A stretch of DNA of 64,000 nt from Kiritimatiellia bacterium (lineage in GTDB: Bacteria > Verrucomicrobiota > Kiritimatiellia > RFP12 > UBA1067): the NCBI GenBank assembly GCA_028686345.1, contig JAQUCE010000013.1, positions 1 through 64,000 on the forward strand, given 5' to 3'. This document shows positions 1-64,000 of this stretch, one piece after another. The translations under genes were made by a program, and so were the position numbers. A model generated the notes under the pieces. It was given only the letters and a program-made list of their open reading frames with translations. It was not told the DNA's origin and searched no databases. Position 1 is the first letter of the stretch; every line of letters starts with the position of its first letter.

Positions 1-139
1 TCATTATAAAGAGAATCCACCCAATGAATTATTGCCATCAGAGTTGAAATAATGACGGATTTATAATAGAATTGATCTTACTCAAAGATTAACGGACACA
101 TGACCGTACTGGACAAATGACCTTATTATCTGTTCGGAT

Positions 140-610
140 ATGTGGAAGCCATACCTCAAAGTTATTCGTAAAAAGGCCCCGCTGGCCCTGAACATCCTGG
201 ATCGCTTCCACATCGTAAAAAAAATTACTGAAGCAGTTAACAAAGTTCGCGTTGAAGAGGTCAAAAGGTTGCGGCGTGAAGGTTACGAAGAAGATGTGCT
301 TAAAAACACAAAATATTGTTTTTTGAAAAACCCGGAAAACCTAACTGAAAAGCAAAAGCTGAAACTTGATGATGTGCTTCAATATAACCTAAAAACTGTG
401 CGGGCTTACCCTCTTAAAGAAAGCTTTCAGCTTTTCTGGAACTATAAAAGCGCATTCTGGGCTGAGTGGTACCTCAAAAAATGGTGTAATCGCGCCATGA
501 GATCCAAGCTTGATCCAATCAAAGATTTTGTCAAAACGATTCGGCGGCATCAGCCCTTGATTCTCAATTGGTTTAAGGCTAAAAAGACCGGCGAATTCCA
601 AACTCAATAA
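140..610 (+). pseudogene. ISL3-family-like transposase, C-terminal fragment (truncated at both sides)
   Basis: ORF 140..610; translation ...SDMWKPYLKVIRKKAPLALNILDRFHIVKKITEAVNKVR... resembles DDE ISL3 transposases; ends abruptly at ~600. Confidence 0.7.
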
Positions 611-794
611 AGACATTGTAAAGTTTGGCTGCATTTTGAGGTGAGACTGCAAACCAAATATCCATATCGGCTGTAGTTCTTGGATATCCATGATAACCAA
701 CTGCATATCCGCCAATTAGTAAATACTCCACTTTATGTACGTTCAGCAATCTCAAGAACTCTTTGAAGTCTTCCGGAAGCGTTAGGTTTTCCAT
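579..794 (-). pseudogene. nucleotidyltransferase (MNT/AbiEii-like), truncated after ~65 aa at the transposase junction
   Basis: MENLTLPEDFKEFLRLLNVHKVEYLLIGGYAVGYHGYPRTTADMDIWF: GG-Y-A and D-D nucleotidyltransferase motif; C-terminus missing. Confidence 0.65.
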
Positions 795-918
795 ATGCAG
801 CCTGCCTGTTTATTTGAAGGGCCTGAAGTCGCCCTTCAGGAGAAAGTTTCATCCAGTACTCTTTATCTTGCGAATCGCATAAATCTACGACTGATAACTT
901 TGTACGATCTAATTTCAT
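733..918 (-). CDS. small partner protein encoded upstream of the nucleotidyltransferase (possible toxin-antitoxin-like pair)
   Basis: ORF 733..972, internal Met at 918; overlaps the nucleotidyltransferase ORF, same strand. Confidence 0.5.
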   Translation of the reverse strand: MKLDRTKLSVVDLCDSQDKEYWMKLSPEGRLQALQINRQAAYGKPNASGRLQRVLEIAERT

Positions 919-1051
919 ATATAAAGTATAACATAATGTGTGATTGAGTTTCAAAGCATTCTGTGCAAGCATTCTGTGCGAAACAAGCCGCAGTAAGACC
1001 CGATAAACAACTTTTTGGGAAGAACAATTAATTGTTTTTCTAGTCGCTCTC

Positions 1052-1549
1052 TCATGGATTTTTTTTCGATCCGCTCTCCTCGGTTGGCAAGTTACTGGCG
1101 TTCAGCAACCTGCGCTCCAGCGCGGGGTAGGACTCAGCGGGCAGGTCGTGCTTGTCGAACATCACGCGGAAGCCGGCCAGCAGCTTGCGGCGGGCATCGG
1201 CGTACGCAGCGTTGTCCAGCCGTGCGTCTTCGTGCAAGAACCGCACGCGGCGGAGGTCGCGGCTGCACTGGTCGAAGGTTGCACGCAGGATGTCGGGGAT
1301 TTCAGGTAACTGGCGGACGCGCCGCGCCGTGGTCTGGCAGGCCGCGTCGAGCGCGCTGAGCGAAAGCACGTTCGTCACGCCGTCCGCCATCACAAAGGTG
1401 GCGTGTGTGTCGGTCAATGTCTCTAACCGAGCTGTAAACGCCCGCCCGGCAGCGTTTGTCCAGACGCTCTGCGCCAAGGTCGCGGTGGCTGTGAAAAGTA
1501 GCAGGGGCAACCATAGGGAGTCGCTAAAATTTTTGTGTTTATGTTTCAT
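1052..1549 (-). CDS. secreted SHD1/SLA1-like domain protein
   Basis: signal peptide, then QSVWTNAAGRAFTARLETLTDTHATFVMADGVTNVLSLSALDAA. Confidence 0.5.
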   Translation of the reverse strand: MKHKHKNFSDSLWLPLLLFTATATLAQSVWTNAAGRAFTARLETLTDTHATFVMADGVTNVLSLSALDAACQTTARRVRQLPEIPDILRATFDQCSRDLRRVRFLHEDARLDNAAYADARRKLLAGFRVMFDKHDLPAESYPALERRLLNASNLPTEESGSKKNP

Positions 1550-1975
1550 GTTGTTGGTCCCAGGTTTGTTTTTGGCAAAGTTTACGATAAAGTTTGCGAC
1601 AAAGTTTGACTATCACGCGGGGTCGGAGTCGGGGTCGAAGGGCGCAGGAGATCGTCTTGGCGACTTCACGACTTCCGATTTCCGGTTTTTATGCTGCCGA
1701 GCTTCAGGTTACCTCCTCGTTTTTCTGCGGCACTGCGTGCTGCCAGCAACTCTCATTATGGCCGCACTTCGGTTAGAAGACACGCTTCCGGCTTCAGCCT
1801 TCGCAATAGCTACGCCCGGACAAGGCGAGCTTCGCTTTTACGCCGTGACAGGAAAGCGTGAACTACATACCGCTTGCATTATAAAGCAGCGGGCTTCTAA
1901 CCATAAATTTTTCAGTGGGAGCAAAGGCTTTTAGCACATCGTACAAACTCAATTTGGTTGCAAGGAATAGCTGCT

Positions 1976-2812
1976 TTAGTTTGCTCCAATCCGATAGAAG
2001 GCCTGGCCGCTGGTCTTTTCAACATAGACCGTGGCGGTTCGGCCGGTTCCCTGATATGTCCGGTAACTTATGTCGCCACCTTTGGTGGCGGCAGAGGGGG
2101 CTGGCGACCAGGTGGGGGAGTCCAGGCTCTCGCTGACCATGATGTGGTAGGTGCGGTCTTCGCTGGTCGAAAAGGTCAGGGCAAGGCGATCCGAGGCGGG
2201 TTCAGTTGCCAGGGCAGTAATCGCGAAGATGTCTGTTTTGAGAAATGGCAGTGTTCCTGCCAGATACTCGTCGCGGTTGTTCATGCCATCGTTGTCAGGA
2301 TCATCGAGCGGGTTGATATCATGGATGGAGGTGAAGACTCCTTCCGACCATATCACCACCAACTCCTCCCAAGCGTCGGGTAGGCCGTCGCCGTCACTGT
2401 CCACGGCGGTGGCGAAATCCACCCGTCGGGCGGTGCCGGCATCCGGAGCGTTGAAGTACGGGGTTGGCGTCAGCGGTTGCACCACCCCGTTGATCGTAAC
2501 AATGATCTGCATCGGGGTGCCGACCAGCGCGGCGTTGGGACGCGAGAGCGGCGCGGTACTCTCCAGCTCCAGCGAGAGCCGATAGTTGACACCGGACAGG
2601 ATGAGACCATTCACATTATGCTGCGCACATATTGTGCCCGGCTCGGCTACCCTGACAAGGGAGACCTGCGCACCGCTGAGCAGGGGTTGGCCGTATTCGT
2701 TGCGAATCAGGCCATACGTGATAGTCGGCGGCATCGGGAAGCCGGCCTCGGCAACAACACACCAGAGCGCCAGCGCGCCGAACACTAGCCATTGACCTTG
2801 AGTTTGTTTCAT
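1976..2812 (-). CDS. secreted protein with calcium-binding DxDxDG (thrombospondin type 3-like) repeats
   Basis: signal peptide; DSDGDGLPDAWEE...DPDNDGMNNRDEYLAGT. Confidence 0.6.
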   Translation of the reverse strand: MKQTQGQWLVFGALALWCVVAEAGFPMPPTITYGLIRNEYGQPLLSGAQVSLVRVAEPGTICAQHNVNGLILSGVNYRLSLELESTAPLSRPNAALVGTPMQIIVTINGVVQPLTPTPYFNAPDAGTARRVDFATAVDSDGDGLPDAWEELVVIWSEGVFTSIHDINPLDDPDNDGMNNRDEYLAGTLPFLKTDIFAITALATEPASDRLALTFSTSEDRTYHIMVSESLDSPTWSPAPSAATKGGDISYRTYQGTGRTATVYVEKTSGQAFYRIGAN

Positions 2813-2925
2813 ACTAATCTCCTTTTGTAGATGATTTCAAGCCGTTCGTGCGGCGTAAAAGAATAATTAATTATCCTTTTCAAAAAGTTGTCTATCGAAC
2901 CTAATTGCGGTATGTTTCCTGATCA

Positions 2926-2986
2926 TCCACCGCATAGCGGCGGATATACTGTGTTGCTTTCAGTATGTCCGCCGCTATGCGGTGGA
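2926..2986. repeat. long inverted repeat (26-nt arms, 9-nt loop), intergenic palindromic element
   Basis: tccaccgcatagcggcggatatactg / cagtatgtccgccgctatgcggtgga; 25 of 26 positions complementary. Confidence 0.85.
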
Positions 2987-3052
2987 CGGCAATCACATCT
3001 ATTTGCCATAATTGGAGGCGAAGCCGACCTCCGCGCAGCGCACAGCGCTAGC

Positions 3053-6000
3053 TTAGTACAGCACCTGCTGCGCCTGCACGCGGAAGAATGCCCGGGGTTG
3101 GTTCGCGCTCCTTTCCGGCATAAAGGTAATTGTGGTTTGGCCGGGCTGCGCAACCAGCGTGGCAATCGGCTGCCAATCCGGTTGCTCCAATGACAGGCTC
3201 TTTAAAAGAACATATGTGGCACCTTCCTGGATATCGCCAGCCACCACAATGATATGTTGCGCCGTGACGGTAAGGGCCATAACCTGCGGTGACTCTACAA
3301 TGTTCGTCGGAATGGCTCTGAGGCTGCCCAGGATCGGATAGCCGGTGGCTGAGCCTTGAAGGGTCCACGACGAAAGTGCGGGGTCTTCGCTGGTATAGTC
3401 GTTTAGCGCGGTCAGCAAGAAGGTCGTTTCATAAACAGGATGCAGTGTGTTAAGTGTGCCTGGTGCGGCATCAAAATAAAAGCAGCGCGCCATAGGTCCC
3501 AACCCCACGGCTGGCAGGGAGTACTCTGGTTGTGCATTTTGCCTCCAGTAGCAAGTCGTTACTCCTGTAGCTTCGGTTTCGCCCACAATGCCGCCAGCAC
3601 TGATAACACCAGCTACCGCGCCAATGCTCAGGCAGTTTTGGAGGATGCCGATGGAGTAACCCGCGATGCCGCCGGCATACGCGCCGCCGGTGATTGAAGC
3701 ACTGTTGCCGCAGTTGCGCACCGTGCCGATCACTACGCCCGCAATGCCGCCGCAATGGTAGTCGCCCGCGATGGTGCCCGCATTCGCGCAGTTGCGGAGC
3801 ATACCTTCCAACCAGCCGGCAATTCCGCCGACATAGGCCTGCCCTCGCACAGCGGTGTTGATCAGGTTTAGGTTCTGGATTATGGCGGCTGCGCCGACAA
3901 AGCCGAACAGCCCCTGATCATCGCCAACAGGGTGGTCGATTGTCAGACCGGAAATGGTATACCAGTTCCCATCAAAAAATCCTTGGAAGCGCGCTGACTC
4001 AGATCCAATTGGTATCCAATCCATGCCAGCCAGATCCAGGTGGTTGGTGAGAAGGATCATCTTACCGGTAAACGGGTTGCCATGAGCTACCAGCACGGAG
4101 AGGCCGGCCAATTCAGCCGAGTTTCCGATGTAGTAGATCGATCTCTTTGGATCGTTATCATGCCACGATGTGTCGTAGTAGCCCTCGCCGCTCCAGTCGT
4201 CGGCCCAGTGGGCGTATAGGGTCACATCCTGTACCTGATTCCACTCCCGAGTGCCGCTGCCGGTCGCGTCAACATACTGGATTCCGTTGACCGGCGCGGT
4301 AAAGTAGCCGGTAAACTTCTGACCCGGGCGGCTGACCGCCACGCTAAGGTCGGGCATTGGTTCGTTGTAGGTGGCCATGATCGGCGCTTGTGTGCCATTG
4401 CCGTTGTTCGCATCAAAGGTGATCGCGAAAGACATTGAGTTGAAGATCGACAGCATGGGATATCCTGTTGATGAGCCGGCAGTGGTCCAGGCCGAGTATG
4501 CGCCCTGGCCGATTGTCCAGGCATTGAGCGCCGCGTTCAGGGCTGTGGTGTTGTGGACACTGGCGCTCAGTGTGCCGGGAGGCGTGGTAAAGTAGCTGCA
4601 ATCCAGGGTGCCCCCCAGTCCGCTCGCATCCCAGAGGAAGCCTTCGTCGCCGGTTTTCTTCCAGTAGGCGTAGCGCACTGCGCCATCAGCTTCGCCCGCC
4701 ACACCGCCAACTGTATTGGCTCCGGTCACGGCGCCGATGTTGATCACATTGCGAACGTTGCCGTTGACATAGCCTGCCACCCCGCCGACATAAGCCAGGC
4801 CAGCCACAGCCGCATGGTTCGCGCAATTCACAAGCGTGCCGAGCACCAGCCCTGCCAGACCGCCCACCATCTCGCCGCCATTGACTACACCCGCGTTGGC
4901 GCAGTTACGCGTTGTGCCGGCGAGCCAACCCGCCACTCCGCCGACATAAGCTCCTCCGCATATCTCTGTTTGGATAAGGCGGACGCTGCGTACCATGCCG
5001 CCTGCTCCCACCATCCCAAACAACCCCTGGTAGTCTTTGGTCGGTTGGTTAATCTTGATGCCTGTAATGGTTTTGCCGTTGCCGTCGAAGGTGCCAAGGA
5101 AGGGCCGCGCGTTCGATCCAATGGCTGTCCACTCCGGCCCTGTCAGATCGAGGGAACCGGTTAAAAATAAAACTTTGCCGGCGAACGTGATGCCGCTGTT
5201 GACCAGCACAGCGAATCCCGCCAGCTCTTCAGAGGCCGAGATCATGAAGCTCGAAGCCAGAGGGTTAAGATCGTGCCAGGCGGTGTCATAACGTCCGGGA
5301 TCACACCAGTTCATAACACTCCAGCCAGCATAGAGCGTGGCATCCGAGAGCTGGTTCCAGATCTTCGTAGGCGTGCCATCCGAATTGTAGTAGCGGCTGC
5401 CGCCCTCGGGCGCGCCGTAGTAGCCTTGGAAGGTGTGGCCGGAGCGAGCGGCGGAAACAGCAATTGCGGGCAGCTCAGCACCATAGACCGCCAGGATGGG
5501 CGGCTGATTGCCGCTGCCTCCGCTGAGGTCGAAGGTGATCGTCACGCGGGGTGTCAGACGCGGATAGCCGGTTGGCGAGTCATAGGTGCTCCAGGTCAGC
5601 AGTTCAGGGGTTGCAGTGCTGTTGGCCGCGACCCAGGCGTTTAGCGCTCCGGTCAGATCGCTGCTCTGAAAAGGCTCGCCGTTGAGCGCGCCGGGGGGCA
5701 GCAGGAAGTGGAAGCACTCCGAGAGCGTGCCAGCGCCTGCACCATCCCAATCAAGACCGGTCTCGCCGGGGTCGCGCAGCCAGTAGCTGTTCTGCGCCGT
5801 GCCTCCGCTGATTGTACCGGTTAATCCGCCAACGCGAGTCGCGGCTGTCACAGTGGCGGTGGAGAGAGTGTTGCGCAACGTGCCGTTTAGCAGGCCGATC
5901 AGACCGCCCGCATGCTCCGCGCCGCTAACCATCCCGCTGACCTGGCAGTTGCGGGCAATGCCGCTGCTAAGCTGGCCCGCCAGTGCGCCCACATTGGTGT

Positions 6001-9000
6001 TCCCCTGTACCTGTACATCCACCAGGTTCACGTTCTGGATCAGGGTGTCCGTGCCCGCGTAACCGAAGAACCCCTGGTCGTTGGCAGCAGGTTGTTCGAC
6101 AGCCAGTCCTGTGATCGCATGGCCGCGTCCGTCAAATGTGCCCCGGAAGGGCTTGGCCGGAGTTCCGATGGGTATCCAGGCAAAGGGATAGAGGTTGATT
6201 GCGGCGGCAAGGGCGATCTGCTTGCCTGCAAAGGTGTTCCCGGCGTTGACCAGCACGGCCAGACCGGCCAGCTGCTCGGGCTGGTTCAGGCTAAAGGAGC
6301 TGAGTTCAGGGGCATACCAGCCAATGTCGTATTGTCCGGCTTCGCTCCAGAGGATACGTGTCCACCTGGCAAAGAGCAGCGTGTCTTCTTCCTTTTTCCA
6401 AAGCGCGGCGCTTGTCCCGTTAGCAGTATAGTAGCGGGTTCCCCCGTCAGCGGCATCGAAATAGCCGTCAAAACGCCAGCCTGGGCGGTGCACTCCGATT
6501 TGCAGCGGCGGCATGGCCGCGTCGTAGGTGGCAATGACCGGCACTTGTGCGCCGCTGCCGTTGTTAGCGTCAAAGGACACGGTGTAGGTTTCGGGTGTCC
6601 AGACAACGTATAGATCAACCACTGCGTCCTGGGTGTTGGCAAGGTTGGCTACCTGCTGGTCGTCCAGATAAGCAATGGTGCCGCCGGGTGAGACGGCCCA
6701 TCCGCTGAAGTTGTATCCGATACGCGAGAAGCCGTTGCCGGTCAGGGTGAGCGGCGTATCATAGGTGTGCAGTGAATCAGCGGTTGCGCCGGCGGTATGG
6801 CCGTTGCCGTGATAGGTCACAGTGTAGGTAATGGGTGTCCAACCCGCGTAAAGCGTGGTGTTGTCCTGCTTGTCCCAGGTTCGGGTACCCTCGCCTGAGG
6901 CGTTGTAGTAGGTTACTCCTCCAGCGGGGGCATCGTCAAAACCGGTAAACAAATAGCCGGTTCGCGAGATATTGATTGTCGGCAGGGCCGGCAGATCCAC
7001 CCGATACAACGCAGCGACTGCGGGCTGCTCTCCGCTGCCACCATTGGAATCAAATGAGATCAGACTTTCAGCTGCCAGGATTGGATAGCCGTCCTCTGAA
7101 CCAAACAGGCTCCAACCCCAGACCGCTGGCAGGGTGGGCTTGATGGTCGCGGTGCAAGCATTCAGAGCTGCCAGCAGGTCATTGGTGCCATAGGCCGGAT
7201 TTGCCAGTTTGCCGGGTGGCGTGCTGAACGGCTCGCATTCGAGGAGTGTCACACCGGCCGGAGTCGCGTTCCAGAGATTGCCTTGCGAATCCGGGTGTCT
7301 CCAGTAGCTGTTCTGGGCCGTGCCCTGCGAGGCGCCGGCAATGCCGCCGATGTCGAGCCCGGAGATATTGGATACCGACCCCAGGTTCAGTCCATTATAA
7401 ATTGCGCCGATTGATGACATATCTCCAACCAGCCCGCCAACAGCTGTGGTGGCTGTTATTGCACCGCGGTTAACGCTGTTATAGACCCTTGCACTGTGGA
7501 GGTGTCCAACCAGACCTCCAACGTAGTCGCTACCTTGGACTGAGGCATGGTTGGCGGCGTTGACGATGCGCGATGTTGACTGCATCCAGCCGGCAATGCC
7601 GCCGACCTGGTTTACGCCAGCGACACTGCCTTGATTTGAACAATTCAAAAGCTCGGCATCGCTGTCAACAAACCCTGAGATGCCTCCGACCTCATTCACC
7701 CCCTGGATTGAACCATGGTTCGAGCAGCTTCTCAGGGTACCCTTCTGTAGAATGCCGGCGATAGCGCCGACTGCGGAGCCGCCCTGAATAACTGTGCCGG
7801 CCAGGCGCACGCGCTGGATCAGCCCATCGGCTACTGTTCCGAACAGACCCAGACCGTAGCTGTTCGGGGCGTTGATCACGAGGTTCGAGATCGTGTGGTA
7901 GCCGCCGTCAAAGGTGCCGACAAAAAATGAACTCGCGTCCCCGATGGGGCTCCACTCCCGCCCCGCGAGACTGATCTCAGCGATCACCGAGACGGTTGCA
8001 GCGGAAAAGTCGACTCCCTGGTTGACCAGCACGGCGAATCCGGCCAGTTGCTGGGCGTTGCTGATGGTAAACGAGAGGGCGGACTCAGCGTACCAGTTCG
8101 TGGCGTAGGCACCTGGATCAGACCAGTTATAAGGGCGCCATGCGGCATAGAGTACACTGTTTTCCGGTACCTCCCAGTCACGGACGCTTGTGCCGTTTGC
8201 ATTGTAGTAAAGCATGTCGTTGTCATCCGCATAACCTTGGAAGGTGTGGCCAGCGCGGCTCACGGCGATTGCCAGCTGCGGCAGAGGGGAGTTGAAGTAG
8301 GCGGTGATGTTGGTCTGGGTGCCGGTGCCGCCATTGGCATGGAAGGAGATGGTGTAAGGGGCGGGTGCCCACTGCGCATACAGCTCTACCCACTGTTCTT
8401 CTTTGTTCCAGGTGCGCGCGCTTGAACCGTCGGCGTTGTAGTAGCGGGTGCCGCCGCTAGCAGCGTCGAAAAACCCGGTGAAGGTGTAGCCGCTGCGATA
8501 GATGTCAATGCTGAAGAGAGTTGACATGGGCTCGCCATAGGTAGCATAAGTTGTACTCTGCCAGCCGCTGCCGCCATTTGGATCAAAGACTATGTCCGAC
8601 ATCTTGGGCAACCACTGCGCATAGAGTGTGGTATCGGTTGTTTTGTCCCACCAGTTTACGCCACTGCCGTCGTAATCATAGTAGCGTGAGCCACCTGAGG
8701 CAGCATCAAAATACCCATCGAAGTTATAGCCGATACGCGTGACGGCGACGACGATCGCGGGCAGCCATTCGAGGTAGGTGGCCAGGACTTTGTTTTGTGC
8801 GCCAGTGCCGCCGCTGGGATCAAAGGAGAGGGTGTAGGTGGCTGGTTCCCATTGGGCGTAGAGTGTTGTTGCGGTCGACCGCTCCCAGGCAGCGGCCGAG
8901 GTGCCGTCGGCGTTATAGTAGCGGGTGCCGCTCTTTTCAGCATCAAAATAGCCGGTAAAGAGGTAGCCTGCCTGCTTTACAGCAATCGCTATTTCAGGCA

Positions 9001-10252
9001 TCTCGCTGCCATAGAGGGCCAGGATGTTGGTCTGTGTGCCAGTGCCGCCGTTGGCATCGAAGGTCACCGGCACACGCGGTGCCAGCATTGGATAACCATC
9101 CTGCGAACCGATGAGGCTCCAGGTGCGGAGCTGTGGATGCGCGACGGCCTGGGCGGCCACATGCGCGTTGAGCGCAACCAGCAGGTTCGAGGTGGCGTAG
9201 AGCGGATGGGCTGCATTCAACCAGCCCGGTGCGACTGAGAAATAAAAACTGTTGGTCGGCTGTGCGCCGCTGCCCGCAGCATTCCAGGTACCTTGCCAAG
9301 CGTCGGGACGGATCCAGTAGCTGTCGCTGGCAATTACAGCTGTATGCAGGTTGCCGATCAGACCGCCGGACGCTGTCGATCCTTCGACCACACCGAGGTT
9401 CAGGCAGTTAGCCAGTTCAACTGGGGAGCTTAATACGCAGGCCAGGCGGCCTACAATGCCGCCGACAGCACCGGCATATGTTCCTGTCACCTGGCCGCGG
9501 TTGAGATTGTTACGGATATCGCCGTTGCCCAGCATGTATCCCAGAATGCCTGCTACATAATTTTGGCCTTCCACACTGGCATGGTTCGAGCAATTGCGGA
9601 TTTGGCTGTTCTGTCCAGCATAGCCGACGATGCCGCCTGCATAGGAATAACTGGAGGCAGCGTAGATAACGCCCTTATTATCACAGCCATCGATCGTGCC
9701 GCCGCCCAGATAGCCCGCGATACCACCGACGCGGTCTTTGGCATGGATCTGTGTATCGGTGAGGCAGAGATTCCGAATCATGGCGCCCGCGCCGACGTAA
9801 CCGAAGAGTCCCTGATAGGAAAGGGATGCATTGTCGATCATTAATTTTGAAATGACGTGGCGTAGGCCGTCGAATGTGCCGCAAAATGGAAGTGAGGAGT
9901 TTCCAATGGCACTCCATTCGTGCGCCGATAAGTTGATGTCCGCCGTGAGCGTGAGGGTGACACCCGTGAAGTTGGTCACGTTGTTATTGACCAGCACCGC
10001 CATGCCGGCCAGACGCTGAGCGGAGTTGATGGTGTAAGAGGAAGAGGCTCCGTCGTACCAGTTAGTCGAGAAGTTCGGCACCGTGTCCCATGTGGCAGCC
10101 CGCAGGGTGGCTGCCACAACGCTCAGAATCGCCACGGCAGACCAGTGTGAAAACCGGAGGCGTGCGCGCTGTCGGTTGACCATTGTCGTGCTGTTTGAAT
10201 TCGGCATGCTCATCTTCATCGCTCCCTTCGCATCTGGTGAACTGGGGGTCAA
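3053..10252 (-). CDS. giant secreted/surface protein with GLUG motifs and InlB B-repeat (Listeria-Bacteroides repeat) domains
   Basis: 2399-aa ORF; repeated V(T/S)FD.NGG.G.Q....Y....P......R.GY.F.GY.DA..GG..YYN..G......W....D.TLYA.W and GG(I/L)(A/V)G repeats. Confidence 0.85.
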   Translation of the reverse strand: MTPSSPDAKGAMKMSMPNSNSTTMVNRQRARLRFSHWSAVAILSVVAATLRAATWDTVPNFSTNWYDGASSSYTINSAQRLAGMAVLVNNNVTNFTGVTLTLTADINLSAHEWSAIGNSSLPFCGTFDGLRHVISKLMIDNASLSYQGLFGYVGAGAMIRNLCLTDTQIHAKDRVGGIAGYLGGGTIDGCDNKGVIYAASSYSYAGGIVGYAGQNSQIRNCSNHASVEGQNYVAGILGYMLGNGDIRNNLNRGQVTGTYAGAVGGIVGRLACVLSSPVELANCLNLGVVEGSTASGGLIGNLHTAVIASDSYWIRPDAWQGTWNAAGSGAQPTNSFYFSVAPGWLNAAHPLYATSNLLVALNAHVAAQAVAHPQLRTWSLIGSQDGYPMLAPRVPVTFDANGGTGTQTNILALYGSEMPEIAIAVKQAGYLFTGYFDAEKSGTRYYNADGTSAAAWERSTATTLYAQWEPATYTLSFDPSGGTGAQNKVLATYLEWLPAIVVAVTRIGYNFDGYFDAASGGSRYYDYDGSGVNWWDKTTDTTLYAQWLPKMSDIVFDPNGGSGWQSTTYATYGEPMSTLFSIDIYRSGYTFTGFFDAASGGTRYYNADGSSARTWNKEEQWVELYAQWAPAPYTISFHANGGTGTQTNITAYFNSPLPQLAIAVSRAGHTFQGYADDNDMLYYNANGTSVRDWEVPENSVLYAAWRPYNWSDPGAYATNWYAESALSFTISNAQQLAGFAVLVNQGVDFSAATVSVIAEISLAGREWSPIGDASSFFVGTFDGGYHTISNLVINAPNSYGLGLFGTVADGLIQRVRLAGTVIQGGSAVGAIAGILQKGTLRSCSNHGSIQGVNEVGGISGFVDSDAELLNCSNQGSVAGVNQVGGIAGWMQSTSRIVNAANHASVQGSDYVGGLVGHLHSARVYNSVNRGAITATTAVGGLVGDMSSIGAIYNGLNLGSVSNISGLDIGGIAGASQGTAQNSYWRHPDSQGNLWNATPAGVTLLECEPFSTPPGKLANPAYGTNDLLAALNACTATIKPTLPAVWGWSLFGSEDGYPILAAESLISFDSNGGSGEQPAVAALYRVDLPALPTINISRTGYLFTGFDDAPAGGVTYYNASGEGTRTWDKQDNTTLYAGWTPITYTVTYHGNGHTAGATADSLHTYDTPLTLTGNGFSRIGYNFSGWAVSPGGTIAYLDDQQVANLANTQDAVVDLYVVWTPETYTVSFDANNGSGAQVPVIATYDAAMPPLQIGVHRPGWRFDGYFDAADGGTRYYTANGTSAALWKKEEDTLLFARWTRILWSEAGQYDIGWYAPELSSFSLNQPEQLAGLAVLVNAGNTFAGKQIALAAAINLYPFAWIPIGTPAKPFRGTFDGRGHAITGLAVEQPAANDQGFFGYAGTDTLIQNVNLVDVQVQGNTNVGALAGQLSSGIARNCQVSGMVSGAEHAGGLIGLLNGTLRNTLSTATVTAATRVGGLTGTISGGTAQNSYWLRDPGETGLDWDGAGAGTLSECFHFLLPPGALNGEPFQSSDLTGALNAWVAANSTATPELLTWSTYDSPTGYPRLTPRVTITFDLSGGSGNQPPILAVYGAELPAIAVSAARSGHTFQGYYGAPEGGSRYYNSDGTPTKIWNQLSDATLYAGWSVMNWCDPGRYDTAWHDLNPLASSFMISASEELAGFAVLVNSGITFAGKVLFLTGSLDLTGPEWTAIGSNARPFLGTFDGNGKTITGIKINQPTKDYQGLFGMVGAGGMVRSVRLIQTEICGGAYVGGVAGWLAGTTRNCANAGVVNGGEMVGGLAGLVLGTLVNCANHAAVAGLAYVGGVAGYVNGNVRNVINIGAVTGANTVGGVAGEADGAVRYAYWKKTGDEGFLWDASGLGGTLDCSYFTTPPGTLSASVHNTTALNAALNAWTIGQGAYSAWTTAGSSTGYPMLSIFNSMSFAITFDANNGNGTQAPIMATYNEPMPDLSVAVSRPGQKFTGYFTAPVNGIQYVDATGSGTREWNQVQDVTLYAHWADDWSGEGYYDTSWHDNDPKRSIYYIGNSAELAGLSVLVAHGNPFTGKMILLTNHLDLAGMDWIPIGSESARFQGFFDGNWYTISGLTIDHPVGDDQGLFGFVGAAAIIQNLNLINTAVRGQAYVGGIAGWLEGMLRNCANAGTIAGDYHCGGIAGVVIGTVRNCGNSASITGGAYAGGIAGYSIGILQNCLSIGAVAGVISAGGIVGETEATGVTTCYWRQNAQPEYSLPAVGLGPMARCFYFDAAPGTLNTLHPVYETTFLLTALNDYTSEDPALSSWTLQGSATGYPILGSLRAIPTNIVESPQVMALTVTAQHIIVVAGDIQEGATYVLLKSLSLEQPDWQPIATLVAQPGQTTITFMPERSANQPRAFFRVQAQQVLY

Positions 10253-13200
10253 TTGCCTGAGAACGAATAGGTCTTCAGATACAGCTTGATGTCATGAACT
10301 TGATTCAGGAAGCGTGTTCTGGCGACCTCGTTGTTAGAGTGCAGCGATCCAGCCGGCACAATGATCCACCACTGGCTGTTCCAGACCGATCGTCCGATCA
10401 GGCGCGAGTTATAGCTCATCTGCTCCGGCGTGTAACCGCTGTCGTGGAAGGCGCGGATCGAAGGATATTTCCGGATCTTCCACATCTCGTTGCCGCAGAG
10501 GTTTTTAAGAACACTCCACTCCGGGGACTCCCATTGCGACTCTGCCAGCGGGTAAGGGAGCGGCAGTGCCTGGTCAACCACCTGCCAGCCGCGTGTGACG
10601 GCTGCCAGAGCACTCGACTGGATCGGCACCCGCATATAATCAAGACCTGCGGGCACGATATAGACCTGCGGGCGGTTGGCGAGCCCTGTGGAGGTATCGG
10701 AAGAGTAGCCCTCGAACCAGATGCCCACGCCGCGAACCTTGGTCGCGAAATAGGTGGAATCGAACGCATTGTCCCCTGCGTTCAAATCGTGGCCGAAGAA
10801 GTTCTTGCGGAAGGCGACCGTGCTCATGAAGGGGATCGCGAACCCCGGTTCCTCTACGGCCATGGGGGAGAAATGCAGGCAGTAACGCTGGAACTCAGGC
10901 ATTTCGAGCAGGTTGGAGCGCCAGCAGTTCTGCAGTGCGTCGCGCCAGCCGCTCTCGCCCGCGAGGGTGCGCGGCTGACGGAAGAGTTCGTGGCGCAGAC
11001 TGAAGCTGTCTGTTTCATTCTGAGGGTTATTAAAGTTTAACCGTCCTTTGAGCACATCCCAGTTGGCTGCCATGCGGAACATGATGTCCGCCAGCCCGGC
11101 GTCACCGTCCACGCCGCCTGGCAGCGGACTCTGCGGGCCACCGCCCGCGCCACGCGTGAAGCGACCCAGCGCACGGGCCCGGACAATCTGCGTCATGAAG
11201 TCGCGACCAGCGGTGTTCGCGTTGTCGGATTGCAGCAGTCCGGTCTCGTAGTCGTAGGCGCGTGCGGCCAGATAGCAGTAGCGCGCGGCGCTTTCGAAGC
11301 TCTCGTGGTAGCGCTGCAGCTCGTCGTTGCGCATGATCTGGTAGGTCATGTTGCGGTAGCGATGTGCGTTGAGGTCTGAGGACCACTGGCGGCGCAGCCG
11401 CTCCCGCTCGTTCTGCAGCTGATCGCCTTCGCTGTTCAGCATTGAGGCGCGCATGCGTGCGGCGGTGGCGGTGTTGAGCACGGCACTGCACCGCGCCAGA
11501 GCGGCGCGTGCTGTGGCGCTGGCGGCCTGGATCTCGCGGAACATCTGCTGGCGCTCGGGCGATCCGCGCGCATCGATCAGAGCCTGTTCGATCTGCTCGT
11601 CGATGCTGGCGATGGCTTTGTCGGCCGCCTCGATCGTCTGCTGCTGTTCGACGATCTGCTTCATGATCCCCTCCTGGACACCAGCCAGCAGCGTACGCAG
11701 CGCGGCGCGGCCAAGTGAGGTCAAATCATTGGAAAAACCAACCATTTTCGGAAAGGCCTCAACACCGGCATTCGTGATCAGATCTTTGAGTGTGGAGAGC
11801 TGCTCAATGGTGTAGATCACAGCCTGGGCGTTCTGCCGAGCCTGCTCGTAAAAGGCCTCGACCTCGCCGGCGGCGGCATCGTGCGGGATGCGGATGGCGA
11901 GATCGAACTCAAAGGCGCGCAGCCGCTCCATGGCATCGCGTACGCGGATCGTTTCAGCCAAGGCCTCTTCAAAGACGCCGTTCATGGCGTAGAGTTGGAT
12001 ACCGTATTCCAGATAAGCCAGCTCAATCTCGCCTTCGACCCGGCGCTGTCCTGTATAGGTGGGCGGCTTCTGCGGCAGACCGTACTCGCCGATATAGTAG
12101 TCAACGCTCTGCGGCAAGTTGGTGTAGCCTGTGACAAAGAAGGTGTAGCCCACAACCCCGTCCATTGTATCACCGCCCGGATTGACGATCACCACCGGCA
12201 TCTCTGGGATGTCGATGTTGATGTAATGCTCGAGCCCGAGATTGCCGATCTCTCCTTCGATCCAGTTCACGGCATCATCCCGCACATCACCCACAAAGCT
12301 GATGGCGCCCGCGACAATGTTGCCGAAAAAGCCGTAGTCAGGATTGGCCATGGCCGGATCGATCGGCATGGTCACTGTGCCGGTGATCTGCTCGTTGACG
12401 GAGCGGAAGTTGTCGACCAGTGCCGAGAAGTAGCGGCCGTTGACTGGGAGTGTGCTGCCGATAACATCCTGCAGATCCACATACATGAAGTGCAGGAGAT
12501 CGGGTCCGAGGTAGCCCTGCGGATAGAGTCGGCCCGGGCCGATGTCATCCTCGTAGGGTGTGCCGTAGATCTCGATCAGACGGCGGTTGATGGCTGCCTC
12601 CTCGTCATCGACCATGGTGTCAAAGTCGCGCGACTCATTCTGATCACGCAGCGCGTTACTCAGGCTCTTGACGCGGAAGAAGACCTCAGCCGCGTTGCTC
12701 AGGGCGCGCCCGGCGCGGGCATAGATCTGCTCGAAGTGCGTTTTACCCTGGTCGATCTCGGAGGGGGAGATGTCGAAGGGAATGGCGTGGTCAGCCAACC
12801 CGAGGGGGTTGAGGCCGCTGTCGGCGCGGTCGGCGTTGCGCTGGATGCGGCGCGCGATATCGGCGATCTCGCCCAACTCCGGGGTGTTTTCGCGGTCGAT
12901 GATGCGGATGCCGGTCTCGTCGGAGCGGCGCGACGGCAGCAGCGAGTTAACGGTCAGCCAGTTGTAGTAGGCACCGAGGTGGCCGCGTGTGGCCCATTCA
13001 TCTACGCCCCAGTCGCGAGCCTTGACATTCTTTTCGATCTGCTCCTGACGATAGGGGAAGCGGCCATCTTCGGCATAGAGCCAGGTGTCGGCATCCCCAT
13101 GCGTGTAGCGTTCGCGGTGGGTCAGGGCCGTGATCCGTTCGGCCGCACGGGCCTGGGCAGTTGCGGCAGCGGCAAAACGCTTCTCATGGAAGTAGGAGAG

Positions 13201-15417
13201 CGTGATCTCGGTGTCGCCCGCCAGAATGCCTTCGACCTGCGGCAGCCAGCCGAAGTTCGGGTGGCGCAGCAGATAGTAGTAGCCCTTGACTGCGCTGAGA
13301 TAGTGGCCGTATGCATCGCCGTGACCTTGCGGATAGAGTGCTACGGCATCCTCGACATCGAGGCTGCCATCCTTGTTGCCTTTGAGGTCAGAGATGCCAT
13401 AGTTGAGCACATAGGCAACTTGTCCGCCCATGATATCGTGCGTGAAGTTCCAGGCCAGCCGGTTGAAGAGCGGCCAGCGCAGTGGTGCCACGTTCTGGTC
13501 GGGCAGCATCGTGTACTCCCAGGACAGGTCGCGACCGCGCAGCAGGGTGAGCTCCTCATCGAGCAGGTTGCGGCTCTGATTCTGGAAGCAGAAGATGGAG
13601 CTTTCAGCGAAGTCATCCACCGGCGACTGGGCACCCAGATCTACAGTGGGGTTCATAGCATCGGCCAGCGCCTCGTTGCCGAGCACCATATACAACTCGT
13701 TGATGCGGCCGGCGGCCATCAGCAGGGCCAGCGAGAGCGACTTTGTGGCCTCTTTATCGGCGTCGATCGAGAGTTTACGCGCTTCGCGCAGCAGGGTCTC
13801 ATAGATCGGAATCAGCCCGTAGTCATTGAGTGCTTCCTGGTTGAGCGGCACATTGCCGTTATAGGATGATCCGGCCTGCTGCAACATGGAGAGTTCGGTG
13901 TTGAGCGCCACGTTCATGTAGTCGCGGATGCGCTGTTCAAATGGATTGATGGCCTTGAGCACGCGCTTGATCCACCCCTCTGCGAGCACCGGCTGCGTGT
14001 AGCTCGACCAGACGTTCGTGCCGATCACCATATCCGTGTCGAGTGGACGGTAGCGGCAGCGCACATAGTGGTCCGAGAGGCCGAAGACGCCGGCGTCGCC
14101 GATCGTGGCGTAGTCCTTGAGCGGAATTTCCGGCTTGGTGTTCGGCAGATAAAACCACTTGTTCGAATTATTCATCTCCGGGAAGTGTCCGTTGTCCGGA
14201 TCGCCGTACTGCCACTCAAATTCCCAGCGACCGGTATTGCCGCCGAAATCGGCGGTGTACTTGAGGTTCATCTGCTTGTCGAGCGGGTTGGAGGAGTAGA
14301 TCGGGTCCAGCATGCCCTGATAGAGTTCCGGCACAACCTCGATGATTTGCAGGAAAATGCTCTCGGAGGGCGCGACCATGTTGCGGTTGGTGCTGTTGTT
14401 AAAGGCAATTGTCACATAGCCGGCACCGCGTCCGTCGGTGGCCAGCGCCAGCGAGTCAAAGGGTGTGCTGTCATCTGTCAGCCGGAGCACCGGCAAAGGT
14501 TGCAACGCATTCAGTGCGCCTTTCCAGGTTTCGTCGTTGCCGCCGGTCACAATCTCCGGATCAATCGCGGCATTGAACAGGCGCGCGTCGAGCACGTTGA
14601 GCAGCAGGTAGTCATACTCATCGGTGCGGTCGATGAACGTGCCGGTCAGCTGAATTGCTTCACCGGGGGCGGCGCGCGGATTCCAGTAGAGGCGCTCGCG
14701 CAGCAGGGGCGAGAGTTCAGAGAAGAAGGTGTAGCCGGTTTTCGTGTCGCGGTAGCTCCTGAGCGGCAGGTCACCGGGCTCCTTGCCCTCGACAAAATCG
14801 GTCTTGCGCGCCACTGTGGGATCAATCAGATGGACACTGGGCTGTTCTGTCAAACCGTGCGGGTTGTGGCGCTCGGACTGCTGGTAGAGGATACCCACGC
14901 TAAGCTGGCCGCGGATCGCGGGCAGGCCGTTTTTAGGATTGGTCAGGGTGTCGCCGACAAAGAGCTTGGGTGTGTCGCGCGGCCACAGCGCATGGAAGGT
15001 ATAGTTGATCGGCGTGGCGGAGGGGTTGGTCGGAGGGCCGGAGGGATCCGAAGTAGGGCGTATTGGCCAGCCAATGCCGCGTCCGATGTAGTTCGAAAGC
15101 CATGCGGTGCGGGTGCCCGCCGCGGGCGGCACGGCCATCCCGGGGAAGTCGAAGAAGGGCTGGTTGGGATAGGAGAAGTCGAAGACATAGTCAGCATGGC
15201 CGCCGTCATCGCCGGCCTGGTGGGCCCAGAACCAATCTTTACGGTCGCGGAAACAGGTGGAGTTGCCCTGCAATGTGGGGCCGTCGATGAAGGTGTGCCA
15301 GTTGGCGGGCTGCAGCCGGGCGATGGGATCCGGGGCCTGGACATCTGACCGGCCTCCATAAAGGAGGAGAAGCGGTACATGTCGTTCTCTGGAACCACCT
15401 GAAAGGCCTTCATGCAA
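10249..15417 (-). CDS. giant secreted protein, downstream segment of a frameshifted gene
   Basis: 1722-aa ORF; no signal peptide; continues the protein of the upstream ORF in another frame; 4-bp overlap (10249-10252) with the 2399-aa ORF. Confidence 0.7.
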   Translation of the reverse strand: MHEGLSGGSRERHVPLLLLYGGRSDVQAPDPIARLQPANWHTFIDGPTLQGNSTCFRDRKDWFWAHQAGDDGGHADYVFDFSYPNQPFFDFPGMAVPPAAGTRTAWLSNYIGRGIGWPIRPTSDPSGPPTNPSATPINYTFHALWPRDTPKLFVGDTLTNPKNGLPAIRGQLSVGILYQQSERHNPHGLTEQPSVHLIDPTVARKTDFVEGKEPGDLPLRSYRDTKTGYTFFSELSPLLRERLYWNPRAAPGEAIQLTGTFIDRTDEYDYLLLNVLDARLFNAAIDPEIVTGGNDETWKGALNALQPLPVLRLTDDSTPFDSLALATDGRGAGYVTIAFNNSTNRNMVAPSESIFLQIIEVVPELYQGMLDPIYSSNPLDKQMNLKYTADFGGNTGRWEFEWQYGDPDNGHFPEMNNSNKWFYLPNTKPEIPLKDYATIGDAGVFGLSDHYVRCRYRPLDTDMVIGTNVWSSYTQPVLAEGWIKRVLKAINPFEQRIRDYMNVALNTELSMLQQAGSSYNGNVPLNQEALNDYGLIPIYETLLREARKLSIDADKEATKSLSLALLMAAGRINELYMVLGNEALADAMNPTVDLGAQSPVDDFAESSIFCFQNQSRNLLDEELTLLRGRDLSWEYTMLPDQNVAPLRWPLFNRLAWNFTHDIMGGQVAYVLNYGISDLKGNKDGSLDVEDAVALYPQGHGDAYGHYLSAVKGYYYLLRHPNFGWLPQVEGILAGDTEITLSYFHEKRFAAAATAQARAAERITALTHRERYTHGDADTWLYAEDGRFPYRQEQIEKNVKARDWGVDEWATRGHLGAYYNWLTVNSLLPSRRSDETGIRIIDRENTPELGEIADIARRIQRNADRADSGLNPLGLADHAIPFDISPSEIDQGKTHFEQIYARAGRALSNAAEVFFRVKSLSNALRDQNESRDFDTMVDDEEAAINRRLIEIYGTPYEDDIGPGRLYPQGYLGPDLLHFMYVDLQDVIGSTLPVNGRYFSALVDNFRSVNEQITGTVTMPIDPAMANPDYGFFGNIVAGAISFVGDVRDDAVNWIEGEIGNLGLEHYINIDIPEMPVVIVNPGGDTMDGVVGYTFFVTGYTNLPQSVDYYIGEYGLPQKPPTYTGQRRVEGEIELAYLEYGIQLYAMNGVFEEALAETIRVRDAMERLRAFEFDLAIRIPHDAAAGEVEAFYEQARQNAQAVIYTIEQLSTLKDLITNAGVEAFPKMVGFSNDLTSLGRAALRTLLAGVQEGIMKQIVEQQQTIEAADKAIASIDEQIEQALIDARGSPERQQMFREIQAASATARAALARCSAVLNTATAARMRASMLNSEGDQLQNERERLRRQWSSDLNAHRYRNMTYQIMRNDELQRYHESFESAARYCYLAARAYDYETGLLQSDNANTAGRDFMTQIVRARALGRFTRGAGGGPQSPLPGGVDGDAGLADIMFRMAANWDVLKGRLNFNNPQNETDSFSLRHELFRQPRTLAGESGWRDALQNCWRSNLLEMPEFQRYCLHFSPMAVEEPGFAIPFMSTVAFRKNFFGHDLNAGDNAFDSTYFATKVRGVGIWFEGYSSDTSTGLANRPQVYIVPAGLDYMRVPIQSSALAAVTRGWQVVDQALPLPYPLAESQWESPEWSVLKNLCGNEMWKIRKYPSIRAFHDSGYTPEQMSYNSRLIGRSVWNSQWWIIVPAGSLHSNNEVARTRFLNQVHDIKLYLKTYSFSGN

Positions 15418-18125
15418 CGGCGCCCGGTATCGGCATCACGGTATTCGACCAGAACGAAGGGTTCGGATGTATAGGCGTCCGGGTCATCGGCGTCGTTCTG
15501 ATTGAGATCAGCGCGCAGGGCATAGGCGATGCCGTTGACAATCAGGGCGTGCTCCTCATTCGGGTTGTAGCCATCGAGGTTCCGGTCGGGCTGGCGATAG
15601 AGGTCTACGGTCGAAAAGACCATGCCGGGCACACGCCGCGGAAAGGCGTAGGACATTGTGGGGCTTCGCGACATCCCGCCTGCAATAAAGGGGAGGTGAT
15701 GATCATTTCCTGAGTTGTCCGTGATCCAATTCTCGTAGCGGTAGTCGTACGACTGCGTAACGGGATTCCAAACCGGCACCTCATCATACTCAGCGATCAA
15801 GTGCTCGTTTGGTTTGGGAATCTCCAGATAGCGGTGATCGCGGATCTCCTGCCAGGAGCGGGTCGACGACCAGAGGCGCACGCCGTGGAAAGCGCCGCTG
15901 AAGCCAGCGAACCAGGTCACGATGTCGCCCGTGAAATTGACGCTTGGAAAAGGCGTTACGAATGTGCCAGCCAGTTGCCCGTTAATGAAGAAGACACTGT
16001 TGCTGTTAACATCCCAGGAGAGGGCGATGTGCTGCCAGACTCGCGAGTGGTTGCTGTTGTAAAAAGAGGGATAGTCGTTTGGGAAGCGCGGCAGATCCGT
16101 GAGTTTACTGTTGTTGATCTTCAGATAGCCGTCGTCAACTCCCACAGAGAAGAGGAGGTTGGTGGCGGTGCCGTCAGGGGAAGGGCGCGAGAACTGCGCC
16201 AAGGTGAAGTTGTTCATGCCAGCCAACCACGCCTCAATCGTCACGTTGCCGCAGTTGCGCGCTCCGTTGAAGAGCGGCACCTGCAAGCCCGCACTGAGCG
16301 GGGCCTGCGGGACTGAGACGCCTGGCCCCGCGACACACTCCGCGAAGTCATTGATCGAGCCACCCGTGCTACCTTTGCCTGAAGCCAGCACAATCTGCAT
16401 CGGCAGGTCGTTCCAGCCGTTACCGGCCTGTGGAAAAGACGCGCGGTAACGGGCGGGAAAGGCCGGGATGAAAATCGGATTGGGCAGGGGCTGGATGTAG
16501 GAATCATCGGCAGAGGGCGGGTTGTTCAGGCGACAAGGCGTGGACCAGGTGATGTTCAGCAAGCCCTCGTTAACTGCGAAAATGATTGAATCCAATGCGT
16601 TGGTGGGCGTGTACGTCGCGGGATAGTTGTAGGTGTTGATGTTGTAGGGATTGCGTACCGGCGCGGCCGGGGCATCAGGGTCTTGGGCGCGCATCCAGCC
16701 GGGATAGAAGAAGCCGGTAGATCCGTCGGGCTGGCTGGCGAAGGCGGGGACGATCTCCTCGGCCACAGTGACGGGCTGCTCGGAGCCCTCGACCGGCAGG
16801 GTGAAGTAGAGGGTGTTGTTGTTATGCACTGAGTGGAAGGGCTGGAACCAGACCAGATCGCCGCTGGTGAATTTAATCAGCGAGAAGCCGCTCGCACTGT
16901 CACCGCCGATGGTTGAATAGAAGGCGCCGTTCTCGACGATCATGTGGTTGGCCGGCACCTGATAGGGCATGGCCGCCACCGAGAGGGTTGAGGGAAACAG
17001 TACCTTGGGTTCAGGCAGGGCGCCGTTGCCGACGCCGGAGGGGTGGCGTGCGAAAAGCTGGGTGCGATCCGGGTGCCATGTCGCTTTGTAGATATCAACT
17101 TCAAAGGGCCACAGCACGTCCAGCTCTTCGCGTGCCTGCCAGTAGACCTCGATCTTCCAGGGCTTGTCGGTGGTGTCGCGGATGGCCCAGAGCCAGTCCC
17201 GCTGCAGACCGGCGCTATGCTGGTAAACGTAGATCTCGCCGCCGCCGGTCTCGTCGGTCATGCCGCGGGTGACCATTGGAAAGAGCTGCTCGGTCTGGCG
17301 GGTCACCGGGAGCAGCCGTCCGCCGATTGCGACCTCGATGCGGGTTGACATCGGCTCCATGACATTCACGATTTCGTGGGCGATAAACTCGCGTTTGGCG
17401 GTTAGTTCGTCCCAGCGTGAATAGACCAGCAGAAAGTGTCCGTTCGCGCCACTGAAGGCCTGCAACTCGGTGCCGGTCATGCGCACATCGCCCACAAAGC
17501 CGCTAGCTTTGTTATAGACTCCAATCGCAGTGTTGCCGAAGATGTCCACCCGGTAGTTATTGCTAAAGTGGATGGTTGGTCCTGCATTCTGAAGCGGCAG
17601 GATGTCGCTTGATGTGTCGCTCGGACGCTGGTGGGTCCAGTAGAGGCGTACTGGACGCTTGACAGGCGAGAAGGAGACTGTGTGGAAGGTGGTGACCGTG
17701 CCGCCTGCGGCGAGCGTCCATTCGACCTCGATCACGCCGATACCCGAGGCGATCAGGATCTGGGCGTAGTCCAGCCAGACTGCGGAGCCGCTGCCCGGCG
17801 AGGTCGCCACAGTCGGCGCAATGTTGGGGTTGGCGCCAACAGGAGGAGTGATCGTCTGGCCGAGAAAGGTGTCGGAGGCTTGGAGCGCGACACCCTGGCC
17901 CAAGGTGGTCTGGAAATGCGCGGTGCCGGTTGCATTGAGATTCGGCGCATGTAACCCGCTGCCCGGTCCAAGCGTGGCCGGGTTGTCGATTTCACCAGGG
18001 TTCCGCTGGACGGAATTCTGGTTTACCGGTGTTAATATGTCGATCTGTGCGCGTGCGCTGATCAAGCCAAGCAAGAGCAGCGACGCGCTGATCGCCAAGA
18101 AATATCTGTTAAACGCCATCTGCAT
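15340..18125 (-). CDS. giant secreted protein, upstream segment (signal peptide, LamG-like domain)
   Basis: ORF 14943..18155; MQMAFNRYFLAISASLLLLGLISARAQ signal; LamG-like VTIEAWLAGMNNFTLAQF...; becomes Pro/Ser-rich nonsense after ~15340. Confidence 0.65.
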
Positions 18126-18191
18126 AGTTGCCTCCTTCGATCCAGAGAGGTGCATTATTTTGGGGACAACAAGGTTGACCGGCCAAGCCGT

Positions 18192-19445
18192 TCAACCTTG
18201 TTGTGTAACTGTGCGTGAATCATCGATCATATGCTTATTGATGAACAAGATTGTGACACTGTAGACGGCATTGCCCGTGGTAGGCGAGCGAGTGACTTGT
18301 AACTGCCATTTGCCATCGCTATAGAAAATCGTCTCAAGCTTATGCGTCGTGAAGGTTGTGTTCACACTCCAGCCCACAACCATGGCTGAGTAGTCGCTCA
18401 CAGTCATGGGTGTGGGGTCGCTCTCCGAACGAGTCAAGGCGAACGTCTTGCTGGTAGCGCCGGCGGCGACGGTGACCGTGTAACTCCGCACGGTAAAGGG
18501 TTTTTCGCCTACAAGGTTATAGTCGGGTGTATTCCAAAGCAAGGGGCCTCGTCCGGCGATTTGGCTTCCCGAAAGCATCAGTGGACGGCTGGTCGTACCG
18601 ACCCTTGTGCCGTCGTTGCCCGCGCCGCTGATATTCACGTTTCCGCTCATGTTGATTGTGGCGTTATTGCCGCCCATAGTGATATTGCCCGCCCCGCTGT
18701 TGACTGCGAAGTTGCCTGCGCCGGCTGTGAAAGACTGGGTCGGGGAACTCACGATCAACTGGCCCGATGTGACGCGCGTGATCGCACTTTGCAGCTTTGT
18801 TTCACCGGTGCCGGAGACGCCGATGTCGAGGTAGGGCGCCGAGCCTTGCATGTAGGTTCGGAGGGCGATGGAGGATGGAGCGGCTGGATTGTATCCGGCC
18901 TCGAACGCGCCGCCGACCTTAAACGCGGCATAGGCTTGATTGGCGTATTCAGCGCTCTGTGCGCGGAAGGCGTAGGGCGCGGCCAGCAGGTTCTGCCGAG
19001 GAGTGATCTCTGAGCCGTAGATCAGTTGGCCGGCTACCCCCGCCACTGGTGTCACACCCAGAAAAAGGGTGTTCTTCTGCTCCGACGGGATCGCAGGGTC
19101 GGGCCAGAGTGCCCGCCAGAGTGCGTCGTGCGCATAGGTTGGAGCCGGAATAACCGCAACGCCGGCCGCCCCGCCCAGCATGAGGTTGAAGTAGCCGCCT
19201 TTTACGTATGTGACATACTGGCCGCCCCAGATCGCCGTTCCTGCAGTGGATACCCGGTAGAGCCTGATCGCCAGCGTATAGGCACCGTCCGTAACCAGAT
19301 TGCCGTCAGTCTTGACCAGCTTGCCCTGGTAGTTGATCTGCCCCGGGGTGTGCTGCACAGCGCTGGTCGGCGCGGCGGCAAAGGCACTGAATGTCCCGAC
19401 AGAAAGTGCCCCGGTCATGAACATCAAGATGAGCTGCTTTTTCAT
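18192..19445 (-). CDS. secreted protein of the INYQGKLV / tail-fibre-like type
   Basis: 417 aa; signal peptide; QINYQGKLVKTDGNLVTDGAYTLAIRLYRVSTAGTAIWGG. Confidence 0.65.
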   Translation of the reverse strand: MKKQLILMFMTGALSVGTFSAFAAAPTSAVQHTPGQINYQGKLVKTDGNLVTDGAYTLAIRLYRVSTAGTAIWGGQYVTYVKGGYFNLMLGGAAGVAVIPAPTYAHDALWRALWPDPAIPSEQKNTLFLGVTPVAGVAGQLIYGSEITPRQNLLAAPYAFRAQSAEYANQAYAAFKVGGAFEAGYNPAAPSSIALRTYMQGSAPYLDIGVSGTGETKLQSAITRVTSGQLIVSSPTQSFTAGAGNFAVNSGAGNITMGGNNATINMSGNVNISGAGNDGTRVGTTSRPLMLSGSQIAGRGPLLWNTPDYNLVGEKPFTVRSYTVTVAAGATSKTFALTRSESDPTPMTVSDYSAMVVGWSVNTTFTTHKLETIFYSDGKWQLQVTRSPTTGNAVYSVTILFINKHMIDDSRTVTQQG

Positions 19446-19500
19446 AACTTAACTCCTTTTTGCCGCAGTGTTAAGGGCGTTGCGGTACCGCCTTGTTTCT

Positions 19501-19627
19501 CAATCATCCACCGCATAGCGGCGGATATACTTCGCAATCATCCACCGCATAGCGGCGGATATACTTCGCAATCATCCACCGCATAGCGGCGGATATACTT
19601 CTCAATCATCCACCGCATAGCGGTGGA
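19501..19627. repeat. 34-bp tandem repeat, ~3.8 copies, each with palindromic core ccgcatagcgg
   Basis: caatcatccaccgcatagcggcggatatacttcg repeated from 19501, 19535, 19569, 19603; same core as 2926-2986. Confidence 0.9.
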
Positions 19628-19827
19628 CGTTAATTGCATTCCACTCCGACAAAGTTTGCGACTTATGTTGCGCTTGCGCCAACCCTCGTCTCCATCGTCA
19701 GCCCTGATCACCACTGCTTGATTTGGATTGCGATTAGGAATCCTAAACACCTACAGTCTAAACACCTAACAGCCTATGCCTTCTACAGGAAGCTAATTGT
19801 GCTCCAGCCAATACCCCGCGATATTGG

Positions 19828-21588
19828 CTAGGGCGCACTGAGATACAAAATTGTCGGCGTATCCGCGATCTTCACCAGCCGGAAGGCGCCACGCGCCAGG
19901 ATCGGGTTCCCCGGCTCGTTCAGGCCCAGAACGTTCTCCTCGTAGATGCCGCCGGTCACATCGACATTCCAGGCGGGATTGGAGCCGAACGGGTCGGAGG
20001 CCGCGAAGTGCAGTTTAACCACGCGTGCCACGCTCCAGAACTCGTAATCGCCTTTGCCCGAGGAGCCGTCGTTGTCCTTCAGAGAGCTCCCGTTGTTGAT
20101 GATTTCGCGGTTGTCATGGTCGGCATGGAAGGCGTGAACAAAGGGGTTGACGCGGTTGGTGTAACTTTGTGTAAAGGTGCAGGAGAGCATTCCACCGGCT
20201 GCGGCGAAGCCGTTGCTGACCACCTGCAGGGTTTGCGGCTCGCCGAAAAAAGGAAAGTTGGCCGAGCTGATGCGGCGGATCGCGGCCGCAGGGTTCTGAG
20301 CCCTGAAGCTGACTGCCGTGTCGCGGCTGGCCAGCAAGGTAGTGGTGCCGGAAAGGGTGGCGACAAAGACCTCCTTGAGCAGCCGGTGGATGCCGTAGCC
20401 ATCGACATGTACGATCACGCGGAAACCGAAGGGGTGAGGCGCATCCTGTAAAAGATTTTCATCCCAATCACCAATTGAGGAGGATAGCATTTTGGCGCGG
20501 TTCACCTGGTCCAGCACAGCCTGCCCCACCCAGAGTCCGGTTGGCTGAATCTGCTGAGCCAGGTCGCCTGCCGCGCGCAAGCCCACATAGTAGATTGCGC
20601 GCCCCTGGGTCAGGGAAGGAACGTTGTCCGCGCTGCCCTGGTCTGAGATGGCGAGAATGCTCTGGTAGGCATCCGCTGAGTTCGGCATGGCGGAGATCTG
20701 CGGCAGCAGCTTCAACTCCAGGGTGGCGTTGGCGGCAATGTTCGTGCTCCAGGGGAAGGTTACCGGCTGATAGATTTCACGCGGATAACCTAGACTCCAA
20801 TCCGAGGCAGAGAGCAGCAGAGCCACTGCTCCGGCCAAACCGCCTTGGCCTGCGGGCGGCTGTTCGGAGTTGGCACTGGCAATACGCACCGTACGCGCCA
20901 CATTGGCATTATTGCGGATGCGCAGTGTGCGCGGCACAGCGGTTGTGAAGGCGACGACTCCGCCCGGTGAGTCGATAGACACATTAAATGGACCGGTGTA
21001 TTCGGCGGTGCCGTTGCCGATGGTCGATACCCAGAGCGCCTGGCCTGGTCGGGGCTTGTAGGTGCCGGGCCGCATAACAGTCGAGCCGCTGGTTGTGACC
21101 GAGGCATAGGGAAAGGTATTCGTCAGACTACCGAAAAACGCGAAGTACTCGTTCATCTGCACATTGTCAGGCAAGGGCACATTCATGCCGACCAGGTTGG
21201 GTTTGCCCAGCCAGAGTGAGGCTGAGGGCAGCACCGGGGTGCCTTTGATTGACAAGGTGACAGCTTCGGCGGCCTTGATCAGGTAGCACTCGCCGCCAAT
21301 CATACGGTAGAAGGTGCTGGCAGCAGGGTCGGCGGCATACCAGTTACGCATATCCGGGGCGGGCGGCATGAGACCGAGCATTGAGACATCCCGGCACCAC
21401 CAGCTTACGACCGTGACTGGCTGGCCCGCGAAGAGAGCGTCGCAGCTGTCGTCAACTGGTTGAACCTTAAGATGAACCGCGTTCCACCCGGCAATCAGCG
21501 GTATTGATTGTGACATCCACTGCGCATGTGCCGACATGGTCAGAAACACAAGCACTCCGCAACTCAGTTTCCTCATAGCCACCTCCAT
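19828..21588 (-). CDS. secreted hypothetical protein
   Basis: 586 aa, signal peptide MRKLSCGVLVFLTMSAHAQ. Confidence 0.65.
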   Translation of the reverse strand: MEVAMRKLSCGVLVFLTMSAHAQWMSQSIPLIAGWNAVHLKVQPVDDSCDALFAGQPVTVVSWWCRDVSMLGLMPPAPDMRNWYAADPAASTFYRMIGGECYLIKAAEAVTLSIKGTPVLPSASLWLGKPNLVGMNVPLPDNVQMNEYFAFFGSLTNTFPYASVTTSGSTVMRPGTYKPRPGQALWVSTIGNGTAEYTGPFNVSIDSPGGVVAFTTAVPRTLRIRNNANVARTVRIASANSEQPPAGQGGLAGAVALLLSASDWSLGYPREIYQPVTFPWSTNIAANATLELKLLPQISAMPNSADAYQSILAISDQGSADNVPSLTQGRAIYYVGLRAAGDLAQQIQPTGLWVGQAVLDQVNRAKMLSSSIGDWDENLLQDAPHPFGFRVIVHVDGYGIHRLLKEVFVATLSGTTTLLASRDTAVSFRAQNPAAAIRRISSANFPFFGEPQTLQVVSNGFAAAGGMLSCTFTQSYTNRVNPFVHAFHADHDNREIINNGSSLKDNDGSSGKGDYEFWSVARVVKLHFAASDPFGSNPAWNVDVTGGIYEENVLGLNEPGNPILARGAFRLVKIADTPTILYLSAP

Positions 21589-21768
21589 TTAAGCGACGAG
21601 CATCTAATTAACGCTCCACCAAAGCACCCTAGTTGGACTAAAGCACTATGCAGTACAAGTAGGTGATACTCACCGTCAAATAGTAGTATGCTATAATTGA
21701 TAAAAGTCAGTCAACTGTAAAAACAAAAAAATAATATTTTTTAAAGCAGCTAACCGTCGTCTGTCTGC

Positions 21769-22378
21769 GTGCAACGCACAGGCCGGCAACCAAATTTATC
21801 TCCCATAGAGTGCCGCATCCATCCGCAACTAAGCGCCGTACTGTCGGAGCAAAAGCCATGCCCGGCCGCGCCGGCAGCGGGAGCATTCGACGGTGATGCT
21901 GATGGCGACGGCCTGACTCTCTTTGAAGAGAGCTATCTTTTCGGAACAGATCCTGAAGTAAAGGACTCCGACCAGGATGAACTCAGTGACGGTGTGGAAA
22001 CAGAGGCGGCCTTTTTGACATTATGGAGCGGCAAAGATCCGGCAGGCAAGCTGTACATGGACTGCCACGCTTTGCAGGTAACGGCATCTGATTCAGCGCG
22101 GGCGGCACTGCTGAAAGATGGCACAGGGCTTATTTTTACGGGCGATGGTGCCTCACTTCAAAGCTATGCCTTTGCGAGGCGGCTGCTTTCGGAAAAACCG
22201 GATTTGAAACCAAAATAAATGTCCGTGTTGTTGATGGAAACGGAGCATCGGTTTTAAATGCTAAGGTTGGAGCCTCCTTCTCTGCGTTTGTTGATGATGG
22301 TGATCCATGGAAGGGACAAAAAAATTTCAGAGAGCAGTTGCGCTACCGGGAAGTTGAATTGAAAGCGATAATGAAGTA
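21769..22378 (+). pseudogene. DxDxDG-repeat protein remnant, frameshifted
   Basis: ORF 21769..22218 (FDGDADGDGLTLFEE...DSDQDELSDGVE); homologous-looking sequence continues in another frame to a stop near 22378 (TKINVRVVDGNGASVLNAKVG...). Confidence 0.5.
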
Positions 22379-22517
22379 GAGCAAGCATCCTGCTTGCTAT
22401 GGAATTTCAACCAGTATGGTGTGGAAGAAAGCGGCTGAACGCAGATCAAGATCTTGTGAAAATGGTTTGAGGAATTAAAAAAATTACAAGTCTATGAAGA
22501 AGGAAAGGAATACGTAC

Positions 22518-23129
22518 ATGAATAAAATAATAAAATCAGCTTTAATGGTTTGTGCTTACGCATCTGCCTTGCTTGTGGATGCGGCTGATGAAATGAAAGA
22601 GGTGCACCCAGTTGCTCGTGCTCGAAAGGAGCTTGAAAAAAAGATGATGGCTAAACGCGAGGCAATGCGATTTGGTAAATTTGAGATTGTTGGTAATGTA
22701 GTGTCTGAGCAAGGCGAAGCACTTGATGGCGTTTCTTTGTCTCTGACCATCTGCACGGAAAAGGAGATAAAAAAGGAAGAGCGGGTTGTTAATAAAACAT
22801 TTGAAATTAATTATGGAAAAGTGAATGCGGTTCGTATAGTTTTAACAAAGCTAGGGTTTTATGAGGAAGCAAGATCGTTTACGACACGCCTTATGAAAGA
22901 GGATACAGTTATAGTTGAACTCGTTGAAATTGGTCAGCCTGTTGCATTGCAGGAGTTCCAAGGGTTCATCTCTTTTTGTCCGACCGGTATGTCAATGGTG
23001 GCGAGTTTTGTGCCAAACGAAAAAATAATAAGCTCTTTATCATCAAAGGATATTCTTGCGGAGAGCGGTGCATTTCCGCACATTCTACCTTGGCGCTACC
23101 TTCCGCGGGGCGTATGCCCTCAACTATGA
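22518..23129 (+). CDS. secreted carboxypeptidase-regulatory-like protein, possibly truncated
   Basis: signal peptide MNKIIKSALMVCAYASALLVDAAD; GNVVSEQGEALDGVSLSL. Confidence 0.5.
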   Translation: MNKIIKSALMVCAYASALLVDAADEMKEVHPVARARKELEKKMMAKREAMRFGKFEIVGNVVSEQGEALDGVSLSLTICTEKEIKKEERVVNKTFEINYGKVNAVRIVLTKLGFYEEARSFTTRLMKEDTVIVELVEIGQPVALQEFQGFISFCPTGMSMVASFVPNEKIISSLSSKDILAESGAFPHILPWRYLPRGVCPQL

Positions 23130-23221
23130 ACGATGCTGACCGGAATGGTGCCTTGTTTTTGGCAGCAGGATCTGAGAGAATATAGTTTAAGAGGTAAAAT
23201 TAAAGTTAAGGGGGAGACGAC

Positions 23222-26200
23222 ATGAAGAAACACCGTAGATTTTTTGCCAGTATCATTTGTTTGTTTATTGTCGGGCGGGCGTGCGGAGGTGCACCTGAAT
23301 TGCTTTGGCTGCCGTTTGATGAGCAGAGCGAGGTGGTCAACGACCGTGGTTCGGGAGAGGGTGTTCAGGCGGAACTCGAAAATGTGAACTGGGCCAAGGG
23401 TGACTTTGGGACAGCTCTTAGCTTTGGCGGCACCAACGCTTTCGTTGAAATTGAAGCGATCCCGGCCATGCGACGCGCTGATGCCCTGTCACTGGCGATC
23501 TGGGTGATGTGGCAGGGCGACACCATGCGCAGCTATCCGAACATTCTGACCAGCCGCACTTGGTCTCCAGGTGGAATGATGTTGTTTGTCAATCAGAACA
23601 CATGCAGTGTTCGGTTTGGCAAGCCGGATACAAAGGGTGATGGATGGCAGGAGGTGGGTGTGCCTTTGCTGAATCAGCTGTCAACAAACAAGTGGACGCA
23701 TTTATGTGTGACTTTTGAACGCCCGCATATTTCGGCATATGTGAATGGCCAAAAGGTGGCTGATGGAAAATGGGATTTCCCTGTTCAATGCGATGAATTG
23801 CGCCTTGGTGGCTGGCACCCCCCGGTTTGTCACAACGGTTTGATGGATGACTTGCGCATTTACAATCGGGCACTCTCTCAACAGGAGGTTCAAAGCCTTG
23901 CCAATGATACGAAGCGCGCCTCATCTGCCTATACCGTGCATAGCTCCAAGCCGTTGCCTGTGGTGGCTGGTTTTGAGAACCGCTATCTCTCGTTTTCTGT
24001 CAACCAGCGGGGCTGGTTGTCACAGATGCAATCAAAGCAAACCAACCGCGCTTTGCTATCTCATGCCACTGCTTTAGTGAGCGCAATGACCGATGCCGGT
24101 CGGCAGATCAAGAGTTCCAGGGTGGAGGTGCTGGACGGCAAGCGGTTGCGTTTTTTCTTTCAGAGCGACCCTGGCTGGGTTGATCTGAAAATATCAGATC
24201 AAGGTGATTTCTTTGATATTGACTTGCTGGAGTGCACCTTGAAAAATGTGGAGCGCTTGACCTTTTTTGAGGTCGCATCCGCATTGAGGACTTACTACGG
24301 GGGTATGGCGAACATGCTCTCTGATGAGGAAGAGGGCATCTGTTTACGCGGTTATGACCTGCCGGTTGAGATGTCGATCTCTGCTAATAATCTGCGGCTT
24401 CAGACAACGCGCGAGTTAGGGCTGGTTGGTTGGCGGGGAGGCTTGGCGGTTGCCCCGCGGCAGGAGCTGCCAGGTGTTCTGAGGAAGATGGCGCAGCATG
24501 CCGGAGTCCCTTATTCAACAAACGGAGGTGCCTGGTCGCTGGATTCGCGGGCGAATAAAGGCTCTTACTTGTTTGCTGACCTTTCGCTGGCATCTGTAGA
24601 TGAGTGGATTGAGCTGGCCCGGCGTTGTGGCTATGAGGCCATCCATTTGCACGGCTGGTGGCAGGGATTGGGCCAGTATCCGATCAACCGCACCCTTTTT
24701 CCAGAGGGCGAGGCCGACTTAAAGAGGGCGGTGCAGCGTATTCATGCTGCTGGATTAAAGGCTGGGATGCACACATTAACTGCCTGTATTGACCCGCGTG
24801 ATCCATGGGTCACGCCTGTGCCGCACCCTGATCTACTTGCCGCGAATGTCTATACATTGAGCAAAGATCTGCCTGCTGATGCAACAGCTGTTTATGTTGA
24901 TGAAATTCCGGTCGCAGGTCACGATATTGTTTTCACTTACAGCGGCAATGGCAATGCCTTACGCATTGGTAACGAGATTATTCAGTACACTCGGATCAGC
25001 CGCACCAAGCCGTACGGTTTTTTTGATTGCAGTAGGGGCGCTTTCGGCACAACCGCCGCTGCTTACAAGGGCGGTGACTCGATTGATTATCTGCAACAGC
25101 GCTATTACGCGTTTTATCCAAAACCGGACTCGGTTTTGGCTGAGGCACTGGCTCAGCGGTTGGCGCACATCTTTAACAGTTGCGAAATTGACAACTTTTA
25201 TTTTGATGGTTCAGAGGGCATGCGCTCCCGTTACGGGATTGATTTTATGCGTCACTCTATTATGAAAAAGATGCGCGACGACGCTGTGATTGAGGCGAGT
25301 TGCCATGGTGCGCATAACTGGTGGTTTCACTCGCGGCTGGGTGCCTGGGATCATCCGATGTGGGGGATGAAGAGGTTTCATGATCTGCATGTTGGCTTTG
25401 CTGAGGCATATCGAAAAACTGATCTGCTGGCGCCTCAACTTGGCTGGTGGGCACCCCGGCAGACAAGTGCAAATGTCAGAGGTCACTTTCAAGATGAGAT
25501 GGAGTACTTTGCCTGTAAAAACATGGCGCTGGAGAGCGCGTCTTCCATCCAGGGGGTCAATGTCTCGCATCAGCCTTTGTCTTACGCAATTGAAAAGCAG
25601 ATGACAATTCTGGGGTGGTACGAAAGGCTGCGCTTAGCGGAATATTTTGACCGGGCGACATTAGATCAGATTGCTGTTCCGGGCCAGGAGTTTGAGTTGC
25701 GCCAGAACCAGAGCGGTCTGTGGCACTTCACGCCTGTGGTTTATGATTATCATCGGGTGGGTGCAACCGAGGAGAGCGTCTGGAACTCGATTAACAGCTT
25801 TGAGGAGCAGCCCACTGCTCTCCGGATGGAGGCCTTGCAAAGAGCGCAGCCTTATGATGACCCTGCTGCCATACTGCTACTGGGTGGTGCCGCGTGTACG
25901 AATCTTCAGATCAAAACAGCTCCGTCCGTTAAACTGGTTGTGAACTCGGCGGCTGAGGAGCGCTTTGCTGGTTCCTTCAAGCTGGTGGCTAAGAATCAGG
26001 GGGCGGTTGCGCATGGTGCCTGGTCTTCAGCTTCCATTAGTTTTGCCCCTGAGTATTTAGACATATCCCCCTGCGGGGCAGCCGGGCTCTGGGTTAAAGG
26101 CGATGGCAGCGGGGCCCTATTGAATGTGCAGTTGGAGACACCGCGCGAGCATTTGGGAGGACTCTCCGAGCATTATGTGACTCTAGACTTTGAGGGATGG

Positions 26201-27076
26201 CGTTATTGTGAATTCCATCTTAGGGAGCGTGATACACGGCTACACCAGCTTTATCAATGGCCGTATGGTGGTATCCACGCGCTCTATCGCAATCCGTTGA
26301 ATCGGAAGTATCTCTCCTCCGTCAATATCTATCTCAACAACATCCCGGCTGGTGGTGGCACAGAGGTGGTGCTCTCGCCGGTTGTGGCACTGCCTGTCAG
26401 TGACTGCACAATCGTCAACCCTGAAATCAGGATCAATGCGGAGGCATTGATCATTCCTTTCACATTGAGCTCCGGCGATTTTGCGGAGGTTGACGGGGAT
26501 GGTCGCTGCACACATTTTAATCCGAGCGGGGAGCAGCTGGCATCAGTGTCACTTCCAAAACAACCGCTCTATAAAAAGGGTGTTAATCGCCTTGCACTTA
26601 TGCCTGTTTCACCTGGCGAGGGAACACCGCGCGTTGAACTCACTTTAATTTCACGAGGGAAAGCTTTTGGCGGTATGCAGCCGGAGTCGGCGATTAATTG
26701 GAAATACCTTGAGCGTACCTTTACGCTGCCGCGGGTCATTCAACACGCCGGGAGCCAGGAGAGTCAATGGACTGAGCCCATGCCTGCAGGCCAAAAGGCA
26801 AAGGTGGAGGTTGAGCTGTATGGGCCGGTGGTTAAACCGACACTTACCATTAACAACCACACGGTGAAGTTTGATGTCGCCCTGAAACCAGGGGAGAGGT
26901 TGCGCTGCCGTGATCAGCAGAGCTGGCAGGTCATCAATAACAGTCGTGAAGTTCTCTCAAAAGGACGCCTGGAAAAAGAGTTGCCTCTTTTACAGAGTGG
27001 TACTAATCAGATGAGCCTTAGCAGCGAGGGGGCCTGTGATGCGCGTTTGAATCTGGTTAAGGTCATCGCGCCGTAG
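23222..27076 (+). CDS. secreted LamG + TIM-barrel glycoside-hydrolase-like protein
   Basis: 1284 aa; signal peptide; LamG-like N-terminus (FVEIEAIPAMRRADALSLAIWVMW...NGLMDDLRIYNRALS); GYEAIHLHGWW...NFYFDGSEGM. Confidence 0.7.
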   Translation: MKKHRRFFASIICLFIVGRACGGAPELLWLPFDEQSEVVNDRGSGEGVQAELENVNWAKGDFGTALSFGGTNAFVEIEAIPAMRRADALSLAIWVMWQGDTMRSYPNILTSRTWSPGGMMLFVNQNTCSVRFGKPDTKGDGWQEVGVPLLNQLSTNKWTHLCVTFERPHISAYVNGQKVADGKWDFPVQCDELRLGGWHPPVCHNGLMDDLRIYNRALSQQEVQSLANDTKRASSAYTVHSSKPLPVVAGFENRYLSFSVNQRGWLSQMQSKQTNRALLSHATALVSAMTDAGRQIKSSRVEVLDGKRLRFFFQSDPGWVDLKISDQGDFFDIDLLECTLKNVERLTFFEVASALRTYYGGMANMLSDEEEGICLRGYDLPVEMSISANNLRLQTTRELGLVGWRGGLAVAPRQELPGVLRKMAQHAGVPYSTNGGAWSLDSRANKGSYLFADLSLASVDEWIELARRCGYEAIHLHGWWQGLGQYPINRTLFPEGEADLKRAVQRIHAAGLKAGMHTLTACIDPRDPWVTPVPHPDLLAANVYTLSKDLPADATAVYVDEIPVAGHDIVFTYSGNGNALRIGNEIIQYTRISRTKPYGFFDCSRGAFGTTAAAYKGGDSIDYLQQRYYAFYPKPDSVLAEALAQRLAHIFNSCEIDNFYFDGSEGMRSRYGIDFMRHSIMKKMRDDAVIEASCHGAHNWWFHSRLGAWDHPMWGMKRFHDLHVGFAEAYRKTDLLAPQLGWWAPRQTSANVRGHFQDEMEYFACKNMALESASSIQGVNVSHQPLSYAIEKQMTILGWYERLRLAEYFDRATLDQIAVPGQEFELRQNQSGLWHFTPVVYDYHRVGATEESVWNSINSFEEQPTALRMEALQRAQPYDDPAAILLLGGAACTNLQIKTAPSVKLVVNSAAEERFAGSFKLVAKNQGAVAHGAWSSASISFAPEYLDISPCGAAGLWVKGDGSGALLNVQLETPREHLGGLSEHYVTLDFEGWRYCEFHLRERDTRLHQLYQWPYGGIHALYRNPLNRKYLSSVNIYLNNIPAGGGTEVVLSPVVALPVSDCTIVNPEIRINAEALIIPFTLSSGDFAEVDGDGRCTHFNPSGEQLASVSLPKQPLYKKGVNRLALMPVSPGEGTPRVELTLISRGKAFGGMQPESAINWKYLERTFTLPRVIQHAGSQESQWTEPMPAGQKAKVEVELYGPVVKPTLTINNHTVKFDVALKPGERLRCRDQQSWQVINNSREVLSKGRLEKELPLLQSGTNQMSLSSEGACDARLNLVKVIAP

Positions 27077-27170
27077 CACAGAGAGCAGGGCGCAATGAGG
27101 ATTCTGCTCTCATGGCTGACAGGGCGCTGAAGCGTGAACTACGAACCAATACGCTTCGTAGGTTTGTTGT

Positions 27171-27195
27171 ACAGCCTTTAGGTGCTTCAAAGCGG
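27171..27195 (-). repeat. dispersed intergenic repeat, copy 1 (minus orientation)
   Basis: reverse complement ccgctttgaagcacctaaaggctgt; compare 27745-27769 and 30541-30565. Confidence 0.6.
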
Positions 27196-27447
27196 CACCC
27201 CAGCAACAACTCGAGCTAATCCGCGCTAATTCGCAGTCAAAAAACGGTGAGCAAGGACTGAAGTCCGTCAGCCGCTGCATAGCCGGTAAACTAACGCTCA
27301 ATGCTTGGATCGTTTCTCAGTATCAGGAGCGAGCATAACACACCCTATCAGAAAAAGTAGAGGTATTACGATAATGTTTTTCATTTTTTATGGCGAACGT
27401 TTGAAATCACCTGACCAATAGGGTGTCCCCACTGGGTGCCGTGGATT

Positions 27448-27690
27448 TCATTGTTCTGAATTCGAGTCTTTCCCCTTTGCCTTCGATGACACGATCGCAA
27501 GAGAAATCAATCCTGATGCCATCATGATTGCACCCGTGATGAATGCCATTCCAGCACCCATCACATCCAGATGGCTTGATGACCACATGAACAGGAAGCA
27601 GATGGTCATGCCGACAGCTCCGAGAACCAGCATCACTAAGGACACAACTACAACAAAGCTGACCAACGCCTTCTTGGCATCAATTTCCAT
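27448..27690 (-). CDS. small membrane protein
   Basis: 80 aa, two hydrophobic segments. Confidence 0.5.
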   Translation of the reverse strand: MEIDAKKALVSFVVVVSLVMLVLGAVGMTICFLFMWSSSHLDVMGAGMAFITGAIMMASGLISLAIVSSKAKGKDSNSEQ

Positions 27691-27744
27691 TTTATTTCTC
27701 CTTTCACTACTCCATTATCACCTTTAGAGTCACTTCTCAATAGC

Positions 27745-27769
27745 CCGCTTTGAAACAGCCTAAAGGCTG
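27745..27769 (+). repeat. dispersed intergenic repeat, copy 2
   Basis: ccgctttgaaacagcctaaaggctg. Confidence 0.6.
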
Positions 27770-27942
27770 CTAAAGCTGGATTGCAACGTTAAATTAAGCA
27801 TTTGAGGTTTCGTCCTCCTTCGCCAAGGCTATGGCGGACGCGGTAGAAGCAACCCTACACCCCGGGGTGCGCTTTTCACGAACGGAGGCAGAATGCCGCT
27901 AATAAAACGGCATCGTAAACCAAAGGCACTGCCGAGCTCAGT

Positions 27943-27982
27943 AGTCCGGTTTCCAACCGGACTGTCCGATTGGAAATCGGAC
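27943..27982. repeat. two tandem small hairpins (intergenic palindromic repeat)
   Basis: agtccggtt-tcc-aaccggact followed by gtccgatt-gga-aatcggac. Confidence 0.75.
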
Positions 27983-28016
27983 CTACGTTGCCCTCGCACA
28001 AAATACGCGACCTCTT

Positions 28017-28104
28017 CACTCACTCACTCACTCACTCACTCACTCACTCACTCACTCACTCACTCACTCACTCACTCACTCACTCACTCACTCGCTCGCT
28101 CGCT
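28017..28104. repeat. tetranucleotide microsatellite (CACT)19 followed by (CGCT)3
   Basis: direct reading of sequence. Confidence 0.97.
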
Positions 28105-28240
28105 CGCACACTTATGCACTTGAGCACTTCTTTGCGCCAGCATAGATGAGATTTATTTTCAAGATTCCACGTTAAACACCTGCTTGAGAAAAAAGCAAAC
28201 GCGATGCTAATTTTTTAGTGCAACAAAACAAATAAATCAA

Positions 28241-28626
28241 ATGATTCGGAAACAAAAACTTGAACTGACCTGGATCGGCAAGGAGAACCGAGCGCAGCTG
28301 GAGCCGCGCATTCTGGTCGAAGATCCAAAAAAATCCTACCATGCCGTGAGCACGTCGGGAAGAACGATATATTCGATAATAAGCTGATCTTCGGAGATAA
28401 TCTGCTCGCCCTTAAAGCACTGGAGCAGGATTACGCTGGTAAGGTCAAGTGCGTGTTTATTGATCCTCCGTTTAATACTGGACAAGCATTTGACCACTAT
28501 GAAGATGGAATAGAGCATTCTTTATGGTTAGGTTTAATGTCTGCAAGACTCAGAGAACTCAAAAAACTTTTTAGCTCCAGATGGAATAGTCTGCCGCGCT
28601 CAGCGGCCTCTGGGAAGACACGCTAA
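28241..28626 (+). pseudogene. type III restriction-modification Mod-like N6-adenine methyltransferase, frameshifted and truncated
   Basis: MIRKQKLELTWIGKENRAQLEPRILVEDPKKSYHA (28241..) then, in another frame, EHVGKNDIFDNKLIFGDNLLALKALEQDYAGKVKCVFIDPPFNTGQAFDHYEDGIEHSLWLGLMSARL; DPPFNT catalytic motif. Confidence 0.8.
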
Positions 28627-28741
28627 AGCGTGAACTACATACCGCTTTCAGATCGGTTTACGATAGCGGCGACAATGCTGGTGGACGATTTTCAAGGGCG
28701 GGGTTTTTAATCGTAGTTCGCTATCGTCGGTCAAAGCCGCT

Positions 28742-29926
28742 CTATGAGCGGCACTCATCCACCAGCTTGCCGATCCGCACCATTGCCTCTTTGAGCTGCT
28801 CCATGCCAGTGGCGTAAGCACACCGCAGGTAGCCTTCGCCGCAGGCACCGAAGGCTGAGCCCGGAATACAGGCAACGCCGTAATCTTTGAGGAGACGCAT
28901 TGCAAACTCGTGGGATGAGAGGCCGGTTGACTGAATGGAGGGGAAAACGTAAAACGCGCCGCTGGGCGAAAAACAGTCCAGCCCGATCTCATTCAGCGAT
29001 GCCACGATAAAGTTGCGGCGCAGCTTATAGGAGTGACACATCCTGGTCACCTCTGAAGCGCCGTTTCGTAACGCCTCCAGCCCTGCCACCTGACTGATGG
29101 AGGAGGCGCACATCATGCAGTACTGATGGATCTTCATCATGGCATCGATCAGCGGCGCAGGAGCGCAGGCAAATCCCAGCCGAAAACCGGTCATGGACCA
29201 GGCTTTGGAAAATCCGTTTAAAAAAATCAATCGCTCCCTGATCCGCGGGATGGCTGCCATTGAGATCCGTTCGCCCTCATAGGTGATCTCAGAGTAAACT
29301 TCGTCCGAGATCAGGATGATGTCATGCCGAATAACAAAATCAGCCAGTGCCTCCGCATCTTCGCGGCGCAGGGTGGCGCCTGTCGGGTTGTTGGGGAAGT
29401 TGATCAGCAGCGCGCGCGTTTTTGGAGTGACCTTTTTTTCCAGCTCTTCGATGGTGACCCGAAACTCATCCTTGCGGAAGGTCTCGACCGCCACCGGCAC
29501 ACCGTGGGCCAGGGTGATCAGCGGGGCGTAGGCCACAAAAGCTGGCTCGTGATAGAGCACCTCATCGCCGGGCCGTATGATCACACGCAGTGCGATATCA
29601 AGCGCCTCGCTGACACCAACGGTAACGAGCACTTCATTCTTCCAATTGTAATCGCCGTGATACGAGCGGCGCACATACTCCGCCAGCTCCTGGCGCAGCT
29701 CAGGCATGCCCAGATTGGAGGTATAGCGCGTGAAGCCGTTTTCAATGGCGTTGACAGCTTTTTCCCTTATATGCCAGGGAGTTTTGAAGTCCGGCTCACC
29801 AATACCCAGAGAGATCACATCAGTGCGCTCTGCCACTATATCAAAAAAATCGCGGATGCCTGATTTCGGTAGGTTAGCAACCTGATCAGTTACAAACTTA
29901 CAGGCAGATCGGGAGTCGTGCGTCAT
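28742..29926 (-). CDS. PLP-dependent aminotransferase class I/II
   Basis: ISLGIGEPDFKTPWHIREKA...NFPNNPTGAT...LISDEVYSEITYEG...FLNGFSKAWSMTGFRLGF. Confidence 0.9.
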   Translation of the reverse strand: MTHDSRSACKFVTDQVANLPKSGIRDFFDIVAERTDVISLGIGEPDFKTPWHIREKAVNAIENGFTRYTSNLGMPELRQELAEYVRRSYHGDYNWKNEVLVTVGVSEALDIALRVIIRPGDEVLYHEPAFVAYAPLITLAHGVPVAVETFRKDEFRVTIEELEKKVTPKTRALLINFPNNPTGATLRREDAEALADFVIRHDIILISDEVYSEITYEGERISMAAIPRIRERLIFLNGFSKAWSMTGFRLGFACAPAPLIDAMMKIHQYCMMCASSISQVAGLEALRNGASEVTRMCHSYKLRRNFIVASLNEIGLDCFSPSGAFYVFPSIQSTGLSSHEFAMRLLKDYGVACIPGSAFGACGEGYLRCAYATGMEQLKEAMVRIGKLVDECRS

Positions 29927-30377
29927 CTTTGTCTCTTTCCATAAGGACACCTTGATCCTTATATGTTTTAAGCATGAAGTGGGTTGCAGTGGAGAGCACA
30001 CCGTCGATCGTGGAGAGGCGTGCGCTGACAAAACCGGCGACATCCTGCAGGGATTTGCCTTTGACAAACAGCAGCAGATCATAGGATCCTGACATCAGGA
30101 CAACCGATTCCACCTCTTCAAATTGGCTGATACGTCCGGCAATGCAGTCGAACCCGCCGCCCTGCTGCGGCTGCACACGCAGCTCAATCGCTGCCCACAC
30201 ATCATGGGTGTCCAGCTTCTCTTCGTTAACAACTGCTTTGAAAGCCCGGATTACTCCATCCTGCTGGTATTTATTAATCCTTTGCTCAATATCTTCCACG
30301 GTTGTTCCCAGCATTTTAGCGAGTGTCTGGCTGGATTCACGAGCGTTTGCCATCAGTAAATCAAGTAGTTCGTCCAT
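29898..30377 (-). CDS. Lrp/AsnC-family transcriptional regulator
   Basis: MDELLDLLMANARESSQTLAKMLGTTVEDIEQRINKYQQDGVIRAF; overlaps the aminotransferase start. Confidence 0.85.
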   Translation of the reverse strand: MDELLDLLMANARESSQTLAKMLGTTVEDIEQRINKYQQDGVIRAFKAVVNEEKLDTHDVWAAIELRVQPQQGGGFDCIAGRISQFEEVESVVLMSGSYDLLLFVKGKSLQDVAGFVSARLSTIDGVLSTATHFMLKTYKDQGVLMERDKDDARLPICL

Positions 30378-30540
30378 TGCACGTTCCTTTCTTTGTCTGG
30401 CGTGTATTCTAGCGGAATGTCATAGGCGCACGCAAGGATGAAGGGGGAGGCGAGAGGTTTTTTAACCGAGTGACATTAGGGGCAAGTGCCAGGCGGGGGC
30501 CGTTCGGGACAGGCACTGATTTTCTCCTAATCTCTTTCAT

Positions 30541-30565
30541 CCGCTTTGGAGCAGCCTAAAGGCTG
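30541..30565 (+). repeat. dispersed intergenic repeat, copy 3
   Basis: ccgctttggagcagcctaaaggctg. Confidence 0.6.
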
Positions 30566-30710
30566 GACAACAAACCTTACGGGGCAGCCGTTTGTTGTTC
30601 AGCTTAAGCGTGCTCTTTGCTTTCCGTCCGATTGTTGCGAGGTTATCTTTGTGTGTTTCGCGCTTTTCTGTAGTTAAAACTCTATGTCGCGTCCACATTC
30701 CGCTTACCGC

Positions 30711-30760
30711 AAAACTGGTAGGCCAGGGGAGGCTCGAACTCCCGACCTGCGGATTAGGAA
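30711..30760. repeat. attachment site, left copy (3' part of tRNA-Arg)
   Basis: aaaactggtaggccaggggaggctcgaactcccgacctgcggattaggaa identical to 61503-61552. Confidence 0.95.
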
Positions 30761-30873
30761 GCGGTCTGCACTGATTGACTGTCAGGGGTTTGTGAGGTTT
30801 CTTCTAAAGATTTTCTAATCTTGATTAAGGTTGGTTTGCGTTGCGAATGTGTGCGCTGGATCCTGTCGGGGTT

Positions 30874-31710
30874 TTAAAGCGTGGTTTTAATGGTGGTTGC
30901 AGATTTTATTTCTTGCTCGGCGATTGGATCAATGAACGTTATTATGGCGCCATATTTTGAGTCATTTTCGTGTATGCCTAAACGGATTTCGCCATCTGGA
31001 GTTTGCCAAACTGTGGTGTAAATGTAGTAGCCGTTTTTAAAGGTGAGGATGTTGATGTCTTTAATTTCGTGCATGGTGCGGGCGGGTTGGCCGTATTTTT
31101 CACATAGTCCGTGGTGGATAATTTTGAGCCACTCTTTTGTGTTGATATCGATATAGTCGGCTGTGTAGGCGCGGCTATTAATAGTTATTTGATATATTTT
31201 GCCTTTGTGGAGGTTTGCTGTGGCATCGGCCCAGGCATAATAGCGGCGAGTTTCTTCGGTGCCGCTGCTGCCGATACGCTGGAAGTCGAGGTCGGCGCTG
31301 GTTTTGGCTTGCAGAAAAATTAGGTTTTGTTTGAAGGTGGCATTTTGAGCTTCCCAGGGTGAATTGTTGGTCAGAGTGTCAATGTCGAGTTGGGTCATTT
31401 GTAGCTGAAGGCCTTTAAAGCCCAAGGTATCTTTGAATGGCGGGGGCGAGATTGGCTCTTCTTCTGCCGGGGGAATGGTTGTTTTTGCTTTGGTGTAATT
31501 TTGATCTTGAGGGGAGAGGCGTGAGAGCGGGATTGTGCATTGTCTGTTATTTGGTAGTTGCAGCTGAACGCTGTCTTGGTCGGCTTTTATGAGGGTGGCT
31601 TGTATCTGGCGGCCGTTTTTATCGGTCCAGGTGCGGAGGGTTGGGGCTGGTTTGGCAAAAATGCCGATGGCGATGGCGGTGATTATTATAATGGTTGTGA
31701 TTGTTTTCAT
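30874..31710 (-). CDS. secreted SHD1/SLA1-like domain protein (prophage moron candidate)
   Basis: 278 aa; signal peptide; LRTWTDKNGRQIQATLIKADQDSVQLQLPNNRQCTIPLSRLSPQDQ. Confidence 0.65.
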   Translation of the reverse strand: MKTITTIIIITAIAIGIFAKPAPTLRTWTDKNGRQIQATLIKADQDSVQLQLPNNRQCTIPLSRLSPQDQNYTKAKTTIPPAEEEPISPPPFKDTLGFKGLQLQMTQLDIDTLTNNSPWEAQNATFKQNLIFLQAKTSADLDFQRIGSSGTEETRRYYAWADATANLHKGKIYQITINSRAYTADYIDINTKEWLKIIHHGLCEKYGQPARTMHEIKDINILTFKNGYYIYTTVWQTPDGEIRLGIHENDSKYGAIITFIDPIAEQEIKSATTIKTTL

Positions 31711-31835
31711 TTATTTGGCTCCAGTTTGTGGTGGATTAACCTCTGTTGTTTTGCCCTATAATAGCATGTTTTGTGTGGTTTTGTTAGTGTTTTATGCGTT
31801 ATTTAATTATTATTTATTTTATTTGTTTTTTATGG

Positions 31836-31865
31836 TTGACATGGTGTGCGCACACCGTCTATTAT
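31836..31865 (+). promoter_or_regulatory. sigma70-like promoter TTGACA-N18-TATTAT with a palindromic operator in the spacer
   Basis: TTGACA 31836-31841, TATTAT 31860-31865; GGTGTGCGCACACC 31843-31856 is a perfect palindrome. Confidence 0.75.
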
Positions 31866-31896
31866 GGCGTCATGTTTAAGAGAAAGGATATATTTT

Positions 31897-32079
31897 ATGC
31901 CAAACCAAAGAGACGTTAATAAAAAACGAATCGCGGTCTGGCTTACTCCAGAACAAAGATCGCTGCTTGATCAGATGATTGCGGATGGATTTGTTCAGGA
32001 TATGTCTGATTTCGTAAAAAAAGCGATTGCTGAGGAAGCGAAACGATTGGGGATAAGCGATGAAAATAGCCGTGACTGA
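31897..32079 (+). CDS. small ribbon-helix-helix-like regulator
   Basis: MPNQRDVNKKRIAVWLTPEQRSLLDQMIADGFVQDMSDFVKKAIAEEAKRLG; good RBS. Confidence 0.6.
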   Translation: MPNQRDVNKKRIAVWLTPEQRSLLDQMIADGFVQDMSDFVKKAIAEEAKRLGISDENSRD

Positions 32080-32230
32080 AAATGTAACGCTGGTTGTTTG
32101 CGAGCTGGATGAAAATGAAAGTGTCCTGCTATCAGAAATAGCGAAACAAAAAGGCGTTGATGTAGAAAAAGCTCTTATGGAAACTTTTTCTATTTTTTTA
32201 AATAGAGGTGTGCAAACACCCAGCAAGTAG
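32060..32230 (+). CDS. small hypothetical protein (56 aa)
   Basis: MKIAVTENVTLVVCELDENESVLLSEIAKQKGVDVEKALMETFSIFLNRGVQTPSK; overlaps the upstream gene. Confidence 0.5.
   Translation: MKIAVTENVTLVVCELDENESVLLSEIAKQKGVDVEKALMETFSIFLNRGVQTPSK
32207..32220. promoter_or_regulatory. operator-like site GGTGTGCAAACACC
   Basis: same half-sites as 31843-31856. Confidence 0.5.
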
Positions 32231-32250
32231 GTGGTTTTATTTTATCCTGA

Positions 32251-32264
32251 GGTGTGCAAACACC
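32251..32264. promoter_or_regulatory. operator-like site GGTGTGCAAACACC
   Basis: identical to 32207-32220, 44 bp downstream. Confidence 0.5.
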
Positions 32265-32285
32265 CACCCGGGAATGGAGGCTTGA

Positions 32286-32444
32286 ATGGATGCGGTTTTA
32301 AGAGAAAATGCGAAGATTGGAGCTAAAGGCGCAATTGAGGCTTTGCGCGTGGCTGGCTATCAAGTGAGCGGGTTGGAGATTGACTTTCTTTTTAGCTATA
32401 TTTTTGATGCGTTGAAACGCGCGGATGATGATCGGGAGGTTTAA
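32286..32444 (+). CDS. small hypothetical protein (52 aa)
   Basis: MDAVLRENAKIGAKGAIEALRVAGYQVSGLEIDFLFSYIFDALKRADDDREV; abuts next gene. Confidence 0.45.
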   Translation: MDAVLRENAKIGAKGAIEALRVAGYQVSGLEIDFLFSYIFDALKRADDDREV

Positions 32445-32699
32445 ATGAAATACAGAATGGGCAGTTTGACGCTGGAGGCAATCGATGGATATGTGCGCGT
32501 GACCGTGGAGAATTTGGGCGGAATCGACAGTAAGCCGGTTGTGAAGTGCACAAAAAAGGAGCGGCCAACTGCGCGGCAAGTGGCCGAATTGGTGATGGAG
32601 CTGCGCGGCGATTGGCCGGATCGGGCTGTGCTACAGGAGTGCGGCAGGGTTGCGCGTGATGCGCATGATAATTGGGAGTCGCGGCAGCTGGATCTGTAA
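32445..32699 (+). CDS. hypothetical phage protein
   Basis: 84 aa, tightly packed. Confidence 0.5.
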   Translation: MKYRMGSLTLEAIDGYVRVTVENLGGIDSKPVVKCTKKERPTARQVAELVMELRGDWPDRAVLQECGRVARDAHDNWESRQLDL

Positions 32700-32705
32700 T
32701 GCGCG

Positions 32706-32888
32706 TTGGAGATTGAAATGAAAAAGACTAAAAAGGATATTTTGGTGGCGACCACGATACCACGTGCGTACCGTGATGCGCTGCTCGCGATTGCAACAGC
32801 TCATGAGCGCAAGATTGCGGCCGAGCTGCGGCTGATTGTTCGCCGGCACATCGTAGCTAACGGGTATGTGGAGTGCGACAATGACTAA
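32706..32888 (+). CDS. Arc/RHH-like small DNA-binding protein
   Basis: KKDILVATTIPRAYRDALLAIATAHERKIAAELRLIVRRHI. Confidence 0.5.
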   Translation: MEIEMKKTKKDILVATTIPRAYRDALLAIATAHERKIAAELRLIVRRHIVANGYVECDND

Positions 32889-33153
32889 GGCGAATGAGAT
32901 GGCGATACGGGCGTTAATGGCTGCGGATGGTGTGCCGGAGGCTGATATCGAGCTGGCTGTCTCAATCGCCGCGGGGGGGCTGTGGGTCAGCACTCCGCAG
33001 CTGTGCGAAAATTTGAAGGTTAAACGCTGGCTGGTGTGGCGTTTTTGCGATGAACATAAGGTGCCAGTCCGGCGGCGAGCTGGGAGGTGCGGCAATCTGG
33101 TTAAGGCGCGCATTTTTTTTGATGCCTGGGCGCGGGTGTATGGCTTAAAGTAA
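32881..33153 (+). CDS. putative DNA-binding protein
   Basis: GGLWVSTPQLCENLKVKRWLVWRFCDEHKVPVRRRAGRCGNLVKARIF. Confidence 0.5.
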   Translation: MTKANEMAIRALMAADGVPEADIELAVSIAAGGLWVSTPQLCENLKVKRWLVWRFCDEHKVPVRRRAGRCGNLVKARIFFDAWARVYGLK

Positions 33154-33163
33154 GGAGAGAGAT

Positions 33164-33415
33164 ATGGATTTGAATCAAATTAAAGAATCGGTCAGGGTGG
33201 CGGTGATGAGCAATTTGTTATGCTGGAATGAAGAGTGGGACGAAGATAGAAGTTTTGCGAGTTACGGCGCGGATAGCCTGGACCAAGTTGAGATTATGTT
33301 CTGCGTGGAGGAAGAGTTTGAGATTGAGTTTCCAGACGAAGAGTGTGCGCGGATTAAAACCCCGGCGCAATTGGTTGACTACTTGGCGGCGGCGATGGCA
33401 AATCAGGAGGTTTAG
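33164..33415 (+). CDS. acyl-carrier-protein-like protein
   Basis: 83 aa; GADSLDQVEIMFCVEEEFEIEFPDEECARIKTPAQLVDYL, DSL phosphopantetheine motif and ACP layout. Confidence 0.85.
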   Translation: MDLNQIKESVRVAVMSNLLCWNEEWDEDRSFASYGADSLDQVEIMFCVEEEFEIEFPDEECARIKTPAQLVDYLAAAMANQEV

Positions 33416-33437
33416 TTTCCCGGCGGGTTGCCGGGTG

Positions 33438-33500
33438 CCCCGCGCCGGATCGGCGCGCGTGTGCCACGGAAAAAACGTGATGGCGCGGGGTTGTTTTTTT
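33438..33500 (+). terminator. intrinsic terminator-like hairpin downstream of the ACP gene
   Basis: ccccgcgcc ... ggcgcgggg followed by ttgttttttt. Confidence 0.45.
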
Positions 33501-33707
33501 GAAAGATGCGGAGGTGCGGCGTGGTTGATTTTGAAAATTCGCGGATTGTTTTGTTGCGACAAGATGATTGGCACGACATTAAGTGCGTTGTTGGTTCGCT
33601 CATGATTGCCAGTGGCGCGGATGAGCGGGTGCGATGCCAGTGGTACGGGATGGCAGAGCGGGTGGATCTGCGCAATGGGGCGCGGGCAAACGAAAAAGGA
33701 GATTGAC

Positions 33708-34133
33708 ATGAAGGTGATTACGTTATCGAAGCAGTTTCAGAAGGGCCATCCCCGAGCTGGGTCGCCTACTGGGTTTCGGGAAAAGTTTTTGATGGGTGAA
33801 AAGGTGCACACGATCCGCAAAAATGAGAGAGGATATTTTAAGGATGGGGAGGGCCTGAGCGTTCGGGAGTGGTCTGGCGCGGCTTATCGTTCTAAACAGG
33901 TGGAGATTTGCGCGCTTAAAAGTTGCGGGGTGGTGCCGATTCGGCTGTATCGCAGATTTGGGTTGGTTGATATTTTTGATAGCCATCCAGATAGTCCGGT
34001 GGTGGTGCCGATTAATGTGCTGGCTGCTAATGATGGGCTGAGTGTAAGTGATTTTCTAGGTTGGTTTTTCCCGCCAGACGTGGAGGAATTTTTTTACGGA
34101 AGTTTGATTTATCTCACAGATTACAGGTATTGA
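33708..34133 (+). CDS. hypothetical phage protein (ASCH-like?)
   Basis: MKVITLSKQFQKGHPRAGSPTGFREKFLMGEKVHTIRKN...WSGAAYRSKQVEI. Confidence 0.55.
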   Translation: MKVITLSKQFQKGHPRAGSPTGFREKFLMGEKVHTIRKNERGYFKDGEGLSVREWSGAAYRSKQVEICALKSCGVVPIRLYRRFGLVDIFDSHPDSPVVVPINVLAANDGLSVSDFLGWFFPPDVEEFFYGSLIYLTDYRY

Positions 34134-34143
34134 GAGGGTAGCT

Positions 34144-34344
34144 ATGCAGGTTGAGTTAAAAAAAATCATTGAGAAGAGCGGACGCATTTTTGAGGTTGGA
34201 AAATGCGATAGGGGCGGGCGAAAGGTTAGATCCATCTTGCGGGTGGGTAGTTTTATTTCGGTTGTTTTTGTGTCTTCCGGAGTTTTTATTCCCACGCGAC
34301 CGATTGTGCTGCATGTGGATGATTTAAGGGAGGTTTTATCATGA
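34144..34344 (+). CDS. hypothetical phage protein
   Basis: 66-aa ORF in tightly packed cluster. Confidence 0.4.
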   Translation: MQVELKKIIEKSGRIFEVGKCDRGGRKVRSILRVGSFISVVFVSSGVFIPTRPIVLHVDDLREVLS

Positions 34345-34661
34345 TGGAGCGGTTTGGGTATGAGTGGCTCGATGTTGTTTTTGCCTTTTGTGCGTTTTTC
34401 GTGGCGGTTGTTGCGGGCGCGACGCCGGTGTCGGCTTATCTTTGGGTGTCGGGGTTGGATGGCTGCGATTTACAGCTGTCGGCGTGGTTGATTTTGGTTG
34501 GTTTTTTTGCAGCCCTGGGTATTTTCGTCTGCTTGGCCTGGTTTTGGGGTTTGGTTGAGCTTGCGTTTTTACGGGCGGGCGAATATATGCTTAAGCGGTC
34601 TGCGCGCGATGAAAAGCCTTGTGCAAAGACCATGTTAAATGGAAAAGGAAGTGAGAACTAA
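34341..34661 (+). CDS. small membrane protein
   Basis: two hydrophobic segments. Confidence 0.5.
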   Translation: MMERFGYEWLDVVFAFCAFFVAVVAGATPVSAYLWVSGLDGCDLQLSAWLILVGFFAALGIFVCLAWFWGLVELAFLRAGEYMLKRSARDEKPCAKTMLNGKGSEN

Positions 34662-35718
34662 TGTGGCTATACGTGCCAGTCGTGAAGGGTTGCAAGTTGC
34701 CGGATTATGCTCTGGAATCGGAATGCTTGAAACCGCGCTCGAAACAGCCCTCTCGGTGCGCGGAGTGCCGGCACAAAGTTGTTATCACTGTGAGTGGGAA
34801 GCCTGTACGGCGGCCGTATTGCGTCGCTTTATCGTTGCGTCCGGCGGTGAGAGCCTTATCCACGGCAATATGTTCGCCGCAGATTGCTCAGGATTGCGCG
34901 GAAAAGTGGATGCGGTCATTGCAGGACTCCCCTGCCCTGCTTTCTCTGTCGCCGGCAAACAAAAAGGTAACGGAGATTCAAGGGCATGGGGAGAAAATTT
35001 TAACCCTGTTGACGAAAGTACATGGGGCCCTCAACCCCACTTCCTCAGACTGGCAGAACAGATATTGTCCGGCATTGTCATCATTGAAAACGTCCCTCAA
35101 TACCTCTCAGGCGGATATTACGCTCCCGTGGGGGAGATCTTATACAGATTGGGTTACGAGTATCAGGATGCGATCCTTGGCACAGCGGAAAGTGTGGGAG
35201 GAAGCCACAAAAGAGAGCGCTGCTTTATCCTGGCAATCCATCGCGAGTACGATATTTGGGCAAGGCTCAGAGAAATTGGAGTCGAAGAATTGGCCGACAG
35301 CGGCGGCGCGAGATGTGAAGGGCACGAACGGCGAAGCGCACACGGAGAGCCGGGATCGTCCGCATCTGGGCCAACTGCCAAATGCGGTGAAAAACTGGGC
35401 GACAGCAACCGCGAAGCACGGAGGGATGGATCCAGTCGCCGACAGAACAAGACCGGGAGGTGGGGATTCCGATCTACAGAAACAAGCACACCTCTTCCCA
35501 TTCACGCGCCCGGAATCGACAACTTTATGGCTTGGAGTGCTGTTGCAAAACTGGACCCGTCCGGAACGCCCTCGATTGAATCCGGTGTTTCAGTGGTGGC
35601 TACTCGGCCTGCCATCGCCAACACTGATCTGCTCCGAATCGGCGGGAATTGCGTTGATGCGCTGGAAGCGACAGCTTGTATCGGTTGCCTCATTGATCGC
35701 TGGCTTGAAGGTTATTGA
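34639..35718 (+). CDS. DNA (cytosine-5) methyltransferase, phage type
   Basis: motif I GLCSGIGMLETAL, motif IV GLPCPAFSVAGKQ, motif VI IIENVPQ, motif VIII VGGSHKRERCFILA, C-terminal LRIGGNCVDALEA. Confidence 0.9.
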   Translation: MEKEVRTNVAIRASREGLQVAGLCSGIGMLETALETALSVRGVPAQSCYHCEWEACTAAVLRRFIVASGGESLIHGNMFAADCSGLRGKVDAVIAGLPCPAFSVAGKQKGNGDSRAWGENFNPVDESTWGPQPHFLRLAEQILSGIVIIENVPQYLSGGYYAPVGEILYRLGYEYQDAILGTAESVGGSHKRERCFILAIHREYDIWARLREIGVEELADSGGARCEGHERRSAHGEPGSSASGPTAKCGEKLGDSNREARRDGSSRRQNKTGRWGFRSTETSTPLPIHAPGIDNFMAWSAVAKLDPSGTPSIESGVSVVATRPAIANTDLLRIGGNCVDALEATACIGCLIDRWLEGY

Positions 35719-35743
35719 AAACAAAAAAAACAGATGGAGTTAG
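34661..35743 (+). CDS. overlapping ORF in the +1 frame of the methyltransferase (WPTxxARDxKG...LNPxFxxWLxGLP family-like)
   Basis: 360 codons without stop; SD aaggaagtgag before ATG; NWPTAAARDVKGTNGEAH...QLPNAVKNWATATAKHGG...LNPVFQWWLLGLPSPT. Confidence 0.55.
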   Translation: MWLYVPVVKGCKLPDYALESECLKPRSKQPSRCAECRHKVVITVSGKPVRRPYCVALSLRPAVRALSTAICSPQIAQDCAEKWMRSLQDSPALLSLSPANKKVTEIQGHGEKILTLLTKVHGALNPTSSDWQNRYCPALSSLKTSLNTSQADITLPWGRSYTDWVTSIRMRSLAQRKVWEEATKESAALSWQSIASTIFGQGSEKLESKNWPTAAARDVKGTNGEAHTESRDRPHLGQLPNAVKNWATATAKHGGMDPVADRTRPGGGDSDLQKQAHLFPFTRPESTTLWLGVLLQNWTRPERPRLNPVFQWWLLGLPSPTLICSESAGIALMRWKRQLVSVASLIAGLKVIENKKNRWS

Positions 35744-35789
35744 ACTTATGCGACTACCAAGCGGATTGCAAAAAACATCGGGGGCAGGT

Positions 35790-36095
35790 ATGAGTAAGAT
35801 TTATCTTGCAGGACCGATGAGCGGGATAAAGGATAACAACTACCCGGCGTTTTTTGCGGCGGCGGAGCTACTACAAGGCGCAGGCTTTGAGGTGGTTAAT
35901 CCGGCGGCGATTGCACATGATGACCCGGGTGTTTGGGCGGCATGTATGCGCAAAGATATACAGGCTATGTTGTGCTGCCAGACGGTTGTTTTGCTGCCAG
36001 GGTGGCGCAGTTCGCGCGGGGCGACGATTGAGCGCAATCTTGCGCTTGATTTGGATATTCCGGTAATTGATTTGAGTAGGCTTTGTGGTTTGTAG
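35790..36095 (+). CDS. DUF4406-like / nucleoside deoxyribosyltransferase-like protein
   Basis: MSKIYLAGPMSGIKDNNYPAFFAAAELLQGAGFEVVNPA...VVLLPGWRSSRGATIERNLAL. Confidence 0.8.
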   Translation: MSKIYLAGPMSGIKDNNYPAFFAAAELLQGAGFEVVNPAAIAHDDPGVWAACMRKDIQAMLCCQTVVLLPGWRSSRGATIERNLALDLDIPVIDLSRLCGL

Positions 36096-36129
36096 CAAAA
36101 AGCTTATTAAAAAGCAGATTGGAGTCAAG

Positions 36130-36387
36130 ATGTTATATGCTGGCGAAACGAGTACGCATACTAAGCAACGTGGACAAATAAGATGGTGTGCATGGTGTGC
36201 GCAAGCGATAAACATTGGTGAGCAATATGCCAAATGGCTCTGTTTTGATTGCGGCAGCCGGCAAACTGTATACGTGCATAAAGAATGTAATGAGGCGTGG
36301 ATGGAACTTTCTATGGCTGAGGGCGGGATTGTAGAGATTACGAGAGGAAGTCAAGAACGGCCATCAAGGGAGAAAACGAATGTATGA
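36130..36387 (+). CDS. zinc-ribbon-like small protein
   Basis: CAWCAQAINIGEQYAKWLCFDCGSRQTVYVHKEC. Confidence 0.5.
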   Translation: MLYAGETSTHTKQRGQIRWCAWCAQAINIGEQYAKWLCFDCGSRQTVYVHKECNEAWMELSMAEGGIVEITRGSQERPSREKTNV

Positions 36388-36614
36388 GTGATAACCAGTA
36401 TATCAAGTGGGGCAAAAAGTGGGAGGTGCTGCAAAGCAAATGCGGCGCGTGGTACGCTGGCTGCAAACGGACCGGATACTCCACGGCGGTACTGGATAAG
36501 CTTGGTACGGAGCCGACGGCTTATGCGATGCAGGGCAAATTGGATGCGTGGGCTAAGCGCAATGGGGCGCGACTGGTTGGGTATCGTCCCGCTGAGCAAA
36601 TGAGGTTTTTTTGA
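36384..36614 (+). CDS. hypothetical phage protein
   Basis: 76 aa, overlapping start. Confidence 0.45.
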   Translation: MSDNQYIKWGKKWEVLQSKCGAWYAGCKRTGYSTAVLDKLGTEPTAYAMQGKLDAWAKRNGARLVGYRPAEQMRFF

Positions 36615-36623
36615 GGTTTTAAA

Positions 36624-37193
36624 ATGGCTGTTAAGAGATTTTTGGCGGTTATCTGGAACAATAAGTTATATGGCGATGTGCCGTTGCGCGGCTGGCCGAT
36701 TTGCCTGGGGTGGGTGTGTATCGAGGATTTCGAAAATCATATTGAAGCGCAACGGGAGTTGAATCGGTTGGTTGGTGGGCAAATTCCGTATTTTTATAAT
36801 CTTTGTGGAATGTGTTGCGATGAAAACGAGGTCGATCGGTTGCGTAAGCCTGAGAGTGTTTTGAGATCTCGGATTAAGCGTCTTGATAAAAAATGTGATG
36901 ATTTTCCTTTATTTCCTGAATATATCAGGGCGCAGGAGCTGGCGCGAACCCCTGAAAAGTATACGCTGCGCGACTGTGTAGACGGTTTTGAGATGCGGAA
37001 AAAGCTGATTGAGTCGGTGCGCTTGACGGATGAGTATTTTGATGAGCGGATGCAGGGTAGTAGCGAGTGGCGTGATCACGACTGGGCGGGAATTGGGCTG
37101 CGAATGTTTCGGGAGATTGTGCGGTCGGGTGGCCGTGCCGATTGGCGGGAGATGTACGCGGAGCGGGCAAAGGAAGTGCGAGGGGTGGTATGA
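36624..37193 (+). CDS. hypothetical phage protein
   Basis: 189 aa; overlaps next gene start by 4 bp. Confidence 0.5.
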   Translation: MAVKRFLAVIWNNKLYGDVPLRGWPICLGWVCIEDFENHIEAQRELNRLVGGQIPYFYNLCGMCCDENEVDRLRKPESVLRSRIKRLDKKCDDFPLFPEYIRAQELARTPEKYTLRDCVDGFEMRKKLIESVRLTDEYFDERMQGSSEWRDHDWAGIGLRMFREIVRSGGRADWREMYAERAKEVRGVV

Positions 37194-39844
37194 GAATTGA
37201 CGATTTTTTAGGCAAATTGGAAAAAGTAACTGAATCGGGTAAAGGGCGCTGGAAGGCGCGTTGCCCGGCACACGCGGACGACGGCCCTTCGCTGTCGGTG
37301 CTGGAGGGGGCTGACGGCAAAATTGTTTTAAAATGCTTTGCAGGATGTGGGTTTGAGGATATTTTAAGCGCCATGAATCTCGAAGCTAAAGATTTGATGG
37401 GCAACGAAAAGCCGGTGAAGAAAAAGCGCGTTTATCCAAAAATTACCGCGTATTATGATTATACCGATGCAGCCGGGAAGCTGCTCTATCAGGTGGTTCG
37501 TAAGGATGACAAGAGCTTTTCTCAGCGGATATTGAATGATAAGTTTGATGCCGAGCGCAAGGAATCGAAGAGCAATTCAAAATGGCTTTATGGCCGCACG
37601 CGTTTCGGCGTGGGCGCTACGATTTACAGGTTGCCCCGGGTGTTGGCGCAGGCGGCGGCTGGTAAAACGGTCTTTGTCGCTGAGGGCGAAAAGGATGTTG
37701 AAACACTGGAGCGGCTGGGGCTGGTAGCTACCTGCAATAGCGGCGGGGCCGGCAAGTGGCAGGATGATTTTGGCGCGTTTTTTGTGGGATGTAATGCGGT
37801 GGTGATTTTTGCCGATAACGATCCCCGACCCGATGACGTGCCAGAGGGAAAAAAGTACTGGCAGGGCCAGGCTCACGCGCTACAGGTCCAGTCCGCCCTG
37901 ATTGCGGCGGGCGTGGATAAAGTCAAAGCGATGGTTCTGCCGGAAATAGGCGGCAAGGTGGTTAAAGATATCTCTGATTGGGTCGCAGCCGGTGGCGATT
38001 TATCTCAACTTAAGTTGGCAGTTCGCGCCGCCCCCCCTCTCCCCCCAGAAATAGCAAAAAACGAAACTCTTAATCCACCAAAAAATAAAGTTGACGCAGA
38101 CAAAGATGAACCCAAGTATGAGATTAATCCCGACGAATCGCTGGCTGCTCAGATCGGAGCGGAGATTTACGCCGCAATGGCCAGCGACGACGGTGATATG
38201 CGCAAGCTTACCTCTAATGAGATCCGCAAAATCCAAAGTGAGGTAATGTTCGAGTGGCTGCGGTCGCGGGGGAAGTTTTATTTCAATCCCGATCACCTGA
38301 ACTATGATTATAATATGTATTTTGATGCGATTCAAAAAGAACTCCACGTTATCGAGAGTAATTATTTTTCAAGCTGGCTGGCTCAAAATAGCGGCATGAA
38401 CCGAACTGATCGTGGGTTTGCTTTTTGTACATCACATCTGCACGACCAAGCTATGTGTGGCGTGGGCGCATCCGGCGTTGTGCCAAATAAGTTTTTTACA
38501 CGCAAAGGCGATACCGTTTATATTTCCAATGGAGATCGGCATATGGTGCGGGTCCAGGCCGGCGCAGTCGAATTTATTGATAACGGCACAGACGGCGTTG
38601 TTTTCGCGGCTGGCCAAACTCTTCAGGAGTGGCAGCTAGTCGATGAGCAACGTGGAGTCAATCCGTTTGATGCCTGCCAGATTTTTAAAACAATGCCGGT
38701 GACCGATGCCCACGGAAAAATGCTGACCTTGCTGTGGATTCTAGGTGTTCTATACTGCCACGAGAAAAAACCGCCAATTGTGTTTAGCGGTGATATCGGC
38801 AGTGGTAAAACTCGCTTTAGCGTCGCAGTTTTTGAGCTGCTTGGATTAAATGCGCGCGTGAACGCAATTGGCGAAAAGCCTAGCGCGCAGGATGATTTCT
38901 GGGTATCAATTAACTTTCCCGGCTTAATCTGCTGGGATAATGTTGATACTTCAATCCGATGGCTACCCGACGCGCTGGCTTCAGCTGCCACCGATGGCAG
39001 CCGCGAAGTTAGGGAAATGTATTCCAACGCCGGGATCTTCTTCCACCGATCGAATGCCAACATCATAATTACATCGGCCAACGCGCAGTTTGCGGGCGAT
39101 GCAGGCCTAGCCGACCGGCTGATCACTGTACGTCTAAACCGCTTGATTTCCGACACGGAGGACAAACTACTATCTGCGGATGTGCTATACAATCGAGATG
39201 CCTCTCTATCGTGGCTGTGTCGCATCATGGCGCAAGCCCTAGCCGATCGTAAGCCGGTACCCAAGGGGCTCAATCGACGTCATCCTGACTGGGCAGAATT
39301 CGCCGTTAAATGCGGTCGCGCCATGGGCCAAGAGCAACACGTTCTAGCAGCCATTAAATCAGCTGAGGCAGGTAAATCAGTTTTCGCTCTTGAAAACAAC
39401 TGGATTGGAGCAATGCTGACCAGCGTGCTGCGACCAGGCGAGGAGTGGCAAGGCACATCCACCGACCTTTGCGAGATGATCTCCGAACGCGGAGAACTGA
39501 ACGAAAAGCAAAAAAAAGACCTATCGCCGCATCGTATTGGGCGGCAACTAGGCTTAATTTGGCCGCACCTTGAAAAGGTTTTAAGCGCTAATAAACGTTC
39601 TTGTTATGGTAAAGCTTTGTATATCTTCGAGAAAATGAAGGATGTGAAGGATGTTGAGGGGGTGTTTCAACCTTCTAGTGGGGAAACTTTATACACGGAC
39701 TCTATGAAAACACCCCCTCAACATCCTTCACATCCTTCAAATACTTCACTACCACCACTAAGCAATGAGATATTAAATAAGAAAGACAGAGAAGAGGAAG
39801 GGGAGGTAGAGTGTTTGGATTTGGATTGGTTAGATGATGAGTGA
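37190..39844 (+). CDS. DNA primase-helicase (zinc finger, TOPRIM, P-loop ATPase)
   Basis: CPAHADDGPSLSVLEGADGKIVLKCFAGC zinc finger; VAEGEKDVETLERLG TOPRIM; FSGDIGSGKTRFSV Walker A. Confidence 0.85.
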   Translation: MRIDDFLGKLEKVTESGKGRWKARCPAHADDGPSLSVLEGADGKIVLKCFAGCGFEDILSAMNLEAKDLMGNEKPVKKKRVYPKITAYYDYTDAAGKLLYQVVRKDDKSFSQRILNDKFDAERKESKSNSKWLYGRTRFGVGATIYRLPRVLAQAAAGKTVFVAEGEKDVETLERLGLVATCNSGGAGKWQDDFGAFFVGCNAVVIFADNDPRPDDVPEGKKYWQGQAHALQVQSALIAAGVDKVKAMVLPEIGGKVVKDISDWVAAGGDLSQLKLAVRAAPPLPPEIAKNETLNPPKNKVDADKDEPKYEINPDESLAAQIGAEIYAAMASDDGDMRKLTSNEIRKIQSEVMFEWLRSRGKFYFNPDHLNYDYNMYFDAIQKELHVIESNYFSSWLAQNSGMNRTDRGFAFCTSHLHDQAMCGVGASGVVPNKFFTRKGDTVYISNGDRHMVRVQAGAVEFIDNGTDGVVFAAGQTLQEWQLVDEQRGVNPFDACQIFKTMPVTDAHGKMLTLLWILGVLYCHEKKPPIVFSGDIGSGKTRFSVAVFELLGLNARVNAIGEKPSAQDDFWVSINFPGLICWDNVDTSIRWLPDALASAATDGSREVREMYSNAGIFFHRSNANIIITSANAQFAGDAGLADRLITVRLNRLISDTEDKLLSADVLYNRDASLSWLCRIMAQALADRKPVPKGLNRRHPDWAEFAVKCGRAMGQEQHVLAAIKSAEAGKSVFALENNWIGAMLTSVLRPGEEWQGTSTDLCEMISERGELNEKQKKDLSPHRIGRQLGLIWPHLEKVLSANKRSCYGKALYIFEKMKDVKDVEGVFQPSSGETLYTDSMKTPPQHPSHPSNTSLPPLSNEILNKKDREEEGEVECLDLDWLDDE
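39636..39739. repeat. perfect 32-bp inverted repeat (40-nt loop) at the 3' end of the primase gene, arms with 9-bp tandem repeats
   Basis: 39636-39667 tgaaggatgtgaaggatgttgagggggtgttt vs 39708-39739 aaacaccccctcaacatccttcacatccttca. Confidence 0.95.
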
Positions 39845-39852
39845 GGTTTGCA

Positions 39853-40089
39853 ATGAGTTATCAAATGGAAAGAGCTTGGCTTGATATGGGATGTGGCGGT
39901 GCTGTGTTTTACGGTGTCAAGTATCGCGCAAGCAAACCAATTGATCCGCGTGTTTTATCTGCGTTCAAGTTAATTGAGCCCGAGTTCATTCGCTGGGTGT
40001 CTGCCGGTAGTCCAGGCTTAGCCCGTTGTTTTGAGTGTCCATGTTCAAGCCAATGCAATGGAGGTGAATTTTGTTGTTTCCCTTTTTAA
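39853..40089 (+). CDS. small cysteine-rich protein
   Basis: ...CFECPCSSQCNGGEFCCFPF. Confidence 0.45.
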   Translation: MSYQMERAWLDMGCGGAVFYGVKYRASKPIDPRVLSAFKLIEPEFIRWVSAGSPGLARCFECPCSSQCNGGEFCCFPF

Positions 40090-40209
40090 CAGCTTCCGTT
40101 TGGCGTCTCGAAGGCCTCCCCCCTAGTAGGTTCTTTCCCCTCTTTTCTTTTTTCCCGGGGTGCAAACGGCGAAGCCAGGGGCAAAAAGTGACTAACGTTC
40201 TGGAGTACA

Positions 40210-42531
40210 ATGACTTACGTTTTTAGCATAGATCAAGCGCAACAATGGCACACTGGAATCAAGCAACTTAAAAAACTTAAGCCGCTGAACATTACCCAGT
40301 GGGATAAGATGTTGAATTTGTTGAATGGGGCGGGGAAAGACGGCGAACCCAAACGCGACCAAATTGAGCAGTTACAGCTGGCGGCGATACACCATAGAGC
40401 AAAAAAAACAAAAAGAATTGGGCCGGGGATTATAGCTGCGTGGCGCTTGGTAAATTTAGCAGAGGCAGAAGAATACGAACAGCAAAGGGCGGTGTTGAGT
40501 AATGCAAAAAGCGGAGCCGATAGGGTTGCCGAGCATGTTGCCAGGAGATCCGATATAGGAGAGTTGCCGACGTGGGATGATGATGAAACGGCGGCGCGTA
40601 TTATCGCTGATCCGGTTGCGGCCTGCTGGCACTATTTCCCGCTTTGGTTTACACGTCCACCGAGCAAGTTGACTCGCGCAATTATAAAAGTAATTTGGGC
40701 GGTAATGTTGTACGGCGGCAACCAATCAGTCGGCGTTGTGCGGGGTGGTGGAAAAAGCACAATTACCAAAGCCCTGATTATCCTTGCTGGTTGTATCGGG
40801 AGGATAAAATATGCTGTTGTGTTTGGGGCGAACGCTAAAGCGGCGCAATCAATTAGGCGCGACATCGTACGGCAGTTAGAAACGAACAAAATGCTGTTGG
40901 CTGATTTTCCGGCAGCGTGTATTCCGATCCAGCTATTAGCGGGGAGATCGCAGCGGGCAATGGGGCAAACGCACAGGGGCGTTCGTACTTATATTCGTTA
41001 TGAAGCGGATGTTGTCCAGTTGGCGCGAATCGAGGGGGCAAACAGCGGCGGGTTTATGATCCGTTGCCAAGGCATTGAAAGCGGATTTTTGGGTTTGATC
41101 GATAACGGTGTTCGACCTGATTTTATTTTAGGAGACGACATCCAAGGATTAAAGGCAGCTAAAAGTGATACAGAGGTCGCTGGTTTGGAAGATGCGATTC
41201 GGCAGGGGTTTGAGGCTTTGGGCGGCAAAGACAATCCGCTGCGCATTATTCTGTTGGCAACGTGTACCAGGCAGGGAGATTTTTCAGACCGCGTTCTGGA
41301 TCGCGAATTGTATCCAGAGTATTCAGGTTTGCGATTCGGATTGATAGAAGATTGGGGTACGGCGGAAGTTTTGTGGGAAGAGTATGTAAAAATCTGGAGG
41401 CAAGATCAAAGGGACGGAGACAAGCGTTATAAAAACGCAACGCAATTTTATATTAACAATCGTGGTGCGATGGATGATGGAGTAAAAGTTACGGATCCTG
41501 AATTTTATTTAGTGGGTCAGGAGTTGAGCGCAATTCAGGGGGCGTGGCATGCAAGGGCGAAAATGGGAGATTTGGGATATTTTGCGCAGATGGAAAATCG
41601 TCCACTTAGTTCAGAGGCCTCACTTTATAGTCTGCTGCCGTCTGATGTAAGTAAGGTTGTTAATGGTTTGAAGCGTTTTCAAGTGCCCGGCTGGGGCAAC
41701 GGCGTTTTTGCTTTTGCGGATGTTGGCAATGATAAGCTGCGCTGGAGCGTGGTTGCCTTTGGCGACAAATCGCGATCGGCTGTTATTGATTATGGATTTT
41801 GGCCACCAAATGGACGCGTGGCTCCCGAAAAATGCACAGGGACCGCATTAAAAACACATATCTGGACAGCGATGAGAGCTGTGCGCGACCACTGGGATAA
41901 CAGCGTTTACCTGAGATCGGGGGATGCGCAAAGAATTGTAGCGGCGGGGTTTGATCGCGGCTATGAGGCAGATACGGTTCAAGATTTTTGTAAAGCTGTT
42001 AGCCCGCTGAGTCGCTTTCCAGTGATTGCGATGCGTGGCCAAGGGTTTCAGCAGTGGCGGGATGTGACAAAAAGGGCTATCCGATATGGATGGAACGTGC
42101 AGTTAATTCAAACGGTTGAGGGGGCTGCGCCCGGAGAATTTTTGAACGTGCATACTGATTTTTGGAAAGAAAACGCCCAACGTGCCTTTTTGTCACCGAA
42201 TTATTTAGCGGCAGGCGCTTGCTCATTGTGGGGGCGGGATCCACGCGAGCACGGAGAATTTGCAGATCACATTTGCTCAGAGGTACTGAGCGATAAAGGG
42301 CGCGGCACAAACGGGACGGAATTTTGGAAATGGGGGCTGAAGCCAGGTAGACAAAATCATTTTTTAGACACTCTTGTCGGGTGTTATGCGTTGGCTGGAT
42401 TCTACGGATATCTGCGCCCCGAAAATAATATGTCTACAACCGACCAGCCGCAGGAAATTAAACAGAAGGCGCGCAAGCGCACAACTAAACCGCCCCGGCG
42501 TAAGTGCCGGGTAAAAGTACAGGAGTATTAA
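40210..42531 (+). CDS. phage terminase large subunit-like ATPase
   Basis: GVVRGGGKSTITKALIILAG Walker A; FILGDDIQGL; position before the head genes. Confidence 0.75.
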   Translation: MTYVFSIDQAQQWHTGIKQLKKLKPLNITQWDKMLNLLNGAGKDGEPKRDQIEQLQLAAIHHRAKKTKRIGPGIIAAWRLVNLAEAEEYEQQRAVLSNAKSGADRVAEHVARRSDIGELPTWDDDETAARIIADPVAACWHYFPLWFTRPPSKLTRAIIKVIWAVMLYGGNQSVGVVRGGGKSTITKALIILAGCIGRIKYAVVFGANAKAAQSIRRDIVRQLETNKMLLADFPAACIPIQLLAGRSQRAMGQTHRGVRTYIRYEADVVQLARIEGANSGGFMIRCQGIESGFLGLIDNGVRPDFILGDDIQGLKAAKSDTEVAGLEDAIRQGFEALGGKDNPLRIILLATCTRQGDFSDRVLDRELYPEYSGLRFGLIEDWGTAEVLWEEYVKIWRQDQRDGDKRYKNATQFYINNRGAMDDGVKVTDPEFYLVGQELSAIQGAWHARAKMGDLGYFAQMENRPLSSEASLYSLLPSDVSKVVNGLKRFQVPGWGNGVFAFADVGNDKLRWSVVAFGDKSRSAVIDYGFWPPNGRVAPEKCTGTALKTHIWTAMRAVRDHWDNSVYLRSGDAQRIVAAGFDRGYEADTVQDFCKAVSPLSRFPVIAMRGQGFQQWRDVTKRAIRYGWNVQLIQTVEGAAPGEFLNVHTDFWKENAQRAFLSPNYLAAGACSLWGRDPREHGEFADHICSEVLSDKGRGTNGTEFWKWGLKPGRQNHFLDTLVGCYALAGFYGYLRPENNMSTTDQPQEIKQKARKRTTKPPRRKCRVKVQEY

Positions 42532-42532
42532 G

Positions 42533-43657
42533 ATGGCAAAAACACCAAAGTTATCACTGATTATACCGGCGCGCGGCAAAGAGCCGTTGCTCCAGCAAAC
42601 AATTGATTGCGCAATCAAGGGCGCGCTAAACAAGGTTGAGATTATTGTGGTTGACAACGGACTGGAGGTCGCTGCGCCTTGTGGCAGCGATGTGCGTGTT
42701 ATCAAAAGTGAGATTAGTGGCACCGGTGCGGCGCGTCATGCCGGTGTACTTGCAGCGCTGGCTCCGGTGATTGTTACAATTGATGCGCACGTTCGGCTTT
42801 GTGATTTTTGGGATGACTATGTTTTGGATCATTTTGAGCGCAAAGCCTGGGCTAAAACCGTAGCCTGCGGTCACGTTGGTGGATTGGCGACAGACTTCAG
42901 CGTGGAAAAAGAGGCATGCTATACCGGCGCACAAATCCACTGGCAAGAAATCAACGGATCAGAAACGCGGCTGTTGGTGCCTAAATGGTCGGATAATTCA
43001 TTTGGCTCTCGGATTGGCGCCGTTATGGGCGCGTTTTACGCTTTCAAAAAATCGTGGTACGAAAAAATGGCTGGGCCATGGTCGGTTTTTTCCTCATGGG
43101 GCTGCGATGAAGAAACCATCTCAATAGCATCATATTTAGCGGGTGGCGATTGTCGGTTGATGGCCGAGCATGTTAGATCTTGGCATCTGTTTGGGCACCC
43201 GGAGCGCATTCGGTATACTACTGCCGAGATTGCAACCATTGCAGCCAATCGCTTTCTTTTGTTTCGGCTTTTTCCATTTGCATTCGAGGACCTGGCTGCT
43301 GTGGCGAATCAGCACCCGGAGGTTAACGCACCCCTAAGCGACCAGCAAATAAAGTTTGCGCAGTATTACAGCGATAAGTCCGCTGAGCTTGCCGACTACC
43401 TCGGTAAGTATGTAATCGGTTATCAGGAGTGGCGTGGTTCCATCGTTCAAAAAACCGCAACCCCGCCAAAAAGACGCAAGCCGCCGCAGCGTCTGCCAAC
43501 GGTACCACTTGATCAATGTGATCAGTGCGACGCCATTAATAGCTTTATCTGCGTCCGCACCGAAGAAATCCGCCGCTATAAATGTAAGGTCTGTGGGCGC
43601 AATGCCTGGCGGCAACGTCCAGAGGATCAACTTAAATTCACAATCAATAATATTTAA
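42533..43657 (+). CDS. GT2-family glycosyltransferase with C-terminal zinc ribbon
   Basis: KLSLIIPARGKEPLLQQTIDCAI...VDNGLE...VIVTIDAHVRL...; C-terminal CDQCDAIN...YKCKVCGRNAW. Confidence 0.75.
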   Translation: MAKTPKLSLIIPARGKEPLLQQTIDCAIKGALNKVEIIVVDNGLEVAAPCGSDVRVIKSEISGTGAARHAGVLAALAPVIVTIDAHVRLCDFWDDYVLDHFERKAWAKTVACGHVGGLATDFSVEKEACYTGAQIHWQEINGSETRLLVPKWSDNSFGSRIGAVMGAFYAFKKSWYEKMAGPWSVFSSWGCDEETISIASYLAGGDCRLMAEHVRSWHLFGHPERIRYTTAEIATIAANRFLLFRLFPFAFEDLAAVANQHPEVNAPLSDQQIKFAQYYSDKSAELADYLGKYVIGYQEWRGSIVQKTATPPKRRKPPQRLPTVPLDQCDQCDAINSFICVRTEEIRRYKCKVCGRNAWRQRPEDQLKFTINNI

Positions 43658-43667
43658 AGGATAAAAC

Positions 43668-43865
43668 ATGAAGATGGTTAAATGGGATGAGGCGAAAGAA
43701 AGTTATTTGATAGAGCTTGTTGACCGACGCTCGGAGCTGAAAAACGGTTGGTATACAATCGCGAGGATGTTAAATGAGCGGTTTGGAATTTGTTCAACTC
43801 CGAACGGGTGCCGATCACGAGCAACAACAATCAGGCAGAGGCGTCGTGTTTTTACACAAAACTAA
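43668..43865 (+). CDS. small Myb/SANT-like DNA-binding protein
   Basis: KWDEAKESYLIELVDRRSELKNGWYTIARMLNERFG. Confidence 0.4.
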   Translation: MKMVKWDEAKESYLIELVDRRSELKNGWYTIARMLNERFGICSTPNGCRSRATTIRQRRRVFTQN

Positions 43866-43897
43866 CCTGTAAAAAATAAATATTAGAAGAATCATTA

Positions 43898-43930
43898 GAA
43901 AAGTTCTAGATTCTGGAACTTTTCTTTTTT
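43898..43930 (+). terminator. intrinsic terminator
   Basis: gaaaagttc-tagattctg-gaacttttc + tttttt. Confidence 0.75.
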
Positions 43931-43972
43931 AGTGCCCTTGTTTTATCCGTTGACTGGCCTTATCTTTGAGTC

Positions 43973-44209
43973 ATGGCAAGAGCTTTAACACACAACGAAC
44001 AAATGTTGCGCACAGTACGGCAAGCGATAAACGACTGTGTTGTCGGTGGTACAAAAAGCGCGACCATTGCACAGGGCGGCGGATCAAAATCATTTACCAG
44101 GCACTCACTAGATGAACTTGAAAAACTAGAGGTTAAATACGTCAACCGTGTAAATCGTGAGCGTGGTGGCAAAAGCCGTCGTAAGCCAGATTTCGGGAGC
44201 TTCGGTTAA
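43973..44209 (+). CDS. gpW-like head-tail joining protein
   Basis: 78 aa, immediately before the portal gene; SFTRHSLDELEKLEVKYVNRVNRERGG. Confidence 0.55.
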   Translation: MARALTHNEQMLRTVRQAINDCVVGGTKSATIAQGGGSKSFTRHSLDELEKLEVKYVNRVNRERGGKSRRKPDFGSFG

Positions 44210-45762
44210 TGGCAAAAAAAACGCACAGATCGCGCAACGCTGCAACCCCGTTAACTCCGGCGGCGGCGCCGCGTACTCCACAAAAAGCGCAGTACGATAT
44301 TGTTGGCCCCGGTGCTTCCAAAAAACGTCGCCCTGCCCGTGTGGAATATCACGGCGAAACCGGACGCGACAGCCGCCAGCTGCCACCCATGGCGCGGCTT
44401 ATGGCTATTTCACTTGTGCGCGATGCTTGCCGTAATTTTTCCAGCGCCCGCTCAATCATTCAGCAGATCGCTCTCAATGTGGTTGGTACCGAGTATAAAG
44501 TCATAATCAAAGATCCATCGGTTAAGGGGCGTGAAAATGACCCGACCCACCCGGTGGTAGCTGCGCAAAACTGGTTTAATGACACTTGGGCTAAAAATCC
44601 GGATTTTAGAAACGACAACCATCTGTTCGATGTCAACCGCTTGCTGCTTACCTCGGTTGTGCGTGATGGCGATGCAGGAATGTTATTTGATCGCGATTTC
44701 ACGCAGAGCGGGAAAATTGTTACATTTGAATCAGATCAAATCTGTGATCCCTCCCCGCTGCCGGATGGCGCGGCGGAATCAAACGATGGCATTTTGCTGG
44801 ACCACTTCGGTCGCGAGATCGGATATTGCACCCATTTTTCACGCGGCAAAACCCAGGTGAAATTAGATGAAGCTCACATTTTTCCACGCGACCCGGTGGA
44901 TACTGATGCCAACATGTTCAAGCTGCTGCGGATGCCATGGCGAGCAAATCAAGGGCGGGGCACAAGCGACATGTTTTCATTTGTAGCTGATATGCTAGAT
45001 ATTTACGAGATGCGCTCAAAAGAATTGCAGTCCGCTAAAGTTGCCGCAACCATGGCCGGCATGGTTACAAAAAACGAATCCGACACGGGCCCGGCGCTGG
45101 ATGATGCCCGTTATGATCCATTGGCGCCAATTTCTGATTTTGACGATGAAGAACATCCCGCAGTCAAAGAGTCGGACAACTACAATAATTTTGAAACACT
45201 GACCGGTGGATTAATGGAATATATGATCCCTGGCGAAAAATTCGACCTGCTGACCAGCAATCGCCCCAATGTCAATGGGATTCCCTTTACTGAGCACATT
45301 ATCAAAAGCGCCGGTTCGGCTGTTGGTATGGCGCGGTGTTATTCGACAATGGAAGCTCAAACATCATACACGGCTTTTCGTGGCGAAATGGTCATGACCT
45401 GGGTTATGTTTCGTTATTGGCAAAAATGGTTGGAACGCTATGTTCAGGATTGGCAGGCGGTTCGCGCGATTAACTTTGCAATTTCGATTAAAGCAATCGA
45501 CCCGCTTCCAGCAGGTTGGAGTAAATATCTGGCATGGCAACATCCCAAGATGCCGTCGCTAAATCCGTTAGTCGATCAAAATACGTTTTTAGCAGCCTTA
45601 AAGAATGGCAGCACCAATCTGGAACAAGAGCTGGGACCAAATTGGAAAAACACAGTTCAGGAGCTAATAACCGAGGTTGAATTTATGCGCGAAGCGAACC
45701 TCCCACACGCAATGTTTGAAACCAAAGCCGGCGCGGTTGCCGGCGACTCAACAAAGGAATAA
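44209..45762 (+). CDS. phage portal protein (lambda-like)
   Basis: 517 aa; MARLMAISLVRDACRNFSSARSIIQQI...YSTMEAQTSYTAFRGEMVMTWVMFRYWQKWLE. Confidence 0.85.
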   Translation: MAKKTHRSRNAATPLTPAAAPRTPQKAQYDIVGPGASKKRRPARVEYHGETGRDSRQLPPMARLMAISLVRDACRNFSSARSIIQQIALNVVGTEYKVIIKDPSVKGRENDPTHPVVAAQNWFNDTWAKNPDFRNDNHLFDVNRLLLTSVVRDGDAGMLFDRDFTQSGKIVTFESDQICDPSPLPDGAAESNDGILLDHFGREIGYCTHFSRGKTQVKLDEAHIFPRDPVDTDANMFKLLRMPWRANQGRGTSDMFSFVADMLDIYEMRSKELQSAKVAATMAGMVTKNESDTGPALDDARYDPLAPISDFDDEEHPAVKESDNYNNFETLTGGLMEYMIPGEKFDLLTSNRPNVNGIPFTEHIIKSAGSAVGMARCYSTMEAQTSYTAFRGEMVMTWVMFRYWQKWLERYVQDWQAVRAINFAISIKAIDPLPAGWSKYLAWQHPKMPSLNPLVDQNTFLAALKNGSTNLEQELGPNWKNTVQELITEVEFMREANLPHAMFETKAGAVAGDSTKE

Positions 45763-45765
45763 AAA

Positions 45766-46803
45766 ATGAAGACGTTTAATTTGTTTGGCACAATTGTCGG
45801 CGACGAATCCTATAAATGGGCAAAAGAGGATGTAACGCCCGCTGACTTTAAAGCGTTTTTGGACTCGGTCCCGGATGGCGAGGAGATCAAAGTGCAGGTT
45901 AATAGTCCCGGCGGGCATGTTACAGCCGGTCTTGCAATCGCCAATATGATTAAAGCCAAGGCAGCATCTGTTACGGTTTCAGTTTTAGGGATTGCAGCGT
46001 CGATGGCCAGCGTGATCGCCGCTGCTGCTGGTAAATGTGAGATGGCAGCCGGTAGTTTCATCATGATTCACGAACCCTGGGGGATTGCGCTTGGATCAGC
46101 TTCCGAACTGCGCAAAGAGGCAGATGTGCTGGATTCAATGAAAACCGCGATTATCGGCTTTTATGCCTCGCTTTTCCCCGGCAAAAGCTCCGAAGAAATC
46201 GATGCGCTGGTAAAAGATGAGACCTGGATCAGAGGCGACCAAATCGAAGAGTACGGCCTTTCCGCCACTTTGAGCGACAGCATTCCTGCTTTCGGCAGTG
46301 TTTCCGGTCCGTTGAAGTTTGCCAAGATTCCAAATGATGCCAAAAAGTTTTATCAGTTTTCAAAGGCGATGACCAAAACCCCGCCCGCTGAAGAGCCGCC
46401 CACTGAAGAGCCGCCCGTCGAAGTGCCGCCCGTCGAAGAGCCGCCCGCGCCCGCGCCAGTATCAAGCTTGGTTGCGCTCTCCCAAAAGCTGGAAGAGATA
46501 GAGGCCAAGCGACGCGATCTGCAAAGTCGCTGCGACAAAGCTGACGCCAAGATCCGCGAGCTAGAGAGTACGCACTCCGCAGCTTTGCTGGAGCGGCAAA
46601 ATAAAATTTCCTCTCTCGAGAGCGAGGTTCAATCCGCGGAACAAAGAATCTCCGCGATGACACTCAATGCTCTGAAAGGGCCCTCCGGTGGTTGTGCGCA
46701 ATCCTGGCAGCAGGCTCTTGAAGAGTGTGGAGGCAGCTATGAAAAAGCTATCAATAAATATCCAGGATTGGCAGCCGCGTATCGCGCTGGCAAGCAGAGA
46801 TAA
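45766..46803 (+). CDS. ClpP-like prohead protease with Pro/Glu linker and coiled-coil C-terminus (possible scaffold fusion)
   Basis: VNSPGGHVTAGLAIANMI...GIAASMASVIAAA...MIHEPWG; PPAEEPPTEEPPVEVPPVEEPPAPAP linker. Confidence 0.85.
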   Translation: MKTFNLFGTIVGDESYKWAKEDVTPADFKAFLDSVPDGEEIKVQVNSPGGHVTAGLAIANMIKAKAASVTVSVLGIAASMASVIAAAAGKCEMAAGSFIMIHEPWGIALGSASELRKEADVLDSMKTAIIGFYASLFPGKSSEEIDALVKDETWIRGDQIEEYGLSATLSDSIPAFGSVSGPLKFAKIPNDAKKFYQFSKAMTKTPPAEEPPTEEPPVEVPPVEEPPAPAPVSSLVALSQKLEEIEAKRRDLQSRCDKADAKIRELESTHSAALLERQNKISSLESEVQSAEQRISAMTLNALKGPSGGCAQSWQQALEECGGSYEKAINKYPGLAAAYRAGKQR

Positions 46804-46856
46804 GAATCACCACTAAACCGCGCCCCGCAAGGGGCTAAAACCTCACGGAGAAAAAT

Positions 46857-47891
46857 ATGAATACCAGAACAATCACGGCAGACCGCCCCGAGGTGGTTAT
46901 TGCATGTAAGGATCGTATCCATGCCCCTATCGGAACCGGCTATATTGGCTCGCGTTTCTTCCCGGCTATGCGTGTGCGAGATACAGCCAATACGCTTTAT
47001 CACAAAACGATTGATGATGATGCAGCGGCCCAGGAAGCTCGCGTCGCCACCGCATCACACGAACGTGCGACCATCACCAACGGATCGACGGCCTACACGA
47101 CTACGGAAAAGCCCAAAGCCTACCAGATCCCTGAAGCGGACGTAAAAAAGTATGGCTCAATCGAAGCGACTGATCGTATCGGCATAACTGCTGCATGCCG
47201 GAGCGTTTACCGCAAACACGAGACCGACGCAGCTACCAAAATCATTACAGCTGGGCGCTATAATGCCGGCGCCTATTTGACCGACGGACAAGTGCTCAAA
47301 GGTTTGCAAACGCAGGCAATCAGGATTGGCCGTTATTATGGGCGTACGGTTTTGGCAGGTTCCACAACGTTTTTTCAAAACTTTGTGGCAGCCTCAGATG
47401 TGTCGGCTAAAATTACAGCTATGATCGGCGCGGGCGGAATTACGCTGGATAACCTCAAACAGAGCATTGCTGGTGATCCCGGGGTGGCCATTCAGCTGCT
47501 GCGCGCTTTTCTGCCGTTCGATGAGGTTTTGATTGGCGAGGACACCTTTTGGGCGCCCTCCGGTAAGACCGACGTCGGTATTGTTGCGCGTTTGCCTTCA
47601 ATTGAAGATACCAAGAGCGTCGAAGATTTCGACATGTTGATTCGCGAGGTGCCCGTTTTTGGCGCAACTCCCTGGTATTATCCAGATGAGGATATTGAGT
47701 TTTCGGCACGCTCGTTTTTTGATGAGGACAACGACTGCAACGTTTATAAAGCCAAAGGGTTTTATGATTTGGCCGAGATGAACGCCGGCGCGGTTGTATT
47801 GGTGAAACTGAATGTTTTCGAGACCACCACCACCAGCACCACCACCACCAGCACCACCACCACCAGCACCACCACCACAACTCAAGGATAA
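46857..47891 (+). CDS. major capsid protein with Thr/Ser-repeat C-terminal tail
   Basis: 344 aa, position after protease; ends FETTTTSTTTTSTTTTSTTTTTQG. Confidence 0.75.
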   Translation: MNTRTITADRPEVVIACKDRIHAPIGTGYIGSRFFPAMRVRDTANTLYHKTIDDDAAAQEARVATASHERATITNGSTAYTTTEKPKAYQIPEADVKKYGSIEATDRIGITAACRSVYRKHETDAATKIITAGRYNAGAYLTDGQVLKGLQTQAIRIGRYYGRTVLAGSTTFFQNFVAASDVSAKITAMIGAGGITLDNLKQSIAGDPGVAIQLLRAFLPFDEVLIGEDTFWAPSGKTDVGIVARLPSIEDTKSVEDFDMLIREVPVFGATPWYYPDEDIEFSARSFFDEDNDCNVYKAKGFYDLAEMNAGAVVLVKLNVFETTTTSTTTTSTTTTSTTTTTQG

Positions 47892-47975
47892 GTATTGCTC
47901 CACCCCTGGCGGGGGCCGGGGGTCTTGACTCTCATTCTACTCCGGCTCCCGCCTTTTTTGTTGAGATAAAACACC

Positions 47976-48323
47976 ATGCTTGATTTTGACAATACAGCAG
48001 CTTTCGAGGTTTTCCACACCGATACTGCAGCCGTTTCCGGCAAACGCCTAGAGCCAGCTGCATCCGCCGCGCGTGATTTAAGCTTCACTTGTGCCTGTTG
48101 TCTTTTAGTCGGCGATGGTGCCGAAATCAGCGAGCGTTCGGTCGCCGCTGGTGCTGGGTTTAATGTCTCAATTTCAGTGCTTAAAAAAAACTGGCCCGAT
48201 CACACTCCGCCTCAAAAAGGCGATATTTTTACTGTCGCGAATTATGGCGCAATAAAAGTTGTGTCAACTCCGTTTGAAAATGCCACTGAGTATCAAGTCG
48301 AATGTTTTTTTAAGAGGAGCTAA
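47976..48323 (+). CDS. head-tail connector candidate
   Basis: 115 aa, position. Confidence 0.45.
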   Translation: MLDFDNTAAFEVFHTDTAAVSGKRLEPAASAARDLSFTCACCLLVGDGAEISERSVAAGAGFNVSISVLKKNWPDHTPPQKGDIFTVANYGAIKVVSTPFENATEYQVECFFKRS

Positions 48324-48325
48324 TT

Positions 48326-48922
48326 GTGGTTGAGGTAAATCTAGATTTCAGCGCCGCTGATTCAGCTGCTTTTCAAAGCGCGATGGATCGGCTGTCGGCT
48401 GAGTGCGGTTGGGCAATTCCCCGCGTCTGCCAGTACGGATTTATCAAGCTGTTAACCTCAGTTCGTGCCTCTACCAAAAAATCTCCTAAGGTGCGCAATG
48501 TGCGCGTTAAATCTCAAAAACACGGCGACAAACGCCGCGTTTTCCAGGCCCAAAGCTACAAGGGTGGCAAAGAGCATTGGTTTGATATTTTTGCATACTC
48601 TCTAGCAGCCGCCAAGAATAGTCCGGCAGCCCAAATCCGTTATTCGGGTTTGGCGAAAGCCAGCTGGGGATGGGCCATGCGCGCCATGTTTAATTCCGGC
48701 TCTAATCCCCGCACAAAGTTCGGCAAAAAACCAGAGCTGCTTTATACCCATGTTGAAAAAGGTCAAGGTCATTTTTCCGCCACTGTGACCAATCGGGTGA
48801 ACTATGTTGAAAAGGCTTTTGTCACCGAAGGCAAGCGCACGATTGATACAGCCATGGCACGCGCCACGCGCCAGATGATCGGCAAAATAAACTCCGAACT
48901 CAAAAAGGCAGGTGCGTCATGA
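48326..48922 (+). CDS. neck/tail protein candidate (HK97 gp10-like position)
   Basis: 198 aa, position. Confidence 0.4.
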   Translation: MVEVNLDFSAADSAAFQSAMDRLSAECGWAIPRVCQYGFIKLLTSVRASTKKSPKVRNVRVKSQKHGDKRRVFQAQSYKGGKEHWFDIFAYSLAAAKNSPAAQIRYSGLAKASWGWAMRAMFNSGSNPRTKFGKKPELLYTHVEKGQGHFSATVTNRVNYVEKAFVTEGKRTIDTAMARATRQMIGKINSELKKAGAS

Positions 48923-49437
48923 GTAAGATTTTTGTCGAAAGTGTGCTCAGTGCCACAATCAAAACCGCGCTCGAAGCCGCGGGCGTGGGCTTGCCTGTTA
49001 TCACGTTTTGGGGCGCCGAGCCCGAGGGCACCGTGAAAACCGATGAGCTGGATAAAATCGCAGTCCTGATTAATGTCCGCGATTACGAGGATCTTCCCGG
49101 CGTGGTTGCAAATCTGCAGGGCGTAATCTCAATCGAGATCCACGGCGCCGGAGTTCGCACTCTCGGAATTGAGTTTAAAAAAGTGGTGGATGTGCTCGAA
49201 GCCTGGCAAGACAAACAAGACGACGGCTGCCAACTCGCGACCACCGCGTTGACAACTCCCGGCTTTAAAGTCGATTGCTATAAAATCGGCAGTGGCAATG
49301 TATGTGGCGTGGATCCAGCCGTGGGCGTTTACTTTGCAGTTTTAAATTTTGAGATCACCGGCCACCACACTAAAGTTGTCGAGCCAGAGCCCGATCCCGA
49401 ACCAGATCCAAACCCCGAATCTACACCAGAAACTTAA
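48919..49437 (+). CDS. tail completion protein candidate
   Basis: 172 aa, position. Confidence 0.4.
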   Translation: MSKIFVESVLSATIKTALEAAGVGLPVITFWGAEPEGTVKTDELDKIAVLINVRDYEDLPGVVANLQGVISIEIHGAGVRTLGIEFKKVVDVLEAWQDKQDDGCQLATTALTTPGFKVDCYKIGSGNVCGVDPAVGVYFAVLNFEITGHHTKVVEPEPDPEPDPNPESTPET

Positions 49438-49451
49438 AAGAGGAATTAACT

Positions 49452-50129
49452 ATGAGCGTAGGAATAAAATTAACCGCCGGTATCACCGATGCCGCGCTTG
49501 AAAATACCGACTCCGGCGAGGGCAAATCAACTCAGATGGTCACAGCTCCGAATAAATTCGGAGATGTTGTCGCCTCGCACCCTTTTGGAGCGCTGTCGGC
49601 TCCAACTCAAAACTTTGCCGTAATTGGTGATTTTGATCCAGAGGCTAAATTGATCCTAGGAACAGTTACCAACGAAGCGGTTTTAACCTCTTGGAACATA
49701 AAAACCGGGGCTGCGGTTGCCCCGACGCTGGATGCTGGTTTTGACTCAGTTCCGGCCAACAAAGCGACTACCGGACGGACCTTTAAAACGCCCGCCGCTG
49801 AACTTAAACCCTGCTGCTGTGCTCAAACTCTTTTTGGCGCCTTCACCCTCGCGGGTGAATTGTGCAACTTGACCTCTGCCAGCTATGCCGGATCAGTCAA
49901 TCTCACGCGCAGCCCCGACGCTGAACATAAATCTTGGTGTGTCAGCGGCGGTAAAATCGTATGTACGATCGAAGTGAATCAGGCCGGCGAAACCGCGCCA
50001 ACCCTTACCCCTGGCGAGAACTGGATCGTGGATGTTCCGTTCCAAAAAGTTGAGTCGGATCAAGATTATGAAAAATGGAGCGCAACCCTGCGCTATGAAA
50101 TTACGGGTATCGAGCCAGCAGAAGGTTAA
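49452..50129 (+). CDS. major tail tube protein candidate
   Basis: 225 aa, position before chaperone/tape measure. Confidence 0.5.
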   Translation: MSVGIKLTAGITDAALENTDSGEGKSTQMVTAPNKFGDVVASHPFGALSAPTQNFAVIGDFDPEAKLILGTVTNEAVLTSWNIKTGAAVAPTLDAGFDSVPANKATTGRTFKTPAAELKPCCCAQTLFGAFTLAGELCNLTSASYAGSVNLTRSPDAEHKSWCVSGGKIVCTIEVNQAGETAPTLTPGENWIVDVPFQKVESDQDYEKWSATLRYEITGIEPAEG

Positions 50130-50132
50130 AAA

Positions 50133-50861
50133 ATGATTTCAAAACTTGCCATAGCCGATATAGATGCGCTGATCGCTGCGGGGGCAACTCCAACCCCGCA
50201 GCAGATCATCACGCTAAATGCGCTTGGGTGTGCAATCAATTTTGCAAACCCCGAGATCACGTCGGCTCCGCGCGTGGCTCCGGTCGGCAACTCTTTTTTA
50301 TACGAGTTCACCTTGCAGGCTGAGCAGTGGTTTTGTGATTTTGCCGGCAAGTGGTGGGAAAAAGAGAGCTTGGTTTACGCTCTCGCCTGGGCCTGTGCCA
50401 ACGGCACAAAGCCCGGCTTTTTTGCGGATTTTACCGATGAATTCCCAACGCTAAAAGCTATCACAACTTGGTACCACTCGCTAAATTGTACGGCTGAGCA
50501 ATTCCACGCGGCGCTGAACTATGTGATCCGCGCTGAAGATCGCTTGATTGAAGATGAGTACAAAAAAGCGCTCAAACCCAAAGTCGCGCCAAAAGAAAAG
50601 CTGTTTGAGATCCCCGACCTTGATCCAGACTCGAAGCTGGAGGATCTCACCCGCGAATGTCTAGCTGCCGGATTAGCTCTCACTCCTGCCCAAATTGGCA
50701 CGCTGACCGGTGTCGCGGTAATCGATATTCTGCGCCGCTGGACCCGCCTGCAGTTGGCGCGTTCTCCTGGCAGCTCCGACTCTACCGCGCGCCGAATTCG
50801 CGGATCCGCAGAAGCCAAATATTTCCGCTACCTGGAGGCTATAAAACATGGCCAACAATAA
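50133..50861 (+). CDS. tail assembly chaperone-like protein candidate
   Basis: 242 aa, overlaps tape measure start. Confidence 0.4.
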   Translation: MISKLAIADIDALIAAGATPTPQQIITLNALGCAINFANPEITSAPRVAPVGNSFLYEFTLQAEQWFCDFAGKWWEKESLVYALAWACANGTKPGFFADFTDEFPTLKAITTWYHSLNCTAEQFHAALNYVIRAEDRLIEDEYKKALKPKVAPKEKLFEIPDLDPDSKLEDLTRECLAAGLALTPAQIGTLTGVAVIDILRRWTRLQLARSPGSSDSTARRIRGSAEAKYFRYLEAIKHGQQ

Positions 50862-52563
50862 TGTAACTCTCTCAATTAACGGCAAGGATAAGGCCACGCC
50901 AGTAATTGCGCAGGTCAAAGCCTCAACCGTTGCCCTGGGAGTTGCGGTTGGAAATTTGGCGACAAAAGGTCTTGTTTTCTTAATCAATCAAACCCGCAGT
51001 TTTATCGACGCGGCCCTCGATTGCGAACGCGCGAATATGATGGTGGATGCTTCTTTGCGCGGGATCGGCAAATATACCCCTGAACTGGCCCAAAAAATGA
51101 AGGATCTTGCCGGGACAATCCAGGACGAAATCGGCGGTTCAGATGAATATTTTAAGGATATTGTTAGCCAGCTCCTGACTCTCGGAGTCTCCACCGATAA
51201 AATTGATCAGGCCACCCGCGCGGTTCTCTCGCTTGAAGCGGTCGGCAGAGGCGGCGCCGCCGCCATGACCGCTATTGCCCGCGCCGCCGAAGGCGATTAT
51301 CAGGCTTTCGAGCGGCTTATTCCGGCTGTGCGAAATGCAACCACCGACACCGAAAAACTTGCCGCCATCAATGCGACCATCGCCGCCGGCTATGCCCAGC
51401 AGGAGGCAAAACTTCAAACTGTCGGCGGCGCGTGGGAAGCACTTAAAGGCCGGCTCGGCGATGCGCAGGAAGCTTTTACGAACGCAATTTTCGAAGGCCT
51501 CGGGCTCTCCGGCACCTTTGGTGATATGCAGACCGCGGTTGGTAATTTTTTGCAGAGCGATCAATGGAATAATTTTTTAGAGAAACTCGAATCAAGCGCC
51601 CGATTTGCAAAGGATCTTGTAACAGCCATGCTCTCAACCAGCGGCTTTAAAGCGGTTGGGGTAGCCCTCGGGGATGTAATCCTTGCAGCCCTAAAAGATG
51701 GTGCGGATTATGTCAGCGAGGCTATAAAAAACGCGCTTGGGAAGCAGGCTGTAAAAGATTATCAAGAAAAATATTCTAACGACCCAATCGCCCGCGCTGC
51801 TCGCTGGCTGGGTGCGAAATCGGCCGGCGCATCAAATGAAGATGCCGCCGCTATGATGGATCGCACCGATCTTGCTGTCGGCGGCGCCGGAGGCAGCGCC
51901 GGCAGACTTGGAAGGGCAATTGAAAAGCTCAAAGAAGTAATTGAAGAGCAGACCAAAAAAACCGAGGAAAATACAAACGCTGTTGAAGAAAACACCGACA
52001 AGCCAGCTCCGCCCGCCCTCGCCCCAGTTGTCGGCAAACCAAAAGAAAATAAGGAGCTCCAGGCAGTTGACAAGCGTATTGCTGAACAAGAAAAACAGGC
52101 TGTCAAAAAAGCTGTTGCCGACCGCATAGCCCAGGAGCAGAAAAACGTGGCCCTGGCCGACGCCGATATTGCGGATGCCAGGAAAATACTTGGCGACAAA
52201 AAAACTCCCGCGCAGGCTATCGCAGATCGTAATCAGGAGATTGCCGCCGAAAAGGCCGAAGCCAAAGAATCAAAAAAGATTATGGATCGCTACGACAATA
52301 TCAAAAAAAGACAGGCAGCTGCTGGCAATATGGGATTTAGGCTCAATCGCCGCGACCAGGAGCTTGTTGCTGGTGTGGAGGAAGAGCAAGCCCGGCAAGC
52401 GGTTGCCGGGCAAATGCTCAAAGATGCGCAGGCCGACAAACAAAAAGCAGAAGACCGGTTGGAAGCTGCTCGCGCCGAAGAAAAAAAGCTCCAGACCGAC
52501 CAGCTCGCTGAACTGAAAAAAATCCGCGAGAAAATAATCGAATCTTTAACGGTGGGGAGTTGA
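50848..52563 (+). CDS. tail tape measure protein
   Basis: 571 aa, Ala/Lys/Glu-rich coiled coil plus hydrophobic segments. Confidence 0.65.
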   Translation: MANNNVTLSINGKDKATPVIAQVKASTVALGVAVGNLATKGLVFLINQTRSFIDAALDCERANMMVDASLRGIGKYTPELAQKMKDLAGTIQDEIGGSDEYFKDIVSQLLTLGVSTDKIDQATRAVLSLEAVGRGGAAAMTAIARAAEGDYQAFERLIPAVRNATTDTEKLAAINATIAAGYAQQEAKLQTVGGAWEALKGRLGDAQEAFTNAIFEGLGLSGTFGDMQTAVGNFLQSDQWNNFLEKLESSARFAKDLVTAMLSTSGFKAVGVALGDVILAALKDGADYVSEAIKNALGKQAVKDYQEKYSNDPIARAARWLGAKSAGASNEDAAAMMDRTDLAVGGAGGSAGRLGRAIEKLKEVIEEQTKKTEENTNAVEENTDKPAPPALAPVVGKPKENKELQAVDKRIAEQEKQAVKKAVADRIAQEQKNVALADADIADARKILGDKKTPAQAIADRNQEIAAEKAEAKESKKIMDRYDNIKKRQAAAGNMGFRLNRRDQELVAGVEEEQARQAVAGQMLKDAQADKQKAEDRLEAARAEEKKLQTDQLAELKKIREKIIESLTVGS

Positions 52564-52564
52564 T

Positions 52565-52888
52565 ATGGCCGGCGGACTTTTTGCATCTTATAGCGATACC
52601 AATAAAAGGATCTTGGAAACTCCCAGCGTCGTGGAAAAACCAACCGGACAAGTTATCCCCGGCAGCGAATCCGGAATGTATAAAGTTGTTCAGCGCACCG
52701 AGACCGAGCGCTATCAGTATTTCGGCATGACCGAAGCAGCCGCCGCAACTTGCACCACTGCCATCGAGGCCCTTTCATCCGACTCTGTGAGCTACAAGGC
52801 CTCCGGCACGCCAGTTGGAGATTCGCCGATGTGGAATGTTAATGTCACGAAAGTTAAAATCACAATTACTGCTGTCGAGATCATTTAA
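52565..52888 (+). CDS. tail protein, hypothetical
   Basis: 107 aa, tight packing. Confidence 0.45.
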   Translation: MAGGLFASYSDTNKRILETPSVVEKPTGQVIPGSESGMYKVVQRTETERYQYFGMTEAAAATCTTAIEALSSDSVSYKASGTPVGDSPMWNVNVTKVKITITAVEII

Positions 52889-52905
52889 CCAAAGGAGTTT
52901 TTTAC

Positions 52906-53271
52906 ATGAGCGCCCAAAGCCAATATTCAATTTTGTTCCGTCGTTTCCCGCTCGGCGCCGGGCTTAGCAATATGAATCTCAAACACGATCTCGATATTGT
53001 GTACAACTTTATCGAGAGTTTTCGTGGTGATAACGGGCTTGTAGTGCTGAAATCTGACGACGGCTCAACGGTGATAGATACCGATGATGGCCAGCCTTCC
53101 GGCTCCGGCTCTGGCGGCGGCGCCGCCGACTTTGACGCAATGTTTGAGTTTAAATCAGCGGCAATTGTTAGTGGCAAATTAGAGGTTGTTTTCACAACCA
53201 AAAACGTTAGTTCGGGCGATACTGGAGCTGACATAACAGCCAAAATCCCGGTAGTACTTTTTAGCGATTGA
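52906..53271 (+). CDS. tail protein, hypothetical
   Basis: 121 aa, Gly/Ser linker. Confidence 0.45.
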   Translation: MSAQSQYSILFRRFPLGAGLSNMNLKHDLDIVYNFIESFRGDNGLVVLKSDDGSTVIDTDDGQPSGSGSGGGAADFDAMFEFKSAAIVSGKLEVVFTTKNVSSGDTGADITAKIPVVLFSD

Positions 53272-53280
53272 GAGGTTTTT

Positions 53281-53760
53281 ATGTCAGATCCCGTTTACAG
53301 TTTAATTACAGATTTGGAAGGCAATGGACCTTGTATGGCGCCGTATCCAAAACAAGGTTCACTGGTTGCCATGCTTACGCCGTGCCCCTTTGCCGATCTG
53401 GATTTTATTCCTGGCAGTTCCACTACAAATTATAGTGATCTTTCGTATGGCAGCGGCTTTATCAAGGCGACAACAAGCAAGTCTCCCGCTGACGCAACCA
53501 TAAGTTTCCGCCTAAAACATAACGGGGGAAACCGTACAATAAAAATAAGCAATAGCGCTAACTCGACATTCTATTCCGCGCATTACTTTTTATGGATTAA
53601 CGGTTATACTGATTATATTCTGCATCCGCTGACTCTCGGAGATAATATTTTAGTCCCGCCATATTATCGATATCAGCTGAGAATCACCATCCAGGCGTAT
53701 CAGCAAACAAACATTCAAGAGGATTTTGAAGAGATTTGGGTTAAAGCCGAAATATTTTAA
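53281..53760 (+). CDS. hypothetical tail protein
   Basis: 159 aa. Confidence 0.45.
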   Translation: MSDPVYSLITDLEGNGPCMAPYPKQGSLVAMLTPCPFADLDFIPGSSTTNYSDLSYGSGFIKATTSKSPADATISFRLKHNGGNRTIKISNSANSTFYSAHYFLWINGYTDYILHPLTLGDNILVPPYYRYQLRITIQAYQQTNIQEDFEEIWVKAEIF

Positions 53761-53771
53761 AAAGGAGAACC

Positions 53772-54275
53772 ATGTACAAAAATACCATATCGCTACGCCC
53801 TGACAAGCCAAACTTTCCGCTTACCCCGATCTGGGTCGGGATGGGATCCGCCGCACTCTTCAGAGTCAGCGGATTACCTAAAATCGATGGACTAACGATC
53901 CGCTTAATTCTGCGCCCGCTAATCAGCGACGACGAATCAATTGCCATTGATGGCGAGGTGGATGATGGTGCCGGCAGAATTTACGCCGCTAGTTGGTATT
54001 TTCCAACTGCTGGGCAAACCAAGTACGAGATAATTTTTTTCATTCCGCCAGCCAACCCCGGCGACGATCCAGTTGCTTACTGGTGCGGTTCCGGGCAATT
54101 AAATATCATGGAGGCAGCCACCGAGGCCTATCTTCCTGGCCCGCCCCCGATAATTCCACCAGAAACTTATGTTCGTAACCCACTCACTGGACTTTATCAC
54201 CTAGTGACCGCAATTCAAAATGATTATGGCGACATCACGCTCTCAGTTGCCGAGGAAGGGATCCATCATGTATAA
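53772..54275 (+). CDS. hypothetical tail protein
   Basis: 167 aa; RBS aaaggagaa. Confidence 0.45.
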   Translation: MYKNTISLRPDKPNFPLTPIWVGMGSAALFRVSGLPKIDGLTIRLILRPLISDDESIAIDGEVDDGAGRIYAASWYFPTAGQTKYEIIFFIPPANPGDDPVAYWCGSGQLNIMEAATEAYLPGPPPIIPPETYVRNPLTGLYHLVTAIQNDYGDITLSVAEEGIHHV

Positions 54276-55251
54276 AATTATTCTGATCACCCCGCTATTG
54301 CTTAGCCTCTCAGTCTGCGCAGCGCCCATGGCCACGGAAAATTATGTCAATCAAAAAGTCGCGTCAATTGAAATTATTGCGACCAACGCCGCCGCCGTCG
54401 CCGCCACCGCCATCCAACCTCCGGGCACCAACGGATTTTTGCGGCTGGAAGATCTTCCAGCAGTAGAAAGTCCCGACGAAACAGACCCCCGCGCCATGAG
54501 GCTGTTCCATTACGGCGACCCTGATATCGTAATTACCCCAGCGAGCGACTTCGGGTTTGATTCTGATACCGGAACGATTACAGGCTATACAGGAAGCAAC
54601 CCTGATATCGTACTACCTTATGAGATCGGCGGCGTCCCCGTCGTGACGATTGGGATTAGTGCGTTTGATGGTGATATTGTTTTAAAAACGTTAACGGCAC
54701 CAAAGACCTTGACCAGCATCGGCAGCGATGCTTTTGCAGACAGCTCCTTGACCTCCTTGGTCGCCCCTGCACTGACCACCATCGACACCGGTGCTTTTTT
54801 CGTAAGCTCCTTGACCTCCTTGGTCGCCCCTGCACTGACCACCATCGGCGACCTCGCTTTTAGAAGCAGCTCTTTGACTATCTTAACCGCCCCCTCACTG
54901 ACCACCATCGGCGACTATGCTTTTGAAAGCAGTTCTCTGACCACTGTCTACTACGGCGGAAACCAACCTACTGCGGGTGTAGGCATTTACGACGGTACCC
55001 CCACCAACCTGGTCAGTTACGTAACCGACCCGACCGCCACTGGATGGGGTGACAACTTCAGAGACAGACCAGTAGTTAGGTTACCGTTATACGCGGATGC
55101 GGTCTACAGCGGTGGCTCGCTGGTTGTGACCGAGGCCACAAAAGAGCTACACCAAGACACTTACACCAACTTAGTTTGGCGTAACGTATTTTCTAACGGC
55201 TGGGTGTGGTTGGTAGCATATACCAATACGCCAGGAGGAGGTCAACTATGA
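54268..55251 (+). CDS. signal-peptide-bearing BspA-like leucine-rich-repeat protein (tail tip/fibre region)
   Basis: MYKIILITPLLLSLSVCAAP; SLTSLVAPALTTIDTGAFFVS/SLTSLVAPALTTIGDLAFRSS/SLTILTAPSLTTIGDYAFESS. Confidence 0.75.
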   Translation: MYKIILITPLLLSLSVCAAPMATENYVNQKVASIEIIATNAAAVAATAIQPPGTNGFLRLEDLPAVESPDETDPRAMRLFHYGDPDIVITPASDFGFDSDTGTITGYTGSNPDIVLPYEIGGVPVVTIGISAFDGDIVLKTLTAPKTLTSIGSDAFADSSLTSLVAPALTTIDTGAFFVSSLTSLVAPALTTIGDLAFRSSSLTILTAPSLTTIGDYAFESSSLTTVYYGGNQPTAGVGIYDGTPTNLVSYVTDPTATGWGDNFRDRPVVRLPLYADAVYSGGSLVVTEATKELHQDTYTNLVWRNVFSNGWVWLVAYTNTPGGGQL

Positions 55252-56042
55252 GATATTTCTTAACCATACTTTTAGCGGCATTTGCTATCACCGGAGCCAC
55301 GGCAGCAGAAACCAATTGGAATAATTTTGCAGCGCAGTATCTTATGGCAGATCAGCACGGCAAGATCATCCCGCAGGGGTACGCCGCTGGTTTGCAGGAG
55401 ATCGCCGCCACCGAGGCGCAGGCAGCCGCAACGGCCACGGCAGCCCAGCTCGTGACCGAGACTACGGCGGCAGCGTCCAACGTTGTCGCAGATGTAGTTT
55501 CCGCTCTAACCGGAGCCTACGGTTTTGCGTACGTCACCGGCCACACTGTCAGCTTTTCAGGCGCGGTCCAGGTTTCGACAAATGTCAGTGCGCAGATTAT
55601 ACACATGGAGCTCGGCGCGGGTGGCAATATGACGACCAATGCAATCGCGCACAGTGGTCATTATGTCTGGCATGTTTACAGCGAGGCGATGAACACCATG
55701 CCGGCAATAAAATATAAACGAGAACTGGATGGAACCAACGCGTGGGAATTTGTAGCCTTCCAAAGCACGGCCGAGTTTACTGATACAACCGTTGAGGGCA
55801 TTACTTATCCAGTAGTTTACCGATCGACAGTCTGGCTTCCCTCAATTTATGATCAAGCTTTTTTTATGGCTTTTTGCGAGATCAAAGGCGGTGGGCAAGC
55901 TGGCGCACTGCTGGATATTGAAGGCGGTTTATCGGTCGGCGGCAAGGTCGGTTTTACTGGCCAAATCACGCGCAACGGCAAAATTTACACGTATATCACT
56001 GGCCTTTTAATGGGCGTCGAAGATGAGGAGATTCAGCCATGA
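55248..56042 (+). CDS. signal-peptide-bearing protein, tail fibre region
   Basis: MRYFLTILLAAFAITGATAAE... Confidence 0.5.
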   Translation: MRYFLTILLAAFAITGATAAETNWNNFAAQYLMADQHGKIIPQGYAAGLQEIAATEAQAAATATAAQLVTETTAAASNVVADVVSALTGAYGFAYVTGHTVSFSGAVQVSTNVSAQIIHMELGAGGNMTTNAIAHSGHYVWHVYSEAMNTMPAIKYKRELDGTNAWEFVAFQSTAEFTDTTVEGITYPVVYRSTVWLPSIYDQAFFMAFCEIKGGGQAGALLDIEGGLSVGGKVGFTGQITRNGKIYTYITGLLMGVEDEEIQP

Positions 56043-56350
56043 CTAAAAAACACTTTAAAGCCGCCGGGTTTTTGCTTTTAGCGGCAATATTAACCATCTA
56101 TGCCGGTACAAAACACGACATAGGTTTCCGGCTGGAAAAGCCGTTAGAAACCCCTGACGGAGTCTGGTTCCAGTGGTCGGGCGCGTCGGCAGACCAGACG
56201 CACAGCTTGTATCGCAGACTCTATAAATCCGAAGGCGCAACGTGGGAGCGGATCGCCATGGGGTTGTCCGGTGTAAACGGCGGGACCCTAGTGCAAGGAT
56301 TTACATTGGACCAAACTTATGAGTACGAGCTACGTGAGGACGCGCCATGA
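56039..56350 (+). CDS. signal/TM-bearing small protein
   Basis: MTKKHFKAAGFLLLAAILTIYAG... Confidence 0.45.
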   Translation: MTKKHFKAAGFLLLAAILTIYAGTKHDIGFRLEKPLETPDGVWFQWSGASADQTHSLYRRLYKSEGATWERIAMGLSGVNGGTLVQGFTLDQTYEYELREDAP

Positions 56351-57129
56351 TGAGATACACAATCATACTTTTATCAGCATTGACTCTCTCTGTGTCGGCT
56401 CAGACTTCTAACGTCCAGCGCGTAAAAGCCTGGACCCGCACACATATCATGGGTGTGCCAGGCGGACAAGTGCTCGACCCAACAGGCAAAGTTGCACCCG
56501 CGCAAAGGTACGAGGCAGCCGCAGCCTCAGTGATCGAATCAAGTAATCTTGTGGCAGCCGCAGCGGTTGGTCTTGATGCGGCATTAGGCAAACTTTACTC
56601 CATCACTGGGCGCGTGGATGAATTTTCTAGCAGAATCTACATCGCCGCAGACATGGAGGAAGATCCTGGTTACGAAAATCTACAAGGCAGCGTGGTCGGT
56701 GAATCGGTTGACCCGGATGGTACCGTGCATTATTTTTGCCATTATTCGCGTCTTTTAGCGTCTCCACCTAAAACCAGTTGGGCTTTTGATGTCGCTCCCG
56801 GCGTGATCCTTTGGGCTGATGGAGTTGTCGCGACCAATAATGTTTTAACTGACTGCGGCGGATATGATTGCTACGACATATCAGTGCACTCACCCCCGGG
56901 AATCGGTAATGTAGTTTTGCGGGCCGAAAAGTACATGAAGATCGGCGCACCGGACAAACCTCTAAACATTGATGATGCAGGGATTAATTTGATTGTTGAT
57001 GGCGTATCAGCAGAGCCGTTTACAGGCGAGGTTGTTTATACCAACGATTCAACGTGTTTCACAGAAATTTATCTAGCGGGTACGCTTTATCAAGTCGCAA
57101 CAAATGCAATAAGTGGAGAACAGCTATGA
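56347..57129 (+). CDS. signal-peptide-bearing hypothetical protein
   Basis: MMRYTIILLSALTLSVSAQ... Confidence 0.5.
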   Translation: MMRYTIILLSALTLSVSAQTSNVQRVKAWTRTHIMGVPGGQVLDPTGKVAPAQRYEAAAASVIESSNLVAAAAVGLDAALGKLYSITGRVDEFSSRIYIAADMEEDPGYENLQGSVVGESVDPDGTVHYFCHYSRLLASPPKTSWAFDVAPGVILWADGVVATNNVLTDCGGYDCYDISVHSPPGIGNVVLRAEKYMKIGAPDKPLNIDDAGINLIVDGVSAEPFTGEVVYTNDSTCFTEIYLAGTLYQVATNAISGEQL

Positions 57130-57623
57130 AACACTACGATAGAATGAGCCAATACGAAAAGGAGATTCGTGATATGAAAATTAGTGACTACGTTTTAGGC
57201 GGTTTAATCTTGGCAGTAATTCTGTTTTTTTGTGCGGTGGAATTTTGCTCAGCCGCCGCGGCGGAGACTTGGCTCACAAAAGAGAGAGCCGCAGCCCTCA
57301 AACGCGTGGCCGATCAACCCCGCATCACGGCCAAAGAAAAACAGCCCGACGGAACGGTAATTTACTATTGGAAGCGTGGACCCGAAATTTACGCAACAAC
57401 GCAGCAGGTGGCCAAGATCGCCGGAAAAAAAGCAAGATCAGCCTGGAGCGAAAAACTGGACGCGGAAAAATTTGAAAAAGAACGAATCATACAGGAGATA
57501 AAAGCTATCAAGGGCAAGCCTACGGCCAAAGCTCTCGACGCCATCCTGAAGAATCACGAGGATCGTGAAGCCACTCCACCGGAGTTTCGGTTCGGGCGCG
57601 ACACCTCGGGATTTATTTATTAA
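57126..57623 (+). CDS. membrane-anchored/exported hypothetical protein
   Basis: hydrophobic YVLGGLILAVILFFCAVEFCSAAAAE. Confidence 0.45.
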   Translation: MKHYDRMSQYEKEIRDMKISDYVLGGLILAVILFFCAVEFCSAAAAETWLTKERAAALKRVADQPRITAKEKQPDGTVIYYWKRGPEIYATTQQVAKIAGKKARSAWSEKLDAEKFEKERIIQEIKAIKGKPTAKALDAILKNHEDREATPPEFRFGRDTSGFIY

Positions 57624-57736
57624 TTTCCCGCGGGTGCGGGAGAGCCCGCCGCCGACTTTTTTACAACAGAAAAATCGAACTGAAACTCTTAAAACACGGC
57701 GGCGGGCAAACATTTTAAACAAGAAAGATCGAAATT

Positions 57737-58015
57737 ATGAGCGAACCCAGCGTAATCCAAATGATGATCGATTCTCAGCGCCGTATCGAAGAAAAGCTAG
57801 ATCACGTGATGCAGCACGGATGCTCAAAGCTGCTCGACCAGAAAAACCTTCGTGACACGCAGAGCGAAATCTTCAAACGCCTAAAACAGATCGAAAACGA
57901 CCGTTCCGAGGATCGCGGAAAGCTAATCGTGATGCTTATGATTGTCGGTGCAATTGTGGGTGGCACACTCACAATGTTTTTTCGCTGGGTTGGAAATCGT
58001 TTTATGGGTTTTTAA
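57737..58015 (+). CDS. small coiled-coil protein with C-terminal TM (XhlA-like)
   Basis: SEPSVIQMMIDSQRRIEEKLDHVMQ...LIVMLMIVGAIVGGTLTMFF. Confidence 0.5.
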   Translation: MSEPSVIQMMIDSQRRIEEKLDHVMQHGCSKLLDQKNLRDTQSEIFKRLKQIENDRSEDRGKLIVMLMIVGAIVGGTLTMFFRWVGNRFMGF

Positions 58016-58037
58016 ACAACAAAAAAGAGGGTAAATT

Positions 58038-58391
58038 ATGAGTGATATAATTATCAAGTTACTGTCAACCGATGCGGTAATCGCGTTGATAATTGGTGCA
58101 TTTGTAACTTATATTGTAAAATGGCTCGCAAAAGATGGCGAAAAATTTAAGCAATATGAGGGTTACGCAATCACGGCCATTAAAGCCGCCGAAAGCCTAA
58201 TTCCAGATGACACTAAAAACCGCGGCGCGGCAAAATTAGACTTTGCTCTGCGCACTTTTTTGAGCAAATACGAGCGCGCAACCGGCACCGCGCCGGATGC
58301 TGCAACCGCGGCAAAAATCGAATCATGGATAACCGAAATTCACACTGCGCTTGAGGAAGCAGGCGCATTCAACAAGGTGATTGAGCTATGA
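58038..58391 (+). CDS. holin-like protein
   Basis: N-terminal TM, amphipathic remainder, late position. Confidence 0.5.
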   Translation: MSDIIIKLLSTDAVIALIIGAFVTYIVKWLAKDGEKFKQYEGYAITAIKAAESLIPDDTKNRGAAKLDFALRTFLSKYERATGTAPDAATAAKIESWITEIHTALEEAGAFNKVIEL

Positions 58392-58612
58392 TCTACTATC
58401 GAAAGTTGGATGAGGTGCGCAAGTGGGGGCGCTTGCGATATCTGATTGAGCGGCTATGTGATGGCAAAATCGCCACGATCAAACCGAGCTGGGTAAAGAG
58501 CTATGGTTTGCAGGATGTGCAAGGGCCGTTATACATGGCAGCCAGCCGGACAAAAGAGATCCGTCTGGACGGTTTGGAGTGGCAAAACAAAAAAGAGGAA
58601 GAAACATTATGA
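58388..58612 (+). CDS. hypothetical phage protein
   Basis: 74 aa, overlapping start and stop. Confidence 0.4.
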   Translation: MIYYRKLDEVRKWGRLRYLIERLCDGKIATIKPSWVKSYGLQDVQGPLYMAASRTKEIRLDGLEWQNKKEEETL

Positions 58613-59028
58613 AAAAAGTATTGATTATGACAATGGCAATCACGGCCGTCATGATTTTGAGTGGGTGTGTAAGTGCCAAAGCATTCACCAAGGTAAAGAG
58701 CCCTGATGGTGTTCAAACCGAATCCAGCGCCGCAGTATGGGGCTGGGGTGACAAAGCATCGCAGCTTGCGGCCGAGGGCCTTTTTGCTGACGGTACTGTA
58801 GAGGACTTAGGAGCTGGCTTCAAGACCACCACCGCCTCCCAGGAGTCCACCGGAATCGCACAGACCATCACGGCATTGACTCAATTCGTACAAGCGGCGG
58901 CAGCGGCTAAATCTCCGGTCGCGCTTGCAGCTCCGGTTGCGGCCAGGTCAATTGCAATCGCACCAGGCGAAACCTGCCCGACTTGCGGGCATTGCGATGA
59001 GTGCGCACCTCCGACTAGTGGCAGGTAA
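58609..59028 (+). CDS. small lipoprotein
   Basis: lipobox MILSGC; C-terminal CPTCGHCDEC. Confidence 0.55.
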   Translation: MKKVLIMTMAITAVMILSGCVSAKAFTKVKSPDGVQTESSAAVWGWGDKASQLAAEGLFADGTVEDLGAGFKTTTASQESTGIAQTITALTQFVQAAAAAKSPVALAAPVAARSIAIAPGETCPTCGHCDECAPPTSGR

Positions 59029-59057
59029 TCAGCCCCTGTTAATCCCTTAATCGCATT

Positions 59058-59087
59058 AAAAAGGGCTAAAAATCTTTAGCCCTTTTT
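59058..59087. terminator. bidirectional intrinsic terminator between convergent genes
   Basis: aaaaagggctaaa-aatc-tttagcccttttt. Confidence 0.85.
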
Positions 59088-59294
59088 AATCTCCTGATTG
59101 CCGCCACTTAGTGGTGGCAATAACTGTTCAATCGCTCGCCAAACAGCCACATCCGGCGCCGACTCCACAATCTTTTCATGCAGTTCAACTGGGATTCTCA
59201 CATTTTTATATTCGGTTGCCACCCGGCTTCTCGCCGCCTTCCTGCGCTGTGCTTTCGCCGCCGCGGTCATAGTATAGTCGCGTTTTTTAGCCAT
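59076..59294 (-). CDS. small regulator-like protein, divergent to the CRISPR-repeat RNA locus
   Basis: MAKKRDYTMTAAAKAQRRKAARSRVATEYKNVRIPVELHEKIVESAPDVAVWRAIEQLL (RHH-like VRIPVELHEKI); RBS aaaaaagga. Confidence 0.55.
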   Translation of the reverse strand: MAKKRDYTMTAAAKAQRRKAARSRVATEYKNVRIPVELHEKIVESAPDVAVWRAIEQLLPPLSGGNQEIKKG

Positions 59295-59317
59295 TCTTTT
59301 TATTTCCTTTTTTACGC

Positions 59318-59346
59318 TTGCATATCTGAGCAAACTTTGTTACTGT
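59318..59346 (+). promoter_or_regulatory. candidate promoter (TTGCAT-N17-TACTGT, extended TGn -10)
   Basis: TTGCAT 59318-59323; TGT-TACTGT; +1 expected near 59353. Confidence 0.4.
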
Positions 59347-59353
59347 TTTATTT

Positions 59354-59382
59354 GTCGCGAGGAAACTCGCGTGGATTGAAAC
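59354..59382 (+). repeat. solitary type I-C-like CRISPR repeat
   Basis: GTCGCGAGGAAACTCGCGTGGATTGAAAC; 6-bp stem CGCGAG/CTCGCG with GAAA loop; GTCGC...GCGTGGATTGAAAC matches the type I-C consensus ends. Confidence 0.75.
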
Positions 59383-59423
59383 ATATCTGTTGCCTGGAGC
59401 TAGCCCTTCGTGGCAAAAATTAA

Positions 59424-59456
59424 AGGGCCGGTGCTGAATTGCGCCGGCCCTTTTTT
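59424..59456 (+). terminator. intrinsic terminator
   Basis: agggccggtgc...gcgccggccct + tttttt. Confidence 0.85.
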
Positions 59457-59526
59457 CATTTTTTAGCCCTTCGTTTTTTTGGTTTAGTTTGGCCGGTGGC
59501 AGATGCCACCGGCGTGGGTGATAGGA

Positions 59527-60024
59527 TTACAAATCAACTTTGCAAGCATCGATCAGGTCGGCAAAGATAGCCTCGTCGGCCTCCTCCCAAATTGGATCGC
59601 CGTTTGTGTCTGCCCCGCGGACACAGCCAATCTGATAAAAGCGTACGCGTGAGTTTGGGTTATCTTGATTGCCATCGCTGTGCCCTTCGGCCAGCAGCTC
59701 GATGCGGTTGATATCCATGCGCTCGCACTCGGCAACAATGCCGGCGCTATTAATCTCGGTGACCTGGATGCCGTCTTTCGGAGAAAAATCAGCTGGCAGA
59801 TCCTCTACAAAAGTTTCGGCTGATTGGCTTGATATGTGGTAGCCATAGCCTGGCAGCTCGTACACTTTGGCGCGATTGATGCCATCAGGCACCGTGCCAA
59901 TAAAATAAACAGCCTGGTTGTGATAATCAGGATCAGTGCCGTAGCCGCAGTTGATTAAGGTTTGCAACGCGCCTTTTTCATCGGTTCCGCAGTTTTCTGC
60001 GATCATCTGGATCAATGTTTTCAT
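59527..60024 (-). CDS. acidic hypothetical protein (165 aa)
   Basis: ORF with strong SD (gaaggg) 6 nt before ATG; ~29 D/E vs ~11 K/R by my count. Confidence 0.65.
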   Translation of the reverse strand: MKTLIQMIAENCGTDEKGALQTLINCGYGTDPDYHNQAVYFIGTVPDGINRAKVYELPGYGYHISSQSAETFVEDLPADFSPKDGIQVTEINSAGIVAECERMDINRIELLAEGHSDGNQDNPNSRVRFYQIGCVRGADTNGDPIWEEADEAIFADLIDACKVDL

Positions 60025-60150
60025 TTTTTAGCCCTTCGTTTTGTTTTTGGGAGGAGCCTATCTCCTCTTTTCTGCCCCTATTATAACAAGTTTCGCAAGT
60101 GTACGCAACCCCGAAATGCAATTATTTTCACTTTATTTTCATTTATTTTA

Positions 60151-60177
60151 TAACTCGCTATAATACAGCAACTTACA
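60151..60177 (+). repeat. imperfect direct repeat flanking the integrase gene, copy 1
   Basis: taactcgctataatacagcaacttaca; 22/27 identical to 61461-61487. Confidence 0.5.
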
Positions 60178-60283
60178 ACCGAAAATAAATCTAAAAAACA
60201 TCATTTTTAGCTATTTTTCGTCTCATTTTCAACCTTTTAAAAAATCTTTTTGTTACATTTGTACGGGCTGAAAATTTTTAGCT

Positions 60284-61333
60284 CTAATAATCCAAATCAA
60301 TCACCGCTTTTTTTACAGCCTCCATCAAAGCCGACCGCGAAGGCTGCGAATATCTACCGTGCATCCCCTGGCTGGCGTGGCCGGTAATCGCATCCGTAAT
60401 GTGCGGTGAAACACCCGCCTCATCCATCATACTGATAAAAGTTGCGCGCAAACTGTGGAAGCTGGCACTTCCAAATTGATTCGCGCCCACCCCGGCCCGT
60501 ACAAAAATCGCCTTCATTCTATTGCTGGCTGTATCGGCGCGCAGCCTTCGAAAAAAGCCAGGCGCCACCCCCTCCAGCGCCAGCCGGGTTCTCGGCAGCA
60601 TCGGGATCAGCAGCGGACGCCCTTTTTTAGCCCTCGTTTTGCCTGGGATCACGCGCAAAAAATCACCATCAAAAGCCCGCTCATCAATCTCCAGGCAGCT
60701 ACCCAGCCGTAGCCCGGTCGAAAATCCCAATCGCAGCAGCGCGCACTCCACTGGATCCGCAGCAGCCTCCAGCAATCGCCTCATCTCATCCTTAGAGATT
60801 CTTCTAAATCTCCCCGCCACAGCCACAGCCAAATCATGCCCCTCCCAAATCCCGGCATCCAGCCCCAGCCCTTTAAAGATCCTGGCGAACAGCCGACAAT
60901 CCCTTTTACCTGCCTCCGCGCTTCTGCCCTCCAGATATTTCGCCGCCTCCCCGTGGGTAATCACGCCCGGACCCTCCACGCCATTCAATTTCGCCCACCC
61001 ACCCAGCGCATTCACCGCGCCCTCATACGCTCGCAGCGTTCCAGCGTTCTGCGTCAGCCTTTTATTTTCTTTGCTCCAGCGCCAAAACAAATTATCCCAT
61101 TCGACATCAATTGGCGCCGCCTCCCTGATAAGCTGCGCCTTTGCCTTTTCGCCCAGCTCCACCAAAAACTCCAACCATCCTGTTTTAGGGTTCACCAGGC
61201 CCGGCACAAAATCAACAGCCCTTCTTTCCGCCTCAGCCTTATCCTCAGTTTTCAGTGCAAGCCATTTATTTTTATACACCAGGTAATATTTTTTACCTTT
61301 TTTAGTAATACATCCAGCATTCAGCCTAGCCAT
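60284..61333 (-). CDS. tyrosine recombinase / phage integrase
   Basis: LRLGFSTGLRLGSCLEI; FHSLRATFISMMDEAGVSPHITDAITGHASQGMHGRYSQPS; adjacent to tRNA att. Confidence 0.92.
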   Translation of the reverse strand: MARLNAGCITKKGKKYYLVYKNKWLALKTEDKAEAERRAVDFVPGLVNPKTGWLEFLVELGEKAKAQLIREAAPIDVEWDNLFWRWSKENKRLTQNAGTLRAYEGAVNALGGWAKLNGVEGPGVITHGEAAKYLEGRSAEAGKRDCRLFARIFKGLGLDAGIWEGHDLAVAVAGRFRRISKDEMRRLLEAAADPVECALLRLGFSTGLRLGSCLEIDERAFDGDFLRVIPGKTRAKKGRPLLIPMLPRTRLALEGVAPGFFRRLRADTASNRMKAIFVRAGVGANQFGSASFHSLRATFISMMDEAGVSPHITDAITGHASQGMHGRYSQPSRSALMEAVKKAVIDLDY

Positions 61334-61460
61334 TTTCGCCACCCTTCTAAGCAAATCTCTAATGATTTCTAAGATTCTTCTAAAAACGCTCCATATTATA
61401 ATCAATGTTGCTTTACGTAGCAATAAAAAATAAAAAACAAAAAAAACCGTTAAAAATCAC

Positions 61461-61487
61461 TAACTCACTCTAAAATAGCGACTTACA
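61461..61487 (+). repeat. imperfect direct repeat flanking the integrase gene, copy 2
   Basis: taactcactctaaaatagcgacttaca. Confidence 0.5.
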
Positions 61488-61502
61488 CGGCTTTACTTTT
61501 TT

Positions 61503-61552
61503 AAAACTGGTAGGCCAGGGGAGGCTCGAACTCCCGACCTGCGGATTAGGAA
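61503..61552. repeat. attachment site, right copy, inside the tRNA
   Basis: 50-bp identity with 30711-30760. Confidence 0.95.
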
Positions 61553-61584
61553 TCCGCCACTCTGTCCAACTGAGCTACTGGCCT
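61508..61584 (-). tRNA. tRNA-Arg (anticodon CCT)
   Basis: AGGCCAG-TA-GCTC...GCGGA-TTCCTAA-TCCGC...GGGAG-TTCGAGC-CTCCC-CTGGCCT-ACCA; CCA encoded. Confidence 0.95.
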
Positions 61585-61706
61585 GAAAAATTTGATCAGA
61601 GGTTAGCAGAAAAATCATGGCTTGGCAAGTGTGGTGTGAATAAGGTACAATTTAAATGTTTTAGTTAGGGGAGTTTGACGAGTTTTATAAGCTAAGGGGG
61701 CTTTGT

Positions 61707-63932
61707 TTGAGAATGAGGTTTTTCAGATTTTTTTTGAAGTCGCTCTTTCTTCTGTTTTTTTGCCTGCTGGTCTTTCTGGCTGTTCAGCGCAAAAACATTG
61801 CAGACAGGGTGATCAGGAGCCAGTTGAACAAGCTGGCAGTCCACGATTTGAGCTTCAAGGTTGCCGAGTTTTCGCCATTTACCTTTGAGCTGCAGGATAT
61901 CCGCTGGGGTGAGCAACAGGCTCCATTCTTCTATCTCTCCTCAATCAAGGTTCAATACACTCCTAAGGGGCTTTATGGCGGAGTTGTGGACAAGGTTGTG
62001 GCAGGCCGCCTGGAGACCTCGCTGCTGTTTAACAATGAGAATAAACCGCAATCCGAGCTGATCGAACGGGTGCTGCAGGTGGTGGCCCGCGCGCAGCAGG
62101 TTTACCCGGCAGGGGCGGATGAAGCGGGGGGGGCGAAAGGGCCGCTCGTTCTGCCTGAGTTTGTGCTGGAGCGTGGCACACTGAATTTGCACGGCACAGG
62201 TTCTTTTCCGATGGAGGAGCGGGTGGTTTTTGACCTGCAGCTGCGCCAGGGGGTTGGGGCAATAAACCTGCGGAGCAGACTCAATCTGCCGGGAGTAGGG
62301 ACTCCTGTATTGCGGGGGCGGGTGGAGATCCCGACGCTGGATCTCAGCTCTGCGATCACAGCCCGGATTACGGCCTCCGCTGACCTGAGCACTCTGACAG
62401 CTCTGCCCTCTGGTTTTGAACCAGCGCAGGCGGATTTAACCGGAGAGTTTACTGTCGCAGGGTTGTCAGCGGGTGCGCCGGAGTGGAGTTTGAAGCTGCG
62501 GCTGCCGTCGCATCCCTGCGCCGTGACAAATGACACTGTGCAACTCTCCGGCACGTTGCAGGGGATTGGCGAGTTCAGCGGAGCCGGCCCCCGGCTGAGC
62601 GGCGGCGCGAGTTTGACTCTCAGCAATTTGGTGAGCAAAATCAAAAGTTCGGCGGGTGATACCCTGTTGGCAACCCGAGCGCAGCGGATTAATCTGAGTT
62701 TTGAGCTGCCGGAGGCCGCGCCTGATCGGGTAGAAGACATCCTGCTGAGCGGTTGTGTCGGGGTTGAGGAGCTGCTCTGCAATGCGCCAGGCGACCTGCT
62801 GACGCTGAAGCAGGGGACGTTGAATATTCCGTTCACTTTTTCGGAGCCGCAGGGGTGGGAGTTTGAAAAATCAAGGTTGGAGTGGGCGCTGTGCCGTGTT
62901 GGAGGCGTGGAGTTTGAGGCTGGTAAGTTGCAGCTGTCAATTAGCAACAGCTACGCACAGGTGGCGAGTTGGGTCACGGTCAAGGATGAAGCGCTGAAGG
63001 TCGCAGTGGAGTGCGAGCTGCCACTGTTGAAACCTCAGGCAGGCACGCTGCGGTTGGATGTGCTGCCAGCCGTGGTGGAGAGCAGCGGCAAGCTTGGCAA
63101 GCTGGTGCGGAAAAAGAGCGGACTCAAGCTTGATTTTGCGGGCGAGCTCTCGGCTGCGGTGCGGGTTGCCGGCCTAAGTTCTGACGCGGTAATCACAGGG
63201 ATGGTGCGGCTGGTCAACGGCTCGTGCAGCTACCAGGAGGTGACACTGGGCGGGCTTGCGGCGCATATGCCTTTCAAGTTTGATGGTGCCTTACGCTCAA
63301 CTGGTGAGGCGCTGCTGACAGTTGAGAGCGTACGCGCCGGCAATATTGCGATGGGGCCGGGCAAGGTGTTTTTCCAGCTTCGGGAAGATGAGCTTTTTAT
63401 TGAGCGGGCTCAGATGGCTTGGGCCAAAGGGTTCCTGCATGCGTATGCGATTCATGCGGGGTTGGACGGCGGTATCCGCAATGAGTTTGTCATTTATGCT
63501 GATAAGATGGACTTGGGAGAGGTTTTTATGCTGGTCATGCCCTTTGATGGACGGATGGAGGGGGTGCTTTATGGTCGCTTCCCGGTGGTCCTCAAAAAAA
63601 ATAGGGTTGAACTTTCCGGCGGATATCTGTACTCTTTACCTAATCAGGGGGGAGTTTTGAAATTAAACAATCCCGCGCAGATGGAGTCGTTGCTCAACCG
63701 GGCAGGCATCACCGATGATCGGGAGAAATCACTCTCTAAGGCGCTGAGTGATCTGGATTTGAGCGCAATACGTCTTGATTTAGAGCCAAGGCTGGACGGC
63801 GATTCTTCGCTGCGAATCAAGTTGGATGGCAAATCCAACTATCAGAAGCGGCCAGCTCCCGTGAGCCTGAATTTAAACCTGAATGGTCAGCTGCAGCAGT
63901 TGCTGGATCTGGGGATGGATATGAGCCAGTAG
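61707..63932 (+). CDS. YdbH/AsmA-like protein (C-terminal dicarboxylate-transport-type domain)
   Basis: 741 aa, N-terminal TM, repetitive beta-rich composition, C-terminal ...RLDLEPRLDGDSSLRIKLDGKSNYQKRPAPVSLNLNLNGQLQQLLDLG. Confidence 0.65.
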   Translation: MRMRFFRFFLKSLFLLFFCLLVFLAVQRKNIADRVIRSQLNKLAVHDLSFKVAEFSPFTFELQDIRWGEQQAPFFYLSSIKVQYTPKGLYGGVVDKVVAGRLETSLLFNNENKPQSELIERVLQVVARAQQVYPAGADEAGGAKGPLVLPEFVLERGTLNLHGTGSFPMEERVVFDLQLRQGVGAINLRSRLNLPGVGTPVLRGRVEIPTLDLSSAITARITASADLSTLTALPSGFEPAQADLTGEFTVAGLSAGAPEWSLKLRLPSHPCAVTNDTVQLSGTLQGIGEFSGAGPRLSGGASLTLSNLVSKIKSSAGDTLLATRAQRINLSFELPEAAPDRVEDILLSGCVGVEELLCNAPGDLLTLKQGTLNIPFTFSEPQGWEFEKSRLEWALCRVGGVEFEAGKLQLSISNSYAQVASWVTVKDEALKVAVECELPLLKPQAGTLRLDVLPAVVESSGKLGKLVRKKSGLKLDFAGELSAAVRVAGLSSDAVITGMVRLVNGSCSYQEVTLGGLAAHMPFKFDGALRSTGEALLTVESVRAGNIAMGPGKVFFQLREDELFIERAQMAWAKGFLHAYAIHAGLDGGIRNEFVIYADKMDLGEVFMLVMPFDGRMEGVLYGRFPVVLKKNRVELSGGYLYSLPNQGGVLKLNNPAQMESLLNRAGITDDREKSLSKALSDLDLSAIRLDLEPRLDGDSSLRIKLDGKSNYQKRPAPVSLNLNLNGQLQQLLDLGMDMSQ

Positions 63933-64000
63933 TATGGATAAAATAAAAATGAGGTACGTTATATGAGGATTTGTTTTAGGTATGGCCTGTTGTGCCTGAG

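Follow-up and report, generated by a model that had tools for sequence, protein, structure and literature searches.

RNA anti-CRISPRs (Racr) are already known as a kind of element. RacrIC1, from a prophage of Bifidobacterium pseudocatenulatum, inhibits type I-C and lies 11 nt behind acrIC5, with which it is co-transcribed (PMC10651486). RacrIF1 acts via the part of its RNA that lies upstream of where Cas6f cuts, which is coated by a Cas7f filament, and its handle is dispensable; in type I-F, moreover, a non-targeting crRNA alone lowered interference (PMC10651486). In type I-C there is no Cas6: Cas5c cuts, and together with Cas7 it clamps the crRNA 5' handle and nucleates assembly (PMC7684278). 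Other described formats are CreR, the crRNA-like autorepressor RNAs of cas operons (reviewed in PMC12737573), and virus-borne mini-CRISPR arrays, in which repeats surround a targeting spacer (PMC6858448; reviewed in PMC11656645).

The element considered here is a solitary 29-nt repeat on the plus strand (59354-59382) of the window, i.e. the whole stretch of 64,000 nucleotides that was analyzed from a Kiritimatiellia bacterium. Folding of the repeat gives a 6-bp stem (arms at 59356-59361 and 59366-59371) with a GAAA loop (59362-59365) and an 11-nt tail that corresponds to the handle (59372-59382). An earlier sequence-only reading of the window had given the repeat with the same letters and coordinates, and its stem with a GAAA tetraloop is reproduced by the folding. 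We classify this element as a candidate type I-C RNA anti-CRISPR, probably a decoy for Cas5d and its partners; what sets the prophage copy apart is its unusually short hairpin. Like RacrIC1, it is a type I-C-like repeat standing alone in a prophage, with a host that is expected to face type I-C. In contrast to RacrIC1, which is linked to acrIC5 and for which inhibition has been shown, it has no adjacent known acr gene, possesses its own predicted promoter, and is a candidate from sequence alone. It shares with RacrIF1 the character of a repeat mimic, which the Cas protein responsible for crRNA processing is expected to bind and cleave; however, the upstream RNA is the acting part of RacrIF1, whereas little upstream RNA is predicted for the prophage element and the handle side would act instead.

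The repeat is followed and preceded by signals of a small RNA gene. A putative weak promoter occupies positions 59318-59346 of the plus strand, with the -35 hexamer TTGCAT at 59318-59323, a 17-nt spacer and the extended -10 element TG.TACTGT at 59338-59346 (TG at 59338-59339, TACTGT at 59341-59346), leaving 7 nt between the -10 hexamer and the repeat. These hexamers, their spacing and the extended -10 are as described in the sequence-only reading, but the promoter is weak: its PWM score is 6.6, the top site within 70 nt, and a consensus promoter scan did not call the TTGCAT/TACTGT site. The transcription start predicted from this site falls close to the repeat. Downstream, a spacer-like segment of 39 nt (59383-59421, plus strand), with no recognizable target and a predicted partial self-fold, leads into a terminator hairpin with a T run (59422-59458, plus strand), whose stem of 13 pairs was placed by the terminator scan at 59422-59453. 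About one terminator-like site is expected by chance in such a stretch, and the one observed has these 13 pairs. The terminator had been located before at 59424-59456, after a segment of 41 nt; its presence is upheld, while both boundaries are shifted by the scan. The predicted RNA of about 104 nt (folding z = -6.1), consisting of the repeat, the segment and the terminator, agrees with the approximately 100 nt proposed earlier. The element is intergenic, located between the minus-strand ORFs 59076-59294 and 59527-60024; an 81-aa plus-strand ORF spans it, and this ORF is mostly antisense to the ORF 59076-59294. The sole Rfam match was a tRNA.

The host genome contains, on another contig, a complete type I-C locus in which Cas3, Cas5, Cas8c, Cas7, Cas4 and Cas1 match their models, and an array of 32 identical 32-nt copies of GTCGCGCCCCACGCGGGCGCGTGGATTGAAAC beside the cas genes. 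The prior statement that the window lacks cas genes thus holds for the window, yet not for the genome. The first 6 and the last 15 bases of the prophage repeat are identical, in register, to the host repeat (21 bases), so that the two ends formerly called type I-C-like are exact matches to the host's own 32-copy array. The upper stem and loop differ, the upper stem of the host repeat being replaced in the prophage copy by a shorter, self-pairing one. The handle variant TGGATTGAAAC is common to the prophage element, its own host and a genome of the same genus (G018), whereas TGAATTGAAAC, not the prophage variant, stands at the end of several type I-C arrays in the order. The pattern GTCGC-N(4-11)-GCGTGGATTGAAAC has a single match in 162 genomes of the order, which is the prophage element itself, and none in the reversed control.

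Several features by which Racr elements are recognized can be read directly from these data. The repeat is solitary in a mobile element, with no second repeat and no cas genes nearby, and the CRISPR-Cas system of the host is of the same subtype (type I-C). In identity to the host repeat, the element falls far short of the SRUFinder threshold, which asks for 90% identity or more across 90% of a known repeat and is a search criterion rather than a functional one. In accordance with the earlier claim of a single repeat, no other copy of the handle with at most one mismatch was found elsewhere in the window; three handle copies with one mismatch occur elsewhere in the genome, and we rejected them as repeats since their 5' half is missing. 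We also compared the spacers with the prophage. Host spacers aligned to the window with at least 10 mismatches, as did shuffled sequences, and the same result was obtained for 94 spacers of the host and its relatives against the prophage; a search of host spacers against the rest of the host genome gave no convincing self-target. With neither a spacer of the host or its relatives aimed at the prophage nor a self-target found, nothing at present shows that an inhibitor is needed.

The prophage of approximately 30.8 kb is bounded by perfect 50-bp att repeats and located at tRNA-Arg. The left att copy (30711-30760) is identical to the right one (61503-61552), which overlaps the 3' end of the minus-strand tRNA-Arg(CCT) gene (61508-61584). 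The integrase (60284-61423, minus strand) matches Pfam PF00589 and a PHROG integrase family. Other prophage genes include the terminase, portal and head-protease genes, and the element is found between the holin-like gene region and the integrase. Close relatives of this prophage were not found (38% identity for the integrase, 27-34% for the portal protein), and the absence of the element in distant portal relatives says little because the genomes with portal relatives and the genomes with the repeat overlap only here. On one side of the element, the divergent 72-aa ORF (59076-59294, minus strand) has the look of a small DNA-binding protein with no family match and is a possible regulator of the locus. 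DNA matches at 59079-59129 were considered as homology of this ORF and rejected: they belong to a palindromic element that is dispersed in the genus and family of the host and overlaps the 3' end of the ORF. On the other side is the neighboring 165-aa ORF of unassigned function (59527-60024, minus strand), with no family match; none of the 112 genomes of the family that were compared contains a homologue. The structure models of both ORFs were too poor for use. On the minus strand, the leader and start sequence of this gene (AAAACGAAGGGCTAAAAAATGAAAA, about 60015-60040) is duplicated at 59452-59476, adjoining the terminator, and a third copy, which is partial, lies within the RNA at 59401-59411.

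Comparable elements were found in viral sequences, where the pattern GTCGC-N(4-11)-GCGTGGATTGAAAC matched 60 stretches, nearly all of them solitary. Solitary repeats with a short stem were found at 46 other distinct viral loci, or 47 with the prophage element. In these 47 elements, the stem continues inward for 2.30 pairs on average, compared with 0.65 when the middles are shuffled (highest of 2000 shuffles, 1.13), the three outer pairs set by the search pattern being left out of the count; each stem position is occupied by several pair types. Promoter-like sites are overrepresented at 5-9 nt ahead of the repeat: an automatically chosen non-coding set has 15 such sites, compared with 4.4 on average in 200 shuffles, none of which reached this number. 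This bin was picked after inspection of 12-14 bins rather than set in advance. In the same bin, all viral elements taken without a coding filter gave 10 versus 2.8 (0 of 150 shuffles), and the excess was weaker, 9 versus 3.1 (2 of 200 shuffles), after the prophage element and the cas-linked elements were removed. All these sets were chosen regardless of promoters. They supersede an earlier PWM promoter test that was biased by seven elements added by eye, some of them for a visible TATAAT. A simple count of TATAAT before the repeats was not significant (9 versus 4.3, shuffle maximum 12). Terminators were detected in 19 of 39 elements, starting 17-75 nt past the repeat and about half of them at 24-47 nt, as an uncontrolled count. 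Among the matches listed, repeats of 30 nt or less account for 41 of 127 solitary viral cases versus 2 of 72 in arrays, a ratio that is rough because the two scans differed in limits.

One viral contig (IMGVR_UViG_3300007351_000481, 57741 bp) carries three different short-stem solitary repeats (L052, L063, L072). In nine of 161 solitary repeats, the bases after the repeat duplicate those before it over at least 9 nt, compared with 0.22 expected from swapped flanks; such cases include L028, L047, L261, L273, L288, L340 and L344, with 34 nt shared in L288, and their sequences look like insertions with flank duplication. In addition, genomes of Azoarcus, Accumulibacter and Burkholderiales contain many copies of a dispersed element of about 70 bp (L078, L084, L085, L088, L090, L103 and more), composed of a hairpin and then a 29-nt type I-C-like repeat, usually followed by AT.

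A decayed, functionless leftover of a CRISPR array or of an insertion could account for a single copy with an altered stem and for the lack of a close relative showing conservation. This explanation is unlikely, however: decay would not keep both host-matching ends nor re-pair a replaced stem, and the comparable viral repeats are under the same constraint.

The sequence-only reading had left the choice between a decoy and a real guide. In support of the decoy, the analysis adds the host type I-C system, the bounded prophage and the comparable viral elements. A genuine guide directed at a different phage or plasmid, like those of virus-borne mini-arrays, would agree with the crRNA-like layout, in which the handle is followed by a spacer-length segment with a hairpin at its end, and in both cases a virus bears the repeat of its host. 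We nevertheless regard it as quite improbable, since mini-arrays have repeats around a targeting spacer, whereas the prophage element has one repeat and no target in the collections searched. The segment gave nothing above chance against plasmids, against phages, in databases that cover those of this lineage poorly, or against the host genome. Within the sequences searched, the reading of the prophage RNA as a real guide is not supported.

The question of a guide also arises for the cas locus itself, where look-alikes of the same shape were identified within or next to the type I-C cas genes of bacteria (L094, L114, L119, L120, L123, L129, L153, L154, L163, L173, L176, L181), often between cas3 and cas5 or adjoining cas3. 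In type I-C the PAM is TTC and the sixth base is flipped. We defined a guide score as the longest TTC-flanked match in the element's own locus that begins at segment base 1, with each sixth base free. Seed matches of 10-14 nt were obtained for seven of 98 chromosomal elements and for none of 294 with swapped segments. Six of the seven (L119, L120, L153, L173, L176, L181) are in loci with type I-C genes, while for the seventh (L129) Cas8c is encoded on a contig of the same genome; the presence of Cas8c in the hosts provides no independent support because several of the repeats sit in cas operons themselves. Judged by their sequences, the seed-matched cas-linked elements look like type I-C CreR autorepressors. 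Among the viral elements, one of 136 passed the seed test, and this case is a duplicated flank.

The short-stem, seed-matched repeats of bacterial cas operons give some weight to a phage CreR, in which the prophage RNA, also a short crRNA-like RNA with one repeat-like part, would lead the host Cascade to the cas operon or to its own promoter and repress it. In addition, the first bases of the segment, ATATCTG (7 nt), recur over the -35 region of the element. However, this match adjoins TGC rather than TTC, and about 0.6 such matches are expected per set of 76. With TTC at the flank, the prophage RNA matches the host cas locus (L009) over no more than 3 nt and the window over no more than 5 nt; the test that gives 10-14 nt for cas-linked elements does not recognize this RNA as a guide within the sequences searched. 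In contrast to CreR, the element is located outside the cas locus, in a prophage on another contig, and has no seed match to that locus. Altogether, a phage CreR is very unlikely. The presence or absence of a PAM-flanked seed match is a simple sequence test that separates autorepressor guides from decoys.

An ordinary antisense RNA for the 165-aa gene, with a merely secondary likeness to the repeat, is the least credible explanation: the RNA does carry UAGCCCUUCGU, which over 11 nt is perfectly complementary to the region ahead of that gene's start and is present in three exact copies within 640 bases, but among 202 start regions the predicted duplex comes only 29th, and the identity of 21 bases with the host repeat would be left unexplained.

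The preferred reading, a decoy for Cas5d and its partners, implies the following course of events. Transcription would start at about the repeat, and the host Cas5d would bind the stem base and the handle of the RNA and cut it at the stem base. Cas5d, possibly together with Cas7 and Cas8c, would be captured on the handle side of this target-less RNA, and the real crRNAs would be starved of Cas proteins. With almost no RNA predicted ahead of the repeat, activity would lie with the downstream product, i.e. the handle and the tail. A decoy without a target is plausible because a non-targeting crRNA alone was able to lower type I-F interference, as mentioned above. The predicted fold of the middle segment may hinder the loading of Cas7.

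The viral short-stem decoys and the CreR-like RNAs of cas operons might also represent two uses of one design, in which a shortened repeat forms the 5' end and is followed by a spacer-length segment and then a terminator. In that case, phages would have adopted the autorepressor format of the host and dropped the guide, and the resulting handle-side decoy would fill Cas5d, Cas7 and perhaps Cas8c, as a mirror of RacrIF1. We consider this common design rather doubtful.

If the decoy interpretation is true, the prophage carries a type I-C RNA anti-CRISPR that is matched to the array of its own host. The analysis further suggests that mimics with shortened and replaced stems would escape finders based on 90% identity, whereas a search by the ends of the repeat and their pairing finds dozens of them.
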